From: Nocardia sp. BMG111209
GTDB taxonomy: Bacteria > Actinomycetota > Actinomycetes > Mycobacteriales > Mycobacteriaceae
Length of the DNA stretch: 64,000 nt
Assembly: GCF_000381925.1 (NCBI RefSeq)
Contig: NZ_KB907309.1
Span: 1,178,001 to 1,242,000 of the forward strand
Direction of reading: 5' to 3'
Shown here: piece after piece, positions 1 through 64,000 of the stretch
Layout: every line of letters starts with the position of its first letter
How positions within the stretch are numbered: position 1 is the first letter of the stretch
The notes under the pieces: model-generated
Told to the model about the DNA's origin: nothing
What the model saw: the letters and a program-made list of their open reading frames with translations, nothing else
The model's database searches: none
Translations under genes and position numbers: made by a program

Positions 1-559
1 CGACGACGCGACGCAAGACCGATTCACACAACACCACCTCGAGGTTTGCAGGCTGATGTCTACGGGTGATCAGCACCTGTCGCTGCAGCCGCAGTTGCAC
101 CCGCCGCTCCAGCTCGGCGGCCGAATTCGCCGGATATCCCAGGGTATTGAGCGCTCGCGCGTAGTCGACCGTCTGAACCAGGCCCGGGACCAGTTCGCAC
201 TGATAGGCGGTGAGCCGGCGCGCGGATGCCTCCAGTCCGACGAATACGTCGAAGTCCTCCGGGATCAGATCGCCGTAGGCGTGCCACCAGCTCTTCACCG
301 CCGCCTGCTGGGCCAATCCCTTGAGCCCCTCGCCGATTTCGTCCGGGATCCCGTAGATCCGGCACAGCGCCTCGATATCGATGGTGCGGATGCGATCGGC
401 CTGGCCCTTCTCCAGCCGCTGCAAGGTGGTGGCGCCCCACTCCATCAACTTGGCCGCCTCGGCGATGGTCAGCCCGGCGCGGGCCCGCCAGTCTCGCAGG
501 TACCTTCCCAGCTGCCGGCGCGGCAGCGTCGACGAGGTGTGGGTGGAGGTTTCAGACAC
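1..559 (-). CDS. XRE-family regulator with DUF5753-type C-terminal domain (3' end cut)
   Basis: The gene starts at GTG 559, eight bases after a GGAG ribosome-binding site, and runs off the left edge after 186 codons. Residues 12-70 form a Cro/C1-type helix-turn-helix: the segment around LTIAEAAKLMEWGATTLQRLEKG has the usual two-helix pattern. The rest (SWWHAYGDLIPEDFDVFVGLEASA, then CELVPGLVQTVDYARAL) is the DUF5753 ligand-like domain found with such HTHs in Nocardia and Streptomyces, where these proteins often act as BldB-linked or stress regulators. The function here is inferred from the family only. The usual partner, a DUF397 gene, is not visible inside the window and may lie beyond the edge. 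Confidence 0.88.
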   Translation of the reverse strand, partial: MSETSTHTSSTLPRRQLGRYLRDWRARAGLTIAEAAKLMEWGATTLQRLEKGQADRIRTIDIEALCRIYGIPDEIGEGLKGLAQQAAVKSWWHAYGDLIPEDFDVFVGLEASARRLTAYQCELVPGLVQTVDYARALNTLGYPANSAAELERRVQLRLQRQVLITRRHQPANLEVVLCESVLRRVV

Positions 560-982
560 AGCACAAACTCCGTTCGGTCCGGATGTCCGGGGCGGATATA
601 GTCGTCCGCTCCCGCCCGCCCCCGGCGCATCACATCGGCAGAGCCTTCGTCCACTATGGAGAATCTTGCGCTCCCAGGCGGATTCGGTGCTGGGAATTCG
701 CGCGAAAAATTTACCGGATATCCACTTCGGGGGTAGCGAACCGTCGGCTGGTGGATGCTGGATGTGTGCCCGGAGCGCCCTGGGCCCCTTTCCGCTCCTG
801 AAGCTCCGGGCACCCTTACGGATCGCAAGGCACGAAAATCGCACGCAGGAACGAGGAGTCATGGCTGCACATGTCGTCGGGAGGGCGTTGGTCGTCGATG
901 TCCGGGGGGTGGGGGAGTGCAAGTGACGGGCCTGCACCTGCCCGGCGCCGGACTGCTCCGCTGCGGGGCCGACCCCGGTGTC
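560..982. other. 423-bp divergent intergenic region
   Basis: I see no credible gene between the XRE regulator start and the small plus-strand genes. The region holds a long inverted repeat at 766-813 (listed separately) and a short AT-rich patch near 697-720, which is a plausible promoter for the regulator or its divergent neighbours. Frames open here lack a ribosome-binding site and any recognisable domain. Confidence 0.5.
766..813. repeat. 11-bp perfect inverted repeat (stem-loop)
   Basis: GTGCCCGGAGC at 766-776 is exactly complementary to GCTCCGGGCAC at 803-813, with a 26-nt loop. It lies between the XRE regulator and the small plus-strand genes. It could be an RNA hairpin in the leader of either transcript or an operator; the sequence does not decide. 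Confidence 0.55.
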
Positions 983-1120
983 ATGAGCGTCGGCCAGGCA
1001 CATGCCGCGATGCAACTGCACCTCGACTGCACGGTCGACACGTGCCGGGTACGCCGACGTGCCCGTGCGGTACTCGTGGAAGCCGGTCGCTGTGTGCTCG
1101 ACGAACGGGCGCTACCGTGA
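983..1120 (+). CDS. small conserved-type protein, 45 aa
   Basis: The ATG at 983 opens a 45-residue product, MSVGQAHAAMQLHLDCTV and onward, rich in Arg with three Cys. Short proteins of this kind, with an HAAM-x3-HLDC segment followed by an Arg-rich helix and a VLVEAG segment, are familiar as hypothetical proteins in Nocardia genomes, often near XRE/DUF397 regulators. That is memory of the family, not a search. An upstream in-frame GTG at 923 is possible. The stop overlaps the next gene as GTGA, which supports translation of both. No function is assigned. Confidence 0.5.
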   Translation: MSVGQAHAAMQLHLDCTVDTCRVRRRARAVLVEAGRCVLDERALP

Positions 1121-1392
1121 CGGCGCTGATGCCGGCAGGGGGCCGGAAGGTGGTGCGGCCCTCCTCCCCGCGGCAACGCGGCGGCCGCACCATCGCCCGC
1201 CACGCCGCGGCGCCCGGCCGTCCGCCGGTGCCGCTGCGCACCGGACGGCACGCGGCTCCGGGCGGTTCGCGACGGGCCCGCCCGGCGCATGCCGCGCTCG
1301 ACCGCTACGACCGTCTGATGCTGGGGCTGGCCGGATGGTTGCTCGCCGTCCGGGTTGCCGTGGTGGGGGAGAAGCAATTCGACGGGCGATAA
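1117..1392 (+). CDS. small Arg-rich single-pass membrane protein, 91 aa
   Basis: GTG 1117 overlaps the stop of the preceding small gene by 4 bp (GTGA), so translation is probably coupled. The first 60 residues are strongly basic (many Arg, Pro and Gly). Then comes one hydrophobic stretch around residues 68-84 (LMLGLAGWLLAVRVAVV) that could span the membrane with the basic end in the cytoplasm. It ends with a short charged tail. No known domain is recognised. It forms a two-gene unit with the 45-aa protein. Confidence 0.5.
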   Translation: MTALMPAGGRKVVRPSSPRQRGGRTIARHAAAPGRPPVPLRTGRHAAPGGSRRARPAHAALDRYDRLMLGLAGWLLAVRVAVVGEKQFDGR

Positions 1393-1564
1393 ATCCCCCG
1401 TCTCATTTGCGACAAATTTCCGGCTGCCCAATCGTGGCGCCGCACAACGCACCCGTGCCGATCAAACTACCGGTTTGCGGCATACGCCCGGACCCTTATC
1501 CTTTGTCGGTATCGGGGCGGGGTCCGTTGGTACGAGGTTCCTGCACGAAGGTGAGAGGAACCGC

Positions 1565-2416
1565 ATGGCCAGGAATCAGCATCCGGAAGTCGAGCGCTGG
1601 CCCGAGGCCTCCGACGACGGGCGCTGGCCGGAGGCTCCACCCGAGGACGATCGCTGGGCGGCGGCGCAGAATCGCCGCCGCCCGGTACCTCCCCCGCCAC
1701 CCGTGGAACCCGACGACGACCCGTGGGCCGCGTCGGCCCGGCGGCGCGGTCCCGCTGCGCCACCGGCCGATCCGGAGGAGGAGGACTGGGACGTACCCAG
1801 CCGCCGCCGGGCCGGCCGGCTGCGCGTCGAGGTTCCGCCGATCGTCAATCCCTATGCGATCGTGGCGCTGGTCGCCGCGCTGATCGGCGCGTTCCCGGTG
1901 GCGATCGTCTTCGCCTTCGTCTCCTTCAGTTATCCGCGCGGCCGTTTCATGGCCGCATGCGCCCTGTTGATCGGCATGCTCGAGGTGACGGTGGTCGCGG
2001 GTATCGCGATGCTGGCCGGCGTGACGGTGCCACACCTCTCCCTGCACCGGAACGCCGATTCCACCTCGTCCCTCAGCCAGCCGTCGGTCGCCCCGGCCCA
2101 GTCCAGCACGACCTCGGCCCCCGTGACCGTCACCGCGGCCACCCCCGTGACACCCCCGAGCGTCGCCAAGGGCGAGGTGTGCACCGACGCCCAGGTCGCC
2201 CTGATCGGCAAGACCTCCGACAACAGCACCCTGCTCTGCCTGCACAGCAGCAGCGGATACCGCTGGGTGGGCCCGTACAACGTGAGCACCGCCGTCTACG
2301 AGGGCGGCTCGAAATGCCTGCCGGGCACGGACAAATCCGCCCGCACCGCCGACGGCCACGCCCTGGCCTGCGAAGGCGCCGGCACCACCGGCACCTGGAC
2401 CCTCTGGGTGGAATGA
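1565..2416 (+). CDS. Pro-rich membrane protein with C-terminal extracytoplasmic domain, 283 aa
   Basis: ATG 1565 follows a GAGAGGA ribosome-binding site. Residues 1-90 are hydrophilic and rich in Pro, Arg and Trp-Pro-Glu segments. Two hydrophobic segments (about 98-120 and 130-158) resemble the DUF4190 two-helix membrane module of actinobacteria. A Ser/Thr/Pro linker (165-200) leads to a C-terminal domain with paired Cys (VCTDAQVALIG, LLCLHSSSGYRWVG, KCLPG, ALACEG) that probably forms disulfides outside the cell. The tail ends in TWTLWVE. The role is unknown; the layout suggests a cell-surface or signalling protein. An earlier in-frame start exists but lacks a ribosome-binding site. Confidence 0.75.
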   Translation: MARNQHPEVERWPEASDDGRWPEAPPEDDRWAAAQNRRRPVPPPPPVEPDDDPWAASARRRGPAAPPADPEEEDWDVPSRRRAGRLRVEVPPIVNPYAIVALVAALIGAFPVAIVFAFVSFSYPRGRFMAACALLIGMLEVTVVAGIAMLAGVTVPHLSLHRNADSTSSLSQPSVAPAQSSTTSAPVTVTAATPVTPPSVAKGEVCTDAQVALIGKTSDNSTLLCLHSSSGYRWVGPYNVSTAVYEGGSKCLPGTDKSARTADGHALACEGAGTTGTWTLWVE

Positions 2417-2883
2417 CCGCCACCACCACCCGATAGCTGCACCCGCCCGCCAATCCGCCACCCCACCCACGGCTACCCCCGGGCGACCGCCTGCCCACGA
2501 TTTGCGAGCCCCCGCGCCCGCCGACATCCGCCTGCCGCATCCCCATCCGCGCCGCGCTCGCATCCCGCCCGCCGCACCACGACGCCACTTCTTCAGGCAG
2601 GACCTCGGCCCGAACAGTCCACGCGTGTCCCGAACAGGCCACGGCTCCGGAAGCTGATGCGAATCGGCACCGTCGAGCGATATCTAAAGGTATCTAGCCC
2701 AGAAACTAGATCAACTTAGATATCCATCACGACGCCGGACAAGCGAATGCCCGACACCCGAACCACCAGTTGCCATCAATTTGATCATCATGCTGTAAAG
2801 ATTGCCTACCGCAGGACTGATTTGGTGAGCACATGGGTAACTCCCCGGGTAACTCCCACCAGAGCGGCAAGGAGGTGGGACCT
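2417..2883. other. 467-bp intergenic region with AT-rich dyad
   Basis: No gene is supported here. The first 220 bp are C-rich and unremarkable. From 2675 the base composition becomes clearly AT-rich, with the nested dyad at 2679-2724, a smaller palindrome ATCAATTTGAT at 2775-2785, and finally the perfect Shine-Dalgarno AAGGAGGTG at 2869-2877 for the hydrolase gene. Confidence 0.6.
2679..2724. promoter_or_regulatory. nested AT-rich operator-like dyad
   Basis: The outer arms GATATCTAA (2679-2687) and TTAGATATC (2716-2724) are perfect inverted copies. The inner arms ATCTAG (2692-2697) and CTAGAT (2706-2711) are also exact, and both are centred on the same point. In such GC-rich DNA this is a striking regulator-binding candidate, TetR-like in shape, about 160 bp upstream of the hydrolase start. 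No regulator gene lies next to it. Confidence 0.55.
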
Positions 2884-3096
2884 GTGACCATCGGTCGTGG
2901 CTCCGGCTTGTATGGCCGGAAACCCGGGGAGGCGGTCGGGGTGGGACCTGTGACCGTCAGCCGTGGCTCAGGCTTGTACGGCCGGATACGCGGGGAGGCG
3001 GACCGTCGGACGCATGGGGCAGTGGACCGGGTAGGGCATATGACCGGCGGTCGTGGATCCGATCGGTATGGCCGAAACCGCGGGGAGGCGGTCCGG
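2875..3096 (+). repeat. three copies of a 66-bp repeat at the hydrolase start
   Basis: Copies begin at 2875, 2941 and 3031. The first two are exactly 66 bp (22 codons) apart; the third is displaced by an extra 24 bp. Each copy begins with a GTGGGACCTGTGACC-like segment followed by a Gly/Arg-coding stretch and a GGGGAGGCGG-like end. Because 66 is a multiple of three, the repeats stay in frame and encode the pattern G-P-V-T-x-x-R-G-S-G-L-Y-G-R. The first copy contains the Shine-Dalgarno end and the GTG start, so the unit duplicates a translation start region. Confidence 0.8.
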
Positions 3097-4032
3097 TCCG
3101 GCGAGAGCGCGTCCACCGAATTCGTTGCCGCCGACGACGGGACCTTGCTCGCCGTACGCGAATTCGATTCGCCCACAGCCGTTCTCACGATCGTCTTCGT
3201 GCACGGGCACTGCCTGCGCGGCGAATCCTGGACGGATGTGTGCACCCGGCTCCGGGCATATTGGGCCGACGAGGTGCGGATGGTGCACTACGACCACCGC
3301 GGGCACGGCGAATCCGGTGCGGCGCATCCGGCGACCTACACCATCGACCAACTGGCCCGCGACCTCGATGCGGTACTGCGGGCCAAGGTCCCCGACGGCC
3401 CGGTCGTCCTGATCGGCCACTCCATGGGCGCGATGGTCGCGCTCGCCTATGCCCGGCTGTTCCCGCACATGATCGGCACCCGCATCGCGGGCCTCGGCCT
3501 GCTCGCCGCCGCCGCGGGCGGGATCACCGCGGTCGGCCTGGGCCGCCTGCTCAATCCGCGCGCGGTCGCCTCACTGCAGCTGGCCGTGCGGCGAGCGCCG
3601 AGATTCATGCACGCCTGGCAGCGTCTGTCCCGCACGATCGCCGAGTCGATCGTGCGCGAGACCCGCAGTGGCCGTCCGGCCGGACCGCGCTTGGTCGCGG
3701 CAGCGACGGTGTTGCTGAACGAGGCCCCGTTGCTCACGATGGCCTGCTTCCTGGATTCGCTGATGTGTTTCGACGAGACGTCCACTCTGACGCTGCTGGC
3801 CGACCTCCCGGTCCTGGTACTCGGCGGCTCGGCGGACCTGATGATCCCGTTCGCGCACTCCGTGGTGCTGGCCTCGCAGCTGGCCGCGGCCGAGCTGGTC
3901 CGCCTCGACGGCGCCGGCCACGGCGTGATCCTGGACCGGGCCGCGGAGGTCGCCCCGGCCGTGGCGGCCCTCGTCGACCGGGTCCTCGGCAACGCCGCAG
4001 GCCCGATTCCGGACCTCGCGGCGGCCGGATGA
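2884..4032 (+). CDS. alpha/beta hydrolase with repeat-derived N-terminus, 382 aa
   Basis: GTG 2884 sits six bases after a perfect AAGGAGGTG, so I prefer it; in-frame starts at GTG 2950 and ATG 3040 (each a repeat of the same start region) cannot be excluded. Residues 1-75 come from the 66-bp repeats and look disordered. The catalytic domain follows: the oxyanion segment FVHGHCLRGESW, the nucleophile elbow GHSMGAM with Ser180, a lid region (about 210-300), the acid strand LPVLVLGGSADLMIP, and the catalytic His in DGAGHGVILD. This is the usual order for an esterase/lipase or lactone hydrolase of the PF00561/PF12697 type. The substrate is unknown. The gene stands alone. Confidence 0.85.
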   Translation: MTIGRGSGLYGRKPGEAVGVGPVTVSRGSGLYGRIRGEADRRTHGAVDRVGHMTGGRGSDRYGRNRGEAVRSGESASTEFVAADDGTLLAVREFDSPTAVLTIVFVHGHCLRGESWTDVCTRLRAYWADEVRMVHYDHRGHGESGAAHPATYTIDQLARDLDAVLRAKVPDGPVVLIGHSMGAMVALAYARLFPHMIGTRIAGLGLLAAAAGGITAVGLGRLLNPRAVASLQLAVRRAPRFMHAWQRLSRTIAESIVRETRSGRPAGPRLVAAATVLLNEAPLLTMACFLDSLMCFDETSTLTLLADLPVLVLGGSADLMIPFAHSVVLASQLAAAELVRLDGAGHGVILDRAAEVAPAVAALVDRVLGNAAGPIPDLAAAG

Positions 4033-4102
4033 CAGGCGGCTGCACCCCAGCTCAGACCCCTTTTTCGACGCTGTACGAGCCATCTGCGCAGAGATCGCGT
4101 AC

Positions 4103-4135
4103 TGTGTTGTAGATCACGATGTGTGGTCTATCACA
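4103..4135 (+). promoter_or_regulatory. two tandem CRP/GlxR-like binding sites
   Basis: TGTGT-N6-TCACG at 4103-4118 and TGTGT-N6-TCACA at 4120-4135 each resemble the CRP consensus TGTGA-N6-TCACA; the second differs at one base. Their centres are 17 bp apart. The second lies inside a perfect 9-bp inverted repeat, CACGATGTG (4115-4123) and CACATCGTG (4132-4140). The sites end 40 bp before the Rv0250c-like gene, which precedes the succinate dehydrogenase operon, so cAMP-linked control of this respiratory locus is plausible. Confidence 0.6.
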
Positions 4136-4175
4136 TCGTGGCGATACATCCGCAAACGGTCTCGAGGAGGGTTCG

Positions 4176-4466
4176 ATGACACGCAGCGAGATAGCGGAGC
4201 TCCGCTTCGCGGTCACCCAGCTACGTCAGTGCGTCGGTGCACTGCGGTCGCATTACGGCGAGTCCAACACGGTCAAGCGGTTGGAGAACGACCTCGAACG
4301 GCTCGTCATCGACGCCGACGAGTTCGAACAGTCGCCGCCGCCCGAGATTTCGAGCCGCCGCGATCAGGAGACCATCTACGTTCCCGACAGCAAGTCCGAC
4401 GAAGCAGCCTGGATGGGCGCGCAGGACGAGGGCCTCGGCTTCCACTCCCGCCCTCGCACCACCTAG
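4176..4466 (+). CDS. conserved hypothetical protein (Rv0250c-like), 96 aa
   Basis: ATG 4176 follows a GAGGAGG ribosome-binding site. The protein is small, acidic and mostly helical: residues 4-50 contain regularly spaced Leu and could form a coiled coil (ELRFAVTQLRQCVGALR, then LENDLERLVIDADEFE). The C-terminal half carries IYVPDSKSDEAAWMGAQDEG. In M. tuberculosis a protein of the same size (Rv0250c, 97 aa) lies directly upstream of the Sdh1 genes, and this one occupies the same place with a similar length and sequence pattern. The function is unknown. Tandem CRP-like sites lie in its promoter. Confidence 0.8.
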   Translation: MTRSEIAELRFAVTQLRQCVGALRSHYGESNTVKRLENDLERLVIDADEFEQSPPPEISSRRDQETIYVPDSKSDEAAWMGAQDEGLGFHSRPRTT

Positions 4467-4965
4467 ATCGCCCCGCCCCGGCCCGACACGGTCGTTCGCG
4501 GCCCGGCTCGGTCCTGGACTGACGGAGCGAGGGAGCGCAGCGACTGAGCGGAGGAGGGAAGGACCGAGACTTGAGGGCCGCGAACCCGCCGAAGCGAAGC
4601 GAAGGCCAAAAGTACAGCTACCGGACAGCACGGATCGGGAGGTATCGGTACCCGGTTCGTGCTGTTGCCGTGTTCGGGTTCGCTACCGATGCGCCTCCCG
4701 GCCGGGCCACTGATTCGTAGCTGACATCGCGGCGGGAATCCCCGGTGAAGCGCGGAAAATGCCCGAACCTCCCGTTATGTCCCGAAAGCCCTTGATGGGC
4801 GGCCTGTTTGCCTACCGTTCACTGATCTTGAAATCATGTCTCATGATCAGAAAATGTGGCGCAAATCATATGGCCCGAGGTGGGTCGATTCTCTCGGGAC
4901 CGGTCACAAGTCATAGCTCCGTTGTCGTATGGTGCTGACCATCACATTCGATGCCGGAGGTAACG
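4467..4965. other. 499-bp intergenic region before the sdh operon, with hairpins
   Basis: No gene is supported. Three things can be seen. First, a purine-rich run of GAGCG/GGAG words at about 4520-4565. Second, a large imperfect hairpin in which CGGGAGG-T-ATCGGTA at 4636-4650 pairs with TACCGAT-GCG-CCTCCCG at 4684-4700, a plausible end of the upstream transcript. Third, an AT-rich stretch at 4815-4875 holding ATCATG-TCT-CATGAT (4833-4847) inside CTGATC...GATCAG (4822-4850), a nested dyad that looks like an operator or promoter for the sdh genes. Confidence 0.55.
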
Positions 4966-5007
4966 ATGACGTTCCACGGGGTAGATCAGCGAGGCATCCT
5001 GCCGTGA
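4966..5007 (+). CDS. 13-codon leader ORF upstream of the sdh anchor gene
   Basis: ATG 4966 is preceded by GGAGG with five bases between, which is the best ribosome-binding site in the area. The ORF encodes MTFHGVDQRGILP and ends at TGA 5005-5007, which overlaps the GTG start of the membrane anchor as GTGA in another frame. Because the anchor's own start has only a weak site, ribosomes finishing this ORF probably reinitiate on it. It may therefore set the expression of the succinate dehydrogenase by translational coupling, or act as a regulatory leader. Translation of the peptide is inferred. Confidence 0.55.
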   Translation: MTFHGVDQRGILP

Positions 5008-5855
5008 GCGAGCTTGCGAGCGAACCACTTACCCAGCAGACGACAGCCCCCGAGCCGGGTACCGGCGTTTTCGGCACCGGCCGCGCTGCGATGACGATGC
5101 GAACCCTGCGCACGGACAGATGGTGGCTCCCGCCGCTGATCACCGTGGTCGGCCTGGGCGCCTTCGTGATCTACGCGACCATCCGGGCATTCGTGCGAAC
5201 GGCCTACTGGGTCAACGACTATCACTATCTAACGCCGTTCTACTCGCCCTGTGTGAGTACCTCGTGCGCGGAGGGTTCCAGCCATCTCGGGCACTGGGTC
5301 GGCGCGCTGCCGTCCTGGATCCCGCTGGGATTCATGGTGTTGCCGTTCCTGCTGCTGTTCCGGCTCACCTGCTACTACTACCGCAAGGCCTACTACCGGG
5401 CGGTGTGGTTCTCCCCGCCGGCCTGCGCGGTGGCCGAGCCGCATGCGAAATACAGCGGTGAGACCCGGCTTCCGCTGATCATCCAGAACGCGCACCGCTA
5501 CTTCTTCTACATCGCGGTGCTGGTCTCGCTGGTCAACACCTACGACGCGATCATCGCCTTCCACGGCAAGTCCGGGGGCGTCGGCGTCGGCCTGGGCACC
5601 CTGGTCATCCTGACCAACGCCGTACTGCTGTGGACGTACACGCTGTCGTGCCACTCCTGCCGGCATATCGCGGGCGGGCGGTTGAAGCACTTCTCGGCGC
5701 ATCCGGTCCGCTACTGGTTCTGGACGCAGGTGTCGAAGCTGAACACCCGGCACATGCAGCTGGCCTGGACCACGCTGGGCACCCTGGTGATCACCGACTT
5801 CTACGTCATGCTGGTCGCCAGCAACACCATCTCGGATCTGCGCTTCGTCAACTGA
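5004..5855 (+). CDS. sdhC: Sdh1-type succinate dehydrogenase membrane anchor subunit, 283 aa
   Basis: GTG 5004 overlaps the stop of the leader ORF; an ATG at 4929 in the same frame has no ribosome-binding site. After about 35 disordered residues, MRTLRTDRWWLPPLITVVGLGAFVIYATIRAF begins the first of about five membrane helices. The layout and motifs match the Rv0249c-type anchor, which with the two following genes forms Sdh1 and passes electrons from succinate to menaquinone at the cytoplasmic membrane. Cys83 and Cys88 (SPCVSTSC) and the segment CHSCRH at 216-221 are notable: the mycobacterial Sdh1 anchor is known to hold a Rieske-type Fe-S cluster, and these residues are candidate ligands (inference). 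It ends 51 bp before sdhA. Confidence 0.88.
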   Translation: MSELASEPLTQQTTAPEPGTGVFGTGRAAMTMRTLRTDRWWLPPLITVVGLGAFVIYATIRAFVRTAYWVNDYHYLTPFYSPCVSTSCAEGSSHLGHWVGALPSWIPLGFMVLPFLLLFRLTCYYYRKAYYRAVWFSPPACAVAEPHAKYSGETRLPLIIQNAHRYFFYIAVLVSLVNTYDAIIAFHGKSGGVGVGLGTLVILTNAVLLWTYTLSCHSCRHIAGGRLKHFSAHPVRYWFWTQVSKLNTRHMQLAWTTLGTLVITDFYVMLVASNTISDLRFVN

Positions 5856-5906
5856 CGAAACGCTCGTGTCCCCACATTCCCTTGTCCTACAGGAGTATTC
5901 GGTTCC

Positions 5907-7847
5907 ATGCCTGAAGTCGAGCGGCACAAGTACGACGTCGTCGTGATCGGTGCCGGTGGTGCCGGCCTGCGTGCAGCAATCGAGGCGCGCGAACACGGCC
6001 TCTCGGTCGCGGTGGTGTGCAAATCGCTGTTCGGCAAGGCGCACACCGTGATGGCCGAGGGCGGCTGCGCGGCGTCGATGGGTAACGCCAACGAGAAGGA
6101 CAGCTGGCAAACGCATTTCCGCGACACCATGCGCGGCGGCAAATTCCTCAACAGCTGGCGGATGGCCGAACTGCACGCGCAGGAGGCCCCCGACCGGGTG
6201 TGGGAGCTGGAGAGCTGGGGCGCCCTGTTCGACCGGCTGCCCGACGGCCGGATCAGCCAGCGCAACTTCGGTGGTCACACCTATCCGCGGCTCGCGCATG
6301 TCGGTGACCGCACCGGCCTGGAGCTGATCCGCACCATGCAGCAGCGGGTGGTCGCGTTGCAGCAGGAGGATTTCGCCGCGACCGGTGACTACGAGTCGCG
6401 CCTGAAGGTGTTCCAGGAGTGCACGATCACCGATCTGCTCAAGCAGGGTGACGCGATCTCGGGCGCCTTCGGGTACTGGCGTGAATCGGGCCGGTTCGTG
6501 CTGTTCGAGACTCCGGCGGTGGTGCTCGCCACCGGCGGTATCGGCAAGTCCTACAAGGTGACCTCCAATTCCTGGGAGTACACCGGCGACGGCCACGCGC
6601 TGGCGCTGCGGGCCGGGGCCGCGCTGATCAACATGGAGTTCCTGCAGTTCCATCCGACCGGCATGGTCTGGCCGCCGAGTGTGAAGGGCATCCTCGTCAC
6701 CGAGGGCGTCCGCGGCGACGGCGGCATCCTCAAGAACTCCGAGGGCAAGCGGTTCATGTTCGACTACATCCCGCCGGTGTTCAAGGGGCAGTACGCGGAG
6801 ACCGAGGAGGAGGCCGATCAGTGGTTGCGCGACAACGACTCCGCGCGCCGCACCCCGGATCTGCTGCCCCGTGACGAGGTGGCCCGCGCCATCAACGAGG
6901 AGGTCAAGGCCGGTCGCGGCACGGTGCACGGCGGCGTCTTCCTCGACATCGCCTCGCGCCTGACCCCGGACGAGATCGTCAAGCGGCTGCCGTCCATGCA
7001 CCACCAGTTCAAAGAGCTTGCGGACGTGGACATCACGAAGGAGCCGATGGAGGTCGGCCCGACCTGTCACTACGTGATGGGTGGGATCGAGGTCGATCCG
7101 GACACCGGCGCCGCGGGCGTGCCCGGATTGTTCGCCGCCGGTGAGTGTTCCGGCGGTATGCACGGTTCCAACCGGCTCGGCGGCAACTCGCTCTCGGATC
7201 TGCTGGTCTTCGGCCGGCGTGCGGGGATGGGGGCGGCCACCTATGTGGAGCAGCTCGACAAGCGGCCGGAGATCGCCGACTCCGATCTCGCCGCGGCCGC
7301 GAAACTCGCACTGGCGCCGTTCGATCCGCCGGCCGACGGCACCGCCGAGAATCCCTACACCCTGCACACCGATCTCCAGCAGGCGATGAACGACCTGGTC
7401 GGCATCATCCGCAAGGAGCCCGAATTGAAGCAGGCCATCGAGCGGCTGGCCGAGCTGCGTGAGCGCTTCGACACCGTGACGGTGGAGGGGCACCGGCAGT
7501 TCAACCCGGGCTGGCACCTGGCGCTGGATCTGCGGAACATGCTGGTGGTCAGCGAATGTGTGGCGCAGGCGGCGTTGTTGCGCACCGAGAGTCGCGGCGG
7601 GCACACCCGTGACGACCATCCGGTCATGGACCCGAACTGGCGCAACAGGCTGCTGGTCTGCAAGGTCGATCCGGACGGTGTCGGCCAGACGGTACCCGCG
7701 GTCACCGTGACTCCGCAGGATCAGGTGCCGATGCGCAACGACCTGCTCGCCCTCTTCGAACTGACCGAGCTCGAAAAGTATTACACCGCGGCAGATCTCG
7801 TCGACCACCCGGCATCTGCCGAATCCTCCGCGAAAGGGGATGCGTAG
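5907..7847 (+). CDS. sdhA: succinate dehydrogenase/fumarate reductase flavoprotein subunit, 646 aa
   Basis: This is the catalytic subunit that oxidises succinate to fumarate with covalently bound FAD. The Rossmann motif GAGGAG is at residues 15-20, and His46 in KAHTVMAEGG is the likely site of covalent FAD attachment. Active-site segments FHPTG (His249) and RGDGGIL follow, and SGGMHGSNRLGGNSLSD closes the FAD domain. The last 150 residues are the helical SdhA C-terminal domain. The length (646) fits Rv0248c-type Sdh1 flavoproteins. AGGAG lies 11 bases before the ATG. The gene is separated from sdhB by two bases, so the two subunits are made together. Confidence 0.97.
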   Translation: MPEVERHKYDVVVIGAGGAGLRAAIEAREHGLSVAVVCKSLFGKAHTVMAEGGCAASMGNANEKDSWQTHFRDTMRGGKFLNSWRMAELHAQEAPDRVWELESWGALFDRLPDGRISQRNFGGHTYPRLAHVGDRTGLELIRTMQQRVVALQQEDFAATGDYESRLKVFQECTITDLLKQGDAISGAFGYWRESGRFVLFETPAVVLATGGIGKSYKVTSNSWEYTGDGHALALRAGAALINMEFLQFHPTGMVWPPSVKGILVTEGVRGDGGILKNSEGKRFMFDYIPPVFKGQYAETEEEADQWLRDNDSARRTPDLLPRDEVARAINEEVKAGRGTVHGGVFLDIASRLTPDEIVKRLPSMHHQFKELADVDITKEPMEVGPTCHYVMGGIEVDPDTGAAGVPGLFAAGECSGGMHGSNRLGGNSLSDLLVFGRRAGMGAATYVEQLDKRPEIADSDLAAAAKLALAPFDPPADGTAENPYTLHTDLQQAMNDLVGIIRKEPELKQAIERLAELRERFDTVTVEGHRQFNPGWHLALDLRNMLVVSECVAQAALLRTESRGGHTRDDHPVMDPNWRNRLLVCKVDPDGVGQTVPAVTVTPQDQVPMRNDLLALFELTELEKYYTAADLVDHPASAESSAKGDA

Positions 7848-7849
7848 CA

Positions 7850-8596
7850 ATGAGTTACGACGCCAAATTCAGAGTGTGGCGCGGCGACGCCGAAGGCGGC
7901 TCCCTGCAGGACTTCACCGTCGAGGTGAACGAGGGCGAGGTGGTGCTCGATATCATCCATCGGCTGCAGGCCACCCAGGCCTCGGATCTCGCCGTGCGCT
8001 GGAACTGCAAGGCGGGCAAGTGCGGATCCTGTTCGGCCGAGGTGAACGGCCGGCCGCGGCTGCTGTGCATGACGCGCATGTCGACCTTCACCACCGAGGA
8101 GGTGGTCACGGTCACGCCGATGCGCACCTTCCCGGTGATCCGCGATCTGGTCACCGATGTGTCGTTCAACTACGAGAAGGCCAGGCAGATACCTTCTTTC
8201 ACGCCGCCGGCCGACCTGAAGCCGGGCGAGTACCGGATGCAGCAGAAGGACGTCGAGCGCTCGCAGGAGTTCCGCAAGTGCATCGAATGCTTCCTGTGCC
8301 AGGACACCTGCCACGTGGTACGTGACCACGAGGACAACAAGAACGCCTTCGCCGGGCCCCGATTCCTCATGCGCGTCGCCGAATTGGAGATGCATCCGCT
8401 GGATGTCGCCGACCGGCGCGATATGGCGCAGGAAGATTTCGGGCTCGGCTACTGCAACATCACCAAATGCTGCACCGAGGTGTGCCCGGAACATATCAAG
8501 ATCACCGACAATGCGCTGATCCCGATGAAGGAACGAGTCGTCGATCGGAAATACGATCCGATCGTCTGGTTGGGTAACAAACTTTTCCGGCGATAG
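7850..8596 (+). CDS. sdhB: succinate dehydrogenase iron-sulfur subunit, 248 aa
   Basis: This subunit carries electrons from SdhA to the membrane anchor. Cys53, 58, 61 and 73 form the plant-ferredoxin-type [2Fe-2S] site. The C-terminal domain has C144-x2-C147-x2-C150-x3-C154 and a second group at 202, 207/208 and 212 (CNITKCCTEVCPEH), which bind the [4Fe-4S] and [3Fe-4S] clusters. The ATG lies two bases after the sdhA stop (TAGCAATG). As in Rv0247c, no separate SdhD follows; the single anchor upstream must serve. A hairpin after the stop probably ends the operon. Confidence 0.97.
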   Translation: MSYDAKFRVWRGDAEGGSLQDFTVEVNEGEVVLDIIHRLQATQASDLAVRWNCKAGKCGSCSAEVNGRPRLLCMTRMSTFTTEEVVTVTPMRTFPVIRDLVTDVSFNYEKARQIPSFTPPADLKPGEYRMQQKDVERSQEFRKCIECFLCQDTCHVVRDHEDNKNAFAGPRFLMRVAELEMHPLDVADRRDMAQEDFGLGYCNITKCCTEVCPEHIKITDNALIPMKERVVDRKYDPIVWLGNKLFRR

Positions 8597-8616
8597 TCCG
8601 GTCCGGCCCGCTCGGT

Positions 8617-8635
8617 CCGGCAGGATTTCTGCCGG
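8617..8635. terminator. hairpin after sdhB
   Basis: CCGGCAG at 8617-8623 pairs with CTGCCGG at 8629-8635 around a GATTT loop, inside a longer CCGG-rich region. It lies between the converging ends of sdhB and the small membrane gene and probably ends the sdh transcript. There is no clear T-run. Confidence 0.5.
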
Positions 8636-8654
8636 GCCGGGTGACCCGCCGAAA

Positions 8655-8852
8655 CTACAACACCGAAACCATTCCGATCGCCACTACAGCGACCAGGAGT
8701 CCGATCAAGAGCGAGGACAACACCGTCCCCGTCAAGAGATAGATCCCCACGGCCGACACCGCGAACAACATTCCGACGATCAGGCGCTCCACCCAATCGG
8801 AGGGGATGAGCTTCCGGTACCGGGGAGGCATATTTCTGATCCCACGGTCCAT
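8655..8852 (-). CDS. small two-helix membrane protein, 65 aa
   Basis: The ATG at 8852 starts a 65-residue protein with a basic N-terminus (MDRGIRNMPPRYRKLIP) and two adjacent hydrophobic helices, about 22-41 and 44-64. It probably folds as a hairpin in the membrane. No family is recognised. It stands alone, converging on sdhB, and its coding bias and exact fit to a two-helix plan make it more likely real than chance. Confidence 0.55.
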   Translation of the reverse strand: MDRGIRNMPPRYRKLIPSDWVERLIVGMLFAVSAVGIYLLTGTVLSSLLIGLLVAVVAIGMVSVL

Positions 8853-8908
8853 GTATCGAGGGGTACCCCGGCCGTCATCGGATCAAACACCTATTCGATA
8901 TCGAACAG

Positions 8909-10063
8909 CTACCTTTCCGTGACCTCCGGTGTCGCCGGCGTACCGGTGCCGCGACCGGCGCGTCCACCGGCCAGCGCCGCCGCGGCGATGGTGATGAGGA
9001 CCCCGAGCATGATCGCCGCACCCTCTCCGGCTACCAGGACGTGCGCCTGTGTGCCGATCGTGACCGCGGCCACCGGCACCCCGATCTGCGCGGCGGCCAG
9101 CGTCGCGAACGCGATCGGCTGACCGGACACCCGCATCGCCGCATGCGCCAGCACCGCGGCCGCGCCGAGCGCCAGACCGAGCAGGATCAGTCGCGGATGA
9201 TGCCCGAACTCCCGCAGACTCAGCCGCGCACCGAGCCAGACGAAGAACAACGGCGCGAGGAAGCCGTCACTGATCGCGAACAGCTGCTTGGCCACCCGGC
9301 GCGGCTCGCCGACCCCGGCCACGGCGAGTCCCGTGGCGAAGCCCGCGATCATCACCGACACATGGGTGCGGGTGGCCAGCGCCACCAGGCCGAACAGCAG
9401 CGCCAGACTGATCCGCAGCTCGAGTGCGAACTTGCGGCGCTGCGACACCTCGTGCGCTCGATGCCGCCATCCGGAACGCTCCAGGTAGCGCAGCACCAGA
9501 TAGATCACCACCGCCCCCGCCGTGACCGCGAGCGCGCCGAGCGCGGTGCGCACCACGGAACCGGTATCGATCACCAGCGGCAGGGCCACCGTGCACACGG
9601 TGTCGGCCACCGCGACCTGCGCGGTCAGCTCCAGGACCGAATTACCCGACAGCCCGGCGGAATCGAGGATCGGCAGGATCAGCGCGGCCGAGGAGGAGGC
9701 GATCAGCACCGCGTACATCGCACCGTGTCCGGTCCCGAACCAGTGCGCGATCACATATCCGGCGGCGGCCGCGAGGACGCCGACCCCCGCGGCGCGCAGC
9801 AGGCCCGGGGCCAGCGCCGACCGCACCGACCGATTCATCGGCACGTGGGTGCCCGCCACGAACATCACCAGCGCGAAACCCATGTCGGCGAGGAACGCGA
9901 ACACCGGATCGTCGGGATGCAGTACGCCGAAACCGGTGGTACCGAACAGGATTCCGGTCAGCAGCTCACCGACGATGACCGGGACGTGCCAATTCGCCCG
10001 CCAGGCCAGCAGCGGTCCGGCCAGGCCCAGTACCAGCACGAGTGCCAGGGTCGAGAATGTCAC
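8909..10063 (-). CDS. cation:proton antiporter, CPA2/KefB type, 384 aa
   Basis: About twelve hydrophobic helices cover nearly the whole protein, in the Na/H exchanger fold (PF00999). Near the N-terminus LLTGILFGTTGFGVLHP is the family signature, and the middle AAAGYVIAHWFGTGHGAMYAVLIASSSAALILPIL corresponds to the ion-binding region. It lacks the C-terminal TrkA-N domain of full KefB proteins, as short actinobacterial members do. It probably exchanges Na+ or K+ for H+ across the cytoplasmic membrane. The ATG lies six bases after the ParB-like gene, so it is the last gene of the PKS-FAAL transcript or is carried along with it; a role in the product pathway is not evident. Confidence 0.85.
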   Translation of the reverse strand: MTFSTLALVLVLGLAGPLLAWRANWHVPVIVGELLTGILFGTTGFGVLHPDDPVFAFLADMGFALVMFVAGTHVPMNRSVRSALAPGLLRAAGVGVLAAAAGYVIAHWFGTGHGAMYAVLIASSSAALILPILDSAGLSGNSVLELTAQVAVADTVCTVALPLVIDTGSVVRTALGALAVTAGAVVIYLVLRYLERSGWRHRAHEVSQRRKFALELRISLALLFGLVALATRTHVSVMIAGFATGLAVAGVGEPRRVAKQLFAISDGFLAPLFFVWLGARLSLREFGHHPRLILLGLALGAAAVLAHAAMRVSGQPIAFATLAAAQIGVPVAAVTIGTQAHVLVAGEGAAIMLGVLITIAAAALAGGRAGRGTGTPATPEVTER

Positions 10064-10069
10064 CGCCGG

Positions 10070-10588
10070 CTACTTCTTCGACTTCGGCTTCCCACCGGAC
10101 CCCTTACCCGAGTCCGATTTCGCCACCGCCACATCGGAATCCGCTGCCGGGGCCGGGGCAGTCGATTTCGCCGCCGCCGCAGCGACTTTCGCATCCGGGG
10201 TGGGCAGCGCGGCGATCTTCACCGGGATCGGCACATTCTCGTCGGTGTGATAGCAGGCGCACACCCGGTGGTAGCCGTCGGCGATCAGGGCCGGTGCGCC
10301 GGCGGCGAAATTGCCGCGGACCACCAGGATCGGCGACAACGGTTTACCGGTCAGGATCTTGGCCAGATCGAGGCGCACATGCGGATTGTCCGGCGGCAGC
10401 AGGTCCAACTGTGCGGCGCGCAGCAGATCCTTCGCCTTCTTGTGCGTCACCGGGGCCGCGCGCAACAGCTCCACCAGGGTGTCGACGGTATCCCGATCGG
10501 CGACCAGGTCCAGATAGTCCGCGGCCGCGGGATAGTCGTGGTCCTCCGGCGCGTCCAGCCAGCGCACGGGATAAGGCTCGTTCGTCAT
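10070..10588 (-). CDS. ParB-like nuclease-domain protein with Lys/Ala-rich tail, 172 aa
   Basis: ATG 10588 begins MTNEPYPVRWLDAPEDHDYPAA. The segment GNFAAGAPALIADGYHRVCACYH resembles the ParB/Srx fold signature (GxHRxxA) found in small actinobacterial proteins of unknown role. Residues 130-172 are low complexity: Ala/Lys/Ser followed by GKGSGGKPKSKK, a basic tail that could bind nucleic acid. It lies between the FAAL gene (53 bp gap) and the antiporter (6 bp). It is too short for a chromosome-partition ParB. Confidence 0.75.
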   Translation of the reverse strand: MTNEPYPVRWLDAPEDHDYPAAADYLDLVADRDTVDTLVELLRAAPVTHKKAKDLLRAAQLDLLPPDNPHVRLDLAKILTGKPLSPILVVRGNFAAGAPALIADGYHRVCACYHTDENVPIPVKIAALPTPDAKVAAAAAKSTAPAPAADSDVAVAKSDSGKGSGGKPKSKK

Positions 10589-10641
10589 CCGGATATGATC
10601 GCGCGCCGAACGGTCCCCGGCCCGCCCGGCACGCGCGACGG

Positions 10642-12351
10642 TCAGAACGACTGCCGGATCGGCGGCTCGGTGATCCGGGTCAGCGCTCCGGCCCGGTACC
10701 GGGCCCGGCACTCCCCGCGGCGCAATTTACCGCTGGAGGTCTTCGGGATCTGACCGCGCGGCACCAGCATCACATCGGCCGGCGCGATGTCGTGCGCCGC
10801 CGCCACCGCGGCCCCGATCCGGCGGGCCACCGTGACCGGATCGGCCAGGCGGTCGTCGAGTTCGGCGACCAGCACCAGGGTTTCGTGATCGCCGTGATCG
10901 ATCCCGAAGGCGGCGATATGGCCCGCGCGCACCTCGGGGGAGACGTGCGCGGCCGTCGCCTCGATATCGGCGGGATAGTGGTTGCGGCCCGCGACGATGA
11001 TCATGTCCTTCAGCCGCCCGGCCGGAAACAGCTGCCCGTCGTGCACGAAACCCAGATCGCCGGTGCGCAACCAGCGTTCGTGGCTGTCCGGCAGCCGGCC
11101 GCCGAATACGTCGGCACTGGCCTGGGGCCGGCGGAAGTAGCCGGCGCTCACATTCGGCCCCGCCACCCACACCTCGCCGACCTCACCGTCGGCCACCACC
11201 CGGTGCCGCAGTGGATCCACGATCCGGATCTGCTGTCCCGCCGCGGTCCCGCAGCCGACCAGTGCGACACCGTGGGCCGGATCGCGCGCGAGGACCGCGC
11301 GACCCGCCGCCAGTTCGCTGCGATCGAACTCCTCCACCAGCGGCGGTTCCGCCGTCGCCGCGAACGCGACCGGCAGCGTCGCCTCGGCCAGCCCGTAACC
11401 CGGCGTATGCGCGCTGTGCCGGAAACCGTAGGGGGCGAACATCTTCGTGAAGGCCGCGAGGGATTCGGCGCGGATCGGCTCGGCCCCGTTGATCAGCAGT
11501 TCCAGGGCGGACAGGTCCAGCCCCTCGCGTTCGGCGGCGGTGGTCGCCGTGACCGCCAGGGCCAGACCGAAATTGGGCCCGGCGGTGGTACCGGCGCGAT
11601 AGTCGCTGCACGCCCGCAACCAGCGGATCGGCCGCTTGGCGAATTCGGCCGGTGCCAGCGTGACCGCGAGCACGCCGGTGTAGAGCGGCAGCGACAGCGC
11701 CAGGATCAGGCCCATATCGTGGAAGAACGGCAACCAGGTGACGATCGGCCGCACCGCCACCGGCGGCATCCCGGCCCGCAACTGCTCCAGCGCGGCGGTG
11801 TGGTTCGCATGCGAGATCTCCACTCCGGACGGCGCTTTCGTCGAGCCCGAGGTGTACTGCAGATAGGCCGGATGGTCACCGACCGGATCCAGCACCGGCG
11901 CGGCCCCGGCCGCTCCTGGGGTCACGACCAGCACCCGCCCCACTGCGGCCCCGCTGTCCCGGGTGCGTTGCTCCGCCCCCGCGCAGACCAGACTCACCGC
12001 CGGATCGGCATCCGCCAGCACCGTGATCAGCCGATCCATGTTCCGGTGCGGCGACACCGGGAACAACGGCACCGCCACCCGGGCACTGTAGAGGCAGGCG
12101 AGGAAGGCGATCGCATAGTCCGGCCCGTGCTCACACAGGATCGCCACGCGCGCACCGGGTTCGGTGAGTGCTCGGAGTTCGGCGCCGAGAGCCCCTGCGG
12201 CGGAATGCAATTCACCGCAGGTCAGGGTATGCGGCAGGCAGTCCGTGCCGCGATAGGTCAAGGTGATCAGAGCCGGGTCGTCCGGCCGGACGCGAGCTCG
12301 CTCGGAGACGGCCACGGCCAGCGGGGCCGCGGATGTGCCGGAGACTGTCAC
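10642..12351 (-). CDS. fatty acyl-AMP ligase (FAAL, FadD32-like), 569 aa
   Basis: GTG 12351 has GGAG five bases before it and starts eight bases after the PKS stop. This is an adenylate-forming enzyme that activates a fatty acid as acyl-AMP and hands it to an acyl carrier protein. The ATP-binding loop YLQYTSGSTKAPSGV is the FAAL version of the motif, and FFHDMG, GPNFG and PGYGLAEATLPVAF are typical FAAL segments. The C-terminal domain has RTGDLGF, AGRLKDMIIVAGRNHYPADIE and the catalytic Lys region IPKTSSGKLRR. Together with the upstream PKS and ACP it probably supplies the fatty acyl starter unit. Confidence 0.93.
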   Translation of the reverse strand: MTVSGTSAAPLAVAVSERARVRPDDPALITLTYRGTDCLPHTLTCGELHSAAGALGAELRALTEPGARVAILCEHGPDYAIAFLACLYSARVAVPLFPVSPHRNMDRLITVLADADPAVSLVCAGAEQRTRDSGAAVGRVLVVTPGAAGAAPVLDPVGDHPAYLQYTSGSTKAPSGVEISHANHTAALEQLRAGMPPVAVRPIVTWLPFFHDMGLILALSLPLYTGVLAVTLAPAEFAKRPIRWLRACSDYRAGTTAGPNFGLALAVTATTAAEREGLDLSALELLINGAEPIRAESLAAFTKMFAPYGFRHSAHTPGYGLAEATLPVAFAATAEPPLVEEFDRSELAAGRAVLARDPAHGVALVGCGTAAGQQIRIVDPLRHRVVADGEVGEVWVAGPNVSAGYFRRPQASADVFGGRLPDSHERWLRTGDLGFVHDGQLFPAGRLKDMIIVAGRNHYPADIEATAAHVSPEVRAGHIAAFGIDHGDHETLVLVAELDDRLADPVTVARRIGAAVAAAHDIAPADVMLVPRGQIPKTSSGKLRRGECRARYRAGALTRITEPPIRQSF

Positions 12352-12359
12352 GAGAACTC

Positions 12360-15300
12360 CTAGCGGACCTGCCGGGCGGATAGATGCGCCGCGAGCGCGA
12401 CGATGGTCGGATATTCGAAGATTTCGGCGGTCCCGATCCGCCGGCCCAGTCGGGCCTCCAGGGCCCGCCGCAACTCGATGGCCAGCAGCGATGTCAGCCC
12501 GAGCGCGACGAAATCGCCCGCCGGGTCGATACTCTCGGCCCGCCGGTCCAAGGTCTCCGCCAGCGCGGACCGGATGATCGGCACCATCGCCTCGGCCCGC
12601 GCCGCCACGTCCGCAGGATCCGGATCGCTCGCGGCCCCGGAATCGAAGGCGCCCGGCCGATTTCGATCCTCGGCACCGTCCCGATCCGTGAGACCACCGA
12701 CCAGCGACACCACATTCCCGTTGCCCCGCCACACTTTCCGTGCTCCGGTCGTCGTGGTGCTCTCGCCCGGATCGGACCTGGTCGTCGGGCTGCCGGACCC
12801 GGTCGACGGGCCGCCGGGCTCGGCCGTCGGGTCGCCTGGCCCGGTCGACGTGCTGGGTACAGCTGTCGGGCTGCCGGACCCAGCTGTCGGGCCGCCGGAC
12901 CCGAGCGTCCGGTCGCTGGTCCCGGCCGTCGGGTCGCTGGACCTGCGTGTCGGATCGGTCGACCGGGCTGCCGGGTCGCCGGGCCCAGGTGTCGGGTGGG
13001 TCGACCAGGCTGCCGGGTCGTCGGACCCGGGTGTTGGGGCGGTCGACCGGGACGCCGGGTCGCTGGGCCCGGGTGTCGGGTGGGTCGACCAGGCGGTCGG
13101 GTCGCTGGGCCCGGATGTTGGGTGGGTCGACCAGGCGGTCGGGTCGCTGGGCCTGGATGTCGGGTGGGTCGACCAGGCGGTCGGGTCGCTGGGCCCGGAT
13201 GTCGGGTGGGTCGACCAGGCGGCCGGGTCGCTGGACCCGGGTGCCGGATCGGTCGACCAGGCGGCCGAGTCGTCGGACGCTGTTGCCGGGTCGCTGGACC
13301 TGGATGTTGGGAGGCCGGGCTCGGCTGTCGGGCCGCCGGACCCGATCGTCGGGCCGCCGGCCTCGGCCGTCCGGTCCGACTCGGTGGTCGGGTTGCCGGA
13401 CCCTGTCATCGGGTCGCTGTGCTCGGCTATTGGGCGGACGGTCCTGGATGTCGGTGCACCGGTTGTTGCGCGGCGGCTGGGTCCGGGTGTTGTGCTGTTG
13501 GATCCGGATGCCGGGTTGCGAAGACCGGCTCTCGGGCCGCCGGGGTCCGTCGATCCGGATCGGTCGGCGGCCGGGTGAGTGCCTGTGCGCCGGGGCGGAA
13601 CCAGTGGGGCGAGGATCGATTCCATCGGTGGCAGGGCCGGACGTGATGTGTCCGAATCGGTTTCGCGGGCCGGGGTGGGTGGCGGCGGATATCCGAGGGC
13701 CGTGCGGACTCGGTCGGCAAGGGGGGAACGGTCGGTGGTGGGGGAGTAGTCCAGGGCCAGTACGAACGGTTCGGGTTGGCCGAGTACCGCGGAGAGTACG
13801 GCGGCGCCGCGGGTCGCATCGAACGGGACCACGCCGGCGCGGCGCAGGTGGGCGGCACCGCCGGCGGCCGCGGACAGGCCGGATTCCCAACTGCCCCAAG
13901 CGATGCTGATGACGCGGCGGTCGGTGCGGGCTCGGGCGAGTGCGTCCACGGCGGCGTTGGCGGCGGCGTAGGCCGCCTGGCCGGGGGCACCGAGGGCGCC
14001 GGTGGCCGAGGAGTACAGCAGGGCGAAATCGATCGGGTCGTCGGCGGTGAGGTCGAGCAGATCGGCGGCGGCGAGCAGTTTCGGGGCGAACACCGCCAGC
14101 AGCGATTCGCCGGTGACGGCGCCGAATTCGGCATCGCGCAGCACACCGGCCGAGTGCACGACACCTTGGATGGTGGAACCGCATTCGCGGATGTCCTCGA
14201 GTGCGTTGGCCAGATCGGTGCGGTCGGCGACATCGCAACGGACCACGACGATCCGGTCCTCCAGGCCGTCCAGCAGCGGGGGCAGCGGACGCGGGGTCCG
14301 GGTCAGGACGACGACGTCGTGCGCGCCGGCCGCGAGCAGCCAGCGTACGGTGGGCGCGCCCAGCGCGCCGAGTCCGCCGGTCACCACGTAGGTGCCCTCG
14401 GGACGGATCGCGGGTGGCGTGGCGGTGGGTGCGGGGACGAAGCGCCGGACATCGATCGCGGCGCCGTCGATCCGGACCTCCTCGGGCCCGGCCGGTTCCA
14501 GCACCAGGTCCGGTAGCGGGCCGGGGCGGTCGCCCGAGGTCCAGACCAGCCGGATCGGCCGACCGGACTCCGTCTGCAACGACCGGACCAGTCCCGCCAC
14601 CGCCTGTTGATCGATCGCCGACCGATCCCGCAGCACCACGGTCAGCGCCGCCGTCGCATCGCTGTCGTACACCCGTTGCAGCAGATCCAGTGCGCGCACG
14701 ACCAGGCCCGGGACCGCGTCGGCGGGACCGGCCTCCTCGTCCGGCCACACCAGGACGACGGCGGTCCGGTCGGTGCGGGTCGCGAGGACGGAAGCCACGA
14801 TCGGGGCCGCCTCGCCGGGTTCGCGGGCCACCCGCTCGGCGGCGAGGCGGCGGTGCAGTGCCCGGGTCAAGCGCACCGCCAGGGCCGACTCACCGACGAT
14901 CAGTACCCGTTCGACCAGCGAAAGTGGTTGTGCGGCGGCCCAGTCCGCGGCCCGGGTGGGCAGCCAGGCCTCGTGCCGCAGCACGGCGGCCGGTGGCTCG
15001 GCCCGCGCGATGCGGGTGATGGGTACCGTCGGCACGGTCGGGGCGAGCAGCAGGTCGATGCCGCCCACCCGGCCGTCGCCGGACGCCGTGGGTTCGGCCG
15101 CGATCGGCGCGGGCCGTGGCGGGTCGGCGGGCAGCGCCGCGAAGCCGATCCGGATTCCCGACAGCGCGGCGGCGGGCGCACCGTACTGATCCAGCGCGAT
15201 GACCTCGCAGATCAGCCCGGCGGGACCGGTCTCGCGCACGAAGGCGTGTGCCTCGGTCAGCAGCAGATCGGGCGCGCCTGCCAGCCACACCGACGCGATA

Positions 15301-18300
15301 CCCACCGGCAACGGCAGCACCCCGTCCGGCAACAGTTCCAGCGCCGCCGCCGCGATCACCTGGAGGCAGCCGTCGAATACCGCGACGTCGAATCGCACCT
15401 GCCCGAAAAGTCCGATCGCACTGCGGTTTCCGGTGGACACGGCGCGCAGCGTGCGGAATCCGGGGCCGTACTGCAGCCGCCGCTCGCGCAGCGCCGCATA
15501 GAACGCCTCGATATCGAGCGGCCGCAGTGCGCGTCCCGCACCCCGATGCGCGTCGACCGTCCGCATCCACCCGACGATCTCGCCGGGCGCCGGTGGTGGT
15601 GCGGACCGGCCGGAGGCCAGCGGTACCGAGCCGAGTACCTCCAGCCGTCCGGCCGACTCCCGGTAGCGGACCTCGTCGAGCGCGGCCACATCGGTGCGCT
15701 CGTGCACGGTGAAATCAACGATGCGCGAAGCGGTCTCGGGCCCGAGCCGGAACAGCTGGCGCAACCAGAAGGTGACCGGCACGGTCGCGACACCGTCGAC
15801 CACGTGATCGCGCAGCGGCACCGGATCGTCCGGCAGCGGTAGCGGTTCCGCGCCGGTGAGCAGCGGGAAACTCCGATGCCGCCAGATCCGTTGCGGCGCC
15901 GAGCCGGTGAAGCCACCGGCCGCCGACCAGTCCACCGATCCCCCGGCCACGAACAGCCGCCCGACACCGTCCAGGAACGCACTCGCCTCGGCGTCCCGAT
16001 CGGCCACGACGACAGTCGACCGCGCGAACTCCGGCCGATCCCGCACGGCGGGCGCCAGCACCGGATGCGGCGCGAGCTCGATCACCGTCGAGATGTCCTC
16101 GGCCACCGCGGTTTCCAGCGCCGCCGCCAATTCGACGGTGCCGCAGGCGTTCTCCACCCAATAACCGGCGTCCGGCGCCTGCGTGAGCGGTTCGCCGCGA
16201 CGAGTGGTGGAGTACAGCGGCAACTGTGGCGCCCGCGCCCGGAGCTCCTTCAGCTCGGCCGCCAGATCCGCCGCCACCGCGCGTACCTGCGGACTGTGCG
16301 CGGCGAAGTCCACGGCGATGTACCGCGCGAACATCTGCCGCCGCTGCGCGCGCCGCACGACGGTCTCGACGTACCGGGCCGACCCGGAGACGACCACCGC
16401 GCGCGGCCCGTTGATCGCCGCGACGGCGACCTCGGACCGCAACGGTTCCACCATTCGCGCCGCCTCGTAGGGTGTCGCCTCCAGTACCGCCATCGCCCCG
16501 TGCCCATCGAGCCGGGCCAGCATCCGGCTGCGCGCCACCACCACTCGCGCACCCTCGTCCGGCGACAACGCTCCGCCCACCACCGCCGCGGCGATCTCGC
16601 CGAGACTGTGCCCCGCCACCGCATCCGGATGAATTCCCCAGGCCCGCAACAACTCCGCGAGCGCGATCTGATAGACGAACAGGGCCGGCTGTACCGCCGC
16701 GGTCCCGTCCAGACTGTGCGCGAACCCGTATCGCGGCGTCCACACCCGTGGCCCACCGGCCCGCACCACCGCATCCGCGGCATCCGCCACCGCCCGCGCG
16801 AAGACGGGATACCGCGCAGCCAGCGCCCGCCCCATCCGCGCATGCTGCCCACCCTGCCCCGAGAACAGGAACAACACCCGCCCCGGTCGCCGCGCCCGCC
16901 CCGGCCCGATCACCACCCCCGCCGGATCGAACCGCCCCACCCCTTCGAACCCGTCCGCGATGACCGCGCCACGCGGCGCCGGTCGACCAGCATCCTGCCC
17001 GGCCGCGCCGTCGTGCCCGGCCGCGCCGTCGTGCCCGGCCGCGCCGTCCTGCCCGGCCGCGCTGTCGTGTCCGGCCGCGTTGTCCTGCCTGCCCGCGCTG
17101 TCGTGCCCGGCCGCATCGTCGTGTCCGGCTGTGCTGTCGTGTCCGGCCGCGTCATCGAGCCCAGCCGCATGTTCGTGCTCGGCTACGTTGTCGTGCCCGG
17201 CCGCGCCGTCGAGCTCGGAAACATGCGGTATCCGTGCTGTTTCGGGCTTGCCGCCGATCTCCGATGCAGCGCCGACGGACGTCGGATCGGCAGACAGGGC
17301 GGAATTGCCCTGCGCCGCAGAATCTGTGGACTCGTCCTCGCTCGTCTCCAGCGCGGTGGGTTCCGCCGACGAGTACTCCGTTTCGAGCTTGTCGGCCGAA
17401 CCGGACCCGGCGCTCACCTCGGACGAGACAGGGCTGTGCCGGATCGAATCCGTCCGCTCATCGCCCGGCGAGTCGGGGCCGCTCTCGGAGTCGGATCGGT
17501 GCGAAGGTAGGACGACGGATTCCGTCCCACCGGTGGTGTCCGGTTCCTGTTCCGCAAGCTCCGTAATGGATGCATCGCCGCTCGAGCCGAGCCCTTTCGT
17601 GGTCTGGAGTGGGCGGCGGCCGTCCGGTTCCGGGACGAGGGTGCTGCCGGTCGCGGCCGGCGCCGGACTGTCGCTGTGCTGCCGAACGGCCGTAGTAGCG
17701 CCGATGTTCGGAGCGGAGCGTACCTTTTCAGCGGTCTGCGAGGGGGTCTGACCCGCCGGTGTCCCGGTATTTGCGGTACTCGATTCGTCGTCGCGCAGGC
17801 TCGCTTCCGGCTCCGCCCCGGGCCCGGCGTGGTCGGATGACATCGAATCCGGCTCGGAGACAATCGGTCTCGACGATGATCGCCGCACATCGGATTCCGC
17901 TCGGGTCTCTCCGTCGCGGGTGGAGTTCGCCCCATCACCCGATGGTGCGGACGGACCCGCAACCGGACGAACCCCGGGCGGCGAGTGCCGGACCGGGGGA
18001 TTGTTATGCGCGCGCGGACTCGACAACGAGATACCGCGCTGATGATCGAGGGGTCCGGCACCCGGAGCAATCGCACCCGAGGATTGCGATGATTCTTCGG
18101 AAGCGATTGCAGAAGAGGGGCTTTCCACTGCCTCGATAGGTGGGGGCCCGGAACGGTCCCAGTCCGGCCCGCCGAGGCTATCGTTATCGGTTGCCCTCAG
18201 GGACGGGGGCACGGATTGGTCCGAGCCCGGTTCGTCGTCGCTATCCGCCGCTCCGAGGGGTGAAGTCCAGGATTGTTGCGGATCCGGTCCGTCGTCGAAG

Positions 18301-20012
18301 CTGTTGCTATCCGCCGCCCCGACGGGTGAAGTCCCGGGCTGGTTCGAGCCCGGTCCGCCGTAGCCGCCGTTATCTCCTGCCCCGACAGGTGAAGTCTCGG
18401 ATCGATCCGAGCCCGCCCCGTCGAAACCCTCGACCGCCCGAATATCACCAGCGGCCACTGAGTTTCGATCCGCCGGATTCTCGGCGGCGCTCGCCAGGTC
18501 GCGCAGCAGTGCGATGGCCTCGTCCCGATCGGCAGCGCGGATCGCGGCGCGCACCGGCTGGGGCAGCAGTCGTGCTGCCGCGGCCGCGAATTCGCGTAGC
18601 GGCGTGCCGGATTCGGTGAGGTCCGTGGCCCAGCGTGCGGCGAGTTCGCGCAGTTCGGTCTCGTCGCGGCCGGATATCGGGATCAGCACGGGCGGGTCGG
18701 TGTCGCGGAGGGCCGGTTGCGGCACGCCGCGCAGGACGGCGTGCGCGTTGGTTCCGCCGAAGCCGAACGAGCTGACTCCCGCGTACCGGTCGGTGGGCGG
18801 GATATCCCAGGCGATGGGTGCGGTCGGTACGCGCAGGCCCCGTTCGGCCAGCCGCAGCAGTGGATTCGCCTCCCGAAAATTGACGGTGGGAGCGACGATT
18901 CCGTGATGGATCGACAGCGCGGCCTTGGCGACCCCGGTGACACCGGCGGCGGCCTCCAGATGGCCGAGATTCGATTTCACCGAGCCGATCCAGGCGGGCG
19001 ACTCGGGACGCGGGCCGAGTACCGCTGCCAGCGCACCGATCTCGACCGCATCGCCGAGTGGCGTTCCGGTGCCGTGACATTCGAAGTAGTCGCCGAGGGC
19101 CGGGTCGGCGCCGGCCCGCCGCCAGGCGGTCCGGATCACCTGCTGCTGCGCGGTACCGTTCGGCGCGTACAGCCCGTTCGAGCGGCCGTCGGAACCGACT
19201 GCGGCGCCGAGGATCTCGGCGTAGGCGCGGTTGCCCTCGCGCAGCGCGTCCGCACTGCGTTGCAACACCAGGACGGTGCAACCCTCGCCACGGGTGTAGC
19301 CGTCGGCGGCGGCGTCGAAGGGTTTGCAGCGGCCGTCGGGTGCCAGGAATCCACCGGTGTCGAGATAATCGGTGGGGTGGGGGAGCAGGGTGAGGTTCAC
19401 GCCGCCGACGATCGCCAGTGTGGTGGAACCGTCGGCCAGCAACCGCGGTGCCAGGTCGACCGCGGCCAGTGACGCGGAACAGGCGCTGTCGAGCACCAGA
19501 CTCGGGCCGTGCAGATCCAGTACGTAGGACAGGCGGTTGGCGATGATGCTCAGCGCCGAACCGGTCAGTGCGTACGGCGCGTCCCGGCCGCCGCGGCCGA
19601 TCACCACGGCCCCGTGGTCGTAGGTGGCCGCGCCGAACAGCACGGCGGTGTCGGAACCGCGGAGGCGATAACCGATTCCGGCGTCGTCGATCGCCTCGAC
19701 CGCCACCTCCAGTGCGAGGCGTTGTTGCGGATCCATCGCTGCCGCTTCACGATCGGTGATCGCGAACCATTCGCTGTCGAAGGCGTCGACCCGGTCCAGA
19801 TAGCCCGCGCGCCGGAGGCCGGAGCGGCCGGGTGGGGGGAATCCGGTGGCGTCGCGGCCCTCGGTCAGCAGCCGCCAGAATTGTTGTGCGCCGGACGCAC
19901 CCGGCACCCGGCAGCCGATGCCGATGATCGAGATCGGCTCGCGTTCACCCGGACGCGGACCGTCGAGGGTCGGCCCGTCGCGGTCCGCGGGCGGCAGCGT
20001 GGCTGCGGTCAT
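12360..20012 (-). CDS. single-module type I polyketide synthase (KS-AT-DH-KR-ACP) with repeat-built linkers, 2550 aa
   Basis: The ATG at 20012 overlaps the ACP gene stop as ATGA. Domains in order: ketosynthase (about 25-450; Cys178 in DSACSASL, plus ECHGTGTPLGD and KSNLGHLEAAAG); a disordered insert of about 520 residues; acyltransferase (about 1040-1350; Ser1136 in GHSLGE); dehydratase (about 1380-1650; H1403 in HVVDGVATVP, acid motif DGCLQ); ketoreductase (about 1870-2110; TGGLGALG, Tyr2015); a second insert of about 330 residues; and a terminal ACP (Ser2508 in LGLTSL). All catalytic residues are present. No enoylreductase or thioesterase is seen. The AT motif VDFAAHS is closer to methylmalonyl-type than malonyl-type enzymes, a weak guess. 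It probably extends a fatty acyl chain delivered by the FAAL and ACP. Confidence 0.95.
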   Translation of the reverse strand: MTAATLPPADRDGPTLDGPRPGEREPISIIGIGCRVPGASGAQQFWRLLTEGRDATGFPPPGRSGLRRAGYLDRVDAFDSEWFAITDREAAAMDPQQRLALEVAVEAIDDAGIGYRLRGSDTAVLFGAATYDHGAVVIGRGGRDAPYALTGSALSIIANRLSYVLDLHGPSLVLDSACSASLAAVDLAPRLLADGSTTLAIVGGVNLTLLPHPTDYLDTGGFLAPDGRCKPFDAAADGYTRGEGCTVLVLQRSADALREGNRAYAEILGAAVGSDGRSNGLYAPNGTAQQQVIRTAWRRAGADPALGDYFECHGTGTPLGDAVEIGALAAVLGPRPESPAWIGSVKSNLGHLEAAAGVTGVAKAALSIHHGIVAPTVNFREANPLLRLAERGLRVPTAPIAWDIPPTDRYAGVSSFGFGGTNAHAVLRGVPQPALRDTDPPVLIPISGRDETELRELAARWATDLTESGTPLREFAAAAARLLPQPVRAAIRAADRDEAIALLRDLASAAENPADRNSVAAGDIRAVEGFDGAGSDRSETSPVGAGDNGGYGGPGSNQPGTSPVGAADSNSFDDGPDPQQSWTSPLGAADSDDEPGSDQSVPPSLRATDNDSLGGPDWDRSGPPPIEAVESPSSAIASEESSQSSGAIAPGAGPLDHQRGISLSSPRAHNNPPVRHSPPGVRPVAGPSAPSGDGANSTRDGETRAESDVRRSSSRPIVSEPDSMSSDHAGPGAEPEASLRDDESSTANTGTPAGQTPSQTAEKVRSAPNIGATTAVRQHSDSPAPAATGSTLVPEPDGRRPLQTTKGLGSSGDASITELAEQEPDTTGGTESVVLPSHRSDSESGPDSPGDERTDSIRHSPVSSEVSAGSGSADKLETEYSSAEPTALETSEDESTDSAAQGNSALSADPTSVGAASEIGGKPETARIPHVSELDGAAGHDNVAEHEHAAGLDDAAGHDSTAGHDDAAGHDSAGRQDNAAGHDSAAGQDGAAGHDGAAGHDGAAGQDAGRPAPRGAVIADGFEGVGRFDPAGVVIGPGRARRPGRVLFLFSGQGGQHARMGRALAARYPVFARAVADAADAVVRAGGPRVWTPRYGFAHSLDGTAAVQPALFVYQIALAELLRAWGIHPDAVAGHSLGEIAAAVVGGALSPDEGARVVVARSRMLARLDGHGAMAVLEATPYEAARMVEPLRSEVAVAAINGPRAVVVSGSARYVETVVRRAQRRQMFARYIAVDFAAHSPQVRAVAADLAAELKELRARAPQLPLYSTTRRGEPLTQAPDAGYWVENACGTVELAAALETAVAEDISTVIELAPHPVLAPAVRDRPEFARSTVVVADRDAEASAFLDGVGRLFVAGGSVDWSAAGGFTGSAPQRIWRHRSFPLLTGAEPLPLPDDPVPLRDHVVDGVATVPVTFWLRQLFRLGPETASRIVDFTVHERTDVAALDEVRYRESAGRLEVLGSVPLASGRSAPPPAPGEIVGWMRTVDAHRGAGRALRPLDIEAFYAALRERRLQYGPGFRTLRAVSTGNRSAIGLFGQVRFDVAVFDGCLQVIAAAALELLPDGVLPLPVGIASVWLAGAPDLLLTEAHAFVRETGPAGLICEVIALDQYGAPAAALSGIRIGFAALPADPPRPAPIAAEPTASGDGRVGGIDLLLAPTVPTVPITRIARAEPPAAVLRHEAWLPTRAADWAAAQPLSLVERVLIVGESALAVRLTRALHRRLAAERVAREPGEAAPIVASVLATRTDRTAVVLVWPDEEAGPADAVPGLVVRALDLLQRVYDSDATAALTVVLRDRSAIDQQAVAGLVRSLQTESGRPIRLVWTSGDRPGPLPDLVLEPAGPEEVRIDGAAIDVRRFVPAPTATPPAIRPEGTYVVTGGLGALGAPTVRWLLAAGAHDVVVLTRTPRPLPPLLDGLEDRIVVVRCDVADRTDLANALEDIRECGSTIQGVVHSAGVLRDAEFGAVTGESLLAVFAPKLLAAADLLDLTADDPIDFALLYSSATGALGAPGQAAYAAANAAVDALARARTDRRVISIAWGSWESGLSAAAGGAAHLRRAGVVPFDATRGAAVLSAVLGQPEPFVLALDYSPTTDRSPLADRVRTALGYPPPPTPARETDSDTSRPALPPMESILAPLVPPRRTGTHPAADRSGSTDPGGPRAGLRNPASGSNSTTPGPSRRATTGAPTSRTVRPIAEHSDPMTGSGNPTTESDRTAEAGGPTIGSGGPTAEPGLPTSRSSDPATASDDSAAWSTDPAPGSSDPAAWSTHPTSGPSDPTAWSTHPTSRPSDPTAWSTHPTSGPSDPTAWSTHPTPGPSDPASRSTAPTPGSDDPAAWSTHPTPGPGDPAARSTDPTRRSSDPTAGTSDRTLGSGGPTAGSGSPTAVPSTSTGPGDPTAEPGGPSTGSGSPTTRSDPGESTTTTGARKVWRGNGNVVSLVGGLTDRDGAEDRNRPGAFDSGAASDPDPADVAARAEAMVPIIRSALAETLDRRAESIDPAGDFVALGLTSLLAIELRRALEARLGRRIGTAEIFEYPTIVALAAHLSARQVR
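12959..13294. repeat. 42-bp tandem repeat in the KR-ACP linker of the PKS
   Basis: The word TCGACC recurs at 12959, 13001, 13043, 13085, 13127, 13169, 13211 and 13253, exactly 42 bp apart eight times. The four middle units are nearly identical. On the coding strand each unit gives 14 residues of the type D-P-T-A-W-S-T-H-P-T-S-G-P-S. More decayed copies extend on both sides (about 12780-13440). The exact 14-codon period keeps the frame and is the mark of recent tandem duplication, so copy number may vary between strains. Confidence 0.9.
16992..17207. repeat. 18-bp tandem repeat in the KS-AT linker of the PKS
   Basis: Twelve consecutive 18-bp units (16992, 17010, 17028 and so on to 17190) follow the plus-strand pattern GTCGTGCCCGGCCGCGCC with scattered changes. 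On the coding strand they give six-residue units G/D-A-A-G-H-D. Units near the AT end are most alike and those further away are more diverged. The period again preserves the reading frame. Confidence 0.9.
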
Positions 20013-20320
20013 ACCGACGCCAGATGTTCGACCAGCCGGTCGATGTCGGGGTGATCGTACAGAGCAGTCAGTGAAACCTCCACGCCCAGTGCATCTTCCA
20101 GCACCGCGGCGAGTCTCGCCAACTGGGTGGAGGACAGGCCCAGGTCGGTGAAGGGCGCGTCGGTCGCCACGGTGTCGCCGGGTACTCCGGCCAGGTCGGC
20201 GATCGCCGCCACGGCGGTGGCGGTCATCGCGGCCCGGCCGCGGCGCGGGATCGCTACCGCCGCCGGATCATCGCCGTGATCGCCGCCCGAAGACCCACTG
20301 CCCGAAGAATTCTGCCCCAC
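20009..20320 (-). CDS. free-standing acyl carrier protein, 103 aa
   Basis: GTG 20320 follows a GAGGGGTG ribosome-binding site. Residues 1-32 are a Gly/Ser/Asp-rich leader, and the ACP fold covers about 33-103. DLGLSSTQLARL carries the phosphopantetheine-attachment serine (Ser64 by alignment to the GxDS motif; Ser63 is adjacent). The four-helix pattern ends in YDHPDIDRLVEHL. It is the first gene of the operon and its stop overlaps the PKS start. A FAAL, an ACP and a PKS together suggest that this carrier receives the acyl group from acyl-AMP and presents it to the ketosynthase. An internal ATG at 20227 lacks a ribosome-binding site. Confidence 0.88.
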   Translation of the reverse strand: MGQNSSGSGSSGGDHGDDPAAVAIPRRGRAAMTATAVAAIADLAGVPGDTVATDAPFTDLGLSSTQLARLAAVLEDALGVEVSLTALYDHPDIDRLVEHLASV

Positions 20321-20510
20321 GTCGGTTCACCCCTCGTATGCTCCGGCGCCGCCGGTCGATCCTGGCGTGGCCGTGCTCCGTTGCCGCCACCGGCCCCGCG
20401 GACATCCGGATCCGGTGGCACGCGCCCCGCGTCCCTCCGCGATTATGCCGAGAACCGGCCGCCCGGAGAAGAGTTTCCCGCACAGGCGGCGATCGCATAC
20501 CGTGGGCGCC

Positions 20511-21491
20511 GTGACCGAAGCCATCGAGGACAACGTGGCCGATCCGGCCGATCCGACCACGGGCCGCCCGGGCGTGCTGGGCACGCTGGTCCGTTGCTGT
20601 GGTGCGCTGGCCGCGACCCCCGGCCGGTTGCTGCGCCCTCGCCGCCCCGATCATCGTCTGCTCGCGAGCCTGACGCCGGTACCGGCGCCGCCCGCTCGCG
20701 CCACCGTCGCGCTACGCACGCTGCCGCAGAGCCGGACCAGCGCTCCGCTGGCGATCGTCGCCGAGGGGGTGCGGAGCCTGCGCACGGTCTGGACCGTCTA
20801 CGGTGCCTTCCTGGTCGAACATCCGAAGGCGCGATTCCTGGTCGATCCGGGCATGTGCGCGAATGTGCACGAGCGGGTGCTGCCGGGGCAGCCGTTCCCG
20901 CTGGGGCTGCTGGTATCGCCGGACAAGCCGGTCCTCGGGCTCGGCGACGCGCTCGCGGACGCCGAACTCGGGCTCACCGACATCGATTTCACGCTGGCCA
21001 CCCACCTGCACTGGGATCATGTGTCCGGCCTGCTGGAGTTGCCGGATTCGGTCGAATTACGGGTCACCGGAACGGAATACGAGTGGGCGATGGCCGGATC
21101 GCACGCGCCCTACGGGGTGGTCCGCGCACCGCTGCACGATCGCAAGATCTCGCCGCTCACGCTCGACGGGCCGCCGGTGCTCACCTTCGAGGCCAGTCAC
21201 GATCTGTTCGGCGACGGTTCGGTACTGCTGGTCGACCTGGCCGGGCACACCCCGGGCAGTATCGGGGTGCTGCTCGCGGTCGACGACGGCACCCGCGTGC
21301 TGCTCGCCGGTGACGCGGTCTGGAACTCCTTGCAGATCGAGCTGATCCGGGAGAAGGCCCCGATGCCCGGTCAGCTGTTCGATGCCGACCGGGCGAAGAC
21401 CTTCGAGACCATCCACCGGCTGCACGCGCTGCCGTCCGGTATCGAGGTGATCGCCGCCCACGACTACGACGCGATGCTGTCGCGCGCCTAG
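20511..21491 (+). CDS. metallo-beta-lactamase-fold hydrolase, 326 aa
   Basis: GTG 20511 (VTEAIEDNVADP) is the likely start. The dinuclear metal site is seen as H165-L-H167-W-D169-H170, followed by downstream ligands in GHTPGS, AGDAVW and the terminal AAHDYD. The fold is that of lactonases, glyoxalase-II-like thioesterases and phosphorylcholine esterases. About 90 N-terminal residues before the fold are Arg/Pro-rich. It diverges from the ACP-PKS-FAAL operon with 190 bp between them. Since the PKS has no thioesterase, this enzyme is a candidate for product release or trimming, purely by position. Confidence 0.85.
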   Translation: MTEAIEDNVADPADPTTGRPGVLGTLVRCCGALAATPGRLLRPRRPDHRLLASLTPVPAPPARATVALRTLPQSRTSAPLAIVAEGVRSLRTVWTVYGAFLVEHPKARFLVDPGMCANVHERVLPGQPFPLGLLVSPDKPVLGLGDALADAELGLTDIDFTLATHLHWDHVSGLLELPDSVELRVTGTEYEWAMAGSHAPYGVVRAPLHDRKISPLTLDGPPVLTFEASHDLFGDGSVLLVDLAGHTPGSIGVLLAVDDGTRVLLAGDAVWNSLQIELIREKAPMPGQLFDADRAKTFETIHRLHALPSGIEVIAAHDYDAMLSRA

Positions 21492-21501
21492 CCGGCGACA
21501 G

Positions 21502-21523
21502 CCCGGGGCCGACCGGCCCCGGG
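21502..21523. terminator. bidirectional hairpin between convergent genes
   Basis: CCCGGGGCC (21502-21510) and GGCCCCGGG (21515-21523) form a 9-bp perfect stem with a four-base loop, in the 41-bp gap between the MBL hydrolase and the flavin oxidoreductase, which converge. No T-run follows. Confidence 0.6.
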
Positions 21524-21532
21524 TCGCGCGGA

Positions 21533-22825
<1,293 letters not shown>

Positions 22826-24397
22826 ATGACCTTCGTCCCCGGCGCGCTCGACGAGCCCGTCCGCTCTCGCCGCAATCACTGGAACAACCAGATCGCGACG
22901 CATGCGCAGATGCGCCCGGATGCCGTCGCGATGCGCTACCGCGGACGGGACATCTCGTGGAAGCAGTTCCACGACCGCTCGCAGCGTTTCGCCGACGCGC
23001 TCGCCCGGCGCGGGGTGGGCTTCGGTGATCGGGTGCTGATCCTCGCGCTGAACCATCCCGAATATCTGGAGGCGGTGCTCGGTATCACCGCCCTCGGCGC
23101 GATCGCGGTGCCGGTGAACTTCCGGCTCACGCCGCCGGAGGTGGCCTACCTGGTCGCCGATTCCGGCGCCACCGCGATCGTCACCGATACCGTGCTGCAG
23201 CCGCTGGCGGTCGGGGTACGGTCCCAGGCCCCGGGTCTGCAGACCGTCTTCGTGATCGGCGGCGACACCGGCGAGGAGGTGTTCGGCTTCGAGGACGTGC
23301 TCGCCGAAGGTGGCGAATCCCATACGCCGCTGGACATTCCGGAGGACACTCCGGCCCTGATCATGTACACCTCGGGCACCACCGGTAGCCCGAAGGGCGC
23401 GATCCTCACCCATTCGAACCTGAATTCGCAGGCCCTCACCTGCATTCGGGCGATGGATCTCACCCCCGACACCGTCGGCTTCTGCACCTCGCCGCTGTTC
23501 CACATCGCCGGATTGGGCAGTCTCGTCCCGTATTTCGTGCTCGGCGCCAGATTCGTACTGCATCCGCTGGGCGCGTTCGACGCCACCGAATTCCTGGACG
23601 CGGTCGAGGCCGAACAGGCCACCGCCGCGTTCTGTGTGCCGGCGCAGTGGCAGCTGATCTGCGAGGAGCCGACGGTCAAGCAGCGCAAGCTGGCGCTGCG
23701 GATGCTGTCCTGGGGTGCGGCCCCGGCCTCCGACAGCGTGCTGCGCGCGATGGCCGACTGCTTCCCCGAGGCGCAGAACGTCGCCGTCTTCGGTCAGACC
23801 GAGATGTCGCCGATCACCTGTGTGCTGGACGGCAAGGACGCGCTGCGCAAGCTCGGTTCGGTCGGGCAGGTCATCCCGACCGTCGCCGCCCGCGTCGTCG
23901 ACGACGAGGGCAACGAGGTCGCCCCCGGCGAGATCGGTGAGATCGTCTACCGCGGCCCGACGCTGATGCTCGGCTACTGGAACAAGCCCGAGGCCACCGC
24001 GGAGGCGTTCTCCGGCGGCTGGTTCCACTCCGGCGACCTGGTGAAGCAGGACGAGGAGGGCTTCGTCTGGGTGGTCGACCGCAAGAAGGACATGATCATC
24101 TCCGGCGGTGAGAACATCTACTGCGCCGAGGTGGAGAACGTCCTGTTCGCGCATCCGAAGATCCACGAGGCGGCGGTGATCGGCCGTACCCACGAGAAGT
24201 GGGGCGAGGTGCCCGTCGCGGTGGTGGCGCTGGCCGATCCGGCCGACACCCTCACCCTCGAGGAGCTCGAGCCGTTCCTCAACGCGAACCTGGCCCGCTA
24301 CAAGCACCCCAAGCACCTGGTGGTCGTGCCGGAGCTGCCGCGCAACGCCAGCGGCAAGGTCGTGAAAGTCGATCTGCGCAAGGACTATTCGTCCTGA
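22826..24397 (+). CDS. fadD5: fatty-acyl-CoA ligase, FadD5-like, 523 aa
   Basis: ATG 22826 follows AGGAAGGC. This enzyme activates a fatty or related acid to its CoA thioester through an acyl-AMP. The AMP-binding loop is YTSGTTGSPKGAILTH, the A4-A5 region is GQTEMSPITCVLDG, and the C-terminal domain has HSGDLV, VDRKKDMIISGGENIY and the catalytic lysine in RNASGKVVKVDLR. Long stretches agree with M. tuberculosis FadD5 as I remember it (for example ALIMYTSGTTG and MIISGGENIYCAEVENVL), so the symbol is used, though the mce1 context of that gene is absent here. Confidence 0.9.
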   Translation: MTFVPGALDEPVRSRRNHWNNQIATHAQMRPDAVAMRYRGRDISWKQFHDRSQRFADALARRGVGFGDRVLILALNHPEYLEAVLGITALGAIAVPVNFRLTPPEVAYLVADSGATAIVTDTVLQPLAVGVRSQAPGLQTVFVIGGDTGEEVFGFEDVLAEGGESHTPLDIPEDTPALIMYTSGTTGSPKGAILTHSNLNSQALTCIRAMDLTPDTVGFCTSPLFHIAGLGSLVPYFVLGARFVLHPLGAFDATEFLDAVEAEQATAAFCVPAQWQLICEEPTVKQRKLALRMLSWGAAPASDSVLRAMADCFPEAQNVAVFGQTEMSPITCVLDGKDALRKLGSVGQVIPTVAARVVDDEGNEVAPGEIGEIVYRGPTLMLGYWNKPEATAEAFSGGWFHSGDLVKQDEEGFVWVVDRKKDMIISGGENIYCAEVENVLFAHPKIHEAAVIGRTHEKWGEVPVAVVALADPADTLTLEELEPFLNANLARYKHPKHLVVVPELPRNASGKVVKVDLRKDYSS

Positions 24398-24492
24398 TCC
24401 GATCCGATCGCCGCGTGCGCGACAGCGATGATTGCGCGCGGTGACGACTCGAAGCGGGCCCGGCACCGGCCGGTGCGGAGGATGATCGGCGG

Positions 24493-25104
24493 ATGACCGA
24501 TCGACTCCGCACCGCCGTGCTGGCCCTGCACTGGCAGGTGAATGTGATTCGGCCCGAAGGCTTCTTCGGGCCGATGCTCGCCGCGCCGATCGCGGCGAGC
24601 GGTGTGCTGGAACGGGCCGCCGCCTTCCACGCCGCCGCGCAGACCGCCGGAATACCGGTGGTGTTCACGCGTTTCACCGTTCCGGTCGGTGGCGGCGGGC
24701 TGGTACGCAACACCGGATTCATGCGTTCGGTCGCCGCCGCGCAGACCGACTTCCGGCCGAATTCGCCCGGCGCGCAGATCGTTCCGGAGATGGCCGCACA
24801 GGCCGCGGCCGGCGCGGTGTTCGACAATCAGAAGCTGTCCGGCCTGGCGGGTAATGCGCTGCCGGACTGGCTGGCCGCCCGGGGCGTGGACACGCTGCTG
24901 CTGACCGGGGTGGCGACGAATCTCACCGTCGAGCAGACCGCCAGGCACGGCACCGATCTCGGTTTCACCGTGCACCCGATCGCCGACTGCGTGGCCGCCG
25001 CGGCGCCGGAGATCCACGCGGCCAGCCTGGCGAATCTCGAATTAGCCACGGCCGGAAGCCTTTCCGCGGGGCAAGCGCTCGCCGAGATCACCGCGACCCG
25101 CTGA
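24493..25104 (+). CDS. isochorismatase-family protein lacking the usual catalytic Asp and Cys, 203 aa
   Basis: ATG 24493 follows GGAGGATGATCGGCGG. The alpha/beta/alpha fold of cysteine hydrolases (PF00857) is clear, ending in LLLTGVATNLTVEQTARHG. In active amidases of the family the triad is Asp (first strand), Lys and Cys. Here the Asp position reads LALHWQVN (His), the Lys is kept (FDNQKLSG), and the Cys position reads NLTVEQ (Thr). True isochorismatases also lack the Cys, but they keep the Asp. The protein may be a non-catalytic relative or work by another mechanism. It lies 95 bp after the FadD5-like gene. Confidence 0.85.
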   Translation: MTDRLRTAVLALHWQVNVIRPEGFFGPMLAAPIAASGVLERAAAFHAAAQTAGIPVVFTRFTVPVGGGGLVRNTGFMRSVAAAQTDFRPNSPGAQIVPEMAAQAAAGAVFDNQKLSGLAGNALPDWLAARGVDTLLLTGVATNLTVEQTARHGTDLGFTVHPIADCVAAAAPEIHAASLANLELATAGSLSAGQALAEITATR

Positions 25105-25130
25105 AGGCCGTGCCGTACGGCGGGTTTCGC

Positions 25131-27524
25131 TCAGATCATCTTGCGGTCGGTGAGCCAGTGCATGATCGGCCAGCCGCAGAACACCGGCAACCAGCAGGTC
25201 AGCACCCGGTAGAGCAGGACCGACGGCACCCCGATCGCGGCCGGCACGCCGAAGGCGGCCAGCCCGCCGATCAGCGCCGCCTCCACCGCGCCGACGCCGC
25301 CGGGGGTGGGGGCCGCCGAGGCCAGCGTGCCGCCGATCATCGTCACCACGGTCACCGTCACGAAGGTGGCGGCGCCGCCGAACGCCTCGATGGCGGCCCA
25401 CAACGCACCCGCCGCACCCAGAGTGGTGGTGGCACAACCGCCCACGATCATCACCAGCCGCTTCGGCTGCGTCGCCAGCGTGCGCAACTCGCTGACCACC
25501 TCGGCCAGCTGCGGCCGCACCTCGGTGCGCAGCCAGCGCCGCACCGTCGGCACCAGCGTCGCCACCCCCGCTACGCCCAGCAGCGCACCGGCCGCGAAGT
25601 ACAGCACCGTCGCACTCGGCACGAGATGTGACAGATTCGCCGACACCCCGGCCGCCACGCTGAACACGATCAGCAGCACCACGTGCGTGACCACCTGCAC
25701 GCTCTGCTGCAACGCCACCGCCGCGGTCGCCTTCACCGCGCCCAGCCCGCTGCGTTGCAGGAATCGCACGCTGAGCGCGAGCCCGCCCACCCCGGCCGGG
25801 GTGGTGGTGGCCGCGAACGTGTTGGCCACCTGCATCAGCAGCAGATTGCGGAAGTTCACCGACTCCCCGGCGCAGCCCCACAAGGCCATCGCCGCACCCA
25901 CATAGGTGAGCGCCGAGATCGTCAGGCCGAGCAGCCCCCACCACCAGTTGGCGTTGCCCAGTTCGGTGAAGAACGTCGGCACCTGGCTGATGAACGGATA
26001 GGCCACGTAGACCAGGGCGAACAGCAGTACCAGCTGGATGATCTGGTTGCGGGAGTACCGGGTGATCTGCGCGGTCTCGATGCGATCCTGGCCGGTCTGC
26101 TCCTGCACCTGCGCGCGGACCGCCTTGATCACCTCCCCGGAATCCGGTACCGAGGCGCGTACGTGCCGGGGGATCCCGGATTTCGTCAGCCGGCGCGACG
26201 CGTCCAGCACCACCTCGTCGCCGAACACCCGCCGCGCGGTGCGCACGGCCGGTTCGGCGCCGAACAGCCCGCCGGTCGACAACAGCAACTGCGCGACATC
26301 CGAACGGAACCGCACCGGATTGGCGCCGAATTCGGCGAGCATGAAGCCGCCGAACAACACCCGGCCGTCGGTGACCCGGATCTCGTCGGTCCGCAGGTCG
26401 CCGTGCGAGATCTGGGCCCGGTGCAGTTCCTGCAGCGCGCGCCACACCATCGTGAGCAGACCCTGGTCGCCGGGTACGGTCCGGTCGCTCGCGGCGGTCA
26501 GGACCCGGCCCTGCGGGACGGTGTGCGCGTACAGGGTCCAGCCGCGGCCCAGCGCGGCGACGGTGAGCGGCTTACCGGCCGCCAACCCGAGATCGCCGAT
26601 CGCGATACCCATCAGCGCGCGATGCTCCACCGCGCGGCGCAGTGAGGCGAAGGCCGGGCTGCGCTCACCGGCCCGGAAGGTCAGATAGCGGCGGACCTGC
26701 CGCAACATGCCGTAACTGCGCTGGTTCTGGCCGTACATCTCGACGATCAGCCGCTGCCGGGGACCGGTCTCGGCGGCCAGTTGCAGCGGGCCGGGCCCGG
26801 CCGGCCGCAATACCGTGAACGCGGTGACGGTGTAGCCGCGGTCGGCCAGCACCCGCACCGCGGCCTCCAGTGGTACTTCCAGCGCGGGGGTGCCGACCAG
26901 CAGCACGATCACCGCACCCACGAACCAGCCGACCGCCAGTCCGAAGATGGCCCGCGACGGCACCACGAGGCTGACGAACAGATGCAGCGGCACGAACGCC
27001 AGCAGCAGCGCCCACCACCCGCGCCGCCACTTGGGGGGCAGCCACGGGCTGGCGACGGTCAGCACCGCGGCCAGCATCGCGATCCAGCGCGGATCGTCGA
27101 GGAATTGGGCGAGGAAGGTGTCCAGCTGTTTCGGGCCGATCCAGTGCCACTGCGGCCAGGACAGCCCGCCGGTACCGGTCAGCGACAACAGCACGATCGC
27201 GATCTGTCCGGCGGCGACATAGCCGACCAGCAGCTTCCACTGCCGGCGCAGTACCAGCCGCAGCAGGATCGCGAACGGCAGCGCGCAGATCGCGACGCTG
27301 TACAGCACGTACACCAGGTTGGACTTGTCCGGCGGCAGTACCCCGACGATGTCCGACAGCGACCGTTCCAGCGCCTCCCAGCGGGACCGGGTGATCACCG
27401 AGCCGATGACGACCAGCACCACCAGCAGCGCCGACAGCATCACGCGGAGGATGTCGCTGGTGCGCCGGATCCGCGGCTGCAGCAGGCTGCCGGATACGGG
27501 GATCTCCCGCCCGTCGACTCGCAT
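25131..27524 (-). CDS. large membrane protein with kinase-like middle and UPF0104 (LPG-synthase TM) domain, 797 aa
   Basis: I place the start at ATG 27524 (MRVDGREIPVSG); the frame stays open upstream to 27659, so the exact start is uncertain. Residues 45-240 hold about six membrane helices. A cytoplasmic middle (about 250-510) follows, containing ISHGDLRTDEIRVTDGRVLFGGF; its HGD (374-376) resembles the catalytic loop of ABC1/aminoglycoside-kinase-like proteins. The C-terminal part is the lysylphosphatidylglycerol-synthase transmembrane domain (PF03706), with AATTTPAGVGGLALSVRFLQ and APTPGGVGAVEAAL. That domain flips lipids in MprF. The MprF transferase domain is absent. A lipid flippase with a sensing or kinase module is a reasonable guess. 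Confidence 0.8.
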   Translation of the reverse strand: MRVDGREIPVSGSLLQPRIRRTSDILRVMLSALLVVLVVIGSVITRSRWEALERSLSDIVGVLPPDKSNLVYVLYSVAICALPFAILLRLVLRRQWKLLVGYVAAGQIAIVLLSLTGTGGLSWPQWHWIGPKQLDTFLAQFLDDPRWIAMLAAVLTVASPWLPPKWRRGWWALLLAFVPLHLFVSLVVPSRAIFGLAVGWFVGAVIVLLVGTPALEVPLEAAVRVLADRGYTVTAFTVLRPAGPGPLQLAAETGPRQRLIVEMYGQNQRSYGMLRQVRRYLTFRAGERSPAFASLRRAVEHRALMGIAIGDLGLAAGKPLTVAALGRGWTLYAHTVPQGRVLTAASDRTVPGDQGLLTMVWRALQELHRAQISHGDLRTDEIRVTDGRVLFGGFMLAEFGANPVRFRSDVAQLLLSTGGLFGAEPAVRTARRVFGDEVVLDASRRLTKSGIPRHVRASVPDSGEVIKAVRAQVQEQTGQDRIETAQITRYSRNQIIQLVLLFALVYVAYPFISQVPTFFTELGNANWWWGLLGLTISALTYVGAAMALWGCAGESVNFRNLLLMQVANTFAATTTPAGVGGLALSVRFLQRSGLGAVKATAAVALQQSVQVVTHVVLLIVFSVAAGVSANLSHLVPSATVLYFAAGALLGVAGVATLVPTVRRWLRTEVRPQLAEVVSELRTLATQPKRLVMIVGGCATTTLGAAGALWAAIEAFGGAATFVTVTVVTMIGGTLASAAPTPGGVGAVEAALIGGLAAFGVPAAIGVPSVLLYRVLTCWLPVFCGWPIMHWLTDRKMI

Positions 27525-27767
27525 ATCCAATCGGATCTTTCGGATCGAGGGAGCGGCGTCGGTCCCAGGTTCGGCTCGGTGGTGAGTATGCAGCAGGCGC
27601 TGGGGCCCGCCGACGGCAACACGCCGCTGCCGCCGCATCCACACCGGACCGGACGCCACGAAGTCGCGAACCGGTTCCAGTGATCATATTTCGCGGGTTC
27701 GGGCCCGGAATTCGGCCGGTCGGGAAAACCCGGAGCGAGAAACCGAAACCCGTGCCACGATCACAGC

Positions 27768-28394
27768 GTGACCCGAGATGTCCGAATCTGTTTCGTGGGG
27801 GATTCCCTGGTGGCCGGTCTGGGGGATCGGCAGTGCCAGGGCTGGGCGGGCCGACTCGCGGTACGTGCCATCGGGGCCGGGCAGCCCCTGAGCTACTACA
27901 ACCTGGGGGTGCGCCGGCAGACCTCCGCGGATATCGCCGCACGCTGGGAAAACGAGTGCGCGCAACGGTTACCGGACGGCGTCGACGCCCGTGTGGTGTT
28001 CTGTTTCGGCGTCAACGACGCGATGGCCGAGGACGGCGGGGTGCGGGTGGCGCCCGAACGGTCGGCCGCACATCTCGGCGAGATCCTGAGCCGCTCGCGG
28101 GCGCGGGGATGGCCCACGCTGGTGATCGCGCCGCCGCCGAATGCCGACGCGGAGCACAACGAACGGCTCGAGAAGCTGGGCGAGATCTTCGGTGCGGTGT
28201 GTGAGCGGGCGTCGGTCCCGTACATCCGGGTCTTCGAGCCGCTGCGGCACAGCACCACCTGGATGCGGGAGGTCACCGCGGGTGACGGATATCACCCCAG
28301 CGCAGTCGGTTACGAGGAGTTCGCCGCGCTGATCGTGCCGCACTGGTTGCTGTGGCTGGCCGAGCCGGGACCGCAGTTGCCCGTCGTTCGCTGA
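27768..28394 (+). CDS. SGNH/GDSL-family hydrolase, 208 aa
   Basis: GTG 27768 opens VTRDVRICFVGDSLVAGLG, in which Ser13 of GDS is the nucleophile (block I). Block II is the Gly in YYNLGVRRQTS, block III the Asn in FCFGVNDAM, and block V the pair Asp/His in GDGYHPSAVGYEEFA. All four SGNH residues are present, so an active esterase or lipase is likely; there is no signal peptide, which implies a cytoplasmic enzyme. It diverges from the large membrane protein gene. Confidence 0.88.
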   Translation: MTRDVRICFVGDSLVAGLGDRQCQGWAGRLAVRAIGAGQPLSYYNLGVRRQTSADIAARWENECAQRLPDGVDARVVFCFGVNDAMAEDGGVRVAPERSAAHLGEILSRSRARGWPTLVIAPPPNADAEHNERLEKLGEIFGAVCERASVPYIRVFEPLRHSTTWMREVTAGDGYHPSAVGYEEFAALIVPHWLLWLAEPGPQLPVVR

Positions 28395-28449
28395 TTGCCG
28401 CTGGATACGCTGATCACGCGCCGCGTCGCGCGGCCGACCGGGAGGCGTC

Positions 28450-29058
28450 ATGACATTCAGGATCACCTCGCAGCATCCGCACGCGATTCTGCTGCGCCGG
28501 TTGTTCCTCGCGGTGGTGACCGGCAGTTTCGTCTTCCTGGTGCCGTGGGTCGGCTACCTGTCCTTCAGCCTGCCCGCCCATCACGAGGTCCGGCAGTGGG
28601 ATATCGCCTGGGTGGGCTTCGACTGCATCCTGGTCGCGGCGGTCGGGGTGACCGCGCTGCTGGCCTGGCTGCGCCGGCAGATCTTCATCCCGTGGGCGAT
28701 CATCACCGCGACGCTGCTGGTCTGCGACGCCTGGTTCGACATCGTCCTGGACTGGAACACCTCGGACCTGCTGTTGTCCGTGCTGACCGCCGTATTCGGA
28801 GAACTGCCGCTGGCCGCGCTGCTGTACTACACCGCGCGGCGGCTGGTGCGGTTGTCGTTGCAGATGGCCTGGGTGCTGACCGGGCATACCGAACCGCCGC
28901 CGCCGGTGACGCAGTTCCGCATGATCGACGACGACAGCTGGTCGCCACCGCCGGGGTCCGGTTCGCAGCTGCCGCCGGGGTCCGGTTCGGTGTTACCGCC
29001 GGGGCCTGGCTCGGTGTTGCCGCCCGGGCCCGGCTCGCAGCTGCCGCCCGGTCACTGA
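28450..29058 (+). CDS. four-helix membrane protein with Pro/Gly repeat tail, 202 aa
   Basis: ATG 28450 has GGGAGG before it. Four hydrophobic helices are seen at about 18-38, 52-75, 80-105 and 112-135, connected by short loops (SFSLPAHHEVRQWD and DIVLDWNTSDL). The last 35 residues are repeats of PPGSGSQL. The family is not recognised with certainty; the helical part resembles small actinobacterial integral membrane proteins of unknown role. It follows the SGNH hydrolase by 55 bp in the same direction. Confidence 0.78.
   Translation: MTFRITSQHPHAILLRRLFLAVVTGSFVFLVPWVGYLSFSLPAHHEVRQWDIAWVGFDCILVAAVGVTALLAWLRRQIFIPWAIITATLLVCDAWFDIVLDWNTSDLLLSVLTAVFGELPLAALLYYTARRLVRLSLQMAWVLTGHTEPPPPVTQFRMIDDDSWSPPPGSGSQLPPGSGSVLPPGPGSVLPPGPGSQLPPGH
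28948..29055 (+). repeat. 24-bp coding repeats at the C-terminus of the membrane protein
   Basis: Four 24-bp units give the eight-residue motif P-P-G-S/P-G-S-Q/V-L, followed by a partial PPGH before the stop. Third-position changes between copies show that they have been under coding constraint. Confidence 0.85.
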
Positions 29059-29151
29059 TCCGGCCTGCCCGGGTTTCCGGGCCGGGCCTCTACCTGCGCC
29101 TGCCGTCCGGTCCTCGGATTCGCGCTCAGGATCCGGATCTAGCATGGCCGG

Positions 29152-29943
29152 GTGCGGGATTCCGAAAGTCCTACCGAGCGCGTGGACGACGCCGGAGCGG
29201 AACTGCTGGCCCGGCGGGCCGCTTCGTTCGGCGCCGCGGCGGCCGCCTATGCCGAACACCGTCCCGACTATCCCGCCGACGCGATCCGCTGGGCGCTACG
29301 GCCGTTGGGCGAGGCCGGGCATCCGGAGGTACTCGATCTGGGCGCCGGCACCGGCAAATTGACCGAGGGCCTGCTCGCGCTGGCAGCGCGGGTGACCGCG
29401 GTGGAGCCCGACGAGGGGATGCGCGCCGAATTCGCCCGTCGCTTCCGCGAGACCCCGATCTTCCCCGGCACCGCGGAATCCGTTCCGCTGCCCGATCATT
29501 CGATGCATGCGGTAGTGGTCGGACAGGCGTTCCACTGGTTCGATCCGGTCCGCGCATTCCCGGAGATCGCCCGGGTGCTGCGGCCCGGCGGGGTGGTCGC
29601 CGCCTTCTGGAACACGACCGACGACAGCGTCGAATGGGTCCGGCAACTCGGCCGGATCTCCCGGTCGAATGCCTCCTTACCTGCGATGACGCCGGACGTG
29701 TTGCCCGTGCATCCGCTGTTCGCGCACTTCGAGCACATCACATTTCCGCATGTCCAGCGCCGTACCGCGGAATCCCTGGTGGCCACCATCGGCACCCACT
29801 CCCACACCCTGGTGATCGGCGACGAGGAGCGCGCCGAACTGCTTGTCCGGCTCACCGAATTCCTCCGCAGCCGGCCCGAAACCGCCACCGGTGAATTCGA
29901 CGTCCCGCTGCGCACCTGGGTGATCCGCGCCGTCCTCGCTTGA
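29152..29943 (+). CDS. class I SAM-dependent methyltransferase, 263 aa
   Basis: GTG 29152 starts the protein. RAASFGAAAAAYAEHRPDYPADAI is the typical N-terminal cap of small-molecule methyltransferases of the PF08241 group. Motif I is VLDLGAGTGKLT and the acidic end of strand 2 is VEPDEGMR. Motif IV is in VVVGQAFHWFDP and the post-motif is VLRPGGVVAAFW. The HWFDP segment is characteristic of this subgroup. The substrate is unknown. Its stop codon overlaps the operator of the next gene. Confidence 0.9.
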   Translation: MRDSESPTERVDDAGAELLARRAASFGAAAAAYAEHRPDYPADAIRWALRPLGEAGHPEVLDLGAGTGKLTEGLLALAARVTAVEPDEGMRAEFARRFRETPIFPGTAESVPLPDHSMHAVVVGQAFHWFDPVRAFPEIARVLRPGGVVAAFWNTTDDSVEWVRQLGRISRSNASLPAMTPDVLPVHPLFAHFEHITFPHVQRRTAESLVATIGTHSHTLVIGDEERAELLVRLTEFLRSRPETATGEFDVPLRTWVIRAVLA

Positions 29944-29971
29944 CCTTCACGTGTACGTCAATCCCTAGCGT
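29940..29971 (+). promoter_or_regulatory. MerR-type promoter with stretched spacer
   Basis: TTGACC at 29940-29945 is a -35 element and TAGCGT at 29966-29971 a -10 element, separated by 20 bp rather than 17. Between and over them lies a near-perfect dyad (29940-29961): TTGAC at the left, CACGTG in the centre, GTCAA at the right. A long spacer with an embedded dyad is the signature of promoters untwisted by MerR activators. The ATG at 29979 lies eight bases after the -10, so the mRNA is probably leaderless. The MerR gene is the second gene of this transcript. Confidence 0.75.
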
Positions 29972-29978
29972 CGCGGAC

Positions 29979-30980
29979 ATGACCACCACGCATACGGTTC
30001 TGCTCGCCGCCCGGCCCGACGGACTTCCCGATCCGGCGACCTTCCGCCTCGTCGAACACTCGATTCCGGAACCGGCGGCCGGGCAGGTGCTGATCCGCAA
30101 TCTGTACATGTCCCTGGATCCGGGGATGCTCATGCTGATCGGTGACTATCCCGGAATTCCCATGCCGCCGTACATGATCGGGGAGCCGCTCACCGGTGAC
30201 ACGGTCGGCGAGGTGGTCGCTTCCCGGGTACCTTCCGTCCCCGTCGGTGCGCTGGTCCGGCACCGCCTCGGCTGGCGGGAGCATGCCGTCGCCACGTCGG
30301 CGGAGGTGCGGGTGGTGCCCCACGACCGCTTCCCGTCCCCGTCCGGGCATCTGGGATTCGGGCTGGTCGCCTACGCCGGACTGACCGCGGTGGCCGGGAT
30401 GCGGCCCGGTGACACGGTGTACGTGTCCAGCGCGGCCGGGGCCACCGGGAGTCTCGCCGGGCAGATCGCCCGGCTGCTCGGCGCGGGCCGGGTCGTCGGC
30501 AGCGTCGGCTCGGCGGCGAAGGTGGCGCATGCCCGGGACGTGCTGGGCTACGACGCGGTGTTCGACTACCACGACGGGCTGCTGCCGAATCTGCGCGCGG
30601 CCGCGCCGGCGGGCATCGACGTCTACTTCGACCTGGTCGGCGGCGATCATCTCCGGGCCGCGATCGAGGTCATGAACCCCGGCGGCCGGATCGCGTTGTG
30701 CGGGGCGCTCACCCGGCAGCACGCCGGAGGAACGCCCGACGGTGGACCGGGCGATCTGCTGCCGGTGATCGGTAAACGCCTGACGCTGCGCGGGTTCAGC
30801 GCCTTCGACCATCTCGACTTGGCCCCCGAATACGAAGCGCTGCTGCGGAACTGGCTGGCCGACGGTGCGATCGTGCAGCACGAGACCGTGATCGACGGCC
30901 TGGCGCAGGCGCCGGGCGCGCTGCTCGACCTGGTCCGCGGCCGCCATCTCGGGAAGACGGTGGTCCGGCTCACGCGTTGA
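29979..30980 (+). CDS. NADP-dependent MDR-family oxidoreductase, 333 aa
   Basis: ATG 29979 is chosen because it begins just downstream of the MerR promoter; the frame's earlier GTG lies inside the promoter. The protein is a zinc-free medium-chain dehydrogenase/reductase of the leukotriene-B4-dehydrogenase/YncB type: NLYMSLDPGM near residue 40, the nucleotide-binding VYVSSAAGATGSLAGQIARLLGAGRVVGSVGS, then FDYHDGLL and VYFDLVGGDHL. Such enzymes reduce alpha,beta-unsaturated ketones or aldehydes. Placement under a MerR regulator suggests a response to an electrophilic or redox-active compound. Confidence 0.9.
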   Translation: MTTTHTVLLAARPDGLPDPATFRLVEHSIPEPAAGQVLIRNLYMSLDPGMLMLIGDYPGIPMPPYMIGEPLTGDTVGEVVASRVPSVPVGALVRHRLGWREHAVATSAEVRVVPHDRFPSPSGHLGFGLVAYAGLTAVAGMRPGDTVYVSSAAGATGSLAGQIARLLGAGRVVGSVGSAAKVAHARDVLGYDAVFDYHDGLLPNLRAAAPAGIDVYFDLVGGDHLRAAIEVMNPGGRIALCGALTRQHAGGTPDGGPGDLLPVIGKRLTLRGFSAFDHLDLAPEYEALLRNWLADGAIVQHETVIDGLAQAPGALLDLVRGRHLGKTVVRLTR

Positions 30981-31005
30981 ATCCGGCACCGGCAAAGGAG
31001 TTTTC

Positions 31006-31569
31006 ATGTTGATCGGTGAACTGGCCGCACGCACCGGCACCACCACCCGGGCGCTGCGCTTCTACGAGGAACGAGGTCTGCTGGTCAGCGGTCGCACCTC
31101 GGCGGGATATCGGACCTTCGAGGAGGACGCGGTGCGACGGGTGCGCAACATCCGGGAGCTGTTGTGGCTCGGGTTCACCCTCGACGATGTGCTCGCCTTC
31201 CTGCCGTACCTGGATCACGAAGTGCCCGAGGTGTTTCCGTACGAACCCCGCTGCGTCACCGGCTACGCCCGGGTCGGTCCGCCACGGGTGGCCGAACTGA
31301 ACCGCCGCATCGCGGCGCTCACCGAACTGCGCGACCGTCTCCTCACCCGAATGCCCTGGCTGACCGACGATGTGCCGTGCAGTCGTACCCGGGCGGAGCG
31401 GGGCAGTCGCGGTGGGGCGATGGACGGCCATATCGGGACGATGGCGGACATCCGCACAGAGGCGGTGGCGGACATCCGCGCTGAGGGGGTAGCGGATATC
31501 CGTACCGAGGTGGTGCCGGGCAACCGCGCTGAGAAAGTGCCGCTGCGCTACCGAAGCGCAGCCGGGTGA
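31006..31569 (+). CDS. MerR-family transcriptional regulator, 187 aa
   Basis: ATG 31006 follows AAAGGAG. The N-terminal winged helix is textbook MerR: MLIGELAARTGTTTRALRFYEERGLL, then RTSAGYRTFEEDAVRRVRNIRELLWLGFTLDDV. A dimerisation helix follows (ELNRRIAALTELRDRLLTRM). Single Cys residues occur in EPRCVTGY and DVPCSRT and could take part in sensing. The last 45 residues are repetitive (ADIRTEAV-type units). It lies 25 bp after the oxidoreductase and very probably activates the promoter at 29940, which would make the operon self-regulating. Confidence 0.92.
   Translation: MLIGELAARTGTTTRALRFYEERGLLVSGRTSAGYRTFEEDAVRRVRNIRELLWLGFTLDDVLAFLPYLDHEVPEVFPYEPRCVTGYARVGPPRVAELNRRIAALTELRDRLLTRMPWLTDDVPCSRTRAERGSRGGAMDGHIGTMADIRTEAVADIRAEGVADIRTEVVPGNRAEKVPLRYRSAAG
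31444..31515 (+). repeat. three 24-bp units in the MerR gene
   Basis: Units at 31444, 31468 and 31492 follow the pattern GCGGACATCCGCACAGAGGC plus four more bases and encode ADIRTEAV, ADIRAEGV and ADIRTEVV. They lie in the tail beyond the conserved MerR fold and may be a strain-specific addition. Confidence 0.8.
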
Positions 31570-31624
31570 CAGCACCGCGGTACTGCGTCAGGCGATCGGG
31601 TGGACGCCACCCGCGCTGCGGCGG

Positions 31625-33160
31625 TCAGCGCGATTCCAGCACCGCCATGGCCGCGTTGTGGCCGCCGATGCCGCTCACCCCGCCGCCGCGGACGGTGCCC
31701 GCGCCGCAGAGGAATACGGTGGAGTACCCGGTGCTCACTCCCCATCGGGCGGCCGGGTCCGGATCGTCGTCGAGGCGGTAGGGGAAGGACAGGTCACCGT
31801 GGAAGATGTGGCCGCCGGGCAGGCCGATCTCGTGCTCCAGCTCCGGCGGGGTCACCGCCTCCAGGCAGGGGCGGCCGTCGGCGTCGGTGGCGAGGCAGTC
31901 GCGGATCGGTTCGGCCAGAACGGAATCCAGGGTGGTCAGGGTCGATTCCAGCAGGGCCGCCTTGGCTCCCGCCGGATCGCCCTCGAACAGGCTTGCCGGC
32001 GTGTGCAATCCGAACAGTGTCAGGGTGTGCAGGCCGACGGCGGCCGATTCGGGACCCAGGATCGACGGGTCGGTGAGAGTGTGGCAGTAGATTTCCGACG
32101 GCGGCGCCGTCGGTAGCCGACCGGCCGCGGCCTCCCGGTAGGCGCGCTCGAGTTCGCCGTAACCCTCGGCGATGTGGAAGGTTCCGGCGAAGGCGTCGCG
32201 GGGATCGACACGGTCCCGCAGGCGCGGCAGGCGGCGCAGCAGCATGTTCACCTTCAGTTGCGCGCCTTCGGGTTTCGGTGGCGCCGGACTGCCGAGCAGT
32301 TCGGCCAGCCGGTACGGCGCCGCGTTCACCAGCACGTGCCGGGCGGCGGTCGTGCCGCCGGTGAACCGGACCTCGGCGGTGCGCACCCCGGCGTGGATCG
32401 ACTCGACCGTGCGGCCGGTGACCAGTTCGGCGCCGGCGGCGCGGGCCGCGTCGGCCAGCGCGTCGGTCAGCGCGCCCATGCCGCCGACCGGGACGTCCCA
32501 GTCGCCGGTGCCGCCGCCGATGACGTGGTAGAGGAAACAGCGGTTCTGCCGCAGCGTGGGGTCGTGGGCATGGGTGAAGGTGCCGATCAGCGCGTCGGTG
32601 AGCACCACCCCGCGCACGATGTCGTCCGCGAACAGGGCCTCCACCGTCGCACCCAGCGGACGTTCGAACACCGCCTCCCAGAGCGCCGGATCGTCCACCA
32701 GCCGCTCCAGCTGCGCCCGGGACGGCAACGGCTGCAACAGGGTCGGGAACACCCGCTGCGCCAGCCGGCCGGTGCTGCCGTAGAACCGTTGCCACGCTTC
32801 GTATTCCGCATCGGAGCCGGTGAGCGTCGCGAAACTGTCGCGGGTGCGGTCCGCGTCGCCGGTGTCGATCAGCAGGCCGCCCGCGCCGACCGGGGTGTAC
32901 GAGGAGATCCGCCGCCGCCGGGTGGTGAAGCGCAGGCCCAGATCACGCACGATCTGCTGCGGCAGCAGGCTCACCAGGTACGAGTAGCGCGACAGCCGGG
33001 CGTCGACACCGTGGAAGACCCGTTCCGAGACGGCCGCGCCGCCGGTGTGCGATCGCTGCTCGAGGACCAGCACCGACAGTCCGGCCCGCGCGAGATAGGC
33101 CGCCGCGACCAGTCCGTTGTGGCCGGCGCCGACGATCACCACGTCGTAGGAGGAACGCAT
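31625..33160 (-). CDS. phytoene-desaturase-like FAD-dependent oxidoreductase, 511 aa
   Basis: ATG 33160 begins MRSSYDVVIVGAGHNGLVAAAYLARAGLSVLVLEQRSHTGGAA, the dinucleotide-binding fold of the CrtI-like NAD(P)/FAD-dependent oxidoreductases. The C-terminal FAD segment is FLCGAGTVRGGGVSGIGGHNAAMAVL. The length fits this group. Carotenoid synthesis genes are not nearby, and this NAD(P)-type subgroup (PF13450/COG1233) includes many proteins of unknown substrate. It stands alone. Confidence 0.87.
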   Translation of the reverse strand: MRSSYDVVIVGAGHNGLVAAAYLARAGLSVLVLEQRSHTGGAAVSERVFHGVDARLSRYSYLVSLLPQQIVRDLGLRFTTRRRRISSYTPVGAGGLLIDTGDADRTRDSFATLTGSDAEYEAWQRFYGSTGRLAQRVFPTLLQPLPSRAQLERLVDDPALWEAVFERPLGATVEALFADDIVRGVVLTDALIGTFTHAHDPTLRQNRCFLYHVIGGGTGDWDVPVGGMGALTDALADAARAAGAELVTGRTVESIHAGVRTAEVRFTGGTTAARHVLVNAAPYRLAELLGSPAPPKPEGAQLKVNMLLRRLPRLRDRVDPRDAFAGTFHIAEGYGELERAYREAAAGRLPTAPPSEIYCHTLTDPSILGPESAAVGLHTLTLFGLHTPASLFEGDPAGAKAALLESTLTTLDSVLAEPIRDCLATDADGRPCLEAVTPPELEHEIGLPGGHIFHGDLSFPYRLDDDPDPAARWGVSTGYSTVFLCGAGTVRGGGVSGIGGHNAAMAVLESR

Positions 33161-33348
33161 CTGCTCTGGATATCACGGTGCCGCGCCCGGGTTGTGATCC
33201 TCGCCGGGAGTGTCGGGTTCGGAAATATATGTGCCCGCTGTGAAACTGTCAGATTGCTGCGGATCGGATCGGAAAACGTTGAAGGGGATATGTTTCCGCT
33301 ATTCGAATGCCTACTGTTTCCGAACAGCGGAGTACACCGCTCCGTCGA

Positions 33349-33780
33349 ATGGACAATAGAAAGCAATCGACTGTGCGAACGAAATATACGGCCGCCCGGT
33401 TCGGTGCCGCGGTAGTGCTCGCCGGGGCCACGCTGCTGCTCGCGGGGTGCGGCAGCGACCACGGCTCGGGCTCCACATCGGCATCCTCCGGCGCCGCGCA
33501 ATCCCGTACCGGCAGACCGGATGACGGTGCGATGAGCGCGTTCCGGACCTGCGCGGCACAACAGGGCGTGACCCTGCCCGAACGACCCGCCGGTCACCAG
33601 CGTGCGCACGACGGCGGGACGCCGCCGACGGATCGCCCGGCGCCACCGTCGGGAACACAGGCCCCCGGCGGCTCGGCTGCGGCCGCACCGTCGGGTGTAC
33701 CGCATTTCCCCGGCCTGACCGCCGAACAGGAGCAGGCCCTGCAACCCTGCATGACATTGCTGCCGCAGCCCCCGAAATAA
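33349..33780 (+). CDS. putative lipoprotein, 143 aa
   Basis: A signal peptide of lipoprotein type is evident: basic RTKYTAARF, hydrophobic GAAVVLAGATLLLAG, then Cys in the lipobox LLAGC. GTG 33373 is an alternative start nine codons in. The mature part has a Ser/Gly/Thr linker, a small domain FRTCAAQQGVTLPERPAGHQ, a Pro-rich stretch and the ending FPGLTAEQEQALQPCMTLLPQ. The two Cys (FRTCA and QPCM) suggest one disulfide. This FxxCMxxxG-V-xLP / AxxACxxLLP layout is a common small domain in actinobacterial secreted proteins of unknown role. Confidence 0.75.
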   Translation: MDNRKQSTVRTKYTAARFGAAVVLAGATLLLAGCGSDHGSGSTSASSGAAQSRTGRPDDGAMSAFRTCAAQQGVTLPERPAGHQRAHDGGTPPTDRPAPPSGTQAPGGSAAAAPSGVPHFPGLTAEQEQALQPCMTLLPQPPK

Positions 33781-33807
33781 TTCTCCGATAGTTTCTTTCG
33801 CTACATA

Positions 33808-33846
33808 TCGGCCGGACGGTCCGCACCCGCGGTACCGTCCGGCCGA
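33808..33846. terminator. strong bidirectional hairpin with T-run
   Basis: TCGGCCGGACGGT (33808-33820) pairs perfectly over 13 bp with ACCGTCCGGCCGA (33834-33846) around a 13-nt loop, followed by TTTT on the plus strand. It lies exactly between the converging ends of the lipoprotein and methyltransferase genes. Confidence 0.85.
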
Positions 33847-33868
33847 TTTTCGGCGCGGAAAAGCGAAT

Positions 33869-34498
33869 TCAGTTCTTCCGGACCTGGAGATGTACCTGCG
33901 GGCACCTTTCCGGATCCACCGGTTCCCGGATCAGCCGGGCGACGATGTCGAATCCGTGCGGCCGCAGCAACTCCTCGATGCGGCCGGTCGACCAGCGGAA
34001 CGCGGGCGCCACCCGATGGTCGTACGGCTGCACCTCGTGCGGCGCGTCGGCGGCCATGAAGCCCAGCAGCAGCGGGCCGCCCGGCCGCAGCACCCGGCCG
34101 AATTCGGCGAACACCTCCGGCAGCAACTGCGGCGGGGTGTGAATGATGCTGTACCAGGCCACGATTCCGGCCAGCGAGGCATCGGCCGCGTGCAGCTGCT
34201 GCATCGGGCCGAGCTCGAACCGCAACCGCGGATGCGCGGCGCGGGCCAGCCGGATCATCTCCGGCGAGAGGTCCACGCCGAAGGCGTCCAGGCCCAGGGA
34301 GTGCAGATGCCCGGTGATCCGGCCCGGCCCGCAGCCGAGATCGGCCACCGGTCCGGCACCGGCCGATTCCGCGAACGCCGCGAGCATCGCCCGTTCGAAC
34401 GGCTTGCTGTCCAACTCTTTCGCGAACAGGTCGGCATAGAGCTCCGCGACCTCGTCGTATGCCTGCTGCGTGGGCAGCAATGCGCTCGAATCCATCAT
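33869..34498 (-). CDS. class I SAM-dependent methyltransferase, 209 aa
   Basis: ATG 34498 is used; the second codon is also ATG. Motif I is VADLGCGPGRITGHL and motif II is the acidic end of GVDLSPEMI. Motif IV is GIVAWYSIIHTPP and the post-motif VLRPGGPLLLGF. The segment QQAYDEVAELYADLF is typical of small actinobacterial methyltransferases of the PF08241/PF13649 group. The substrate is unknown. It diverges from the Nudix hydrolase gene with about 100 bp between them. Confidence 0.9.
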   Translation of the reverse strand: MMDSSALLPTQQAYDEVAELYADLFAKELDSKPFERAMLAAFAESAGAGPVADLGCGPGRITGHLHSLGLDAFGVDLSPEMIRLARAAHPRLRFELGPMQQLHAADASLAGIVAWYSIIHTPPQLLPEVFAEFGRVLRPGGPLLLGFMAADAPHEVQPYDHRVAPAFRWSTGRIEELLRPHGFDIVARLIREPVDPERCPQVHLQVRKN

Positions 34499-34597
34499 CG
34501 CCGAGCAGTCTAGGTGCGCCCCCCGACATCGACGGGTGTCCGGACGGCCCGCCTATGCTGGGGCGGACGGTGTTCGGTGACGACGGGGGAGGCGCGG

Positions 34598-35128
34598 GTG
34601 GAACAACTGGATTCCCGGCACATCTATCGCAATCCCTGGATCGAGGTCCGCGAGGACAGCATCCGCCGCTCCGACGGCAGCACCGGCATCTACGGGGTGG
34701 TCCGCCGTGCCGATTTCGCCCTGGTGGTGCCGCTGGAGGGCACCCGGCTGCATCTGGTCGAGCAGTACCGCTACCCGATCCGGCAGCGCTGCTGGGAGTT
34801 TCCGGCCGGCACGCTCCCCGGCCACGAGACCGGCGATCCGGTCGAGCTGGCCCGCCGCGAACTGCGCGAGGAGACCGGCCTGCGCGCCGGCACGCTCACT
34901 TACCTGGGCCGTCTCGACGCCGCCCCGGCCACCCTGGACCAGCACGGCAGCGTCTACCTGGCCACCGATCTGACCCCCGGCGAACCCGAACGCGAGCCGG
35001 AGGAGCAGGACATGCGCGCGGCCTGGTTCGAGCGGGCCGAGGTCGAGACGATGATCCGCGACGGCGTCATCACCGACGCGCACACGGTGGCCGCCTACAC
35101 CCTGTTGTTGCTGTGGGAACGTAATTAG
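34598..35128 (+). CDS. Nudix hydrolase, ADP-ribose pyrophosphatase type, 176 aa
   Basis: GTG 34598 is preferred because GGGGGAGG lies seven bases before it; GTG 34577 is also in frame. The Nudix box GHETGDPVELARRELREETGLRAG fits Gx5Ex7REUxEExGU. It is preceded by HLVEQYRYPIRQRCWEFPAGTLPG, whose EQYR and E-PAG segments mark the ADP-ribose pyrophosphatase group (NudF-like). The enzyme probably hydrolyses ADP-ribose or another nucleoside diphosphate sugar in the cytoplasm. Confidence 0.9.
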   Translation: MEQLDSRHIYRNPWIEVREDSIRRSDGSTGIYGVVRRADFALVVPLEGTRLHLVEQYRYPIRQRCWEFPAGTLPGHETGDPVELARRELREETGLRAGTLTYLGRLDAAPATLDQHGSVYLATDLTPGEPEREPEEQDMRAAWFERAEVETMIRDGVITDAHTVAAYTLLLLWERN

Positions 35129-35191
35129 TTGACTTGCGGACCGGCTGGCACGCAATATGTTTCGGGCAAGCCCCGTCCAGGAGAAAATTCG

Positions 35192-35452
35192 ATGAGCACC
35201 CTGTCCGCCAACGCTCGCATGCTCGACACCGCCAAAGGCGTCCTGGTGGCTCTGCACCGATGCAGCGTCCCCGCCGCCTTCGATGAGATTCTGCGCGTCG
35301 CGCACCGGCATTCCGTACCCGCGCTCGCGCTGGCCGGGGCTCTGGTCGCACTCGCCGACGGCACGGCCGACACCGCCACCGACCCGGCGGCACTGGCCGC
35401 CCACCTGGAGTGGGGCCACCTGTTCACCCCCGCCCTGACCAGCGCCGTCTGA
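35192..35452 (+). CDS. ANTAR-like small protein, 86 aa
   Basis: ATG 35192 follows AGGAGAAAA. Residues 8-55 (ARMLDTAKGVLVALHRCSVPAAFDEILRVAHRHSVPALALAGALVAL) match the three-helix ANTAR pattern: the conserved AKG, a Cys/Ser-x-AAF segment and a downstream R-x-A. ANTAR domains bind paired-hairpin RNA and cause antitermination. No receiver or sensor domain is attached, and the aromatic residues of classical ANTARs are only partly kept, so the call is tentative. It follows the Nudix gene by 63 bp. Confidence 0.55.
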   Translation: MSTLSANARMLDTAKGVLVALHRCSVPAAFDEILRVAHRHSVPALALAGALVALADGTADTATDPAALAAHLEWGHLFTPALTSAV

Positions 35453-35637
35453 TTCGGCTGCCGCCGCCCCCGGCTCGGTCGAGTCGGGGCGATTGCAACT
35501 CGCGCCGGAGGTGAGTCCGGTGACCGAGCCGGTGGCGGGTTCCGATGACTGAGGTTGCCGCGTGTCCCGACGGTGGCCCGGCCGCAACGGGAGCCGGGTC
35601 AGCTCCGGCGGCTCGGTCAGGGGCGGGTTGCAGGGAC

Positions 35638-36732
35638 TCAGCTCGGGGCGGGTTCCGGCTGGTCGCCGGAATACAGGAACGCCGGTACCCCATGGGGTTT
35701 CGCGCGTGCCAGCACTATCGGCGGTTGCGTTCCGATGCGGGCGGTCAGCCGGAATCCGTGACGGTCGTCGCTGGTGTCCTGTGGTTCGAACGCGATGTGG
35801 GCGAAGCCCGAGCCGGGTCCGGTGGTGGCCGCCAGCCGATCGAGTTCGGCGCTGACCGCGGCCCATTCCGGCTTCGGCACGTACTGCCACATCACCGAAT
35901 GCCACACCACCGTCAGCACTCCGGGGATCGGTTCGATCCCGGCCAGGAAATCCGCGGCCCCGATCCGCGAGACCTCGGCCGGAACCCGCGCGGCGACCCG
36001 CAACGCGCCGTCCAGCCGCGCGAACCGTTCCACCTGATCCGGCCAGACGTAGGAACGCAGCGCGAGCGCATCGCGCGGCGAGGCCGGATCCAGTGGGGTG
36101 GGGTCGCAGCCGCGCCGCTCGACGACGGTGACGCTCGGATGGCGGCGCACCGCCTCGGCCAGCCAGCCGGGCACCGGCCCCTGCCACGCATCCGGCACGG
36201 TGACCGGCGAGCCCTCCGGGCCCCATGCGATATCGCCTGCGCGCCAACGGAAATGGTCGGCCCGCAGATTGAGCCCGGCGCTGCTGCCCAACTCCAGCAG
36301 GCGGATCGGCAGCGGCGTCGCGTCCACCGCCGCGAGCAGACCGGCCAGCAACGGAACCGACCGTCCCACCTCGTTGGTCTGCGGCGGCCGGGTCAGCCAG
36401 TCCCGGATCCATTCCTCCCGGGTGTCGACCACCTCACGAAAAGCCTTCCACACCAACGGTTCCGAGCCCGGCTCGGACTTCCCGCCGGCACTCGGATAAC
36501 AGGCCGCGAGTTCCGGTGCCGCACCGGACAGGGCCAGCGCGTGCACCGCGGCCAGCAGCCGCAACGGCACCGCGGCGGCCAACTCCGATTGCTCGTATCC
36601 GGTGAGCACCCGGGCGCACGGTCCACCGTCGCGGATATCGTCGATCATCGATCGGCACAGGGCGGCGTACAGCGGTGATCCGAGTCGTTCGCAGGCTCGC
36701 GCCTGCAGATCGAACTGTCTGTCGAGATCCAT
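35638..36732 (-). CDS. DUF2332 family protein, 364 aa
   Basis: ATG 36732 (MDLDRQFDLQARACERLGSPLYA) follows GGGAGAG; an ATG ten codons earlier is possible. The order of segments is that of DUF2332 (PF10094): LCRSMIDDIRDGGPCARVL, LLAAVHALALSG, RLLELGSSAGLNLRADHFRW, VVERRGCDPTPLD, LTVVWHSVMWQYVP and GFRLTARIGTQPPIVLARAKPHGVP. LELGSSAGLN resembles a methyltransferase motif I, but no biochemical role is established. The divergent neighbour, 55 bp away, is the HTH-citrate synthase. Confidence 0.88.
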   Translation of the reverse strand: MDLDRQFDLQARACERLGSPLYAALCRSMIDDIRDGGPCARVLTGYEQSELAAAVPLRLLAAVHALALSGAAPELAACYPSAGGKSEPGSEPLVWKAFREVVDTREEWIRDWLTRPPQTNEVGRSVPLLAGLLAAVDATPLPIRLLELGSSAGLNLRADHFRWRAGDIAWGPEGSPVTVPDAWQGPVPGWLAEAVRRHPSVTVVERRGCDPTPLDPASPRDALALRSYVWPDQVERFARLDGALRVAARVPAEVSRIGAADFLAGIEPIPGVLTVVWHSVMWQYVPKPEWAAVSAELDRLAATTGPGSGFAHIAFEPQDTSDDRHGFRLTARIGTQPPIVLARAKPHGVPAFLYSGDQPEPAPS

Positions 36733-36760
36733 GCGAGTACTCTCCCGCGTCCGCTCCGAC

Positions 36761-36785
36761 ATAATCAATGTTGATTATCATCAAC
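36761..36785. promoter_or_regulatory. palindromic operator in the DUF2332/citrate-synthase gap
   Basis: ATAATCAATGTTGATTAT at 36761-36778 is a perfect dyad (8-bp arms, 2-bp centre). It overlaps a second dyad, GTTGAT-TATC-ATCAAC at 36770-36785, giving three alternating ATCAA half-sites. It fills the 55-bp gap between the divergent starts and ends two bases before the ATG of the HTH-containing citrate synthase, so bound protein would block both genes. The neighbour's own HTH is the obvious candidate binder (inference). Confidence 0.65.
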
Positions 36786-36787
36786 CC

Positions 36788-38080
36788 ATGGCGGAGTACG
36801 AACCGGCCCCCACGGCCGCGAGGCGGGGACCGAATGCCGCGACGGTAGATGCGGAACTGGATGCATCGGTCGTAGCGGAGCCGGTCGCGGGTACGGAGCG
36901 GTGGTTGGAAACGGGGGCTGCGGCGCAGCGGCTCGGCGTACGGCCGGAGACGCTGTACGCCTATGTCAGCCGTGGTGTTCTGCGTCGCCACTATGATCCG
37001 CGACGTCGGCGCAGTCTCTTCGATCCTGTCGATATCGAGCGACTCGCCCGCCGCGGCAGGCCACGACGCCGGCCCGCTCCGACCGAGATCGTCATCGAAT
37101 CGGCTGTTACCGAACTCGGCGACGATCGCCCGTACTACCGCGGCCTGGATGCCCTCCAATTGGCGGATACCTCGCGATTCGAGGAGGTGGCCGAATGGCT
37201 GTGGACCGGCGACCGCCGCGATACCGGCCCGTGGGTAGCGCGACCCGAGGGGCTCGCCGCCGCGCGGCTCGCCCAGCGCCATCTGCCCAGCGGCACACCG
37301 GTATTCGATCGGTTGCCGATCATCGTGTCCACGCTCGCGATCGGTGATCCCCTGCGGACGCGCCGCGATGCCGAGTCGGTGCCCGCGCTCGCCCGTGGCC
37401 TGATCGCGGGGATGGTCCAGGCATTGCCACAGCGGTCGGAACCGGCCGGGGACTCGATCGCCGCACTGTTGCGCTCGCGGCTCACCGGGCATCCGGCGGA
37501 TCGCGGACCGGATCCGGCCCTGCTGGACACCGCGCTGATCCTGCTCGCCGATCACGAACTGGCCGCCTCGACCTTCGCCGCCCGGGTGGCCGCATCGGTG
37601 TCGGCCGATCCGTTCGCCGTGGTCGGCTCGGGGCTCGGGGTGGTGAGCGGCGCGATGCACGGCGGCGCCTCCGTGGCCGCCGAACGCCTGCTGGCCGAGG
37701 CCGACACCCCCGCCGCGGCGATACAGCTCGTCGACGACCGGCTGCGCCGCCGCGACCGCATCCCCGGCTTCGGGCACGCGGTCTACATCGTCGACGCCCG
37801 CGGCACCCATCTGCTGGATCGGATCCTGGCGCTACATCCCGATCACCCGAAAGCCGCGGTGGCAGAGGCGATCCGGGACGAACTGCGGATCCGGCGGCGG
37901 CCCGCGGCCAATATCGACTTCGCGCTGGCCCTGCTCGGCGCCGTCTACGATCTCCCGCCCGGCTCGGGCGAAACCCTCTTCGCCATCGCCCGCACCGCCG
38001 GTTGGCTCGCTCACGCTCTGGAGGAGTACACCGCGGGCACGCGCATCCGCCCGCGCGCGATCGTCACTCGAAACCGTTGA
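36788..38080 (+). CDS. citrate synthase-family protein with N-terminal MerR-like HTH, 430 aa
   Basis: ATG 36788 starts the protein. Residues 38-90 (WLETGAAAQRLGVRPETLYAYVSRGVLRR, then DIERLARRG) are a MerR/excisionase-type winged helix. The rest is a citrate synthase fold with all three catalytic residues: His291 (GAMHGGAS), His330 (PGFGHAVY) and Asp377 (ANIDFAL). It should therefore condense acetyl-CoA or propionyl-CoA with oxaloacetate. HTH-citrate synthases occur across actinobacteria and proteobacteria, but their DNA targets are little known. A palindrome directly before the gene suggests autoregulation. Confidence 0.9.
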   Translation: MAEYEPAPTAARRGPNAATVDAELDASVVAEPVAGTERWLETGAAAQRLGVRPETLYAYVSRGVLRRHYDPRRRRSLFDPVDIERLARRGRPRRRPAPTEIVIESAVTELGDDRPYYRGLDALQLADTSRFEEVAEWLWTGDRRDTGPWVARPEGLAAARLAQRHLPSGTPVFDRLPIIVSTLAIGDPLRTRRDAESVPALARGLIAGMVQALPQRSEPAGDSIAALLRSRLTGHPADRGPDPALLDTALILLADHELAASTFAARVAASVSADPFAVVGSGLGVVSGAMHGGASVAAERLLAEADTPAAAIQLVDDRLRRRDRIPGFGHAVYIVDARGTHLLDRILALHPDHPKAAVAEAIRDELRIRRRPAANIDFALALLGAVYDLPPGSGETLFAIARTAGWLAHALEEYTAGTRIRPRAIVTRNR

Positions 38081-38410
38081 CGCGGAGTTTTCGGCCACGC
38101 GCGCGGTTGTCCGGCCCACGGACCGGTTTCGCGGCGGTGGCCGCTCCGCAACCGAACCGGATGCGGTCCGCGCGGAAATGGAGCAGGATGCCAATGACCA
38201 CGAGGCCGATCCGATGCGGTCCGACCGGATCGTGCAGAACCTTCACCCGCGGAGGTGTGCAGGACGGTGTCGCGTTGCAGAGACTCGGTTCGAGGTCTGC
38301 GGCGGCTGCGGGTGCAGTCGCCGGTCGACAGAAGGCCGGGGTGCTCGGTTGGCCTGCGGCATGGAACCGGCGTCACCCGGGGTGCGCCGAGCTCGAAGGG
38401 ATGATCCTCG
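38081..38410. other. 330-bp intergenic region without a supported gene
   Basis: Several frames are open here, including a 60-codon minus-strand frame overlapping the citrate synthase end, but none has a ribosome-binding site, a recognisable domain or convincing codon bias. No repeat or hairpin of note was found. Confidence 0.5.
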
Positions 38411-38989
38411 ATGGCGATATCCGACCGGCCCGCCGAGCGGCACCGCCGGATCGCGGGACAGTTCACCGAACGGGTCGAAGGCGTCACGGACTGGGAGGCG
38501 CAGTCGCCGGTGGGTGACTGGGTCGCGCGGGATGTGGTGCGGCACTTGATCGAATGGCTGCCGAGCCTGCTGTCCGAGGGGGCGGGTGTATCGCTGCCCG
38601 GCGGTCCCTCGGTCGACAGCGACCCGGTGGGTGCCTGGAAAGCCCGCGCCGACGCGGTGCAGGCCCTGCTGGATGACCCGGCCACCGCCGACCGGGTGCT
38701 GGTCAATCCGCATATCGGCGAGTTGCCACTGGATCGGGCGGTCGACCAGTTCTACACCACGGACGTGTTCCTGCACACCTGGGACCTCGCCCGTGCCACC
38801 GGACAGCACGATCGGCTCGATCCCGAGCACTGTGCGGATCTGCTGGCCGGGATGGAACCGATCGAGGAGATCCTGCGCACCTCCGGCCAGTACGGTCCCC
38901 GGGTCGAGGTGCCGGACACGGCCGATGTGCAGGATCGGCTGCTGGGATTCATCGGCCGTGATCCGAGCTGGGCGGCGGCCCACCCGTGA
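38411..38989 (+). CDS. mycothiol-dependent maleylpyruvate isomerase-type (TIGR03086/DinB-like) protein, 192 aa
   Basis: ATG 38411 begins MAISDRPAERHRRIAGQFTERVEG. The four-helix MDMPI/DinB fold is suggested by WEAQSPVGDWVARDVVRHLIEWLP (metal-ligand His in VRHL) and by DQFYTTDVFLHTWDLARATGQ, whose H-x-W-D provides the second ligand; this is the TIGR03086 signature. Such proteins bind a metal and often use mycothiol as cofactor. The substrate is unknown. It converges on the helR gene. Confidence 0.85.
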   Translation: MAISDRPAERHRRIAGQFTERVEGVTDWEAQSPVGDWVARDVVRHLIEWLPSLLSEGAGVSLPGGPSVDSDPVGAWKARADAVQALLDDPATADRVLVNPHIGELPLDRAVDQFYTTDVFLHTWDLARATGQHDRLDPEHCADLLAGMEPIEEILRTSGQYGPRVEVPDTADVQDRLLGFIGRDPSWAAAHP

Positions 38990-39038
38990 TCCGGTAGGTC
39001 GGCAACGATTGCGGGGCAACGCAAGTCGGCTCGCGATG

Positions 39039-41240
39039 TCAGGCGGGCCGTCGTGCGTCGGTGGCGGACCTCGGCCCGGCGTCGCGCAATCCCGTCAGCG
39101 CGGCCGGCAGCGCACCCCGGTGCAGGACGCCGAGGCGCTGGGTGGCGCGGGTGAGGGCGACGTAGAGTTCGGCCGCGCCGCGCGGGCCGTCGGCGAGGAT
39201 CCGATCCGGGTCCACCACCAGGACCGCGTCGAATTCGAGACCCTTGGTCTGCGACGCGGGCACCGTACCCGGCACCCCCGGCGGGCCGATCACCAGGCAG
39301 GTACCCTCGCGGTCGGCCTCGTCGCGAACGAATTCCTCGATGGCCGAGGGTAATTCGTCGTCGGAGACCCGGCGGGCCCAGGGCCGGACCCCGCAGGCGC
39401 GCACCGAATCCGGCGGCCGGATCGCCGGCGCGAATTCGGCGAGCACCGACGCGGCCACGGCCATGATCTCGGCGGGGGTGCGGTAGTTCACCGTCAGTGC
39501 GCGATACACCCAGCGGCCCGGAACATACGGTGCCAGCATCGAATCCCACGATGTCGCCCCCGCCGGTGAGCGGCGCTGTGCGAGATCGCCGACCACCGTG
39601 AAGGAATGGTTCGGGCAGCGCCGCATCAGTACCCGCCAGTCCATCTCGGAGAGTTCCTGGGCCTCGTCGACCACGATGTGCCGGTAGGTCCAATCCCGAT
39701 CCGCCGCAGCGCGTTCGGCCAATTCGCGGGTATCGCGTTCGAGGAAACGCTCGGCCAGGTCCTCGGCGTAGAGCAGGTCGGTGGCGAACAGATGGTCCTC
39801 GTCGTCCATCGAATCCTCGCGCGTGACCATCAGATCCAGCACACCCGCGGCATACGCCGCCTCCGCCCGCTGCTGCAGTTCGGCCGATCGATCCGCGGGC
39901 TTGTCCGGGCCCAGCAGATCCACCAGTTCGTCGAGCAGCGGTACATCCGACACCGTCCAGGCGTCGCCCGTGGCGCGCAGCAATGCCGGGTCGGCGCCTG
40001 CCGCCTGCAATCGTGCCGGGCTGCACAGCAATTCGGCCAGCAGGGCCTGCGGGGTGAGGATCGGCCACAGCTCGTCGAGCACCGCCGCGTATGCCTCGTT
40101 GCCGTCGAGTTCCGCACGCAGATCCGCGCGCAGCCGCTCCCAGTCCTCGCGGTCGTCGCGGGTCAGCCAGCCGCGGCCGACGCGCGCGATGGTCCGCTCG
40201 GTGAGCACATAGGCGATGATGTCGCCGAACACCGCGCGGGCCTCGTTGTGCGGCAGGCCGCTGGCCCGCGCCTCCTCCCGGGCCCATTGCGCGACAGCGG
40301 CGTCGATCCGCGCCGGGATATCGGACAACTCGATGGTCACCGGTTGCTCCGGTAGCCGCTGCCGGTCGGCGACGGCTGCGGCGAGCACGTCCAGGATTCG
40401 CAGCGAACCCTTGAGCCGGGCGGCCTCCGGCGTGTCCTCGGCGGTGACGTGCAGGCCCGGTACGAGATCGCCGGTGGTGGCGAACACCACATTCGATTCG
40501 CCCAGCGACGGCAGCACCCGGCCGATGTGGTGCAGGAAGGCCGGATTCGGCCCGACCACCAGCACCCCATCGCGTTCCATCCGTTCCCGCTGGGTGTAGA
40601 GCAGGTAGGCGACGCGATGCAGCGCCACCACCGTCTTCCCCGTGCCCGGTCCGCCCTCGATGACCAGCACGCCCGGATGCTCCAGCCGGATGATCTCGTC
40701 CTGTTCGGCCTGGATGGTGGCGACGATGTCGCGCATGCCCTCGCCGCGCGGCGCGTTCACCGCCGCGAGCAGGGCCGCGTCACCACGGTCGCTGTCGCCG
40801 GGACGTCCGAACACCTCGTCGGTGAAATCGACCACCCGCCGGCCGCGGGAGTGGAACTGCCGCCTGCGCCGCATCCCCTCCGGGCTGGCGGCGGTCGCGA
40901 CGTAGAACGGGCGGGCCGCGGGCGCCCGCCAATCCAGCAGCAGCGGCTCGAATTCGTTCGCCGCGTCGAACAGGCCGATCCGGCCGATGTACGACGGCTC
41001 GTCCGCGACGGTGTCCAAGCGGCCGAAACACAGCCCGTTGTCGGCCACATCCAGCCGTTTCACCTCGCGGGCCAGCGCCCGCACCTCGGCGTCGCGGTCC
41101 ACCAGGGATCCGTCGTTCGCGCGCAGCGCGGCCCGGTACCGGTGGTTCGCACCCGCCCGCTCGGCATCGAGCCGCGTGTACAGCTCGGCCACGTAGTCGC
41201 CCTCCGACCGCAGTTCGTCCTGGTACTCGTGCACCGACAT
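39039..41240 (-). CDS. helR: HelR-type helicase-like RNA polymerase-associated ATPase, 733 aa
   Basis: ATG 41240 follows GGGAGGGG. The protein is an SF1 UvrD/Rep-like ATPase of the HelD/HelR group: an N-terminal antiparallel helical arm (residues 1-70), Walker A GGPGTGKT with Lys202, the acidic motif II VVDEAQELSEMDW, motif III VVGDLAQRRSPAGA, motif IV LTVNYRTP, and a C-terminal ALTRATQRLGV. It lacks DNA-helicase extras and fits the about 730-residue HelR. HelR proteins of Streptomyces and mycobacteria displace rifamycins from RNA polymerase and recycle stalled enzyme. The call is supported by a rifamycin-associated element just upstream. Confidence 0.9.
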   Translation of the reverse strand: MSVHEYQDELRSEGDYVAELYTRLDAERAGANHRYRAALRANDGSLVDRDAEVRALAREVKRLDVADNGLCFGRLDTVADEPSYIGRIGLFDAANEFEPLLLDWRAPAARPFYVATAASPEGMRRRRQFHSRGRRVVDFTDEVFGRPGDSDRGDAALLAAVNAPRGEGMRDIVATIQAEQDEIIRLEHPGVLVIEGGPGTGKTVVALHRVAYLLYTQRERMERDGVLVVGPNPAFLHHIGRVLPSLGESNVVFATTGDLVPGLHVTAEDTPEAARLKGSLRILDVLAAAVADRQRLPEQPVTIELSDIPARIDAAVAQWAREEARASGLPHNEARAVFGDIIAYVLTERTIARVGRGWLTRDDREDWERLRADLRAELDGNEAYAAVLDELWPILTPQALLAELLCSPARLQAAGADPALLRATGDAWTVSDVPLLDELVDLLGPDKPADRSAELQQRAEAAYAAGVLDLMVTREDSMDDEDHLFATDLLYAEDLAERFLERDTRELAERAAADRDWTYRHIVVDEAQELSEMDWRVLMRRCPNHSFTVVGDLAQRRSPAGATSWDSMLAPYVPGRWVYRALTVNYRTPAEIMAVAASVLAEFAPAIRPPDSVRACGVRPWARRVSDDELPSAIEEFVRDEADREGTCLVIGPPGVPGTVPASQTKGLEFDAVLVVDPDRILADGPRGAAELYVALTRATQRLGVLHRGALPAALTGLRDAGPRSATDARRPA

Positions 41241-41295
41241 ACCCCTCCCATATCCGCAGGTTCCGGCGTCGACCAGCGATTATGCGGGGTACCCC

Positions 41296-41314
41296 GGGCC
41301 TTGCCGCAAGCCCC
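41296..41314 (-). promoter_or_regulatory. rifamycin-associated element (RAE)
   Basis: The plus strand reads GGGCCTTGCCGCAAGCCCC; on the helR strand this is GGGGCTTGCGGCAAGGCCC, the 19-bp inverted-repeat RAE (CTTGC-x-GCAAG core) as I know it from rifamycin-inactivating genes and helR genes of actinobacteria. It lies 56-74 bp upstream of the helR start. An adjacent TATATGG patch may be part of the promoter. Rifamycin-inducible expression of helR is the expectation. Confidence 0.88.
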
Positions 41315-41347
41315 GGGTGGGGATATATGGTGGAAGGGGAAGAGGGT

Positions 41348-42238
41348 TCAGGATCCCCCGCCGATCGTGGCGAGCGTCTCGCCGACCAGTGTGCGCAGCC
41401 AGCGGTGCCCGCCGTCGCGTTCGTGGCGTGCGTGCCAGGTCAGCACCGCCGGGATGTCCGGGGTCGGTATCGGCAGCGGGTAGCTGCGCAGCCCCGGTCC
41501 GAGCCGGCCGAGTTTCGCGGGGGCCACCGTGATCAGGCCGGCGGCCTCGACCGCGGTCAGCGCCATCGCCAGGGTCGGCACGGTCAGCGCCACCCGCCGG
41601 CGCAGTCCCCGGGCCTCGAGCAGTTCATCGATGAGATTGTGCCGCCGGCCGCGGCGCGAGACCACCACGTGGGTCAGCGCGCAGAAACCCGCCGGGGTCG
41701 TGGGATCCGCCGGCAAGTCCCGGCGGCCGATCGCGACCAGGCTGTCGGTGAGCACGGTCGCCGATCGTACGTCGGCGCCCGGCCCGACCCGATCGGTCAC
41801 CTGCAGATCGACTCGGCCCCTGCGTAATTCGTCGAGATCCGTCTCGGCCTCGGCGAGCATCCGCAACTCGACACCGGGTGCGGTGGCGGCGATGCGGGTG
41901 ACGAGCTCCGGGATCAGCGCGCTCGCGATCACGTCGTTGCACTGGATGGTGAACGTGCGCGCCAGCGTGGCGGGATCCGGATCCGCGGCCGGGGTGAGCA
42001 CCCCGTGCGCGCGCGTGACGAGCTGATGCACCTCGGCGCGGATCTGCTCGGCATACGGCGTCGGCAGCATCGAGCGGCCCGACCGGACCAGGATCTGATC
42101 CCCGGTCGCCCGCCGGATCCGCCCCAGCGTCCGGCTCATCGCCGGCTGCGAGAGATGCAGCCGGTCGGCCGCCGCGCCGACGCTGCCCTCCTCGAGCAGT
42201 ACATCCAGCGCGGTCAGCAGATTCAGATCCATATGCAC
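41348..42238 (-). CDS. LysR-family transcriptional regulator, 296 aa
   Basis: GTG 42238 has AGGA eight bases before it; ATG 42232 is two codons in. MDLNLLTALDVLLEEGSVGAAADRLHLSQPAMSRTLGRIRRATGDQILVR is a complete LysR winged helix. The remainder is the two-lobed effector domain (FTIQCNDVIASALIPELVTRIAATAPGVELRML). It diverges from a flavin monooxygenase gene, with a perfect palindrome in the shared promoter, so that gene is its likely target. Confidence 0.93.
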   Translation of the reverse strand: MHMDLNLLTALDVLLEEGSVGAAADRLHLSQPAMSRTLGRIRRATGDQILVRSGRSMLPTPYAEQIRAEVHQLVTRAHGVLTPAADPDPATLARTFTIQCNDVIASALIPELVTRIAATAPGVELRMLAEAETDLDELRRGRVDLQVTDRVGPGADVRSATVLTDSLVAIGRRDLPADPTTPAGFCALTHVVVSRRGRRHNLIDELLEARGLRRRVALTVPTLAMALTAVEAAGLITVAPAKLGRLGPGLRSYPLPIPTPDIPAVLTWHARHERDGGHRWLRTLVGETLATIGGGS

Positions 42239-42262
42239 CCGGGTAATCCTACCGATCAGATC

Positions 42263-42280
42263 TATGCATTTGAATGCATA
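42263..42280. promoter_or_regulatory. 18-bp palindrome, likely LysR operator
   Basis: TATGCATTTGAATGCATA has perfect 8-bp arms around TG. It starts 25 bp before the LysR gene and ends 53 bp before the monooxygenase gene, the usual place for a LysR regulatory site (a T-N11-A dyad is contained in it). The region is AT-rich against a GC-rich background. Confidence 0.75.
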
Positions 42281-42332
42281 TCGACGCCGCCCTTGAATGG
42301 AGTGCGACAACCCTTCTCGAAAGGAGTGGACG

Positions 42333-43424
42333 ATGCACACCATCGTCGTCGGCGGCGGACTGGTGGGACTGACCACCGCGGCCGCCCTGCAGCACATCGG
42401 GCATACGGTCACGGTGCTGGAGCAGGCACCGGAGATCCGTGCCGTCGGAGCGGGTATCGGCCTGTGGGACAACGCCTTACGGGAACTCGACGAACTCGGG
42501 ATCGGCACCCGGGTGCGTGCCCTCGGCCAGGGGATCGAGACCTGGTTCTTCGACCCGGCCGGTCACCCGCTGCGCGCCCCCGGTCGCGACGCGTCCGACC
42601 ACAGCTTCCTGCTGGTCCCGCGGCCCGAATTGAACGCACTGCTCGCCGATCACGTCGGCCGCGACCGAATCACGGTGGGCGCCAAGGTCACCGGATACAC
42701 CGAGGACGCCGGCGGGGTCGTCGTCCGGCTCGCCGAGGGCGACCCGCTGCGTGCCGACCTGCTCGTCGGCGCCGACGGCGTGCACTCCCGCATCCGGGCC
42801 GGCCTGCTGCCGGGCAGCGAGGCTCAGGTACATCAGGGCCATTACGCTTGGCGCGCAATCGTTCCCGCCGCCGGGCGACCCGAGGGCACCGTCCTCACCG
42901 TCGGCCCGGGACGAACCCGCGGCGGCTACGCTCGCGTCGCCGCCGACCGGACCATGTGGATGGTCAACCAATTCGACGCCGGGCCGCTCACCGGCGGTAA
43001 ACGCGACCGCGCTCTACAACGCGCCCACCGGCTGGCCGACGCCGGCTGGCACGAGGATCTGCTCCGCATGATCGCCGATACCCCCGAGGACGCCATCCTG
43101 GAGAACCGGATCATGCGGGTTCCCGCACTGCCGCACTGGACTTCGGACCGCGTCGCTCTGATCGGCGATGCCGCGCACGGTTTGTCCCCGCACATCGCGG
43201 CCGGCGGCACGCTGGGCATCGAGGATGTCGGCGTCCTCCGGGCCGCGCTGTCGGCGAGCCCGGATCCGGCCGCGGCCCTGCCCGCCTACGAGCGTGCGCG
43301 CATCCCCCGTTTCGACCGGATCCGCGAATTCTCCGAATCGGTCGAGAACACCGCCGACGCAGCGGAATTCGCGGAGACCTACGCGGCCTTCAGCCACTGG
43401 ATGCTGACCACGGCTCCGCAATGA
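42333..43424 (+). CDS. FAD-dependent monooxygenase, group A, 363 aa
   Basis: ATG 42333 follows GAAAGGAG. HTIVVGGGLVGLTTAAALQHIGHTVTVLE is the FAD-binding Rossmann motif. LLVGADGVHSRIR is the DG motif that binds FAD and NAD(P)H. RVALIGDAAHGLSPHIAAGGTLGIEDV is the GD motif. These three mark aromatic hydroxylases such as salicylate or 3-hydroxybenzoate hydroxylases. At 363 residues it is compact, like the salicylate/6-hydroxynicotinate type. The substrate is unknown; expression is probably controlled by the divergent LysR regulator. Confidence 0.9.
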   Translation: MHTIVVGGGLVGLTTAAALQHIGHTVTVLEQAPEIRAVGAGIGLWDNALRELDELGIGTRVRALGQGIETWFFDPAGHPLRAPGRDASDHSFLLVPRPELNALLADHVGRDRITVGAKVTGYTEDAGGVVVRLAEGDPLRADLLVGADGVHSRIRAGLLPGSEAQVHQGHYAWRAIVPAAGRPEGTVLTVGPGRTRGGYARVAADRTMWMVNQFDAGPLTGGKRDRALQRAHRLADAGWHEDLLRMIADTPEDAILENRIMRVPALPHWTSDRVALIGDAAHGLSPHIAAGGTLGIEDVGVLRAALSASPDPAAALPAYERARIPRFDRIREFSESVENTADAAEFAETYAAFSHWMLTTAPQ

Positions 43425-43474
43425 TCAACGGCGGCAACAGGTTACGGTGGTGTTCCCGGTGAAGGGTGATCCCG

Positions 43475-44635
43475 TCAGTCACGGCGGTGGCGCAGGGTGG
43501 CCGCCCGGAGCGTGAGGTGATTGCGTTCGGCGAGGTTCTGCGCCTGCGCGGCGGCCCGGACATAGAGTTCGGCCGCGGTATCGCGATCACCGGCTTGTTC
43601 GTGCAGGTAGGCGGCAGAAGCGGTGTAGCGGGGCAGTTCCGGATCGAGTTCGGCGAGGGCGGCGAGACCCGCCCGCGGGCCGTCCGCCTCGCCGACCGCG
43701 ACCGCGCGGTTCAACCGCGCGATCGGGCTGCCGGTGATGCGGACCAGTTCGTCGTACCACTCGACGATCTGCACCCAGTCGGTCTCGTCCGCGGCCTGCG
43801 CATCCGCGTGCAGCGCCGCGATCGCGGCCTGCGCCTGATACTCGCCGAGCCGATCGCGGGCCAGCGCCGCCTGCAGGATGCCGACCCCTTCGGCGATCAG
43901 ATCGCGCCGCCACCGGCCGCGATCCTGTTCGGCCAGCGGTACCAGGCTGCCGTCGGGGCGAGTGCGGGCGTCGCGCCGAGCATGATGCAGCAGGAACAAC
44001 GCCAGCAACCCCGCGACCTCCGGGGCATCGGTCATCGCGGCCAGCTGCCGGGCCAGCCGGATCGCCTCCGCGGCCAGGTCGACGTCACCGCTGTACCCCT
44101 CGTTGAACACCAGATACAGCACCCGCAGCACGGTGGCCAGATCTCCGGGTCGATCGAGCCGCACGTCGCCGACGGTCCGTTTGGCCCGGCTGATCCGCTG
44201 GGCCATCGTCGCCTCCGGCACGAGATAGGCCTGCGCGATCTGCCGGGTGGTGAGGCCGCCGACAGCCCGCAGCGTCAACGCGACCGCCGCGGCCGGCGAC
44301 AACCGCGGGTGCGCACACAGGAAATAGAGCCGCAGCGTCTCGTCCACCGCGACGGCCGGTCCCGGCGGCGGCTCGTCCGCGACCAGTTGTTCGCGGCGGC
44401 GTCGTGCGGTGTCGGAGCGGGTGAGGTCGAGGAAACAGCGCCACGCGGTGGTGATCAGCCAGCCCAGCGGCTCGGCCGGCGGCCGCCGCGGCCACGTCTC
44501 GACGGCCCGGATCAGCGCCTCCTGGACGGCATCCTCCGCGGTCGCGAAATCCGCCCCGCGGTGGACGAGGGCCGTCAGCACACCGGGAATCAATTCCCGC
44601 AGCCGGCCCGCGTCCACCGCGTCGGCGCCCGTCAT
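43475..44635 (-). CDS. ECF sigma factor with C-terminal TPR-like domain (ECF42/SigG-DGPF type), 386 aa
   Basis: ATG 44635 overlaps the upstream YCII/DGPF gene by 4 bp (ATGA). Region 2 is in FATAEDAVQEALIRAVETWPRRPPAEPLGWLITTAWR and region 4 in LTLRAVGGLTTRQIAQAYLVPEATMAQRISRAKRTV. A further 200 residues (LRVLYLVFNEGYSGDVDLAAEAIRLARQLA, then helical repeats) are the DUF6596/TPR-like extension of the ECF42 group. These sigma factors lack an anti-sigma factor and are encoded with DGPF proteins, exactly as here. They are linked to stress or antibiotic responses in Streptomyces. Confidence 0.92.
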   Translation of the reverse strand: MTGADAVDAGRLRELIPGVLTALVHRGADFATAEDAVQEALIRAVETWPRRPPAEPLGWLITTAWRCFLDLTRSDTARRRREQLVADEPPPGPAVAVDETLRLYFLCAHPRLSPAAAVALTLRAVGGLTTRQIAQAYLVPEATMAQRISRAKRTVGDVRLDRPGDLATVLRVLYLVFNEGYSGDVDLAAEAIRLARQLAAMTDAPEVAGLLALFLLHHARRDARTRPDGSLVPLAEQDRGRWRRDLIAEGVGILQAALARDRLGEYQAQAAIAALHADAQAADETDWVQIVEWYDELVRITGSPIARLNRAVAVGEADGPRAGLAALAELDPELPRYTASAAYLHEQAGDRDTAAELYVRAAAQAQNLAERNHLTLRAATLRHRRD

Positions 44636-45039
44636 TCGGTGACGGTCGGCGGGTGGGTGAGGAACGGCCGCAGTTCCAGCCATTCGTGGATCGGCGCGCC
44701 ACCCGCCCCCGGCGCCGCCGACAACTCCCCGGCCAGTTCGACGGCCCGCTCGTGCGAGTCCACATCGATGACCATCCAGCCCGCGATCAGATCCTTGGTC
44801 TCCGCGAACGGACCATCGGTGACCGCCGGCTTACCGGGCCCGTCGTACCGGACCCATTCCCCCTCCGGCGCCAGCGCCTGCGCATCGACGAATTCCCCGG
44901 TCTCCACGAGCCGCCCCGAGAAATCCTGCATGTACTTGATATGCGCCGCGACCTCATCGGGCGTCCACTGATCCATCGGCGCACAGTTCTCCGGCACCGG
45001 CGCGCCACGGTAATGCTTGAGGAGCAGGTACTTTGCCAT
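44632..45039 (-). CDS. YCII/DGPF-domain protein, 135 aa
   Basis: ATG 45039 begins MAKYLLLKHYRG; GAGAATGTC upstream gives a modest ribosome-binding site. VTDGPFAETKDLIAGWMVIDVDS carries the DGPF signature of PF03795, with the conserved His and Asp of the YCII ferredoxin-like fold. Its gene overlaps the ECF42 sigma gene, so the pair is co-transcribed and co-translated. The biochemical role of DGPF proteins is unsettled. Confidence 0.92.
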   Translation of the reverse strand: MAKYLLLKHYRGAPVPENCAPMDQWTPDEVAAHIKYMQDFSGRLVETGEFVDAQALAPEGEWVRYDGPGKPAVTDGPFAETKDLIAGWMVIDVDSHERAVELAGELSAAPGAGGAPIHEWLELRPFLTHPPTVTE

Positions 45040-45326
45040 GACATTCTCCTGTCGAGTCACGATCCGGTTGATCGCTCACCCCTGGAACGGAGCCGTCACC
45101 ACATTCTCGACATCCCCGCCGATATTTTTTCCGGGATTCCGCGGCGACAGCGGACGGGCCGGGTCGGTCCGCCTGCTCTGTTGCCGGACGGCGTGCGGAT
45201 TCAGATCGTAGTGCGTCACGGACAGCGGGTCGGACAGCGCGGGCCGGGAGCGTACCCGGGCCTGTTCGGCGGAAGTCAGCGACCGCCCCGCGTCGTGACA
45301 CAGCCACGACCGTCGTTCGATCCGGT

Positions 45327-45710
45327 TCAGAGGTTGATCGAACCGAAGTTGTCGCCGCGGATGTTGATCTGCTTGGCGTGGTCGAAGGCCTGTGCGACGA
45401 ATCCGTCGGCCACCGGGTCTCGCCGGGCCAGTGAGACGAGTCGGACGACCTCGGAGCCGAAGTCCGGATCTGCCTGGGCCGCATCGGCGATCCGGGTCGC
45501 GACTGCCGAGCGGTCGGCTTCGGTGGGGGTGGTCGCCAACCTCGCGACGGCTGTCTCGGCCTCGGTATCACCGTGCAGTTTCGCGGCGATCACCGTACGC
45601 AGATGCTTCATCGCGTTCCATCCGCTCTCGCCGGCGTCCTTCGCGAAGCCCTCCCCGAACTTCGACGCCAGCAGTGCCGCCGCCGCGATACCGAGTGATA
45701 TCGGCTCCAT
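45327..45710 (-). CDS. hypothetical protein with hydrophobic N-terminus and NIRGDNFGSINL end, 127 aa
   Basis: ATG 45710 is preferred over GTG 45716 two codons earlier. Residues 4-18 (PISLGIAAAALLASK) are hydrophobic and followed by an amphipathic region (FGEGFAKDAGESGWNAMKHLRTVIAAKLHGD). The middle is a helical Ala/Asp/Glu domain with regularly spaced Leu and Val. The protein ends AFDHAKQINIRGDNFGSINL. The closing pattern N-I/V-x-G-D-N-x-G-x-I-N is seen in many short actinobacterial proteins associated with effector or conflict systems, but that is recollection and no function is claimed. It stands alone between the DGPF-sigma pair and dnaB. Confidence 0.7.
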   Translation of the reverse strand: MEPISLGIAAAALLASKFGEGFAKDAGESGWNAMKHLRTVIAAKLHGDTEAETAVARLATTPTEADRSAVATRIADAAQADPDFGSEVVRLVSLARRDPVADGFVAQAFDHAKQINIRGDNFGSINL

Positions 45711-45764
45711 ACCCACCCCCGTGCAGACGAATTCCCGAGCCCACCCAGATGATAGCCGGGGAGC

Positions 45765-48143
45765 TTATCCGCGGGCCATGTCGACGAACCGGCTCAGGTG
45801 CAGCTGGTGGGCGACGGTGATGGTCGCGGTCGGGCCGTTACGGTGCTTGCCGAGGATGAGGTCGGCCTCGCCGCCGCGGGGGTCGTCGCGCTCGAACGCG
45901 TCGGGGCGGTGCAGCAGGATGACCATGTCGGCGTCCTGTTCCAGCGAACCGGACTCACGGAGGTCGGAGACCATGGGCCGCTTGTCGGTTCGCTGTTCGG
46001 GACCACGGTTCAGCTGACTGATCGCGACCACCGGAACCTCGAGTTCCTTCGCCAGCAGCTTGAGGCTTCGGGAGAATTCCGAGACTTCCTGCTGCCGGGA
46101 TTCGACCTTCTTACCGGAGGTCATCAGCTGGAGGTAGTCGACCACCACCAGGCGTAGGTCGGCCCGCTGCTTGAGCCGCCGGGCCTTCGCCCGGATCTCC
46201 ATCATGGTCATATTCGGCGAATCGTCCACGAACAGTGGGGCTTCGCTGATCTCGCTCATCCGCCGCGCGAGCTTGGTCCAGTCGTCGTCGCTCATCCGCC
46301 CCGACCGCATGTCACCGAGCTTGATCTTCGCCTCCGCCGACAGCAGACGCATCACGATCTCGGTGCGGCTCATTTCCAGCGAGAAGATGACACTCGCCAA
46401 CCCGTGTTTGATCGAGCAACTCCGCATGAAATCCATTCCCAGCGTGGAGTTGTGGGTCGGGATCATGGCGCGGCCGGCCAGGTACAGGTGGTCGGGGTTG
46501 TCGACCTCGACGCAGCGCACCGGGACGCTCTCGACGAGCCGGACGTCGACCACATACCGGGAGCCGGATCGCGCGGGGTTGCCGGCGGCGCGGCGTTCCT
46601 TGTGCAGCAGGTGCTTCCGATGCAATCCGAAGACCTGATCGTCGGTGGCGAAGGTCAGTGTGACAGCGGTCGACGACGCTTCCGATCGTCCGCGAACCCG
46701 TTCGGTGGTGCGGTGGCAACGGTAGCCGAGGCCGACGATCAATTCCTCGACATCCTGTGCCAACCGCTGATCGGTCACGGCGAATTGGACCGAGCCGCCG
46801 TGGGTCACGGTTCCGTCGGTGTCCAGCAGCCCGGCGAGCAGGGCTCGTCGCTGGGCCTCGGAGGAGCGGAGGTATTGGATCGGAATGTGCTCGGCGCGCA
46901 GTACGCCCAGGGTTACGGTGCCGGAGGGCCCCGCGACGATGCCCTCCGCCTCGATGCGGGCGACGATCTCCGGGTCGGTTGTGGTCGGTCGGGCCGCTGC
47001 CGAGGTGCCGTCACCGAGCCAGGCGCCGAGGGTGTACGGCGGTACGAGGAGATCCCGGTGCGGCAGTTGCAGTGGGGCGGTATTGGTCACCGAATGGTTG
47101 AGACGCCGGTCGGCTGTGGGGCAGCGCAGCGTGGCGGCGATCTCGGCGGTGGTGCGGACGGCCGCGAAGGTTCGCTGGTCGCGGTATCGGCCGTATCCGC
47201 TCGCGGCCTGCTGGGCCGACCGCCGGGATGCCCGGGTCTCGGTCAGCCATTGATGCTGCTCGTCCGCGACGATGACTGTCCCGTCGGAGAATTCGACCTC
47301 GTAGCAGGGCCGGTCGAGCAATGTCTCGGTGGCTGCGACGACGCGGGTCGGGTGGCCGTGCGCGTCCAGCAATCGGTCGCCGACCGCGACTTCGCCCATC
47401 GTGGTCCAGCCGGTGGGTGTGGGCAGGGGGGTGTCGAGGGCGAGCGCCTTGCCGACGCCCGGGCGGGCCGCGACGATGATCATCTGGCCGGGGTGGAGGC
47501 CGTTGGTGATCTCGTCGAGTTCGGTGAAACCGGTGGGGACGCCGAGGGACATGCCGCCGCGGCTGGCGATGGAGTCGATCTCGTCCATCGTGGGCTGCAG
47601 CAGTTCTTCCAGGGGGCTGTAGTCCTCGCTGGAGCGCCGTTCGGTGACCTCGTAGATCTCGGCCTGCGCGCGGTCGACGACCTCGGCCACGTCCTGGCCG
47701 TCGGCGCCGGCGTAGCCGTATTGCACGATGCGCGTGCCGGCTTCGACGAGGCGGCGCAGGATCGCCTTCTCCGCAACGATTTCCGCGTAGTACGAGGCGT
47801 TGGCGGCGGTGGGGACGGTCTGGGTCAGGGTGACCAGGTAGGGCGGGCCGCCGATGCGCTTGAGTTCGCCGCGGCGGTCGAGGGAGGCGGCGACGGTGAC
47901 CGGGTCGGCCGGTTCGCCGCGGCCGTACAGGTCGAGGATGGAGTCGTAGACGGCCTGGTGGGCCGGTCGGTAGAAATCGCCGGGGCGCAACACTTCCACG
48001 ACGTCGGCGATGGCGTCCTTGCTGAGCAGCATGCCGCCCAGTACCGACTGCTCGGCCGCCATGTCGTGGGGTGGCTGCCGGCCGAAATCCTCTCCGGGAG
48101 CATCCGAATACTCCGAGTGCCCGCGATCATCGACGACTGCCAC
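45765..48143 (-). CDS. dnaB: replicative DNA helicase DnaB interrupted by an intein, 792 aa precursor
   Basis: GTG 48143 follows GAGAGGACGG. The exteins are residues 1-232 and 566-792, 459 residues after splicing, the normal DnaB size. The N-terminal domain begins PPHDMAAEQSVLGGMLLS and the RecA-like domain runs from VPTGFTELDEITNGLHPGQ. The intein (233-565) splits Walker A between GVGK and STLGMDF. Walker B is LVVVDYLQLM and the arginine-finger region is GKHRNGPT. DnaB unwinds DNA at the replication fork. As in mycobacteria, it lies after rplI. Confidence 0.97.
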   Translation of the reverse strand: MAVVDDRGHSEYSDAPGEDFGRQPPHDMAAEQSVLGGMLLSKDAIADVVEVLRPGDFYRPAHQAVYDSILDLYGRGEPADPVTVAASLDRRGELKRIGGPPYLVTLTQTVPTAANASYYAEIVAEKAILRRLVEAGTRIVQYGYAGADGQDVAEVVDRAQAEIYEVTERRSSEDYSPLEELLQPTMDEIDSIASRGGMSLGVPTGFTELDEITNGLHPGQMIIVAARPGVGKALALDTPLPTPTGWTTMGEVAVGDRLLDAHGHPTRVVAATETLLDRPCYEVEFSDGTVIVADEQHQWLTETRASRRSAQQAASGYGRYRDQRTFAAVRTTAEIAATLRCPTADRRLNHSVTNTAPLQLPHRDLLVPPYTLGAWLGDGTSAAARPTTTDPEIVARIEAEGIVAGPSGTVTLGVLRAEHIPIQYLRSSEAQRRALLAGLLDTDGTVTHGGSVQFAVTDQRLAQDVEELIVGLGYRCHRTTERVRGRSEASSTAVTLTFATDDQVFGLHRKHLLHKERRAAGNPARSGSRYVVDVRLVESVPVRCVEVDNPDHLYLAGRAMIPTHNSTLGMDFMRSCSIKHGLASVIFSLEMSRTEIVMRLLSAEAKIKLGDMRSGRMSDDDWTKLARRMSEISEAPLFVDDSPNMTMMEIRAKARRLKQRADLRLVVVDYLQLMTSGKKVESRQQEVSEFSRSLKLLAKELEVPVVAISQLNRGPEQRTDKRPMVSDLRESGSLEQDADMVILLHRPDAFERDDPRGGEADLILGKHRNGPTATITVAHQLHLSRFVDMARG
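46449..47447 (-). mobile_element. class-3-type DnaB intein with LAGLIDADG endonuclease, 333 aa
   Basis: The intein starts at Ala233 (ALALDTPLPTPTGW), not Cys or Ser, and ends in PTHN565 followed by Ser566. Class 3 inteins lack the N-terminal nucleophile and use a Trp-Cys-Thr triad instead: Trp299 (DEQHQWL, block B), Cys544 (VPVRCVEVDN, block F) and Thr563 (IPTHN, block G) are all present. LGAWLGDGT (373-380) and LLAGLLDTDGT (435-445) are the two LAGLIDADG endonuclease motifs with their acidic residues, so homing may still be active. DnaB inteins of this class are known from Nocardia and mycobacteria. Confidence 0.93.
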
Positions 48144-48797
48144 CAGACTCGACCGTCCTCTCTCACCACGCCCGGCTCGCGGACCTTCCGATGCCGCCGG
48201 CGACGACATCCGACGATGATGTTGTACGCCTGGGCACTGACATTCGCGCCGCTGCCCGCGCGTCACCTCGGCCGCAGCCGCATTCCCGCAGGGCAGTCGC
48301 AGCAAACCGAGGGTGCGCGGTGCAAGCTTCGCCGAATGCCCTGTTCCGAGCGTCCGATCACCGCACCGGGGAAGAACCTAGGGGACCGGGCTGGGGACTA
48401 CAAACGCTTCTGTGTGCAGACCTGTGGATAAACTGGGCACAGTTCACCTGCTGTTGTGCACCCCCTGTGCACTACTTGGGGACAACTGGCTCGAATCCTG
48501 CACGAACTCCAGGTAGATCTGTGTTCTGTGGGTTGTGCATTTGTGGATCAAATTCCCTACGGCGTGTCGTTCGAGGTGAACGGCCGGGCGTGTTGGGTTA
48601 ACAAGTGTGCGCGCGCTGTGTGACTGCCGACACAATACGGTCGGTCGGTTCTCGAGTTGTCCACATATCCGCAGGACCTGCGGATAAATGCGGCGCCGAT
48701 GCGGCGTGGGTCACAATTCGCCGGGCAGTGATCTGTGACGGGTCATCTGTGAATCACCGGCTAACTATCCGCAAATAAAGAGCGCGCGCAGGAGAAA
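48144..48797. other. gene-free region upstream of dnaB with DnaA-box-like 9-mers
   Basis: About 650 bp without a gene. Perfect or near DnaA boxes occur at 48423-48431 (TTATCCACA on the minus strand), 48477-48485 (TTGTCCCCA, minus), 48542-48550 (TGATCCACA, minus), 48657-48665 (TTGTCCACA, plus), 48679-48687 (TTATCCGCA, minus) and 48765-48773 (CTATCCGCA, plus). TATCCGCAG-GAC-CTGCGGATA at 48666-48686 is a perfect dyad. The stretch 48420-48780 is less GC-rich than its surroundings. Control of dnaB by DnaA is possible; the chromosomal origin is expected beside dnaA/dnaN, which are not here. Confidence 0.55.
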
Positions 48798-48827
48798 GCC
48801 ACCCCCGTACCGAGATACGGAGGTGGC
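48798..48827 (-). terminator. terminator of the rpsF-ssb-rpsR-rplI operon
   Basis: GCCACC (48798-48803) pairs with GGTGGC (48822-48827), and inside them CGTA with TACG. Read on the minus strand, the stem-loop is followed by TTTCTCC and, further on, CTCTTTATTTG. It begins 66 bp after the rplI stop and separates the ribosomal operon from dnaB. Confidence 0.75.
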
Positions 48828-48892
48828 CTGTCCGAAAGGGTGGCGGCGCCACCGGGCGAGCGGGCGGTACCCGAACGAGTACCGCCGCAGCA

Positions 48893-49348
48893 TCACTCGC
48901 CGGCGACGACCTGCAGGTCGAACTTCGCGACCACGTCGGGGTGCAGGTGCACCGAGACGGTGTGCTTGCCGGTGCTCTTGATGTGCGCCTTCGGCAGTTC
49001 GATGCTGCGCTTGTCGACGACCGGGCCACCGGCCGACTTGAGCGCGGCGGCGACGTCGGACGGGGTGACCGAGCCGAACAGCTTGCCGGTGCCCGCGGTC
49101 TTGACCGTCAGCGAGACCGACTCCAGGCCCTGAATGGCCTGCTTCAGCTCGTTGGCATGGTCCAGATCGCGCACGCGACGGGCCTCCTGGGCCCGGCGGA
49201 TGCCCGCGACCTGCTTCTCCGCGCCCCGAGTGGCGACGATCGCCAGGCCGCGCGGCAGCAGGTAGTTGCGGCCGTAACCGTCCTTGACCTCCACGGCGTC
49301 GCCGGGAGCGCCGAGGTTGTCCACATCAGCGGTAAGAATGAGCTTCAT
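48893..49348 (-). CDS. rplI: 50S ribosomal protein L9, 151 aa
   Basis: [43 protein letters not shown] is the conserved N-terminal RNA-binding domain of L9. The long connecting helix (residues 50-80) leads to the C-terminal domain with the [19 protein letters not shown] ending. The length is normal. It is the last gene of the rpsF-ssb-rpsR-rplI cluster, 14 bp after rpsR, and binds 23S rRNA at the base of the L1 stalk. Confidence 0.98.
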
Positions 49349-49362
49349 CGTGTGCCTCCCTC

Positions 49363-49614
49363 TCAGCGAGCCGTGGACACGTACGGCAGCAGCGCCACTT
49401 CGCGGCTGTTCTTCACCGCGATGGCGATGTCACGCTGGTGCTGCACGCAGTTGCCGGTGACCCGACGGGCACGGATCTTGCCGCGGTCGCTGACGTACTT
49501 GCGCAGCAACGCCGTGTCCTTGTAGTCGATCTCGACGGCCTTGCCTTTGCCTTCCTTGCAGAAGGTGCACGCCTTCTTCTTCAGCACCTTTTCGCGCGCC
49601 GGTGCTTTGGCCAT
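49363..49614 (-). CDS. rpsR: 30S ribosomal protein S18, zinc-type, 83 aa
   Basis: The protein has [44 protein letters not shown], the S18 core that pairs with S6 on the platform of the small subunit. CTFC plus a downstream Cys in TGNCVQHQ makes a zinc-binding (C+) paralogue, like mycobacterial RpsR1; such genomes often also hold a Cys-free S18 under zinc control elsewhere. It lies 56 bp after ssb. Confidence 0.97.
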
Positions 49615-49670
49615 TTTTCTCTACTCCGTCATGTCTGGGAGCCGCATCCGCGGACCCGAGCGTAAGCCGT

Positions 49671-50228
49671 CTAGAACGGCGGTTCGTCGTCCATCTGGCC
49701 GCCCCCGAAGGAGCCGGCCGCAGGGGCGCTGCCCCAGGGGTCGTCGCCGGCACTCTGGCCGCGACCACCACCGGAGCCGCTGAAACCCCCACCTCCGCCA
49801 CCGGAATTGGAATTGGAGTTGGAGTTGCCGCCGCCGAAGCCGCCGCCACCTCCACCTCCGCCACGCGTGGTCTTGTTGACCTTCGCGGTGGCGTAACGCA
49901 GGGAGGGACCCACCTCGTCGACCTCGAGCTCGACGACCGAGCGCTTCTCACCCTCGCGGGTCTCGTATGAGCGCTGCTTCAGCCGTCCGCTGACGATGAC
50001 ACGTGAGCCGCGAGTGAGGCTCTCGGCGACGTTCTCCGCCGCCTCGCGCCAGATGTTGCAGCGCAGGAACAGTGCCTCGCCGTCTTTCCACTCGTTGCTC
50101 TGCCGGTCGAACACGCGCGGGGTCGAGGCGACGGTGAAATTGGCCACCGCCGCGCCCGCGGGTGTGAATCGAAGCTCGGGGTCCGCCGTCAAATTGCCGA
50201 TGACGGTGATGACCGTGTCGCCTGCCAT
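49671..50228 (-). CDS. ssb: single-stranded DNA-binding protein, 185 aa
   Basis: ATG 50228 follows AGGAGGAACCC. The OB fold ([35 protein letters not shown] and onward to residue 115) is followed by a flexible tail: Gly runs, a NSNSNSNS stretch and more Gly. The tail ends in the acidic tip MDDEPPF, which docks partner proteins. The tail DNA contains short repeats (GGN and AATTCC/AACTCC words). The tip agrees with the universal SSB ending. Its place between rpsF and rpsR is standard. Confidence 0.98.
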
Positions 50229-50335
50229 GGGTTCCTCCTGCTTTCCGGTGCAGTCCGCGTGCACCCGTCGGTTGCGCTAGAGCCTAGAGACAGACTCCGA
50301 CGTGTAACCGGTGCGGTCACGCGAACACAGGGGAT

Positions 50336-50623
50336 TTACTTGCCGTGGCGCAGGACCTTGGTGCGCAGCACGGTCTCGTTCAGCCCCAGCTGGCGGTCGA
50401 GCTCACTCACGGTGGCCGGCTCGGCGGTCAGATCGACGACCGCGTAGATGCCTTCGCTCTGCTTGGCGATCTCGTAGGCCAGGCGACGCCGGCCCCAGAT
50501 GTCGACCTTGTCGATCTTGCCGCCTTGTTGCGGGACCACGGAGAGCAGCTTGTCCAGGTTCGGACCGACAGTGCGCTCGTCCAGGGTCGGATCGAGGATG
50601 ACCATCACTTCATAATGACGCAC
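50336..50623 (-). CDS. rpsF: 30S ribosomal protein S6, 95 aa
   Basis: GTG 50623 follows a near-perfect [37 protein letters not shown], then [26 protein letters not shown], is the S6 fold. S6 binds S18 and 16S rRNA. It is the first gene of the operon, 107 bp before ssb. A leader hairpin upstream may be the site of autogenous control. Confidence 0.98.
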
Positions 50624-50656
50624 GGGAACCCATCACCTCCTGTGGACTGGAAACGG

Positions 50657-50673
50657 CCACGGACGGTCCGTGG
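50657..50673 (-). promoter_or_regulatory. hairpin in the rpsF leader
   Basis: On the minus strand CCACGGAC and GTCCGTGG flank a single C, giving a compact stem with an ACCGT top about 15 bp before the rpsF Shine-Dalgarno. In many bacteria the S6:S18 complex binds a leader hairpin with an exposed CCG and represses its own mRNA. This hairpin shows a CCG at the top, so it is a candidate, but the full published structure is not evident. Confidence 0.4.
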
Positions 50674-50796
50674 CAGGAGGGGTCGTTGCGTCGGCAACCC
50701 GGTAAGGCTACATGAGCGCAGGTACATCCCCGAAATCGGGGCACCGGGGAAAGAAGTAGGCGGCGCTGATCGGGTAGTCCCCCTATCGTGGTGCCC

Positions 50797-52176
50797 ATGT
50801 CGAGTCGACCCGCTGCCGGCGTCACCGCCCGCACGGTGCGGCGGGGGCTCCCGGTGACCGCGGTCTTGCTCTGCGCGGTGACCCTGCTGTTCGCCTATCT
50901 GAACAAAGCCCGTTGTGTGGGAGCGCCTTTCACCGCGGACGGCCGCAGCCTGCGGTTCGACCGGATCAAGGATTCCGCGGTCTGTTATTCGGATATCCAG
51001 TATCTCTGGCTGGGCCGCGACATCGACCTGCACGTCTTTCCGTACATCCACGGCGACATCACCCCGGACGGCACGCTGATCGGCGGGGCGGTGGAATATC
51101 CGGTGCTCAGCGGCCTGTTCATGTGGCTCGGCGCGGCGGGTGCGGGCAACGACGCCGAATTCCTGTTGCACTCGGCCCTGCTGCTGGCGCCGTTCGCGCT
51201 GCTCACGGCGTGGATGCTGGGCCGGTTGTCCGGTTCGGCGGCGTTCCTGTGGGCGGCCGGCCCGCCGCTGGTGCTCTACGCCTTCCACAACTGGGAGCTG
51301 CCGGTGGTCGCCACGGCGGTCGGGGCGGTGTACGTGCTGGCCACGCTGACCCGATATTCGCTGCGCACCCGCGGGATCATCGCGGCCGTACTGCTGGGGA
51401 TCGGCTTCTGCCTGAAGCTCTATCCCGGCATCTTCGTACTGCCCCTGCTGGCCTATGTCCTCACCGGCGGCGAGGAGGACGACCGTGCGGCACGCCGGCG
51501 CTACGACGTCGGCTCGGCCGTGGCGGTGGTGCTGGCCGCGGTGACGACGGTGGTACTGATCAATCTGCCGTTCGCGCTGGCCGGATACCGCGGCTGGCGG
51601 GCCTCCATCCTCTTCCAGCAGATCCGGCAGGCCGACATCACCACCAATTCCGTCTGGTATTGGGGGATACGGCCGATGTTCGGGGATCTGCCGGGCAGCG
51701 AGCAGTCCTTCCAGGACCTGGTGGCGGTGGCCTCACCGGTGCTGGTGATGCTCTCGTTCGTACTGGCGATGTGGTTGGGATGGCGGCGATTCCAGACCTC
51801 CGGCGTCTTCCCGTGGGTCGGGGTGAGCGGGGCGATGCTGTGTGGATTCCTGCTTTTCCACAAGGTGCACTCGCCGCAGTACACCCTGTGGCTGCTGCCG
51901 TTCGTGATCCTGCTCGATGTGCCCTGGACGGCGATCGGCCTGTATCTGGTGGCCGATCTCGCGATCGGGATCGGCGTGTTCCGGTACTTCTACACACTCG
52001 GTACGACCGGTGTCGCGGATATCGAGGAGAACATCGTCCAATTCGGTGTCTGGGGCCGCGCGATCCTGCTGGTGTACTTCTTCTTCGCCTTCGCGCGGGC
52101 TCGGGCCCGGCGCGACGAGTCCGAGCCGATCGCGGCCGGCCGCCCGGCGGACGAACTGGTGCCGGTGGGCCGCTGA
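50797..52176 (+). CDS. GT87-type (DUF2029) polyprenyl-phosphate mannosyltransferase-like membrane protein, 459 aa
   Basis: ATG 50797 is used; a GTG three codons earlier is possible. About ten hydrophobic helices are seen. The first periplasmic loop carries KDSAVCYSDIQYLWLGRDIDLHVFPYIHG and then GGAVEYPVLSGLFMWLG. The EYPVLSG motif with preceding acidic residues is typical of GT87 enzymes, which use polyprenyl-phosphate mannose for lipomannan and related glycans. It is a paralogue of the protein at 54887-56632 (same CYSD...EYPVLSG spacing) and diverges from rpsF. Confidence 0.87.
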   Translation: MSSRPAAGVTARTVRRGLPVTAVLLCAVTLLFAYLNKARCVGAPFTADGRSLRFDRIKDSAVCYSDIQYLWLGRDIDLHVFPYIHGDITPDGTLIGGAVEYPVLSGLFMWLGAAGAGNDAEFLLHSALLLAPFALLTAWMLGRLSGSAAFLWAAGPPLVLYAFHNWELPVVATAVGAVYVLATLTRYSLRTRGIIAAVLLGIGFCLKLYPGIFVLPLLAYVLTGGEEDDRAARRRYDVGSAVAVVLAAVTTVVLINLPFALAGYRGWRASILFQQIRQADITTNSVWYWGIRPMFGDLPGSEQSFQDLVAVASPVLVMLSFVLAMWLGWRRFQTSGVFPWVGVSGAMLCGFLLFHKVHSPQYTLWLLPFVILLDVPWTAIGLYLVADLAIGIGVFRYFYTLGTTGVADIEENIVQFGVWGRAILLVYFFFAFARARARRDESEPIAAGRPADELVPVGR

Positions 52177-52184
52177 CCCGGCGG

Positions 52185-52721
52185 TCACACCCCGTGCCGT
52201 TGCCGGAACGTCGCGCTCTTGGCGCGATTGCCGCAGATCGTCATATCGCACCAGCGGCGGGAGCCGCCGCGTGACGTGTCGATGTACAGCCGGGTGCAGG
52301 CGTCCCGGCCGCACTGTTTGACGCGGGGCCGGTCCGGGCCGCCGAGCAGTTCGATCGCCGATCGGGCGATCGCGGCCAGTGCGTCTGCGACCGTGCCGGT
52401 GCGCCGGACGGTGGCGTCGGCGGTCAGCTCCGACCGGGGCGGGCAGTTCCGGGCGACCTCGTTGAGCCGCCGGAGATCGGCGGGGTCGGCCGGTTCGCCG
52501 TGCAGGGCGCCGGCGCCGAGCCGGTAGATCGCCTCGCGGAGTGCCACCGCCTGCCGCAGCGTCTCGGCGTCGCAGGCGGGCGGGTCGTCGAGCAGTCCGG
52601 CGGCGACCAGCCAGTCCGCCAGATCCGGGCCGGTGACCAGCCTGTCCCGGTACTCCGTGGTGCGTGCCTCGACGGTTCCGGCGTAGTCCAGAGCGAGATT
52701 CCCGCTGACGAAGGTGAACAC
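52185..52721 (-). CDS. CGNR zinc-finger regulator with ABATE domain, 178 aa
   Basis: GTG 52721 begins VFTFVSGNLALDYAGTVEARTTEYRDRLVTGPDLADWL, the ABATE (putative stress-regulator) domain. The C-terminus has KQCGRDACTRLYIDTSRGGSRRWCDMTICGNRAKSATFRQRH, the CGNR zinc finger with Cys residues spaced for one zinc and the CGNR box for DNA contact. It diverges from an EamA transporter. Several matching half-sites lie in the 81-bp gap, so it probably controls both genes. Confidence 0.9.
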   Translation of the reverse strand: MFTFVSGNLALDYAGTVEARTTEYRDRLVTGPDLADWLVAAGLLDDPPACDAETLRQAVALREAIYRLGAGALHGEPADPADLRRLNEVARNCPPRSELTADATVRRTGTVADALAAIARSAIELLGGPDRPRVKQCGRDACTRLYIDTSRGGSRRWCDMTICGNRAKSATFRQRHGV

Positions 52722-52732
52722 ACCACGATCAT

Positions 52733-52791
52733 AACCTCCTTGACAGGTTACTGCGGCGATGTGACAGTAGTAACCAGTCGAGCAGGTTACT
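52733..52791. promoter_or_regulatory. array of inverted GGTTACT half-sites between cgnr and eamA genes
   Basis: GGTTACT at 52746-52752 and 52785-52791 and its inverse AGTAACC at 52769-52775 alternate along the gap, with a further AACCT...AGGTT pair at 52733-52749. Spacers are 16 and 9 bp. The array covers both promoters and is a good candidate for the operator of the divergent CGNR regulator. Confidence 0.65.
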
Positions 52792-52802
52792 TGGGAGGAC
52801 CG

Positions 52803-53768
52803 ATGCAGACTCGGGCATCGACGGTGGCGGCGCCGACGGCGTTCGTCCTCATGTGGAGCAGCGCGTTCGTCGCGGGCGTCATCGGCGTGGGTGCGGCGCC
52901 GCCGATGTTGTTGCTGCTCTGCCGATTCGGGCTGGCCGGCCCGGCGCTCGCGGCGTATGCCGTTGCGGTACATGCCGAATGGCCGCGGGGGCGGCAGCTG
53001 GCACATACCGTGGTGGCGGGTCTGCTGATGCAGATCGTCCAGTTCGGCGCGTTCTACACCGCGATGGCCGAACATGTTTCGGCGGCGGTGGTCTCGCTGG
53101 TCCAGGGTCTGAACCCGGTGGTGATCGCGGTCCTCGCCAGCCGGTTCCTGGGGGAGGGGGTATCGCGGCGGCAGTGGCTCGGGTTCGCCGTCGGCGGGGT
53201 CGGCGTCGGGCTCGCGGTCGCCGATCGGTCGGCGTTCTCGGTGGCGGGCCTGCTGCTGTGCGTCGTCGGCCTGCTGGGTCTGAGCCTCGGCACGGTGTAC
53301 CAGAAGCGGTTCACCCCCGAGGTCGATTCGCGATCGGCCACGGCGGTACACGCGCTGGCCAGCGCGCCGGTGGCGGGTCTACTGGCCCTGACGCAGCACG
53401 ATTTCCACCTCTCGGATCCGGTGCGCTTCTCCGGTGCGCTGGTGTGGATGGTGCTGGTCAATGCGATGGGTGCGTTCCTGCTGCTCAACGCCATGTTGCG
53501 GCGCTGGGACACCACCCGGGTCGGCAAGCTGTTCTTCGCGACCCCGGCGGTCACCGCGATCCTGGCCTGGCTGGTGATCGGTCAGCCGGTGCACGCCCTG
53601 ACGATCGCCGGGCTGGCCGTCGGGGTGGCGGGGCTGGTGCTGGCGGCTCGCCGGAATCCCGATTCGACGGGGCAGCGCACTCAGGCCGCGACGGTCGCCG
53701 GATCCCGCAACGCCAGCTTGAATTCGGGGCATTCCACCAGCAGCGCGTGGTCGCAGACCGCCGCATGA
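52803..53768 (+). CDS. EamA/DMT-family transporter, 321 aa
   Basis: ATG 52803 follows GGGAGGACCG. Ten hydrophobic helices in two EamA repeats are seen (first MQTRASTVAAPTAFVLMWSSAFVAGVIG, second from about residue 150). QGLNPVVIAVLASRFLGEGVSRRQWLGF is the typical end of the first repeat. The family exports amino acids, drugs or metabolites. The last 29 codons overlap, on the opposite strand, the 3' end of the SoxR-like gene (53681-53768), and the tail there is hydrophilic and unusual for the family. Confidence 0.9.
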   Translation: MQTRASTVAAPTAFVLMWSSAFVAGVIGVGAAPPMLLLLCRFGLAGPALAAYAVAVHAEWPRGRQLAHTVVAGLLMQIVQFGAFYTAMAEHVSAAVVSLVQGLNPVVIAVLASRFLGEGVSRRQWLGFAVGGVGVGLAVADRSAFSVAGLLLCVVGLLGLSLGTVYQKRFTPEVDSRSATAVHALASAPVAGLLALTQHDFHLSDPVRFSGALVWMVLVNAMGAFLLLNAMLRRWDTTRVGKLFFATPAVTAILAWLVIGQPVHALTIAGLAVGVAGLVLAARRNPDSTGQRTQAATVAGSRNASLNSGHSTSSAWSQTAA

Positions 53769-54085
53769 CCCAGTGCGTCGCGCATCCGGACCAGCCGGGC
53801 GATGTCCTCGTCCACCTCGCGCGCCTTCGCCGCGAGCCGTTCGCGCAGGGCCGTATCGTCCGGCGTCGCCCGCAGTACGCGCGCGATCTCGGCGATGGTG
53901 AATCCGGCGCGCCGGGCGCAGGAGATCAGCGCCAGGCGGTCGACCACGCCGGGGTCGTAGCTGCGGCGCAGTCCGTTGCGGCCGGTGGAGGTGATCAGGC
54001 CCTTCTTCTCGTAGAAGCGCAGGGCCGAGGCCGCGAGCCCCGATCGGGCCGCGACCTCGGCGATATCGAGCAGATCGGATGCCAT
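53681..54085 (-). CDS. MerR-family regulator, SoxR-like, 134 aa
   Basis: ATG 54085 follows AAGGAGTCGCG. LLDIAEVAARSGLAASALRFYEKKGLITSTGRNGLRRSYDPGVVDRLALISCARRAGFTIAEIARVL is a complete MerR winged helix. The C-terminal part is short (VRMRDALGHAAVCDHALLVECPEFKLAL) and has two Cys, fewer than the four-Cys cluster of SoxR, so a redox or metal sensor of a simpler kind is possible. It diverges from an MBL-fold hydrolase across a perfect dyad operator. Confidence 0.9.
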   Translation of the reverse strand: MASDLLDIAEVAARSGLAASALRFYEKKGLITSTGRNGLRRSYDPGVVDRLALISCARRAGFTIAEIARVLRATPDDTALRERLAAKAREVDEDIARLVRMRDALGHAAVCDHALLVECPEFKLALRDPATVAA

Positions 54086-54096
54086 CGCGACTCCTT

Positions 54097-54118
54097 GACT
54101 TGAAGTGCAGTTCAAGTC
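54097..54118. promoter_or_regulatory. MerR-type operator, GACTTGAA-N6-TTCAAGTC
   Basis: The 8-bp arms at 54097-54104 and 54111-54118 are exact inverted copies. The -35 TTGACT (54095-54100) for the hydrolase gene overlaps the left arm. The distance to the only -10 candidate (around 54120-54125) is about 19 bp, the stretched spacing of MerR promoters. The dyad lies between the divergent MerR and hydrolase starts. Confidence 0.75.
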
Positions 54119-54132
54119 ACACACTAGCGGAC

Positions 54133-54945
54133 ATGACGATTCATCACCTCAACTGCGGATCCGTCCGGCGGATCGAAGCGACCTATCCCGGCCCGGAGCC
54201 CGCCGCGGCCGTCAACCACTGCCTGCTGGTCGAGACCGACGACGGCCTGGTGCTGGTGGAGACCGGTATGGGCCTCGACGACGTGCGCGATCCGGACGGC
54301 ACCCTCGGCGCGGAATGGGTCGCGATGGCGGGGCCGGCGCTGGACGAGGCCGAGACGGCGATCCGGCAGGTGCAGGGGCTCGGCTACGAGCCCGGGGACG
54401 TCCGCCACATCGTGCTGACCCACCTCGACGTCGACCACTGCGGCGGCCTGCCGGACTTCCCGCGGGCCCGGATCCATGTGCTCGCACCCGAACTCGATGC
54501 CGCGCTGGCGGAGGCGCCCTCGCGGCGCTACCGGCCCGCGCACTGGGCACACGGACCCGAGTGGGTCACCCACGCCCCGCGGCGCGACCGGGACTGGTTC
54601 GGATTCGACGCGATCGAGCCCGCCGGGCTACCGCCGGAATTCCTGCTGATCCCGCTGGGTGGGCACACCGCGGGACATACCGGCGTCGCGGTGCGTGACG
54701 GCGACGGCTGGCTGCTGCACTGCGGGGACGCCTACTACTACCATCGCGAACTCGCCCCGGAGCCGCATCCGCATCCGATCCTGGACCTGGTCCAGACCGG
54801 CTTCGAGGTGCACCGGGACCTGCGGCTGGGCACCCAGGCCCGGCTGCGCGAACTCGTGCGCCGCCACGGTGCCGAGGTGACCCCGATCAGTGCCCACGAT
54901 CCGTGGGAATGGCAACGGCTGGTTCGGGAATCGGTATCGGCCTGA
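54133..54945 (+). CDS. metallo-beta-lactamase-fold hydrolase, 270 aa
   Basis: ATG 54133 lies just after the operator and promoter, with no clear ribosome-binding site, so the mRNA may be leaderless. The metal motif is VLTHLDVDHCGGLPDFP (H-L-D-V-D-H), with further ligands in GGHTAGHTGVAV, HCGDAYYY and SAHDPWEW. The fold is that of lactonases and glyoxalase-II-like enzymes. Control by the divergent MerR regulator suggests detoxification. The last 59 bp overlap the 3' end of the convergent GT87 gene. Confidence 0.9.
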   Translation: MTIHHLNCGSVRRIEATYPGPEPAAAVNHCLLVETDDGLVLVETGMGLDDVRDPDGTLGAEWVAMAGPALDEAETAIRQVQGLGYEPGDVRHIVLTHLDVDHCGGLPDFPRARIHVLAPELDAALAEAPSRRYRPAHWAHGPEWVTHAPRRDRDWFGFDAIEPAGLPPEFLLIPLGGHTAGHTGVAVRDGDGWLLHCGDAYYYHRELAPEPHPHPILDLVQTGFEVHRDLRLGTQARLRELVRRHGAEVTPISAHDPWEWQRLVRESVSA

Positions 54946-56632
54946 ACGGCGGCGGTGCGGGCCGCGGCTGCAATGCGAGCGGCAACCAGGGCAGCAGCGG
55001 GTCGACCGCGCGGTCCAGGATGCCGCCCGCCGGGTCGTCGACCCCGCCGCGGCGCACCGGATCCGTTGCGGGCCGGTAGATCTCCCGGACGATCAGCGCG
55101 CACAGTCCGAGTACGGCCAGATCCCGCAGCGCCACCGTGCCGGTGAACCACTGCTCCGGCACGCCCTTCCGGTCGGTGCCCAGGTAGTAGTACATCCGGG
55201 GGAACCAGACCAGCGCGTCGATCGTCATCCACGCCAACAGGATTCGCCGATGCGGAAACGCCAGGACCGCCAGCGGCACCAGCCACAGCGAATACTGCGG
55301 ACTCCACACCTTGTTGGTGATCAGGAAGGCCGCCACCACGAGAAATGTCAACTGCGCCAGCCGTGGCCGCCGCGGTGCGGTGAGCCCGATGTAGGCGATC
55401 GCCGCACACGCGGCCAGGAACACCAACAGCGACACCGCGTTCAGCAGCGTCGGGGTCTGCTCCGGATGCAACGCACCGTCGAAACCCTGCCAGCCGGTGA
55501 ACGAGGTCACCACGTTGTAGAGCGAATCCGGGTCGGCGTGCCGTTCGGTGTTGAGCCGGAAGAACTCCCACCAACCGGCCCGGAACGGCACGGCGATGGG
55601 CAGATTCACCACCAGCCACGCGACCGTGGCGCCGGCGACGGCGAGGCCCGCGGCGCGCAGCGGGCGGATCCGCGCGCCGGCGAGATATTCGCGGATCGCG
55701 TCGATGGGTCCGAAATCGCTGTGCCACAGCAGATCCCGCAGTCCGGGCAGTCGTTGCCGGGTATCGGTGCGCAGGCACAGCAGCACGATCGGGCCGAGCA
55801 GCAGCAGCGGATACAGCTTCGCCGCGCCGCCCAGCCCGAGCAGGACCCCGGCCAGTACCGGCCGTCGGCGGGCCCACGCCAGCATGCCGGTGGCCGCGAA
55901 CGCCGTGGCCAGAGCGTCGAAATTGGTGAAGATGTGCACCAGCACCAGCGGCGACAGCGCCACCAGCGCGGCATCCCACACCCGCCGTCCGGCCAGTTGC
56001 GACGAGGCCCACACCGTCACCAGCCAGGCCATCGCCAAACCCAGTGCGGCGGTGTCGAAGTACAGCACCACCGGCAGCGCCTTCGGGGTGAGCCGGATCC
56101 GGCTCCAGGCGTACGAGACCTCCGCGGCGCCGTACTGGTAGAGCCCGGACAGCACCGGATACTCCATGTACCGGGTGTGCGGGCGGCCGTCGCTGTCGAA
56201 GTCGGTCCACTGCTTGTGGTACGGGAAGGCGAGCTCGTTGAGATGTTCGGCGCCGTAGAGCGGCACGGTATCCGAGTAGCACATCGCCACGTATTGCCGG
56301 CCGTTCGACCAGTCCAGCGTGAGCTGGCCGGAACTGTCGGTGGTCTGCTGGATACAGGCGGCCTTACCGGCCCAGCCCAGCGCCAGGAACGCCACCGCGA
56401 AGGCCAGCAGGACGCGCAGCGGGGTCCAGAACCGGACCCGGCCGATGAGGGCGTGCTCACCGACCGGTCCGCCCACGAGCGGGGACAGTTGTGCGGTCAC
56501 GGTATCGGTGCGGCTCGGCTTGTCCCGCCGGTCCACCGACCGTAGGTCCGCGGCCGGCGGCACCGGCGACGTCTCCCCCGACACCGGCGCGCCGTTCACT
56601 GCCGGTGTCCGCACCAGTTGCTGCTCGGTCAC
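54887..56632 (-). CDS. GT87-type (DUF2029) membrane glycosyltransferase, Rv0051-like, 581 aa
   Basis: GTG 56632 starts 11 bp after the ponA1 stop, so both are in one operon, as Rv0050 and Rv0051 are in M. tuberculosis. After about 70 cytoplasmic residues there are ten or more membrane helices. The first outer loop holds MCYSDTVPLYGAEHLNELAFPYH and RYMEYPVLSGLYQYGAAEV, the same CYSD/EYPVLSG pair seen in the paralogue at 50797. A polyprenyl-phosphate-mannose-dependent mannosyltransferase is the family expectation. The Pro-rich C-terminus overlaps the hydrolase gene. Confidence 0.9.
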   Translation of the reverse strand: MTEQQLVRTPAVNGAPVSGETSPVPPAADLRSVDRRDKPSRTDTVTAQLSPLVGGPVGEHALIGRVRFWTPLRVLLAFAVAFLALGWAGKAACIQQTTDSSGQLTLDWSNGRQYVAMCYSDTVPLYGAEHLNELAFPYHKQWTDFDSDGRPHTRYMEYPVLSGLYQYGAAEVSYAWSRIRLTPKALPVVLYFDTAALGLAMAWLVTVWASSQLAGRRVWDAALVALSPLVLVHIFTNFDALATAFAATGMLAWARRRPVLAGVLLGLGGAAKLYPLLLLGPIVLLCLRTDTRQRLPGLRDLLWHSDFGPIDAIREYLAGARIRPLRAAGLAVAGATVAWLVVNLPIAVPFRAGWWEFFRLNTERHADPDSLYNVVTSFTGWQGFDGALHPEQTPTLLNAVSLLVFLAACAAIAYIGLTAPRRPRLAQLTFLVVAAFLITNKVWSPQYSLWLVPLAVLAFPHRRILLAWMTIDALVWFPRMYYYLGTDRKGVPEQWFTGTVALRDLAVLGLCALIVREIYRPATDPVRRGGVDDPAGGILDRAVDPLLPWLPLALQPRPAPPPFRPIPIPEPAVAIPTDRGH

Positions 56633-56643
56633 GGGACCAGAGG

Positions 56644-59445
56644 CTACCGTTGCCGGGTGGGATACGTCCCGGTCCCGTAGGTCCCGTTCCCGGTACCACC
56701 CTGGGAATAACCGTTACCACCGCCGCCACCGGCCGTACTCGGCGCCGCGCCCTCCGAGGTGGCCATCGGCTGACCGGGCAACGGACCGGGCCCCGGATCC
56801 TGTTGGTCGTCCGGTTGCTGCTGCTGCGGCTGCTGCCGCGGATTGGGTGCGAGTCCGGGGACCGGGATCTTCACGCCGGGCAGGATCTCCACCTGCGACG
56901 GGGTGACCACCACCGGCGGTTCGAACGGCGCGCGGGGGGTCGTCGACGCCGGCGTGTACGGCGCGGACCAGGACGGCACACCGGCCTGGCCACCGATCGC
57001 GGCGGGCTTCGGGAAGTCCTCGTTCGGCGTGCCCTTGAGCGCGCCGTCCATGGTGTCCTTCCAGATGTTCGACGGCAGGTTCGAGCCGTACATGATCGCG
57101 CCGCCCGGTGTCTTCAATGCGACACCCTGTTCGGTACCGGCCCAGACGGCCGTCGCCAGCGAGGGGGTGAAGCCGATCATCCAGGCGTCACGGTTCTGGC
57201 CGGTGTCGCCGAGCTGGGTGGTACCGGTCTTGGCGCCGGACTTCCGGCCGCCGGCCAGGTTGTGGTTGAGCGACCACGCGGCGATCGGCTCCATCGCGGC
57301 GACCACGTTGTCGGCCACCGCGGCCGAGACCCGCTGCTCGCCCGGCACCTGGCCGCGGTCGAGCAACACCGTGCCGTCGGCGGCCACGACCTTCTGCACG
57401 AAGTGCGGCTTGTGGTAGACGCCGGAGGCGGCGATCGTCGCGTACGCCGACGCCATGTCCAGCGGGCGGACCTGGTACTGGCCCAGGATGAGCCCGTTGT
57501 TGGGGCCGTTGCCGTCGGACTCGGTCAGGGTCTTGCCGACGCCCGGGATGGTGTCCGGGATGCCGAGCTTGTGCGCCATCGCGGCGATCTTCTCCGGGCC
57601 GTTCTGCATATCCAGCTCCATGCGATAGAAGCTGGTGTTCAGCGACCGCTTGAGGGCCTCGGCGATCGTGCAGGTGCCACAGGTCTCACCCTCGGCGTTG
57701 GTGATCTTGATGCCGTTCACGTTGAGGTCGGCGCTGTCGTACAGCGTCGACAGCGGCTTGCCCAGCTCCAGATTCTCCGCGAGGCCGAACACCTTGAACG
57801 TCGAACCGGACATCAGGCCGGCGTTGGCGAAGTCGAAGCCCTGGCCGTTGTCACCGCCGTAGTACGCCTTGACGGCGCCGGTCTTCGGATCGATCGACAC
57901 CGCGGCGGTGCGCACCTCGGGCCGCTGGCCGTCCATATCCTTGTTCACCGCGTCGATCATGGCCTGCTGGGCCTTGGCGTCGATGGTCGTGGTGATGGTC
58001 AGGCCCTGGGTGTTGAGCTGATGCTCGTTGATGCCCGCGGCGGACAGTTCGTCCAGCACCTGGGTCTTGATCAGGCCCTCCGGACCGCTGCCCAGGCCGT
58101 CGTTGTTGGTCTGAGCCGTGGTGACGACCTGCGGGTACTCCAGCTTCTGCCGGTCGGCCGCGGGCAGGTTGCCGCCGGCGACCATGCCGTCCAGCACGTA
58201 GTTCCAGCGCGCCTGCGCACCCTTCGGATTCTTCTCCGGATCGAGGTTGGAGGGCTGCTGGATGGTGGCCGCGAGCACCGCGCCCTCGGCCACCGACAGG
58301 TCCTGCACCTTCTTGTCGAAGTAGGCCTTGGACGCGGCGTCGATGCCGTACGCGCCGCGGCCGAAGTAGATGGTGTTCAGGTAGGCGGTGAGGATCTGGT
58401 CCTTGCTCCACTGCTGCGCCATCTTGGACGAGATCACCAGCTCGCGGACCTTGCGGGACAGCGAGTGCTCGTTACCGACCATGGCGTTCTTGACGTACTG
58501 CTGGGTGATCGTCGAACCACCGCCGGCATCGTCCTGGCCGGTGGCGTTGCGGTACAACGCGCGGCCGAAGCCGGAGATGGAGAAGCCCGGGTTGGTGTAG
58601 AAGGTGCGGTCCTCGGCCGCGATCACCGCGTTGCGCACGTGCGGCGGGATCTGGTCGATGGTGACATCGGTGCGGTTGCCCTGCGGCGGCACCACCTTGC
58701 CGAGCACGCTGGTGCCGTCGGCGGCGAAGATGGTCGCCACCTGGTTGGTCTTCAGGTCGTCCGGCTGTGGCACCTTCACCGTGCTGTACGAGAGCAGGAA
58801 CATCGCGCTGGGCGCGATGAACATCAGTGCGATCAGGACGTAGCAGACCCGGCGGACGATCCGCCAGGTCGAGCGGCGTCTGCCCGGCGGTCTGCCGCCC
58901 GGTCCGCGGCCGCCCCGGCCCGGGCCGCGCGGCGGGGCGCCGGCGTCGGCGGGGCGCATGGCGCGCTGCACCCGGCGGGTGGGGCTGTCGAGCGCGTCCT
59001 TCGGGATCTTCTGGGTGGCCTGGGCCTCGTTCGGCGGCACGCCGGGGCGCCCGGGGGGTTCGGCGCGGCGCGACGGCCCGGTCGGGGGGCGGCTCGGATC
59101 GCGCGGGGGCTGTCCGCCGCGTGGCGGCTGGCCGTTGGGTCCGCGCGGCGGCTGGGGACGCCGGGGGTCGCCGTCGGCCGGGCCGCGGCGGACCGTGGGA
59201 TCAGCGGGCTGCGGCGGGCGGCCGGGACCGCGCGGCGGGCCGCCGGGAGGCCCCGGCGGCGGGGGCGGCGGGCCGCCCTGGGGGCCGGGACCCTGCCCTG
59301 GACGAACCGGCGGCAGCGGACGACCCGGCGGCGGCCCGGCCGGTCGGGGTGGCGGATAACCACCCGGGCCCGGTTGTGGGCCCCGCGGGGGGCGTCCGCC
59401 TTGCGGTCCATCGTCGTAGGGCGAAGTCACAGGCTGGATCTCCAT
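56644..59445 (-). CDS. ponA1: bifunctional penicillin-binding protein PonA1-type, 933 aa
   Basis: ATG 59445 opens a 190-residue Pro/Gly/Arg-rich cytoplasmic arm. One membrane helix (about 197-220, VCYVLIALMFIAPSAMFLL) follows. The GT51 glycosyltransferase domain has its catalytic Glu278 in AAEDRTFYTNPG and the helper segment GGSTITQQYVKN. The transpeptidase has Ser548 (SGSTFK), the SLNTSF motif and K739-TGTT. A Pro/Gln/Gly-rich tail of about 130 residues ends it. It polymerises and cross-links peptidoglycan outside the membrane. The order ponA1-GT87 and the divergent DUF5318 neighbourhood match mycobacteria. Confidence 0.96.
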   Translation of the reverse strand: MEIQPVTSPYDDGPQGGRPPRGPQPGPGGYPPPRPAGPPPGRPLPPVRPGQGPGPQGGPPPPPPGPPGGPPRGPGRPPQPADPTVRRGPADGDPRRPQPPRGPNGQPPRGGQPPRDPSRPPTGPSRRAEPPGRPGVPPNEAQATQKIPKDALDSPTRRVQRAMRPADAGAPPRGPGRGGRGPGGRPPGRRRSTWRIVRRVCYVLIALMFIAPSAMFLLSYSTVKVPQPDDLKTNQVATIFAADGTSVLGKVVPPQGNRTDVTIDQIPPHVRNAVIAAEDRTFYTNPGFSISGFGRALYRNATGQDDAGGGSTITQQYVKNAMVGNEHSLSRKVRELVISSKMAQQWSKDQILTAYLNTIYFGRGAYGIDAASKAYFDKKVQDLSVAEGAVLAATIQQPSNLDPEKNPKGAQARWNYVLDGMVAGGNLPAADRQKLEYPQVVTTAQTNNDGLGSGPEGLIKTQVLDELSAAGINEHQLNTQGLTITTTIDAKAQQAMIDAVNKDMDGQRPEVRTAAVSIDPKTGAVKAYYGGDNGQGFDFANAGLMSGSTFKVFGLAENLELGKPLSTLYDSADLNVNGIKITNAEGETCGTCTIAEALKRSLNTSFYRMELDMQNGPEKIAAMAHKLGIPDTIPGVGKTLTESDGNGPNNGLILGQYQVRPLDMASAYATIAASGVYHKPHFVQKVVAADGTVLLDRGQVPGEQRVSAAVADNVVAAMEPIAAWSLNHNLAGGRKSGAKTGTTQLGDTGQNRDAWMIGFTPSLATAVWAGTEQGVALKTPGGAIMYGSNLPSNIWKDTMDGALKGTPNEDFPKPAAIGGQAGVPSWSAPYTPASTTPRAPFEPPVVVTPSQVEILPGVKIPVPGLAPNPRQQPQQQQPDDQQDPGPGPLPGQPMATSEGAAPSTAGGGGGNGYSQGGTGNGTYGTGTYPTRQR

Positions 59446-59516
59446 TACTCGAAGTCGGTCCGGGTGGCACTGGGTGTGGGCACACAGGTGCCCCCCATCT
59501 CAGCCGAAGGTCCTCT

Positions 59517-59927
59517 TCATTCGGCGGCGGTCCGACGGCTGCCGGCCCGCCGGCGAGTAGGCGTCGGCGCGCGACCGAGGAGGTAGGACTGCACCAGATG
59601 GTTCCAGCTGCAGGTCCGGCACACCTCGACGACATGTACCGAAAATTCCTCGCGGGTTTCGGCCAGCCGGGCCAGCTCCTCGGGGGTACGCGCGGAGCCG
59701 GCCATCGGGCCCAGTCCGTCACCGTAGACCCACGATACGAGGGTCAGCTGTTCCTTGCGGCAGATGGGGCAAGTGATCTCACTCGGCCGGCCGTGGAACT
59801 TCGCCGCTCGCAGCAGATAAGGATTCGCGTCGCAGACCTCGGCCACGTCGACGCGGCCCGCATAGACCTCGGACAGCAGCAACCGGCGCCGGAGCGCGTA
59901 GTCGACCACCTGCCGCTGGATTTGCAC
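59517..59927 (-). CDS. DUF5318 (Rv0049-like) zinc-ribbon protein, 136 aa
   Basis: GTG or ATG choice: the frame opens MQIQRQVVDYALRRRLLLSEVYAGRVDVAEVCDANPYLLRAAKFHG at 59927. TCPICRKEQ and VCRTCSWNH give two CxxC pairs, a zinc ribbon. The tail is basic (APTPTRRRAGSRR). The family is conserved in mycobacteria next to ponA1, as here, and its role is unknown; a link to cell-wall growth is only contextual. Confidence 0.9.
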   Translation of the reverse strand: MQIQRQVVDYALRRRLLLSEVYAGRVDVAEVCDANPYLLRAAKFHGRPSEITCPICRKEQLTLVSWVYGDGLGPMAGSARTPEELARLAETREEFSVHVVEVCRTCSWNHLVQSYLLGRAPTPTRRRAGSRRTAAE

Positions 59928-60014
59928 GCCACCCAGAGTAGCTGCCCGCGCCGACGCCGGGTGTGGCGCTTTGGGGCCGCTGCGCGGTGGTCTCGAACAC
60001 CCTGCGCGAAGATG

Positions 60015-60027
60015 TATCGCTCCGATA
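60015..60027. promoter_or_regulatory. short palindrome upstream of padR-ino1
   Basis: TATCG-CTC-CGATA at 60015-60027 lies in an AT-rich stretch (60012-60062) about 60 bp before the padR start. PadR regulators bind short dyads of this kind and usually repress their own operon. The AGGAGGTG ribosome-binding site follows at 60070. Confidence 0.45.
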
Positions 60028-60084
60028 TAGTGGGTAATCGTATTGATCGGTTAGGTCTGTACAACAGTCAGGAGGTGGGGCCCG

Positions 60085-60642
60085 ATGCTCGAACTGGCGA
60101 TTCTCGGGCTGCTCCTGGAGTCGCCCATGCACGGCTACGAGCTGCGCAAGCGGCTCACCGGCCTGCTGGGGCCGTTCCGGGCCTTCTCCTACGGATCGCT
60201 GTATCCGACCCTGCGCCGTATGCAGGAGGACGGATTACTCGCCGAGGAGAGCCCGGTCGGGGCGATCACCCGTCGCGCCCGGCGGGTCTACCAGCTGACC
60301 GCCACCGGCCGGGAGCGGTTCAGCGAACTGCTCGCCGACACCGGCCCGCAGAACTACACCGACGACGGCTTCGGCGTCCACCTCGCCTTCTTCAACCGCA
60401 CGCCCGCCGAGGCGCGCATGCGGATTCTCGAGGGCAGGCGACGGCAGGTCGAGGAGCGCCGAGAAGGACTGCGCGAGGCGATCAAACGGGCCAGCGGAAC
60501 CCTGGATCGCTACACCCGCCAGCTCCACCAGCTCGGCCTCGAATCGAGCGAGCGCGAGGTGCGCTGGCTCAACGAGTTGATTGCAGCAGAGCAATCACTG
60601 AACGCGGCACCACAGAAAGAGGGAAATATCGGCCATGAGTGA
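60085..60642 (+). CDS. PadR-family transcriptional regulator (Rv0047c-like), 185 aa
   Basis: ATG 60085 follows [60 protein letters not shown] is the PadR winged helix, with the conserved YG-x-LYPTL segment. The C-terminal helical part ([28 protein letters not shown]) dimerises. Its end overlaps the start of ino1 by 8 bp, so the two are translated together. The mycobacterial counterpart Rv0047c lies at the same place beside ino1, which suggests control of inositol synthesis. Confidence 0.95.
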
Positions 60643-61735
60643 TGTCAACACGGCTGAACACGCGAACGAGATTCGCGTTGCCATCGTAGGTGTGGGTAAC
60701 TGCGCGTCCTCACTGATCCAAGGTGTGCAGTACTACAAGGATGCGGACGAGACCGCGACCGTGCCCGGCCTCATGCACGTCAAGTTCGGCCCCTACCACG
60801 TCCGCGATGTGAAGTTCGTCGCCGCGTTCGACGTCGATGCCAAGAAGGTCGGTTTCGACCTGTCGGACGCGATCTTCGCCAGCGAGAACAACACCATCAA
60901 GATCTCCGACGTGCCGCCGACCGGCGTGACCGTGCTGCGCGGCCCGACGCTGGACGGGATCGGCAAGTACTACGCGGAGACCATCGAGCTGTCCGAGCTC
61001 GATCCCGCCGACGTGGTGCGGACGCTGAAGGATACGAAGGCCGACGTCCTGGTCTCCTACCTGCCGGTGGGGTCCGAGGAGGCCGACAAGTTCTACGCAC
61101 AGTGCGCGATCGACGCGAACGTCGCCTTCGTCAACGCGCTGCCGGTGTTCATCGCCTCCGACCCGGTCTGGGCGCAGAAGTTCGCCGACGCCGGCGTCCC
61201 GATCGTCGGTGACGACATCAAGAGCCAGGTCGGCGCCACCATCACCCACCGGGTGATGGCGAAGCTGTTCGAGGATCGCGGCGTCCAGCTCGATCGCACC
61301 ATGCAGCTGAACGTCGGCGGCAACATGGACTTCAAGAACATGCTCGAGCGCGAGCGGCTGGAGTCCAAGAAGATCTCCAAGACCCAGGCTGTCACCAGCA
61401 ACCTGAAGAAGGAGATGGGCGCGGGCGACGTGCACATCGGCCCGTCCGATCACGTCGGCTGGCTGGACGACCGCAAGTGGGCCTACGTCCGGCTCGAGGG
61501 CCGCGCCTTCGGCGATGTGCCGCTGAACCTGGAGTACAAGCTCGAGGTGTGGGATTCGCCGAACTCGGCGGGCATCATCATCGACGCCATCCGGGCCGCG
61601 AAGATCGCCAAGGACCGCGGCCTCGGCGGCCCGATCCTGCCGGCCTCGGCCTACCTGATGAAGTCGCCGCCGGAGCAGATGGCCGACGACATCGCCCGCA
61701 CGAAGCTGGAAGCGTTCATCATCGGCGCCGAGTAG
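60635..61735 (+). CDS. ino1: inositol-3-phosphate synthase, 366 aa
   Basis: ATG 60635 overlaps padR. The enzyme turns glucose-6-phosphate into inositol-3-phosphate with NAD, the first step to phosphatidylinositol, mannosylated lipids and mycothiol. NAD binding is by [11 protein letters not shown] (19-27). [31 protein letters not shown] holds the conserved NxxGNxD/LxxRxxxxSKxxSKT active-site signature with its lysines. The actinobacterial length (about 365) is met. A strong hairpin follows the stop. Confidence 0.98.
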
Positions 61736-61749
61736 TCCGCCGCGCGTGG

Positions 61750-61778
61750 AAGCCGGCCGGGGAATCCCCGGCCGGCTT
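61750..61778. terminator. 13-bp perfect hairpin after ino1
   Basis: AAGCCGGCCGGGG (61750-61762) pairs with CCCCGGCCGGCTT (61766-61778) around AAT. It lies between the ends of ino1 and the convergent GyrI-like gene and can serve both directions. Confidence 0.85.
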
Positions 61779-61785
61779 CGCCGTC

Positions 61786-62211
61786 TCAGTCCAGGGAGAC
61801 GTAGACCTCGACCGAGGCGGGGCCGGTGTAGCGCTCGATCTCGGCGGTGTGCGAACGGGTGATCGTGCCCGCGCTCTCGGCGCGCGCCACCGCGGCCCAG
61901 GCCGTGCGCAGCAGGTCGTACGGCTTGTCGGTGACCACGAACCGCGCGTAGCGGCCGGCCGGGATGCGGGTCAGTACATCGCCGGTGTCGAGCTCGTCCA
62001 GGGCGGACAGTTCGTAGCCCAGGACCGCGACGGCGTGGTCGTTCTGGCCGACATAGGCGGCCACCCGGGCCGCGTCCTTCTGGCGGGCCAGGTACCGATC
62101 CCAGGTGAAGTTCACCAGATCCAGATCGCGTGCGGTCACCTCACGGCCGGCCAGGGGCACGGTGAGACCGCCGACCAGGCTCTCCGCCAACCGCACGATT
62201 TCGAAATCCAC
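61786..62211 (-). CDS. GyrI-like/AraC effector-binding-domain protein, 141 aa
   Basis: ATG 62211 begins MDFEIVRLAESLVGGLTVPLAG. ELDTGDVLTRIPAGRYARFVVTDKP and SVEVYVSLD are the typical inner segments of GyrI-like small-molecule-binding domains (PF06445/PF14526), which form two SHS2 repeats and bind drugs or metabolites. There is no DNA-binding domain. Its stronger relative is the gene immediately upstream. Confidence 0.82.
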   Translation of the reverse strand: MDFEIVRLAESLVGGLTVPLAGREVTARDLDLVNFTWDRYLARQKDAARVAAYVGQNDHAVAVLGYELSALDELDTGDVLTRIPAGRYARFVVTDKPYDLLRTAWAAVARAESAGTITRSHTAEIERYTGPASVEVYVSLD

Positions 62212-62219
62212 GCGTACCC

Positions 62220-62684
62220 CTACCTGTTCCCGGTCACGGTCTCGTCGGCCAGGGCGACGAACACCTCGACGGTGTGCGAATCCGGATAGTGCTCGAAATC
62301 ACCGGTGTACGCCCGCACCAGCGTGCCGGCGGCCTCGAGATCCCACACCGACCGCCAGATCGACACGACGGTGTCGCCCAGATTGTCACCGGTGCTCAGG
62401 AACTGGGCGAAGCGTCCGGCGGGCACGCGCGCGAGCACGTCGCCGGGCTGCAGATCGGTCAGGCTCTCGCAGCGGTAGCCGACGATATGGGTGAGGTACG
62501 AGCCGATCTCCGGCGCGTGGTCCACATACGCGGTGGCCGGCTCGCCGGGGAGGGAGCGGGCGAGATTGCGTTTCCACGCCTCCTCCACCTTCAGCCGGCG
62601 CGGTCCCTCGACCGCCAGGGCCGGACTGCGCAGCACCGTCCCGGCTACCAGCGTCTCGTGGCGCTCAACGACATTGAAGTCCAT
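62220..62684 (-). CDS. GyrI-like protein, tandem paralogue, 154 aa
   Basis: ATG 62684 (MDFNVVERHETLVAGTVLRSPALAVEG) has AGGGG upstream. The same landmarks as in the next gene appear in the same order: LTDLQPGDVLARVPAGRFAQFLSTGDN, IWRSVWDLEAAGTLVRAYTGDFEHY and VEVFVALAD. The two genes are eight bp apart and clearly arose by tandem duplication, with the pair diverged to roughly one residue in three. A ligand-binding or sequestering function is inferred from the fold. Confidence 0.82.
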   Translation of the reverse strand: MDFNVVERHETLVAGTVLRSPALAVEGPRRLKVEEAWKRNLARSLPGEPATAYVDHAPEIGSYLTHIVGYRCESLTDLQPGDVLARVPAGRFAQFLSTGDNLGDTVVSIWRSVWDLEAAGTLVRAYTGDFEHYPDSHTVEVFVALADETVTGNR

Positions 62685-62911
62685 CGGTGTCGCCCCTATG
62701 TCTCGTGCTGTATGGAATCCCACCCGGCTCCCTGGTCCATCACTGTCGCGCACATCCTTCCGCATCCTGCCACCGTCGCGCCGTATCGGCCCATCGCATC
62801 GCGCGGCGGCAGCTCGGAGAAGCACCGAGAACCCCTGGCGCACCACGCTTCACGCATCCCACCCTATCGGCGCGCCGAGCACGATGGTCGGATAACGAGT
62901 TCGCGCTGTGC

Positions 62912-64000
62912 CTACCTTAGGCCGGGGACGTGGAGTCCGGGGAAGATCTCCCCCGGGAACGGCTCGGGTTGCGGCTCCGGGGCCGGCGCGGTCTCCGGGG
63001 CCGGTGGGAAGCTGATCACCGGTGGCGGCGAACTCGGCGGTGCCAGGACGTCGAACGGGCCCTGACCGGGTGCGGAGGAGGTACTCGGCAGGGCCGCGGT
63101 GGGTGCGGTGGGCACGCTGGGTGTCGTGGGGGCGATCGACCAGAACGGCCCCGACGCGATCGACGGTTCGGACGGGGCCGGGAACTCCTCGACCGGGGTG
63201 CCGCGCAGCGCGCCGTCCATGGTGTGCTTCCAGATGTCGGCCGGCACGGTGGATCCCCAGATCGCCGCGCCGTGCGCGCGGATGGCCTCGGACTGCGCGG
63301 TGCCGATCCACACCGCGGTCGACAGCGACGGGGTGAAGCCGATCATCCAGGCGTCCTTGTTGGCGCCGGTGTCGCCGAGCTGGGTGGTCCCGGTCTTGGC
63401 CGCGACCGCCCGCCCGCCCGCGAGCGTGTGCCCGTTGGAGTAGCCGGCGATCGGCAGCATCGCCTGGATCGTGGTGTCGGCGATGGTCCGCGGCAGCCGC
63501 TGCTGGCCGGGCGGCAACACACCCTTCGCACCCTCCGTGCCACGATCCAGCAAAACCCGGCCGTCGCCCGCGACGACCTGCTGCACGAAGTACGGCTTGT
63601 GATAGATGCCGTCCGCGGCGATCGTGGCGTAGGCCGACGCCATATCGATCGGCCGCACCGAATACGAGCCCAGCACGATCGAGGGCGTGGGCATACCGTC
63701 CGGTTCGGTCAGGGTGCGGCCGGGTACGCCCGGAATCTGCTCCGGAATACCGGCCTGATGCGCCGCGTCGGCGACCGCCTTCGGCCCGACCGCCTCGGTG
63801 AGCCGGTAGAAGCTGGTGTTCAGCGAGCGCTTGAAGGCCTCGGCCATGGAACACACGCCGCAGGAATCCCCCTCGGCATTGGTGACCTTGGTGTCGTTGA
63901 CGGTCACCGGCGAGCTGTCCAGCTGATACGACAGCGGCATACCCTGCTGCAGGGCGGCGATCACCGCGAAGGTCTTGAACGCGGAGCCGGTCTGCAACGG
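62912..64000 (-). CDS. second bifunctional-type penicillin-binding protein, C-terminal part (5' end cut)
   Basis: Only the transpeptidase part is inside the window, and the frame continues to the right edge. The SxxK motif is in TGSAFKTF close to the edge, SxN in RSLNTSFYRL, and KTG in AAKTGTTQLGDTG. From DSCGVCSMAEAFKRSLNTSF to WKHTMDGALRGTP it closely follows ponA1 of this window, which makes it a paralogue. The tail is Pro/Ser/Glu-rich and ends in FPGLHVPGLR. The missing N-terminal part should carry the GT51 domain. Confidence 0.93.
   Translation of the reverse strand, partial: PLQTGSAFKTFAVIAALQQGMPLSYQLDSSPVTVNDTKVTNAEGDSCGVCSMAEAFKRSLNTSFYRLTEAVGPKAVADAAHQAGIPEQIPGVPGRTLTEPDGMPTPSIVLGSYSVRPIDMASAYATIAADGIYHKPYFVQQVVAGDGRVLLDRGTEGAKGVLPPGQQRLPRTIADTTIQAMLPIAGYSNGHTLAGGRAVAAKTGTTQLGDTGANKDAWMIGFTPSLSTAVWIGTAQSEAIRAHGAAIWGSTVPADIWKHTMDGALRGTPVEEFPAPSEPSIASGPFWSIAPTTPSVPTAPTAALPSTSSAPGQGPFDVLAPPSSPPPVISFPPAPETAPAPEPQPEPFPGEIFPGLHVPGLR

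Follow-up and report, generated by a model that had tools for sequence, protein, structure and literature searches.

A single-module PKS and its gene neighbours

The window, a stretch of 64,000 nucleotides from Nocardia sp. BMG111209, carries on its minus strand one uninterrupted reading frame of 2,550 amino acids, whose sequence marks the product as most likely a working single-module PKS. Along the chain, Pfam matches follow each other in the order KS, KAsynt_C_assoc, AT, PS-DH, KR and PP-binding, the KS-AT-DH-KR-ACP layout of a one-module type I modular PKS on a single chain. The genes of the locus are these:

8909-10063, minus strand: sodium/hydrogen exchanger-like gene, on the other side (PF00999; in 8 of 12 loci)
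10642-12351, minus strand: fatty acyl-AMP ligase-like (FAAL) gene (PF00501, PF23024; in 11 of 12 loci)
12360-20012, minus strand: single-module type I PKS, KS-AT-DH-KR-ACP, 2,550 amino acids (open frame, Pfam, motifs)
20367-21491, plus strand: divergent gene for a metallo-beta-lactamase-fold protein (PF00753; in 11 of 12 loci)
21533-22732, minus strand: nitronate monooxygenase/FabK-like gene (PF03060; in 11 of 12 loci)

A motif scan found the catalytic motifs of the PKS, which we take to mark its active sites: the KS Cys motif from residue 175, with HGTGT at 313 and SNLGH at 347; GHSLGE of the AT at 1134; HxxxGxxxxP of the DH at 1403; YAAAN of the KR at 2015; and GLTSL of the ACP at 2505. Domains and long linkers occupy the following positions, with pN/pS from three comparisons among the window, N. 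aurantia and Nocardia sp. alder85J:

18492-19955, minus strand: KS and LD region, residues 20-507 (homology boundaries; pN/pS 0.21-0.23, three comparisons)
16917-18491, minus strand: KS/LD-to-AT linker, residues 508-1032, 525 amino acids (homology boundaries)
17544-17741, minus strand: alignable island within that linker, residues 758-823, common to the three nearest species
15858-16916, minus strand: AT domain, residues 1033-1385 (Pfam, homology; pN/pS 0.13-0.27)
14913-15845, minus strand: DH region, residues 1390-1700, with the PS-DH match at 1492-1621 (Pfam, homology; pN/pS 0.24-0.36)
13677-14915, minus strand: structural and catalytic KR, residues 1700-2112 (Pfam, homology; pN/pS 0.18-0.21)
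12615-13676, minus strand: KR-to-ACP linker, predicted disordered, residues 2113-2466, 354 amino acids (homology boundaries; AlphaFold2)
12363-12614, minus strand: ACP, residues 2467-2550, with Pfam PP-binding at 2480-2544 (Pfam; pN/pS 0.17-0.39)

The FAAL gene probably starts at a GTG at 12351, 8 bp past the PKS stop and with GGAG ahead of it, a reading for which the 569-residue FAAL protein of N. aurantia was used. Our family searches took this gene as 10642-12363, four codons too long and with a first codon that is no start; the best NCBIfam match was PRK05850 fatty-acid--AMP ligase, below its cut-off. We surveyed the neighbourhood in 12 loci from other Nocardia genomes, and since the neighbouring genes recur across them, the PKS copies are orthologues. 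A fatty acyl-AMP ligase gene adjoins the PKS in the window and in 11 of the 12 loci, the arrangement of a FAAL-primed PKS, and the PKS is probably primed by it. The likely reaction would extend a FAAL-activated acyl chain once and include beta reduction and dehydration, and the metallo-beta-lactamase-fold protein may possibly have a role in product release.

Mycobacterial Pks2/MAS-type synthases carry KS, AT, DH, KR and ACP parts and so share these with the window PKS, which differs in having no ER domain among its Pfam matches. Its score against the Pks2/MAS-type family (NCBIfam NF041183) is 591.5 against a cut-off of 2400, and against Pks13 (NF040607) 576 bits against a cut-off of 2100; it falls outside both families. 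According to passages of PMC7413640, mono-modular PKS clusters (GCF 1, 11 and 14) are common in Nocardia and are thought to modify fatty acid precursors. The window PKS resembles these in being mono-modular, which is a likeness by kind, and the terms 'linker' and 'tandem repeat' occur 0 times in the text of that paper. A passage of PMC12153302 reports that no Nocardia cluster is deposited in the PKS-I class of MIBiG.

Tandem arrays and predicted disorder in the linkers

The first-pass annotation of this DNA had put about 520 residues between KS and AT and about 330 between KR and ACP, and homology boundaries bear this out at 525 and 354 amino acids. Each linker holds a tandem array, which TRF places in frame with the PKS coding sequence:

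16996-17211, minus strand: 18-bp array, 12 degenerate copies, units AAGHDx (TRF, unit tables)
12930-13272, minus strand: 42-bp (14-aa) array, 8.2 copies, 87% matches (TRF, unit tables)

Tandem units in both linkers are above chance: the best TRF score is 494 in the KR-ACP linker against a maximum of 69 in 200 codon shuffles, and 255 in the KS-AT linker against a maximum of 60, again in 200. Arrays cover 869 of the 7,653 bp of the PKS gene, compared with 7,361 of 400,000 bp of background; the top score in this 400-kb background is 479, and that of the top array in the window 476. The 42-bp array, which can also be read at a period of 126 over 12888-13332, had been described as eight exact units. 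The array is there, but its units are not exact, since in register over 12959-13294 none of the 28 pairs is identical (mean pairwise identity 0.82, range 0.69-0.98). The twelve 18-bp units had been counted correctly, TRF giving 12.0 copies; 3 of their 66 pairs are identical and their mean pairwise identity is 0.77. Degenerate units near KS, put at about 18 residues, can be seen by eye just after that domain but measure roughly 19-22, and the statement that all periods are multiples of three holds for both main arrays but not for a weak 23-bp pair at 16877-16923 (2.0 copies, score 59). N. aurantia and Nocardia sp. alder85J, the two nearest relatives among the matches listed (core identity to the window PKS 0.91 and 0.86), lack both the 42-bp and the 18-bp array; in N. 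aurantia the KR-ACP stretch carries a different and weaker array, of 48/24 bp.

The first reading had also called these linkers disordered, and the KR-ACP linker does come out unfolded. An AlphaFold2 model of residues 1700-2550, made from 24 sequences, gives a 10-residue mean pLDDT of 83-97 in the KR and 80-94 in the ACP, whereas the linker lies below 50 at residues 2123-2130 and 2134-2459, with about 32 overall. The KR-ACP linker is thus confidently predicted to be unfolded between well-predicted domains. The KS-AT linker, at about 27, lies within a model of residues 1-1150 that is poor throughout (mean 42), so its low value weighs little; its composition score falls on the disordered side. 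In the pooled inserts of the relatives described below, order-promoting residues make up 15% against 30% elsewhere in the proteins, and P, S, T and G together 43% against 27% in the remainder. A FoldIndex-like score is nevertheless below zero (disordered) in just 78 of 132 inserts, which counts against a reading of the inserts as disordered tethers.

All six frames were also compared over 5,220 codons, those of 21 inserts taken from 10 proteins. No stop interrupts the real frame, whereas the five others have 25-67. In the real frame the mean share of order-promoting residues, 0.134, is the lowest of the six on average, and the mean net charge is -0.04, while of the others four are basic (0.13-0.19) and one is nearly neutral (0.02). 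Two details count against the disordered-tether reading: the real frame is the lowest in order-promoting residues for just 12 of the 21 inserts, and three other frames are more hydrophilic than its Kyte-Doolittle mean of -0.77. Being stop-free and low in order-promoting residues, the linkers look like a translated frame whose composition is loosely limited. We reject the idea that they are hidden non-coding DNA or the result of a frameshift, given the 0 stops in 21 inserts; a frameshift is also contradicted by the conserved stretches on either side of the linker, which share one frame. Codon usage in this GC-rich genome contributes to the composition differences between frames.

Length and sequence change across Nocardia

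Relatives were taken as the best 120 of 7,965 protein matches, 102 of them Nocardia-named and 15 without an organism name. Three multimodular proteins of Streptomyces or Actinophytocola and the fragment P0119 were dropped, leaving 116 relatives (101 Nocardia-named), or 117 proteins with the window PKS, and inserts were measured by alignment to the short orthologue P0031 (1,688 aa). In these alignments spacer length changes far faster than core length: the standard deviation (SD) across the 117 proteins is 211 aa for the whole protein and 25 aa for the core. An insert of at least 40 aa is present in 71 of the 117, at two or more sites in 39, and absent from the other 46. Seven sites, defined after inspecting the insert distribution, hold 19,178 of the 19,343 inserted residues (gaps of at least 25): the KS loop, the LD loop, LD-AT, AT-DH, DH-KR, the structural KR loop and KR-ACP. 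By alignment, then, nearly all spacers lie either between domains or in the LD loop, in frame and with clade-specific sequence. Inserts of at least 40 aa occur in the LD loop of 34 of the 117 proteins, at DH-KR in 33, at AT-DH in 23 and at KR-ACP in 13, most relatives having no long insert at the last of these.

Among 112 proteins the LD-to-AT stretch ranges from 1 to 579 residues (median 6) and the KR-to-ACP stretch from 1 to 354 (median 12.5), the latter range leaving out P0071, misplaced by a stray KR match. The window's own KR-ACP linker, at 354 aa, is the longest in two measurements, that of the 112 proteins and that among the matches listed. With inserts scored at a threshold of 40 aa, Fitch counting on a 112-tip tree of the conserved domains needs at least 11 changes in the LD loop, 6 at DH-KR, 4 at KR-ACP, 3 at LD-AT, 2 each at AT-DH and in the KR loop, and 1 in the KS loop. 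The junctions that are lengthened differ from clade to clade, as do the repeat periods, and the inserts of other clades that we inspected have no evident common sequence. Of 112 inserts of at least 60 aa, 59 are more periodic than all 100 of their shuffles and 53 have no clear periodicity; tandem repetition can thus be seen in some inserts but not in all. The ACP is undetectable in P0083, P0110, P0111, P0114 and P0120.

These aligned lengths exclude identical, fixed linkers in all relatives, and linker length differs between species and probably, as had been foreseen for copy number, between strains. Among pairs of proteins with core identity of at least 0.97, differences reach 170 aa; the median total difference is 87 aa in nine pairs with an insert of at least 40 aa and 0 in six pairs without one. 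Three proteins named N. amikacinitolerans, with core identities of 0.975-0.987, carry 313, 340 and 434 inserted residues in the LD loop and have 80, 73 and 129 aa, respectively, between KR and ACP. Between the closest two of them the steps are 27 and 7 aa, matching the periods of 27 and 7 in those inserts.

Substitutions were followed in the same three comparisons that gave the values for the domains. With pN/pS of 0.13-0.39, the catalytic domains are, on this measure, under purifying selection. In the alignable linker residues 655-850, pN/pS is 0.83, 0.92 and 0.74, which suggests a linker that evolves almost freely, yet remains free of stops and low in order-promoting residues; where pS in the linker is 0.5-0.7, the aligned parts are probably not true homologues and were left uninterpreted. 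Nine 42-bp units compared among themselves give pS and pN of 0.19 each, and the 18-bp units give pS 0.38 and pN 0.20, a mild constraint that counts against free evolution. Residues 2113-2150, just after the KR, are intermediate (0.38-0.46) and look conserved, as does the core of the island at 758-823. The idea that residues 758-826 are a DNA element is not supported, and this stretch would be at most a short conserved motif: residues 804-823 have no synonymous change between the window and alder85J but pS of 0.20 and 0.28 against N. aurantia, and the island-core DNA has in the genome one exact match and one place at 3 mismatches. The motifs SSGDAS, from the island, and PPM[ED]SIL each occur in 3 of 121 sequences (the 120 listed matches and the window PKS).

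Other enzymes provide the scale for this variation. According to PMC9210659, Pks13 of M. tuberculosis has non-catalytic linkers as long as 200 residues, along with an insertion that separates KS from LD. Pks13 is a type I PKS like the window PKS, but its length in Nocardia hardly varies: across 118 genomes, 114 full-length frames range from 1698 to 1876 aa with an SD of 33 aa, against 225 aa for 62 stop-to-stop frames of the window-type PKS in the same 118 genomes. A KR query finds a match at E <1e-60 in 74 of these genomes, and 12 frames below 1,600 aa were set aside to give the 62. What surprises is not the minisatellite but one PKS whose junctions mostly vary by hundreds of residues genus-wide, in genomes where Pks13 keeps its length. 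For nine further PKS frames in this genome, caught by a motif filter in 7 of 12 fetched stretches that do not include the Pks13 stretch, internal low-order segments amount to 0-96 aa against 954 in the window PKS; some of these frames are cut by the end of their stretch, and segments well before KS were left uncounted (one of 131 aa in L179, and 129 aa where the window's PKS frame begins). Length variation is smaller in the partner FAAL than in the PKS (SD 40, mean 577, 120 proteins), with 20 of its 25 insert events of at least 25 aa at reference residues 140-159.

The minisatellite as such is not special to the PKS gene. In 400 kb of this genome 74 merged arrays were counted, 53 of them with a period divisible by three, and in 2.0 Mb sampled from 21 Nocardia genomes the same holds for 216 of 287; in-frame minisatellites are thus common in Nocardia. 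Across 20 genomes, leaving out G089, which is absent from the KR match table, the length of the stop-to-stop PKS frame correlates with array density (Spearman 0.45, P 0.048); this falls to 0.25 (P 0.34) once the window and the two relatives nearest to it are taken out, and densities in 11 long-PKS and 9 short-PKS genomes compare at P 0.15. We rejected the idea that the PKS linkers simply reflect a genome-wide repeat load: this correlation is weak, and neither Pks13 nor the nine further PKS frames fit the idea. One PKS would not stand out under mutation pressure alone, so some property of this PKS tolerates or favours expansion.

Origin and role of the spacers

The explanation that we hold best, with moderate confidence, is that the spacers are disordered tethers lengthened by in-frame slippage at tolerant junctions, their sequence and exact length being mostly neutral. 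The motor would be in-frame slippage or unequal exchange of GC-rich minisatellites, which are plentiful in Nocardia genomes, and length changes that are not a multiple of three would be lost because they break the reading frame. A surviving spacer would behave as an entropic string under two demands, no stop codons and few order-promoting residues, with wide freedom in sequence and exact length. Tethering as such, and not a set length of the string, would be what still brings the ACP and AT to their partners. The 42-bp and 18-bp arrays would then be the youngest, lineage-specific layer.

Strings of this kind have precedents. Pyruvate dehydrogenase E2 and the tandem-ACP PUFA synthases carry alanine/proline-rich flexible strings before the carrier domain; the linkers of the window-type PKS differ from these swinging-arm linkers in being hypervariable, at several junctions and mostly not beside the carrier domain. 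Bacterial intragenic minisatellites, or VNTRs, are likewise in-frame tandem units whose copy number differs between strains, but the arrays of the window sit inside a multidomain enzyme, at domain junctions. In the open-licence papers that we searched, we found no PKS described with tandem-repeat interdomain tethers. In PKS engineering, interdomain linkers are usually regarded as delicate and sensitive to length, and evolution appears to have run the opposite experiment across the genus, varying linker lengths hugely while keeping the catalytic domains. If long forms match short ones in activity, linker length would be far more permissive than assumed and the variants would be a ready toolkit; if they differ, repeat number would be a new way to tune a megasynthase.

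The spacers might instead bind a partner, a membrane or each other through short conserved motifs, as a scaffold or condensate, which we consider unlikely. All three nearest species keep the island at 758-823 and the stretch at 2113-2150, inserts also arise in the partner FAAL, most of them at one place, and the pooled inserts are rich in P, S, T and G; all of this would suit such binding. The motifs PPM[ED]SIL and SSGDAS are, however, limited to a clade, the inspected inserts of other clades share no evident sequence, and the genome's one exact match and one place at 3 mismatches for the island-core DNA speak against it as well.

Quite unlikely, in our judgement, is a tuned tether, in which the count of repeats would fix how far the ACP and AT reach or how concentrated they are locally, so that strains shift rate, partner or product. 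The first reading's suggestion that a long tether before the ACP could set the reach of that domain is not supported, most relatives having no long KR-ACP insert (13 of 117 have one). Length does shift quickly between close relatives, its changes recur on the tree at five of the junctions (LD loop, DH-KR, KR-ACP, LD-AT and AT-DH), and the effect is strong in the window-type PKS and absent in Pks13. Tuning fits poorly, though, with differences of up to 170 aa between proteins whose cores are at least 0.97 identical, with lengthening at junctions that differ by clade, several of them away from the ACP, with an alignable linker that is nearly unconstrained, and with the 46 proteins that do without any long insert. 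That the junction minisatellites serve as fast-mutating length dials, giving new rates, partners and lipid products with the catalytic residues untouched, we regard as decidedly improbable.

Long unfolded stretches are targets for proteases, and cutting of these strings could leave KS, AT-DH-KR and ACP to act as separate pieces of a split enzyme. The few relatives without a detectable ACP suggest that a detached ACP may be tolerated, but a split form would not need the frame to stay open through all 21 inserts examined, and we think this very unlikely. Repeats are classic assembly traps, but an assembly error, frameshift or pseudogene is almost certainly not the answer: the genome is assembled into 5 contigs totalling 9.14 Mb, each of the eight 42-bp units differs from all the others, the arrays span at most a few hundred bases, the flanking domains lie in one frame under apparent purifying selection with intact catalytic motifs, and like inserts are present in other assemblies, some on contigs of 7-10 Mb.

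The PKS gene and its relatives across Nocardia

When the KR region of the PKS was used as a query against 118 Nocardia genomes, no match with E below 1e-60 was obtained in 44 of them, so the gene either is patchily distributed in the genus or is too divergent for this threshold. Within the long KS-AT linker there is an island that can be aligned across three species, and residues 804-823 form its core and most conserved portion.

17544-17741, island within the KS-AT linker of the PKS

Among relatives recovered by protein search, P0050 (N. amamiensis) and P0074 (N. gipuzkoensis) carry inserts of 88 and 77 aa, respectively, inside the KS, both with an 11-aa period. A domain search of the proteins found no ACP in P0083, P0110, P0111, P0114, and P0120, which are about 1,590-1,620 aa long.

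Inserts in the FAAL partner

Orthologues of the adjoining fatty acyl-AMP ligase-like gene (FAAL), including P0202, P0209, P0215, P0218, and others, contain inserts, the longest reaching about 190 aa, and most of the orthologue inserts lie at reference residues 140-159. Many insert-bearing orthologues come from species that are, by name, N. abscessus-like, where the PKS may have few inserts.

Repeats outside the PKS

Three further tandem arrays lie in the window, and elsewhere in the strain's genome (G000, contig C1) lies an open frame that runs for 9,640 codons or more.

2874-3001, tandem array, period 66
28948-29048, tandem array, period 24
31442-31527, tandem array, period 24
G000:C1:1351070 to beyond 1380000 (extracted stretches L109:11070-20000 and L110:1-19998), long open frame

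The frame has a WXG100-like N-terminus, SecA-like matches together with one HopA1-family match, and several distinct in-frame minisatellites.
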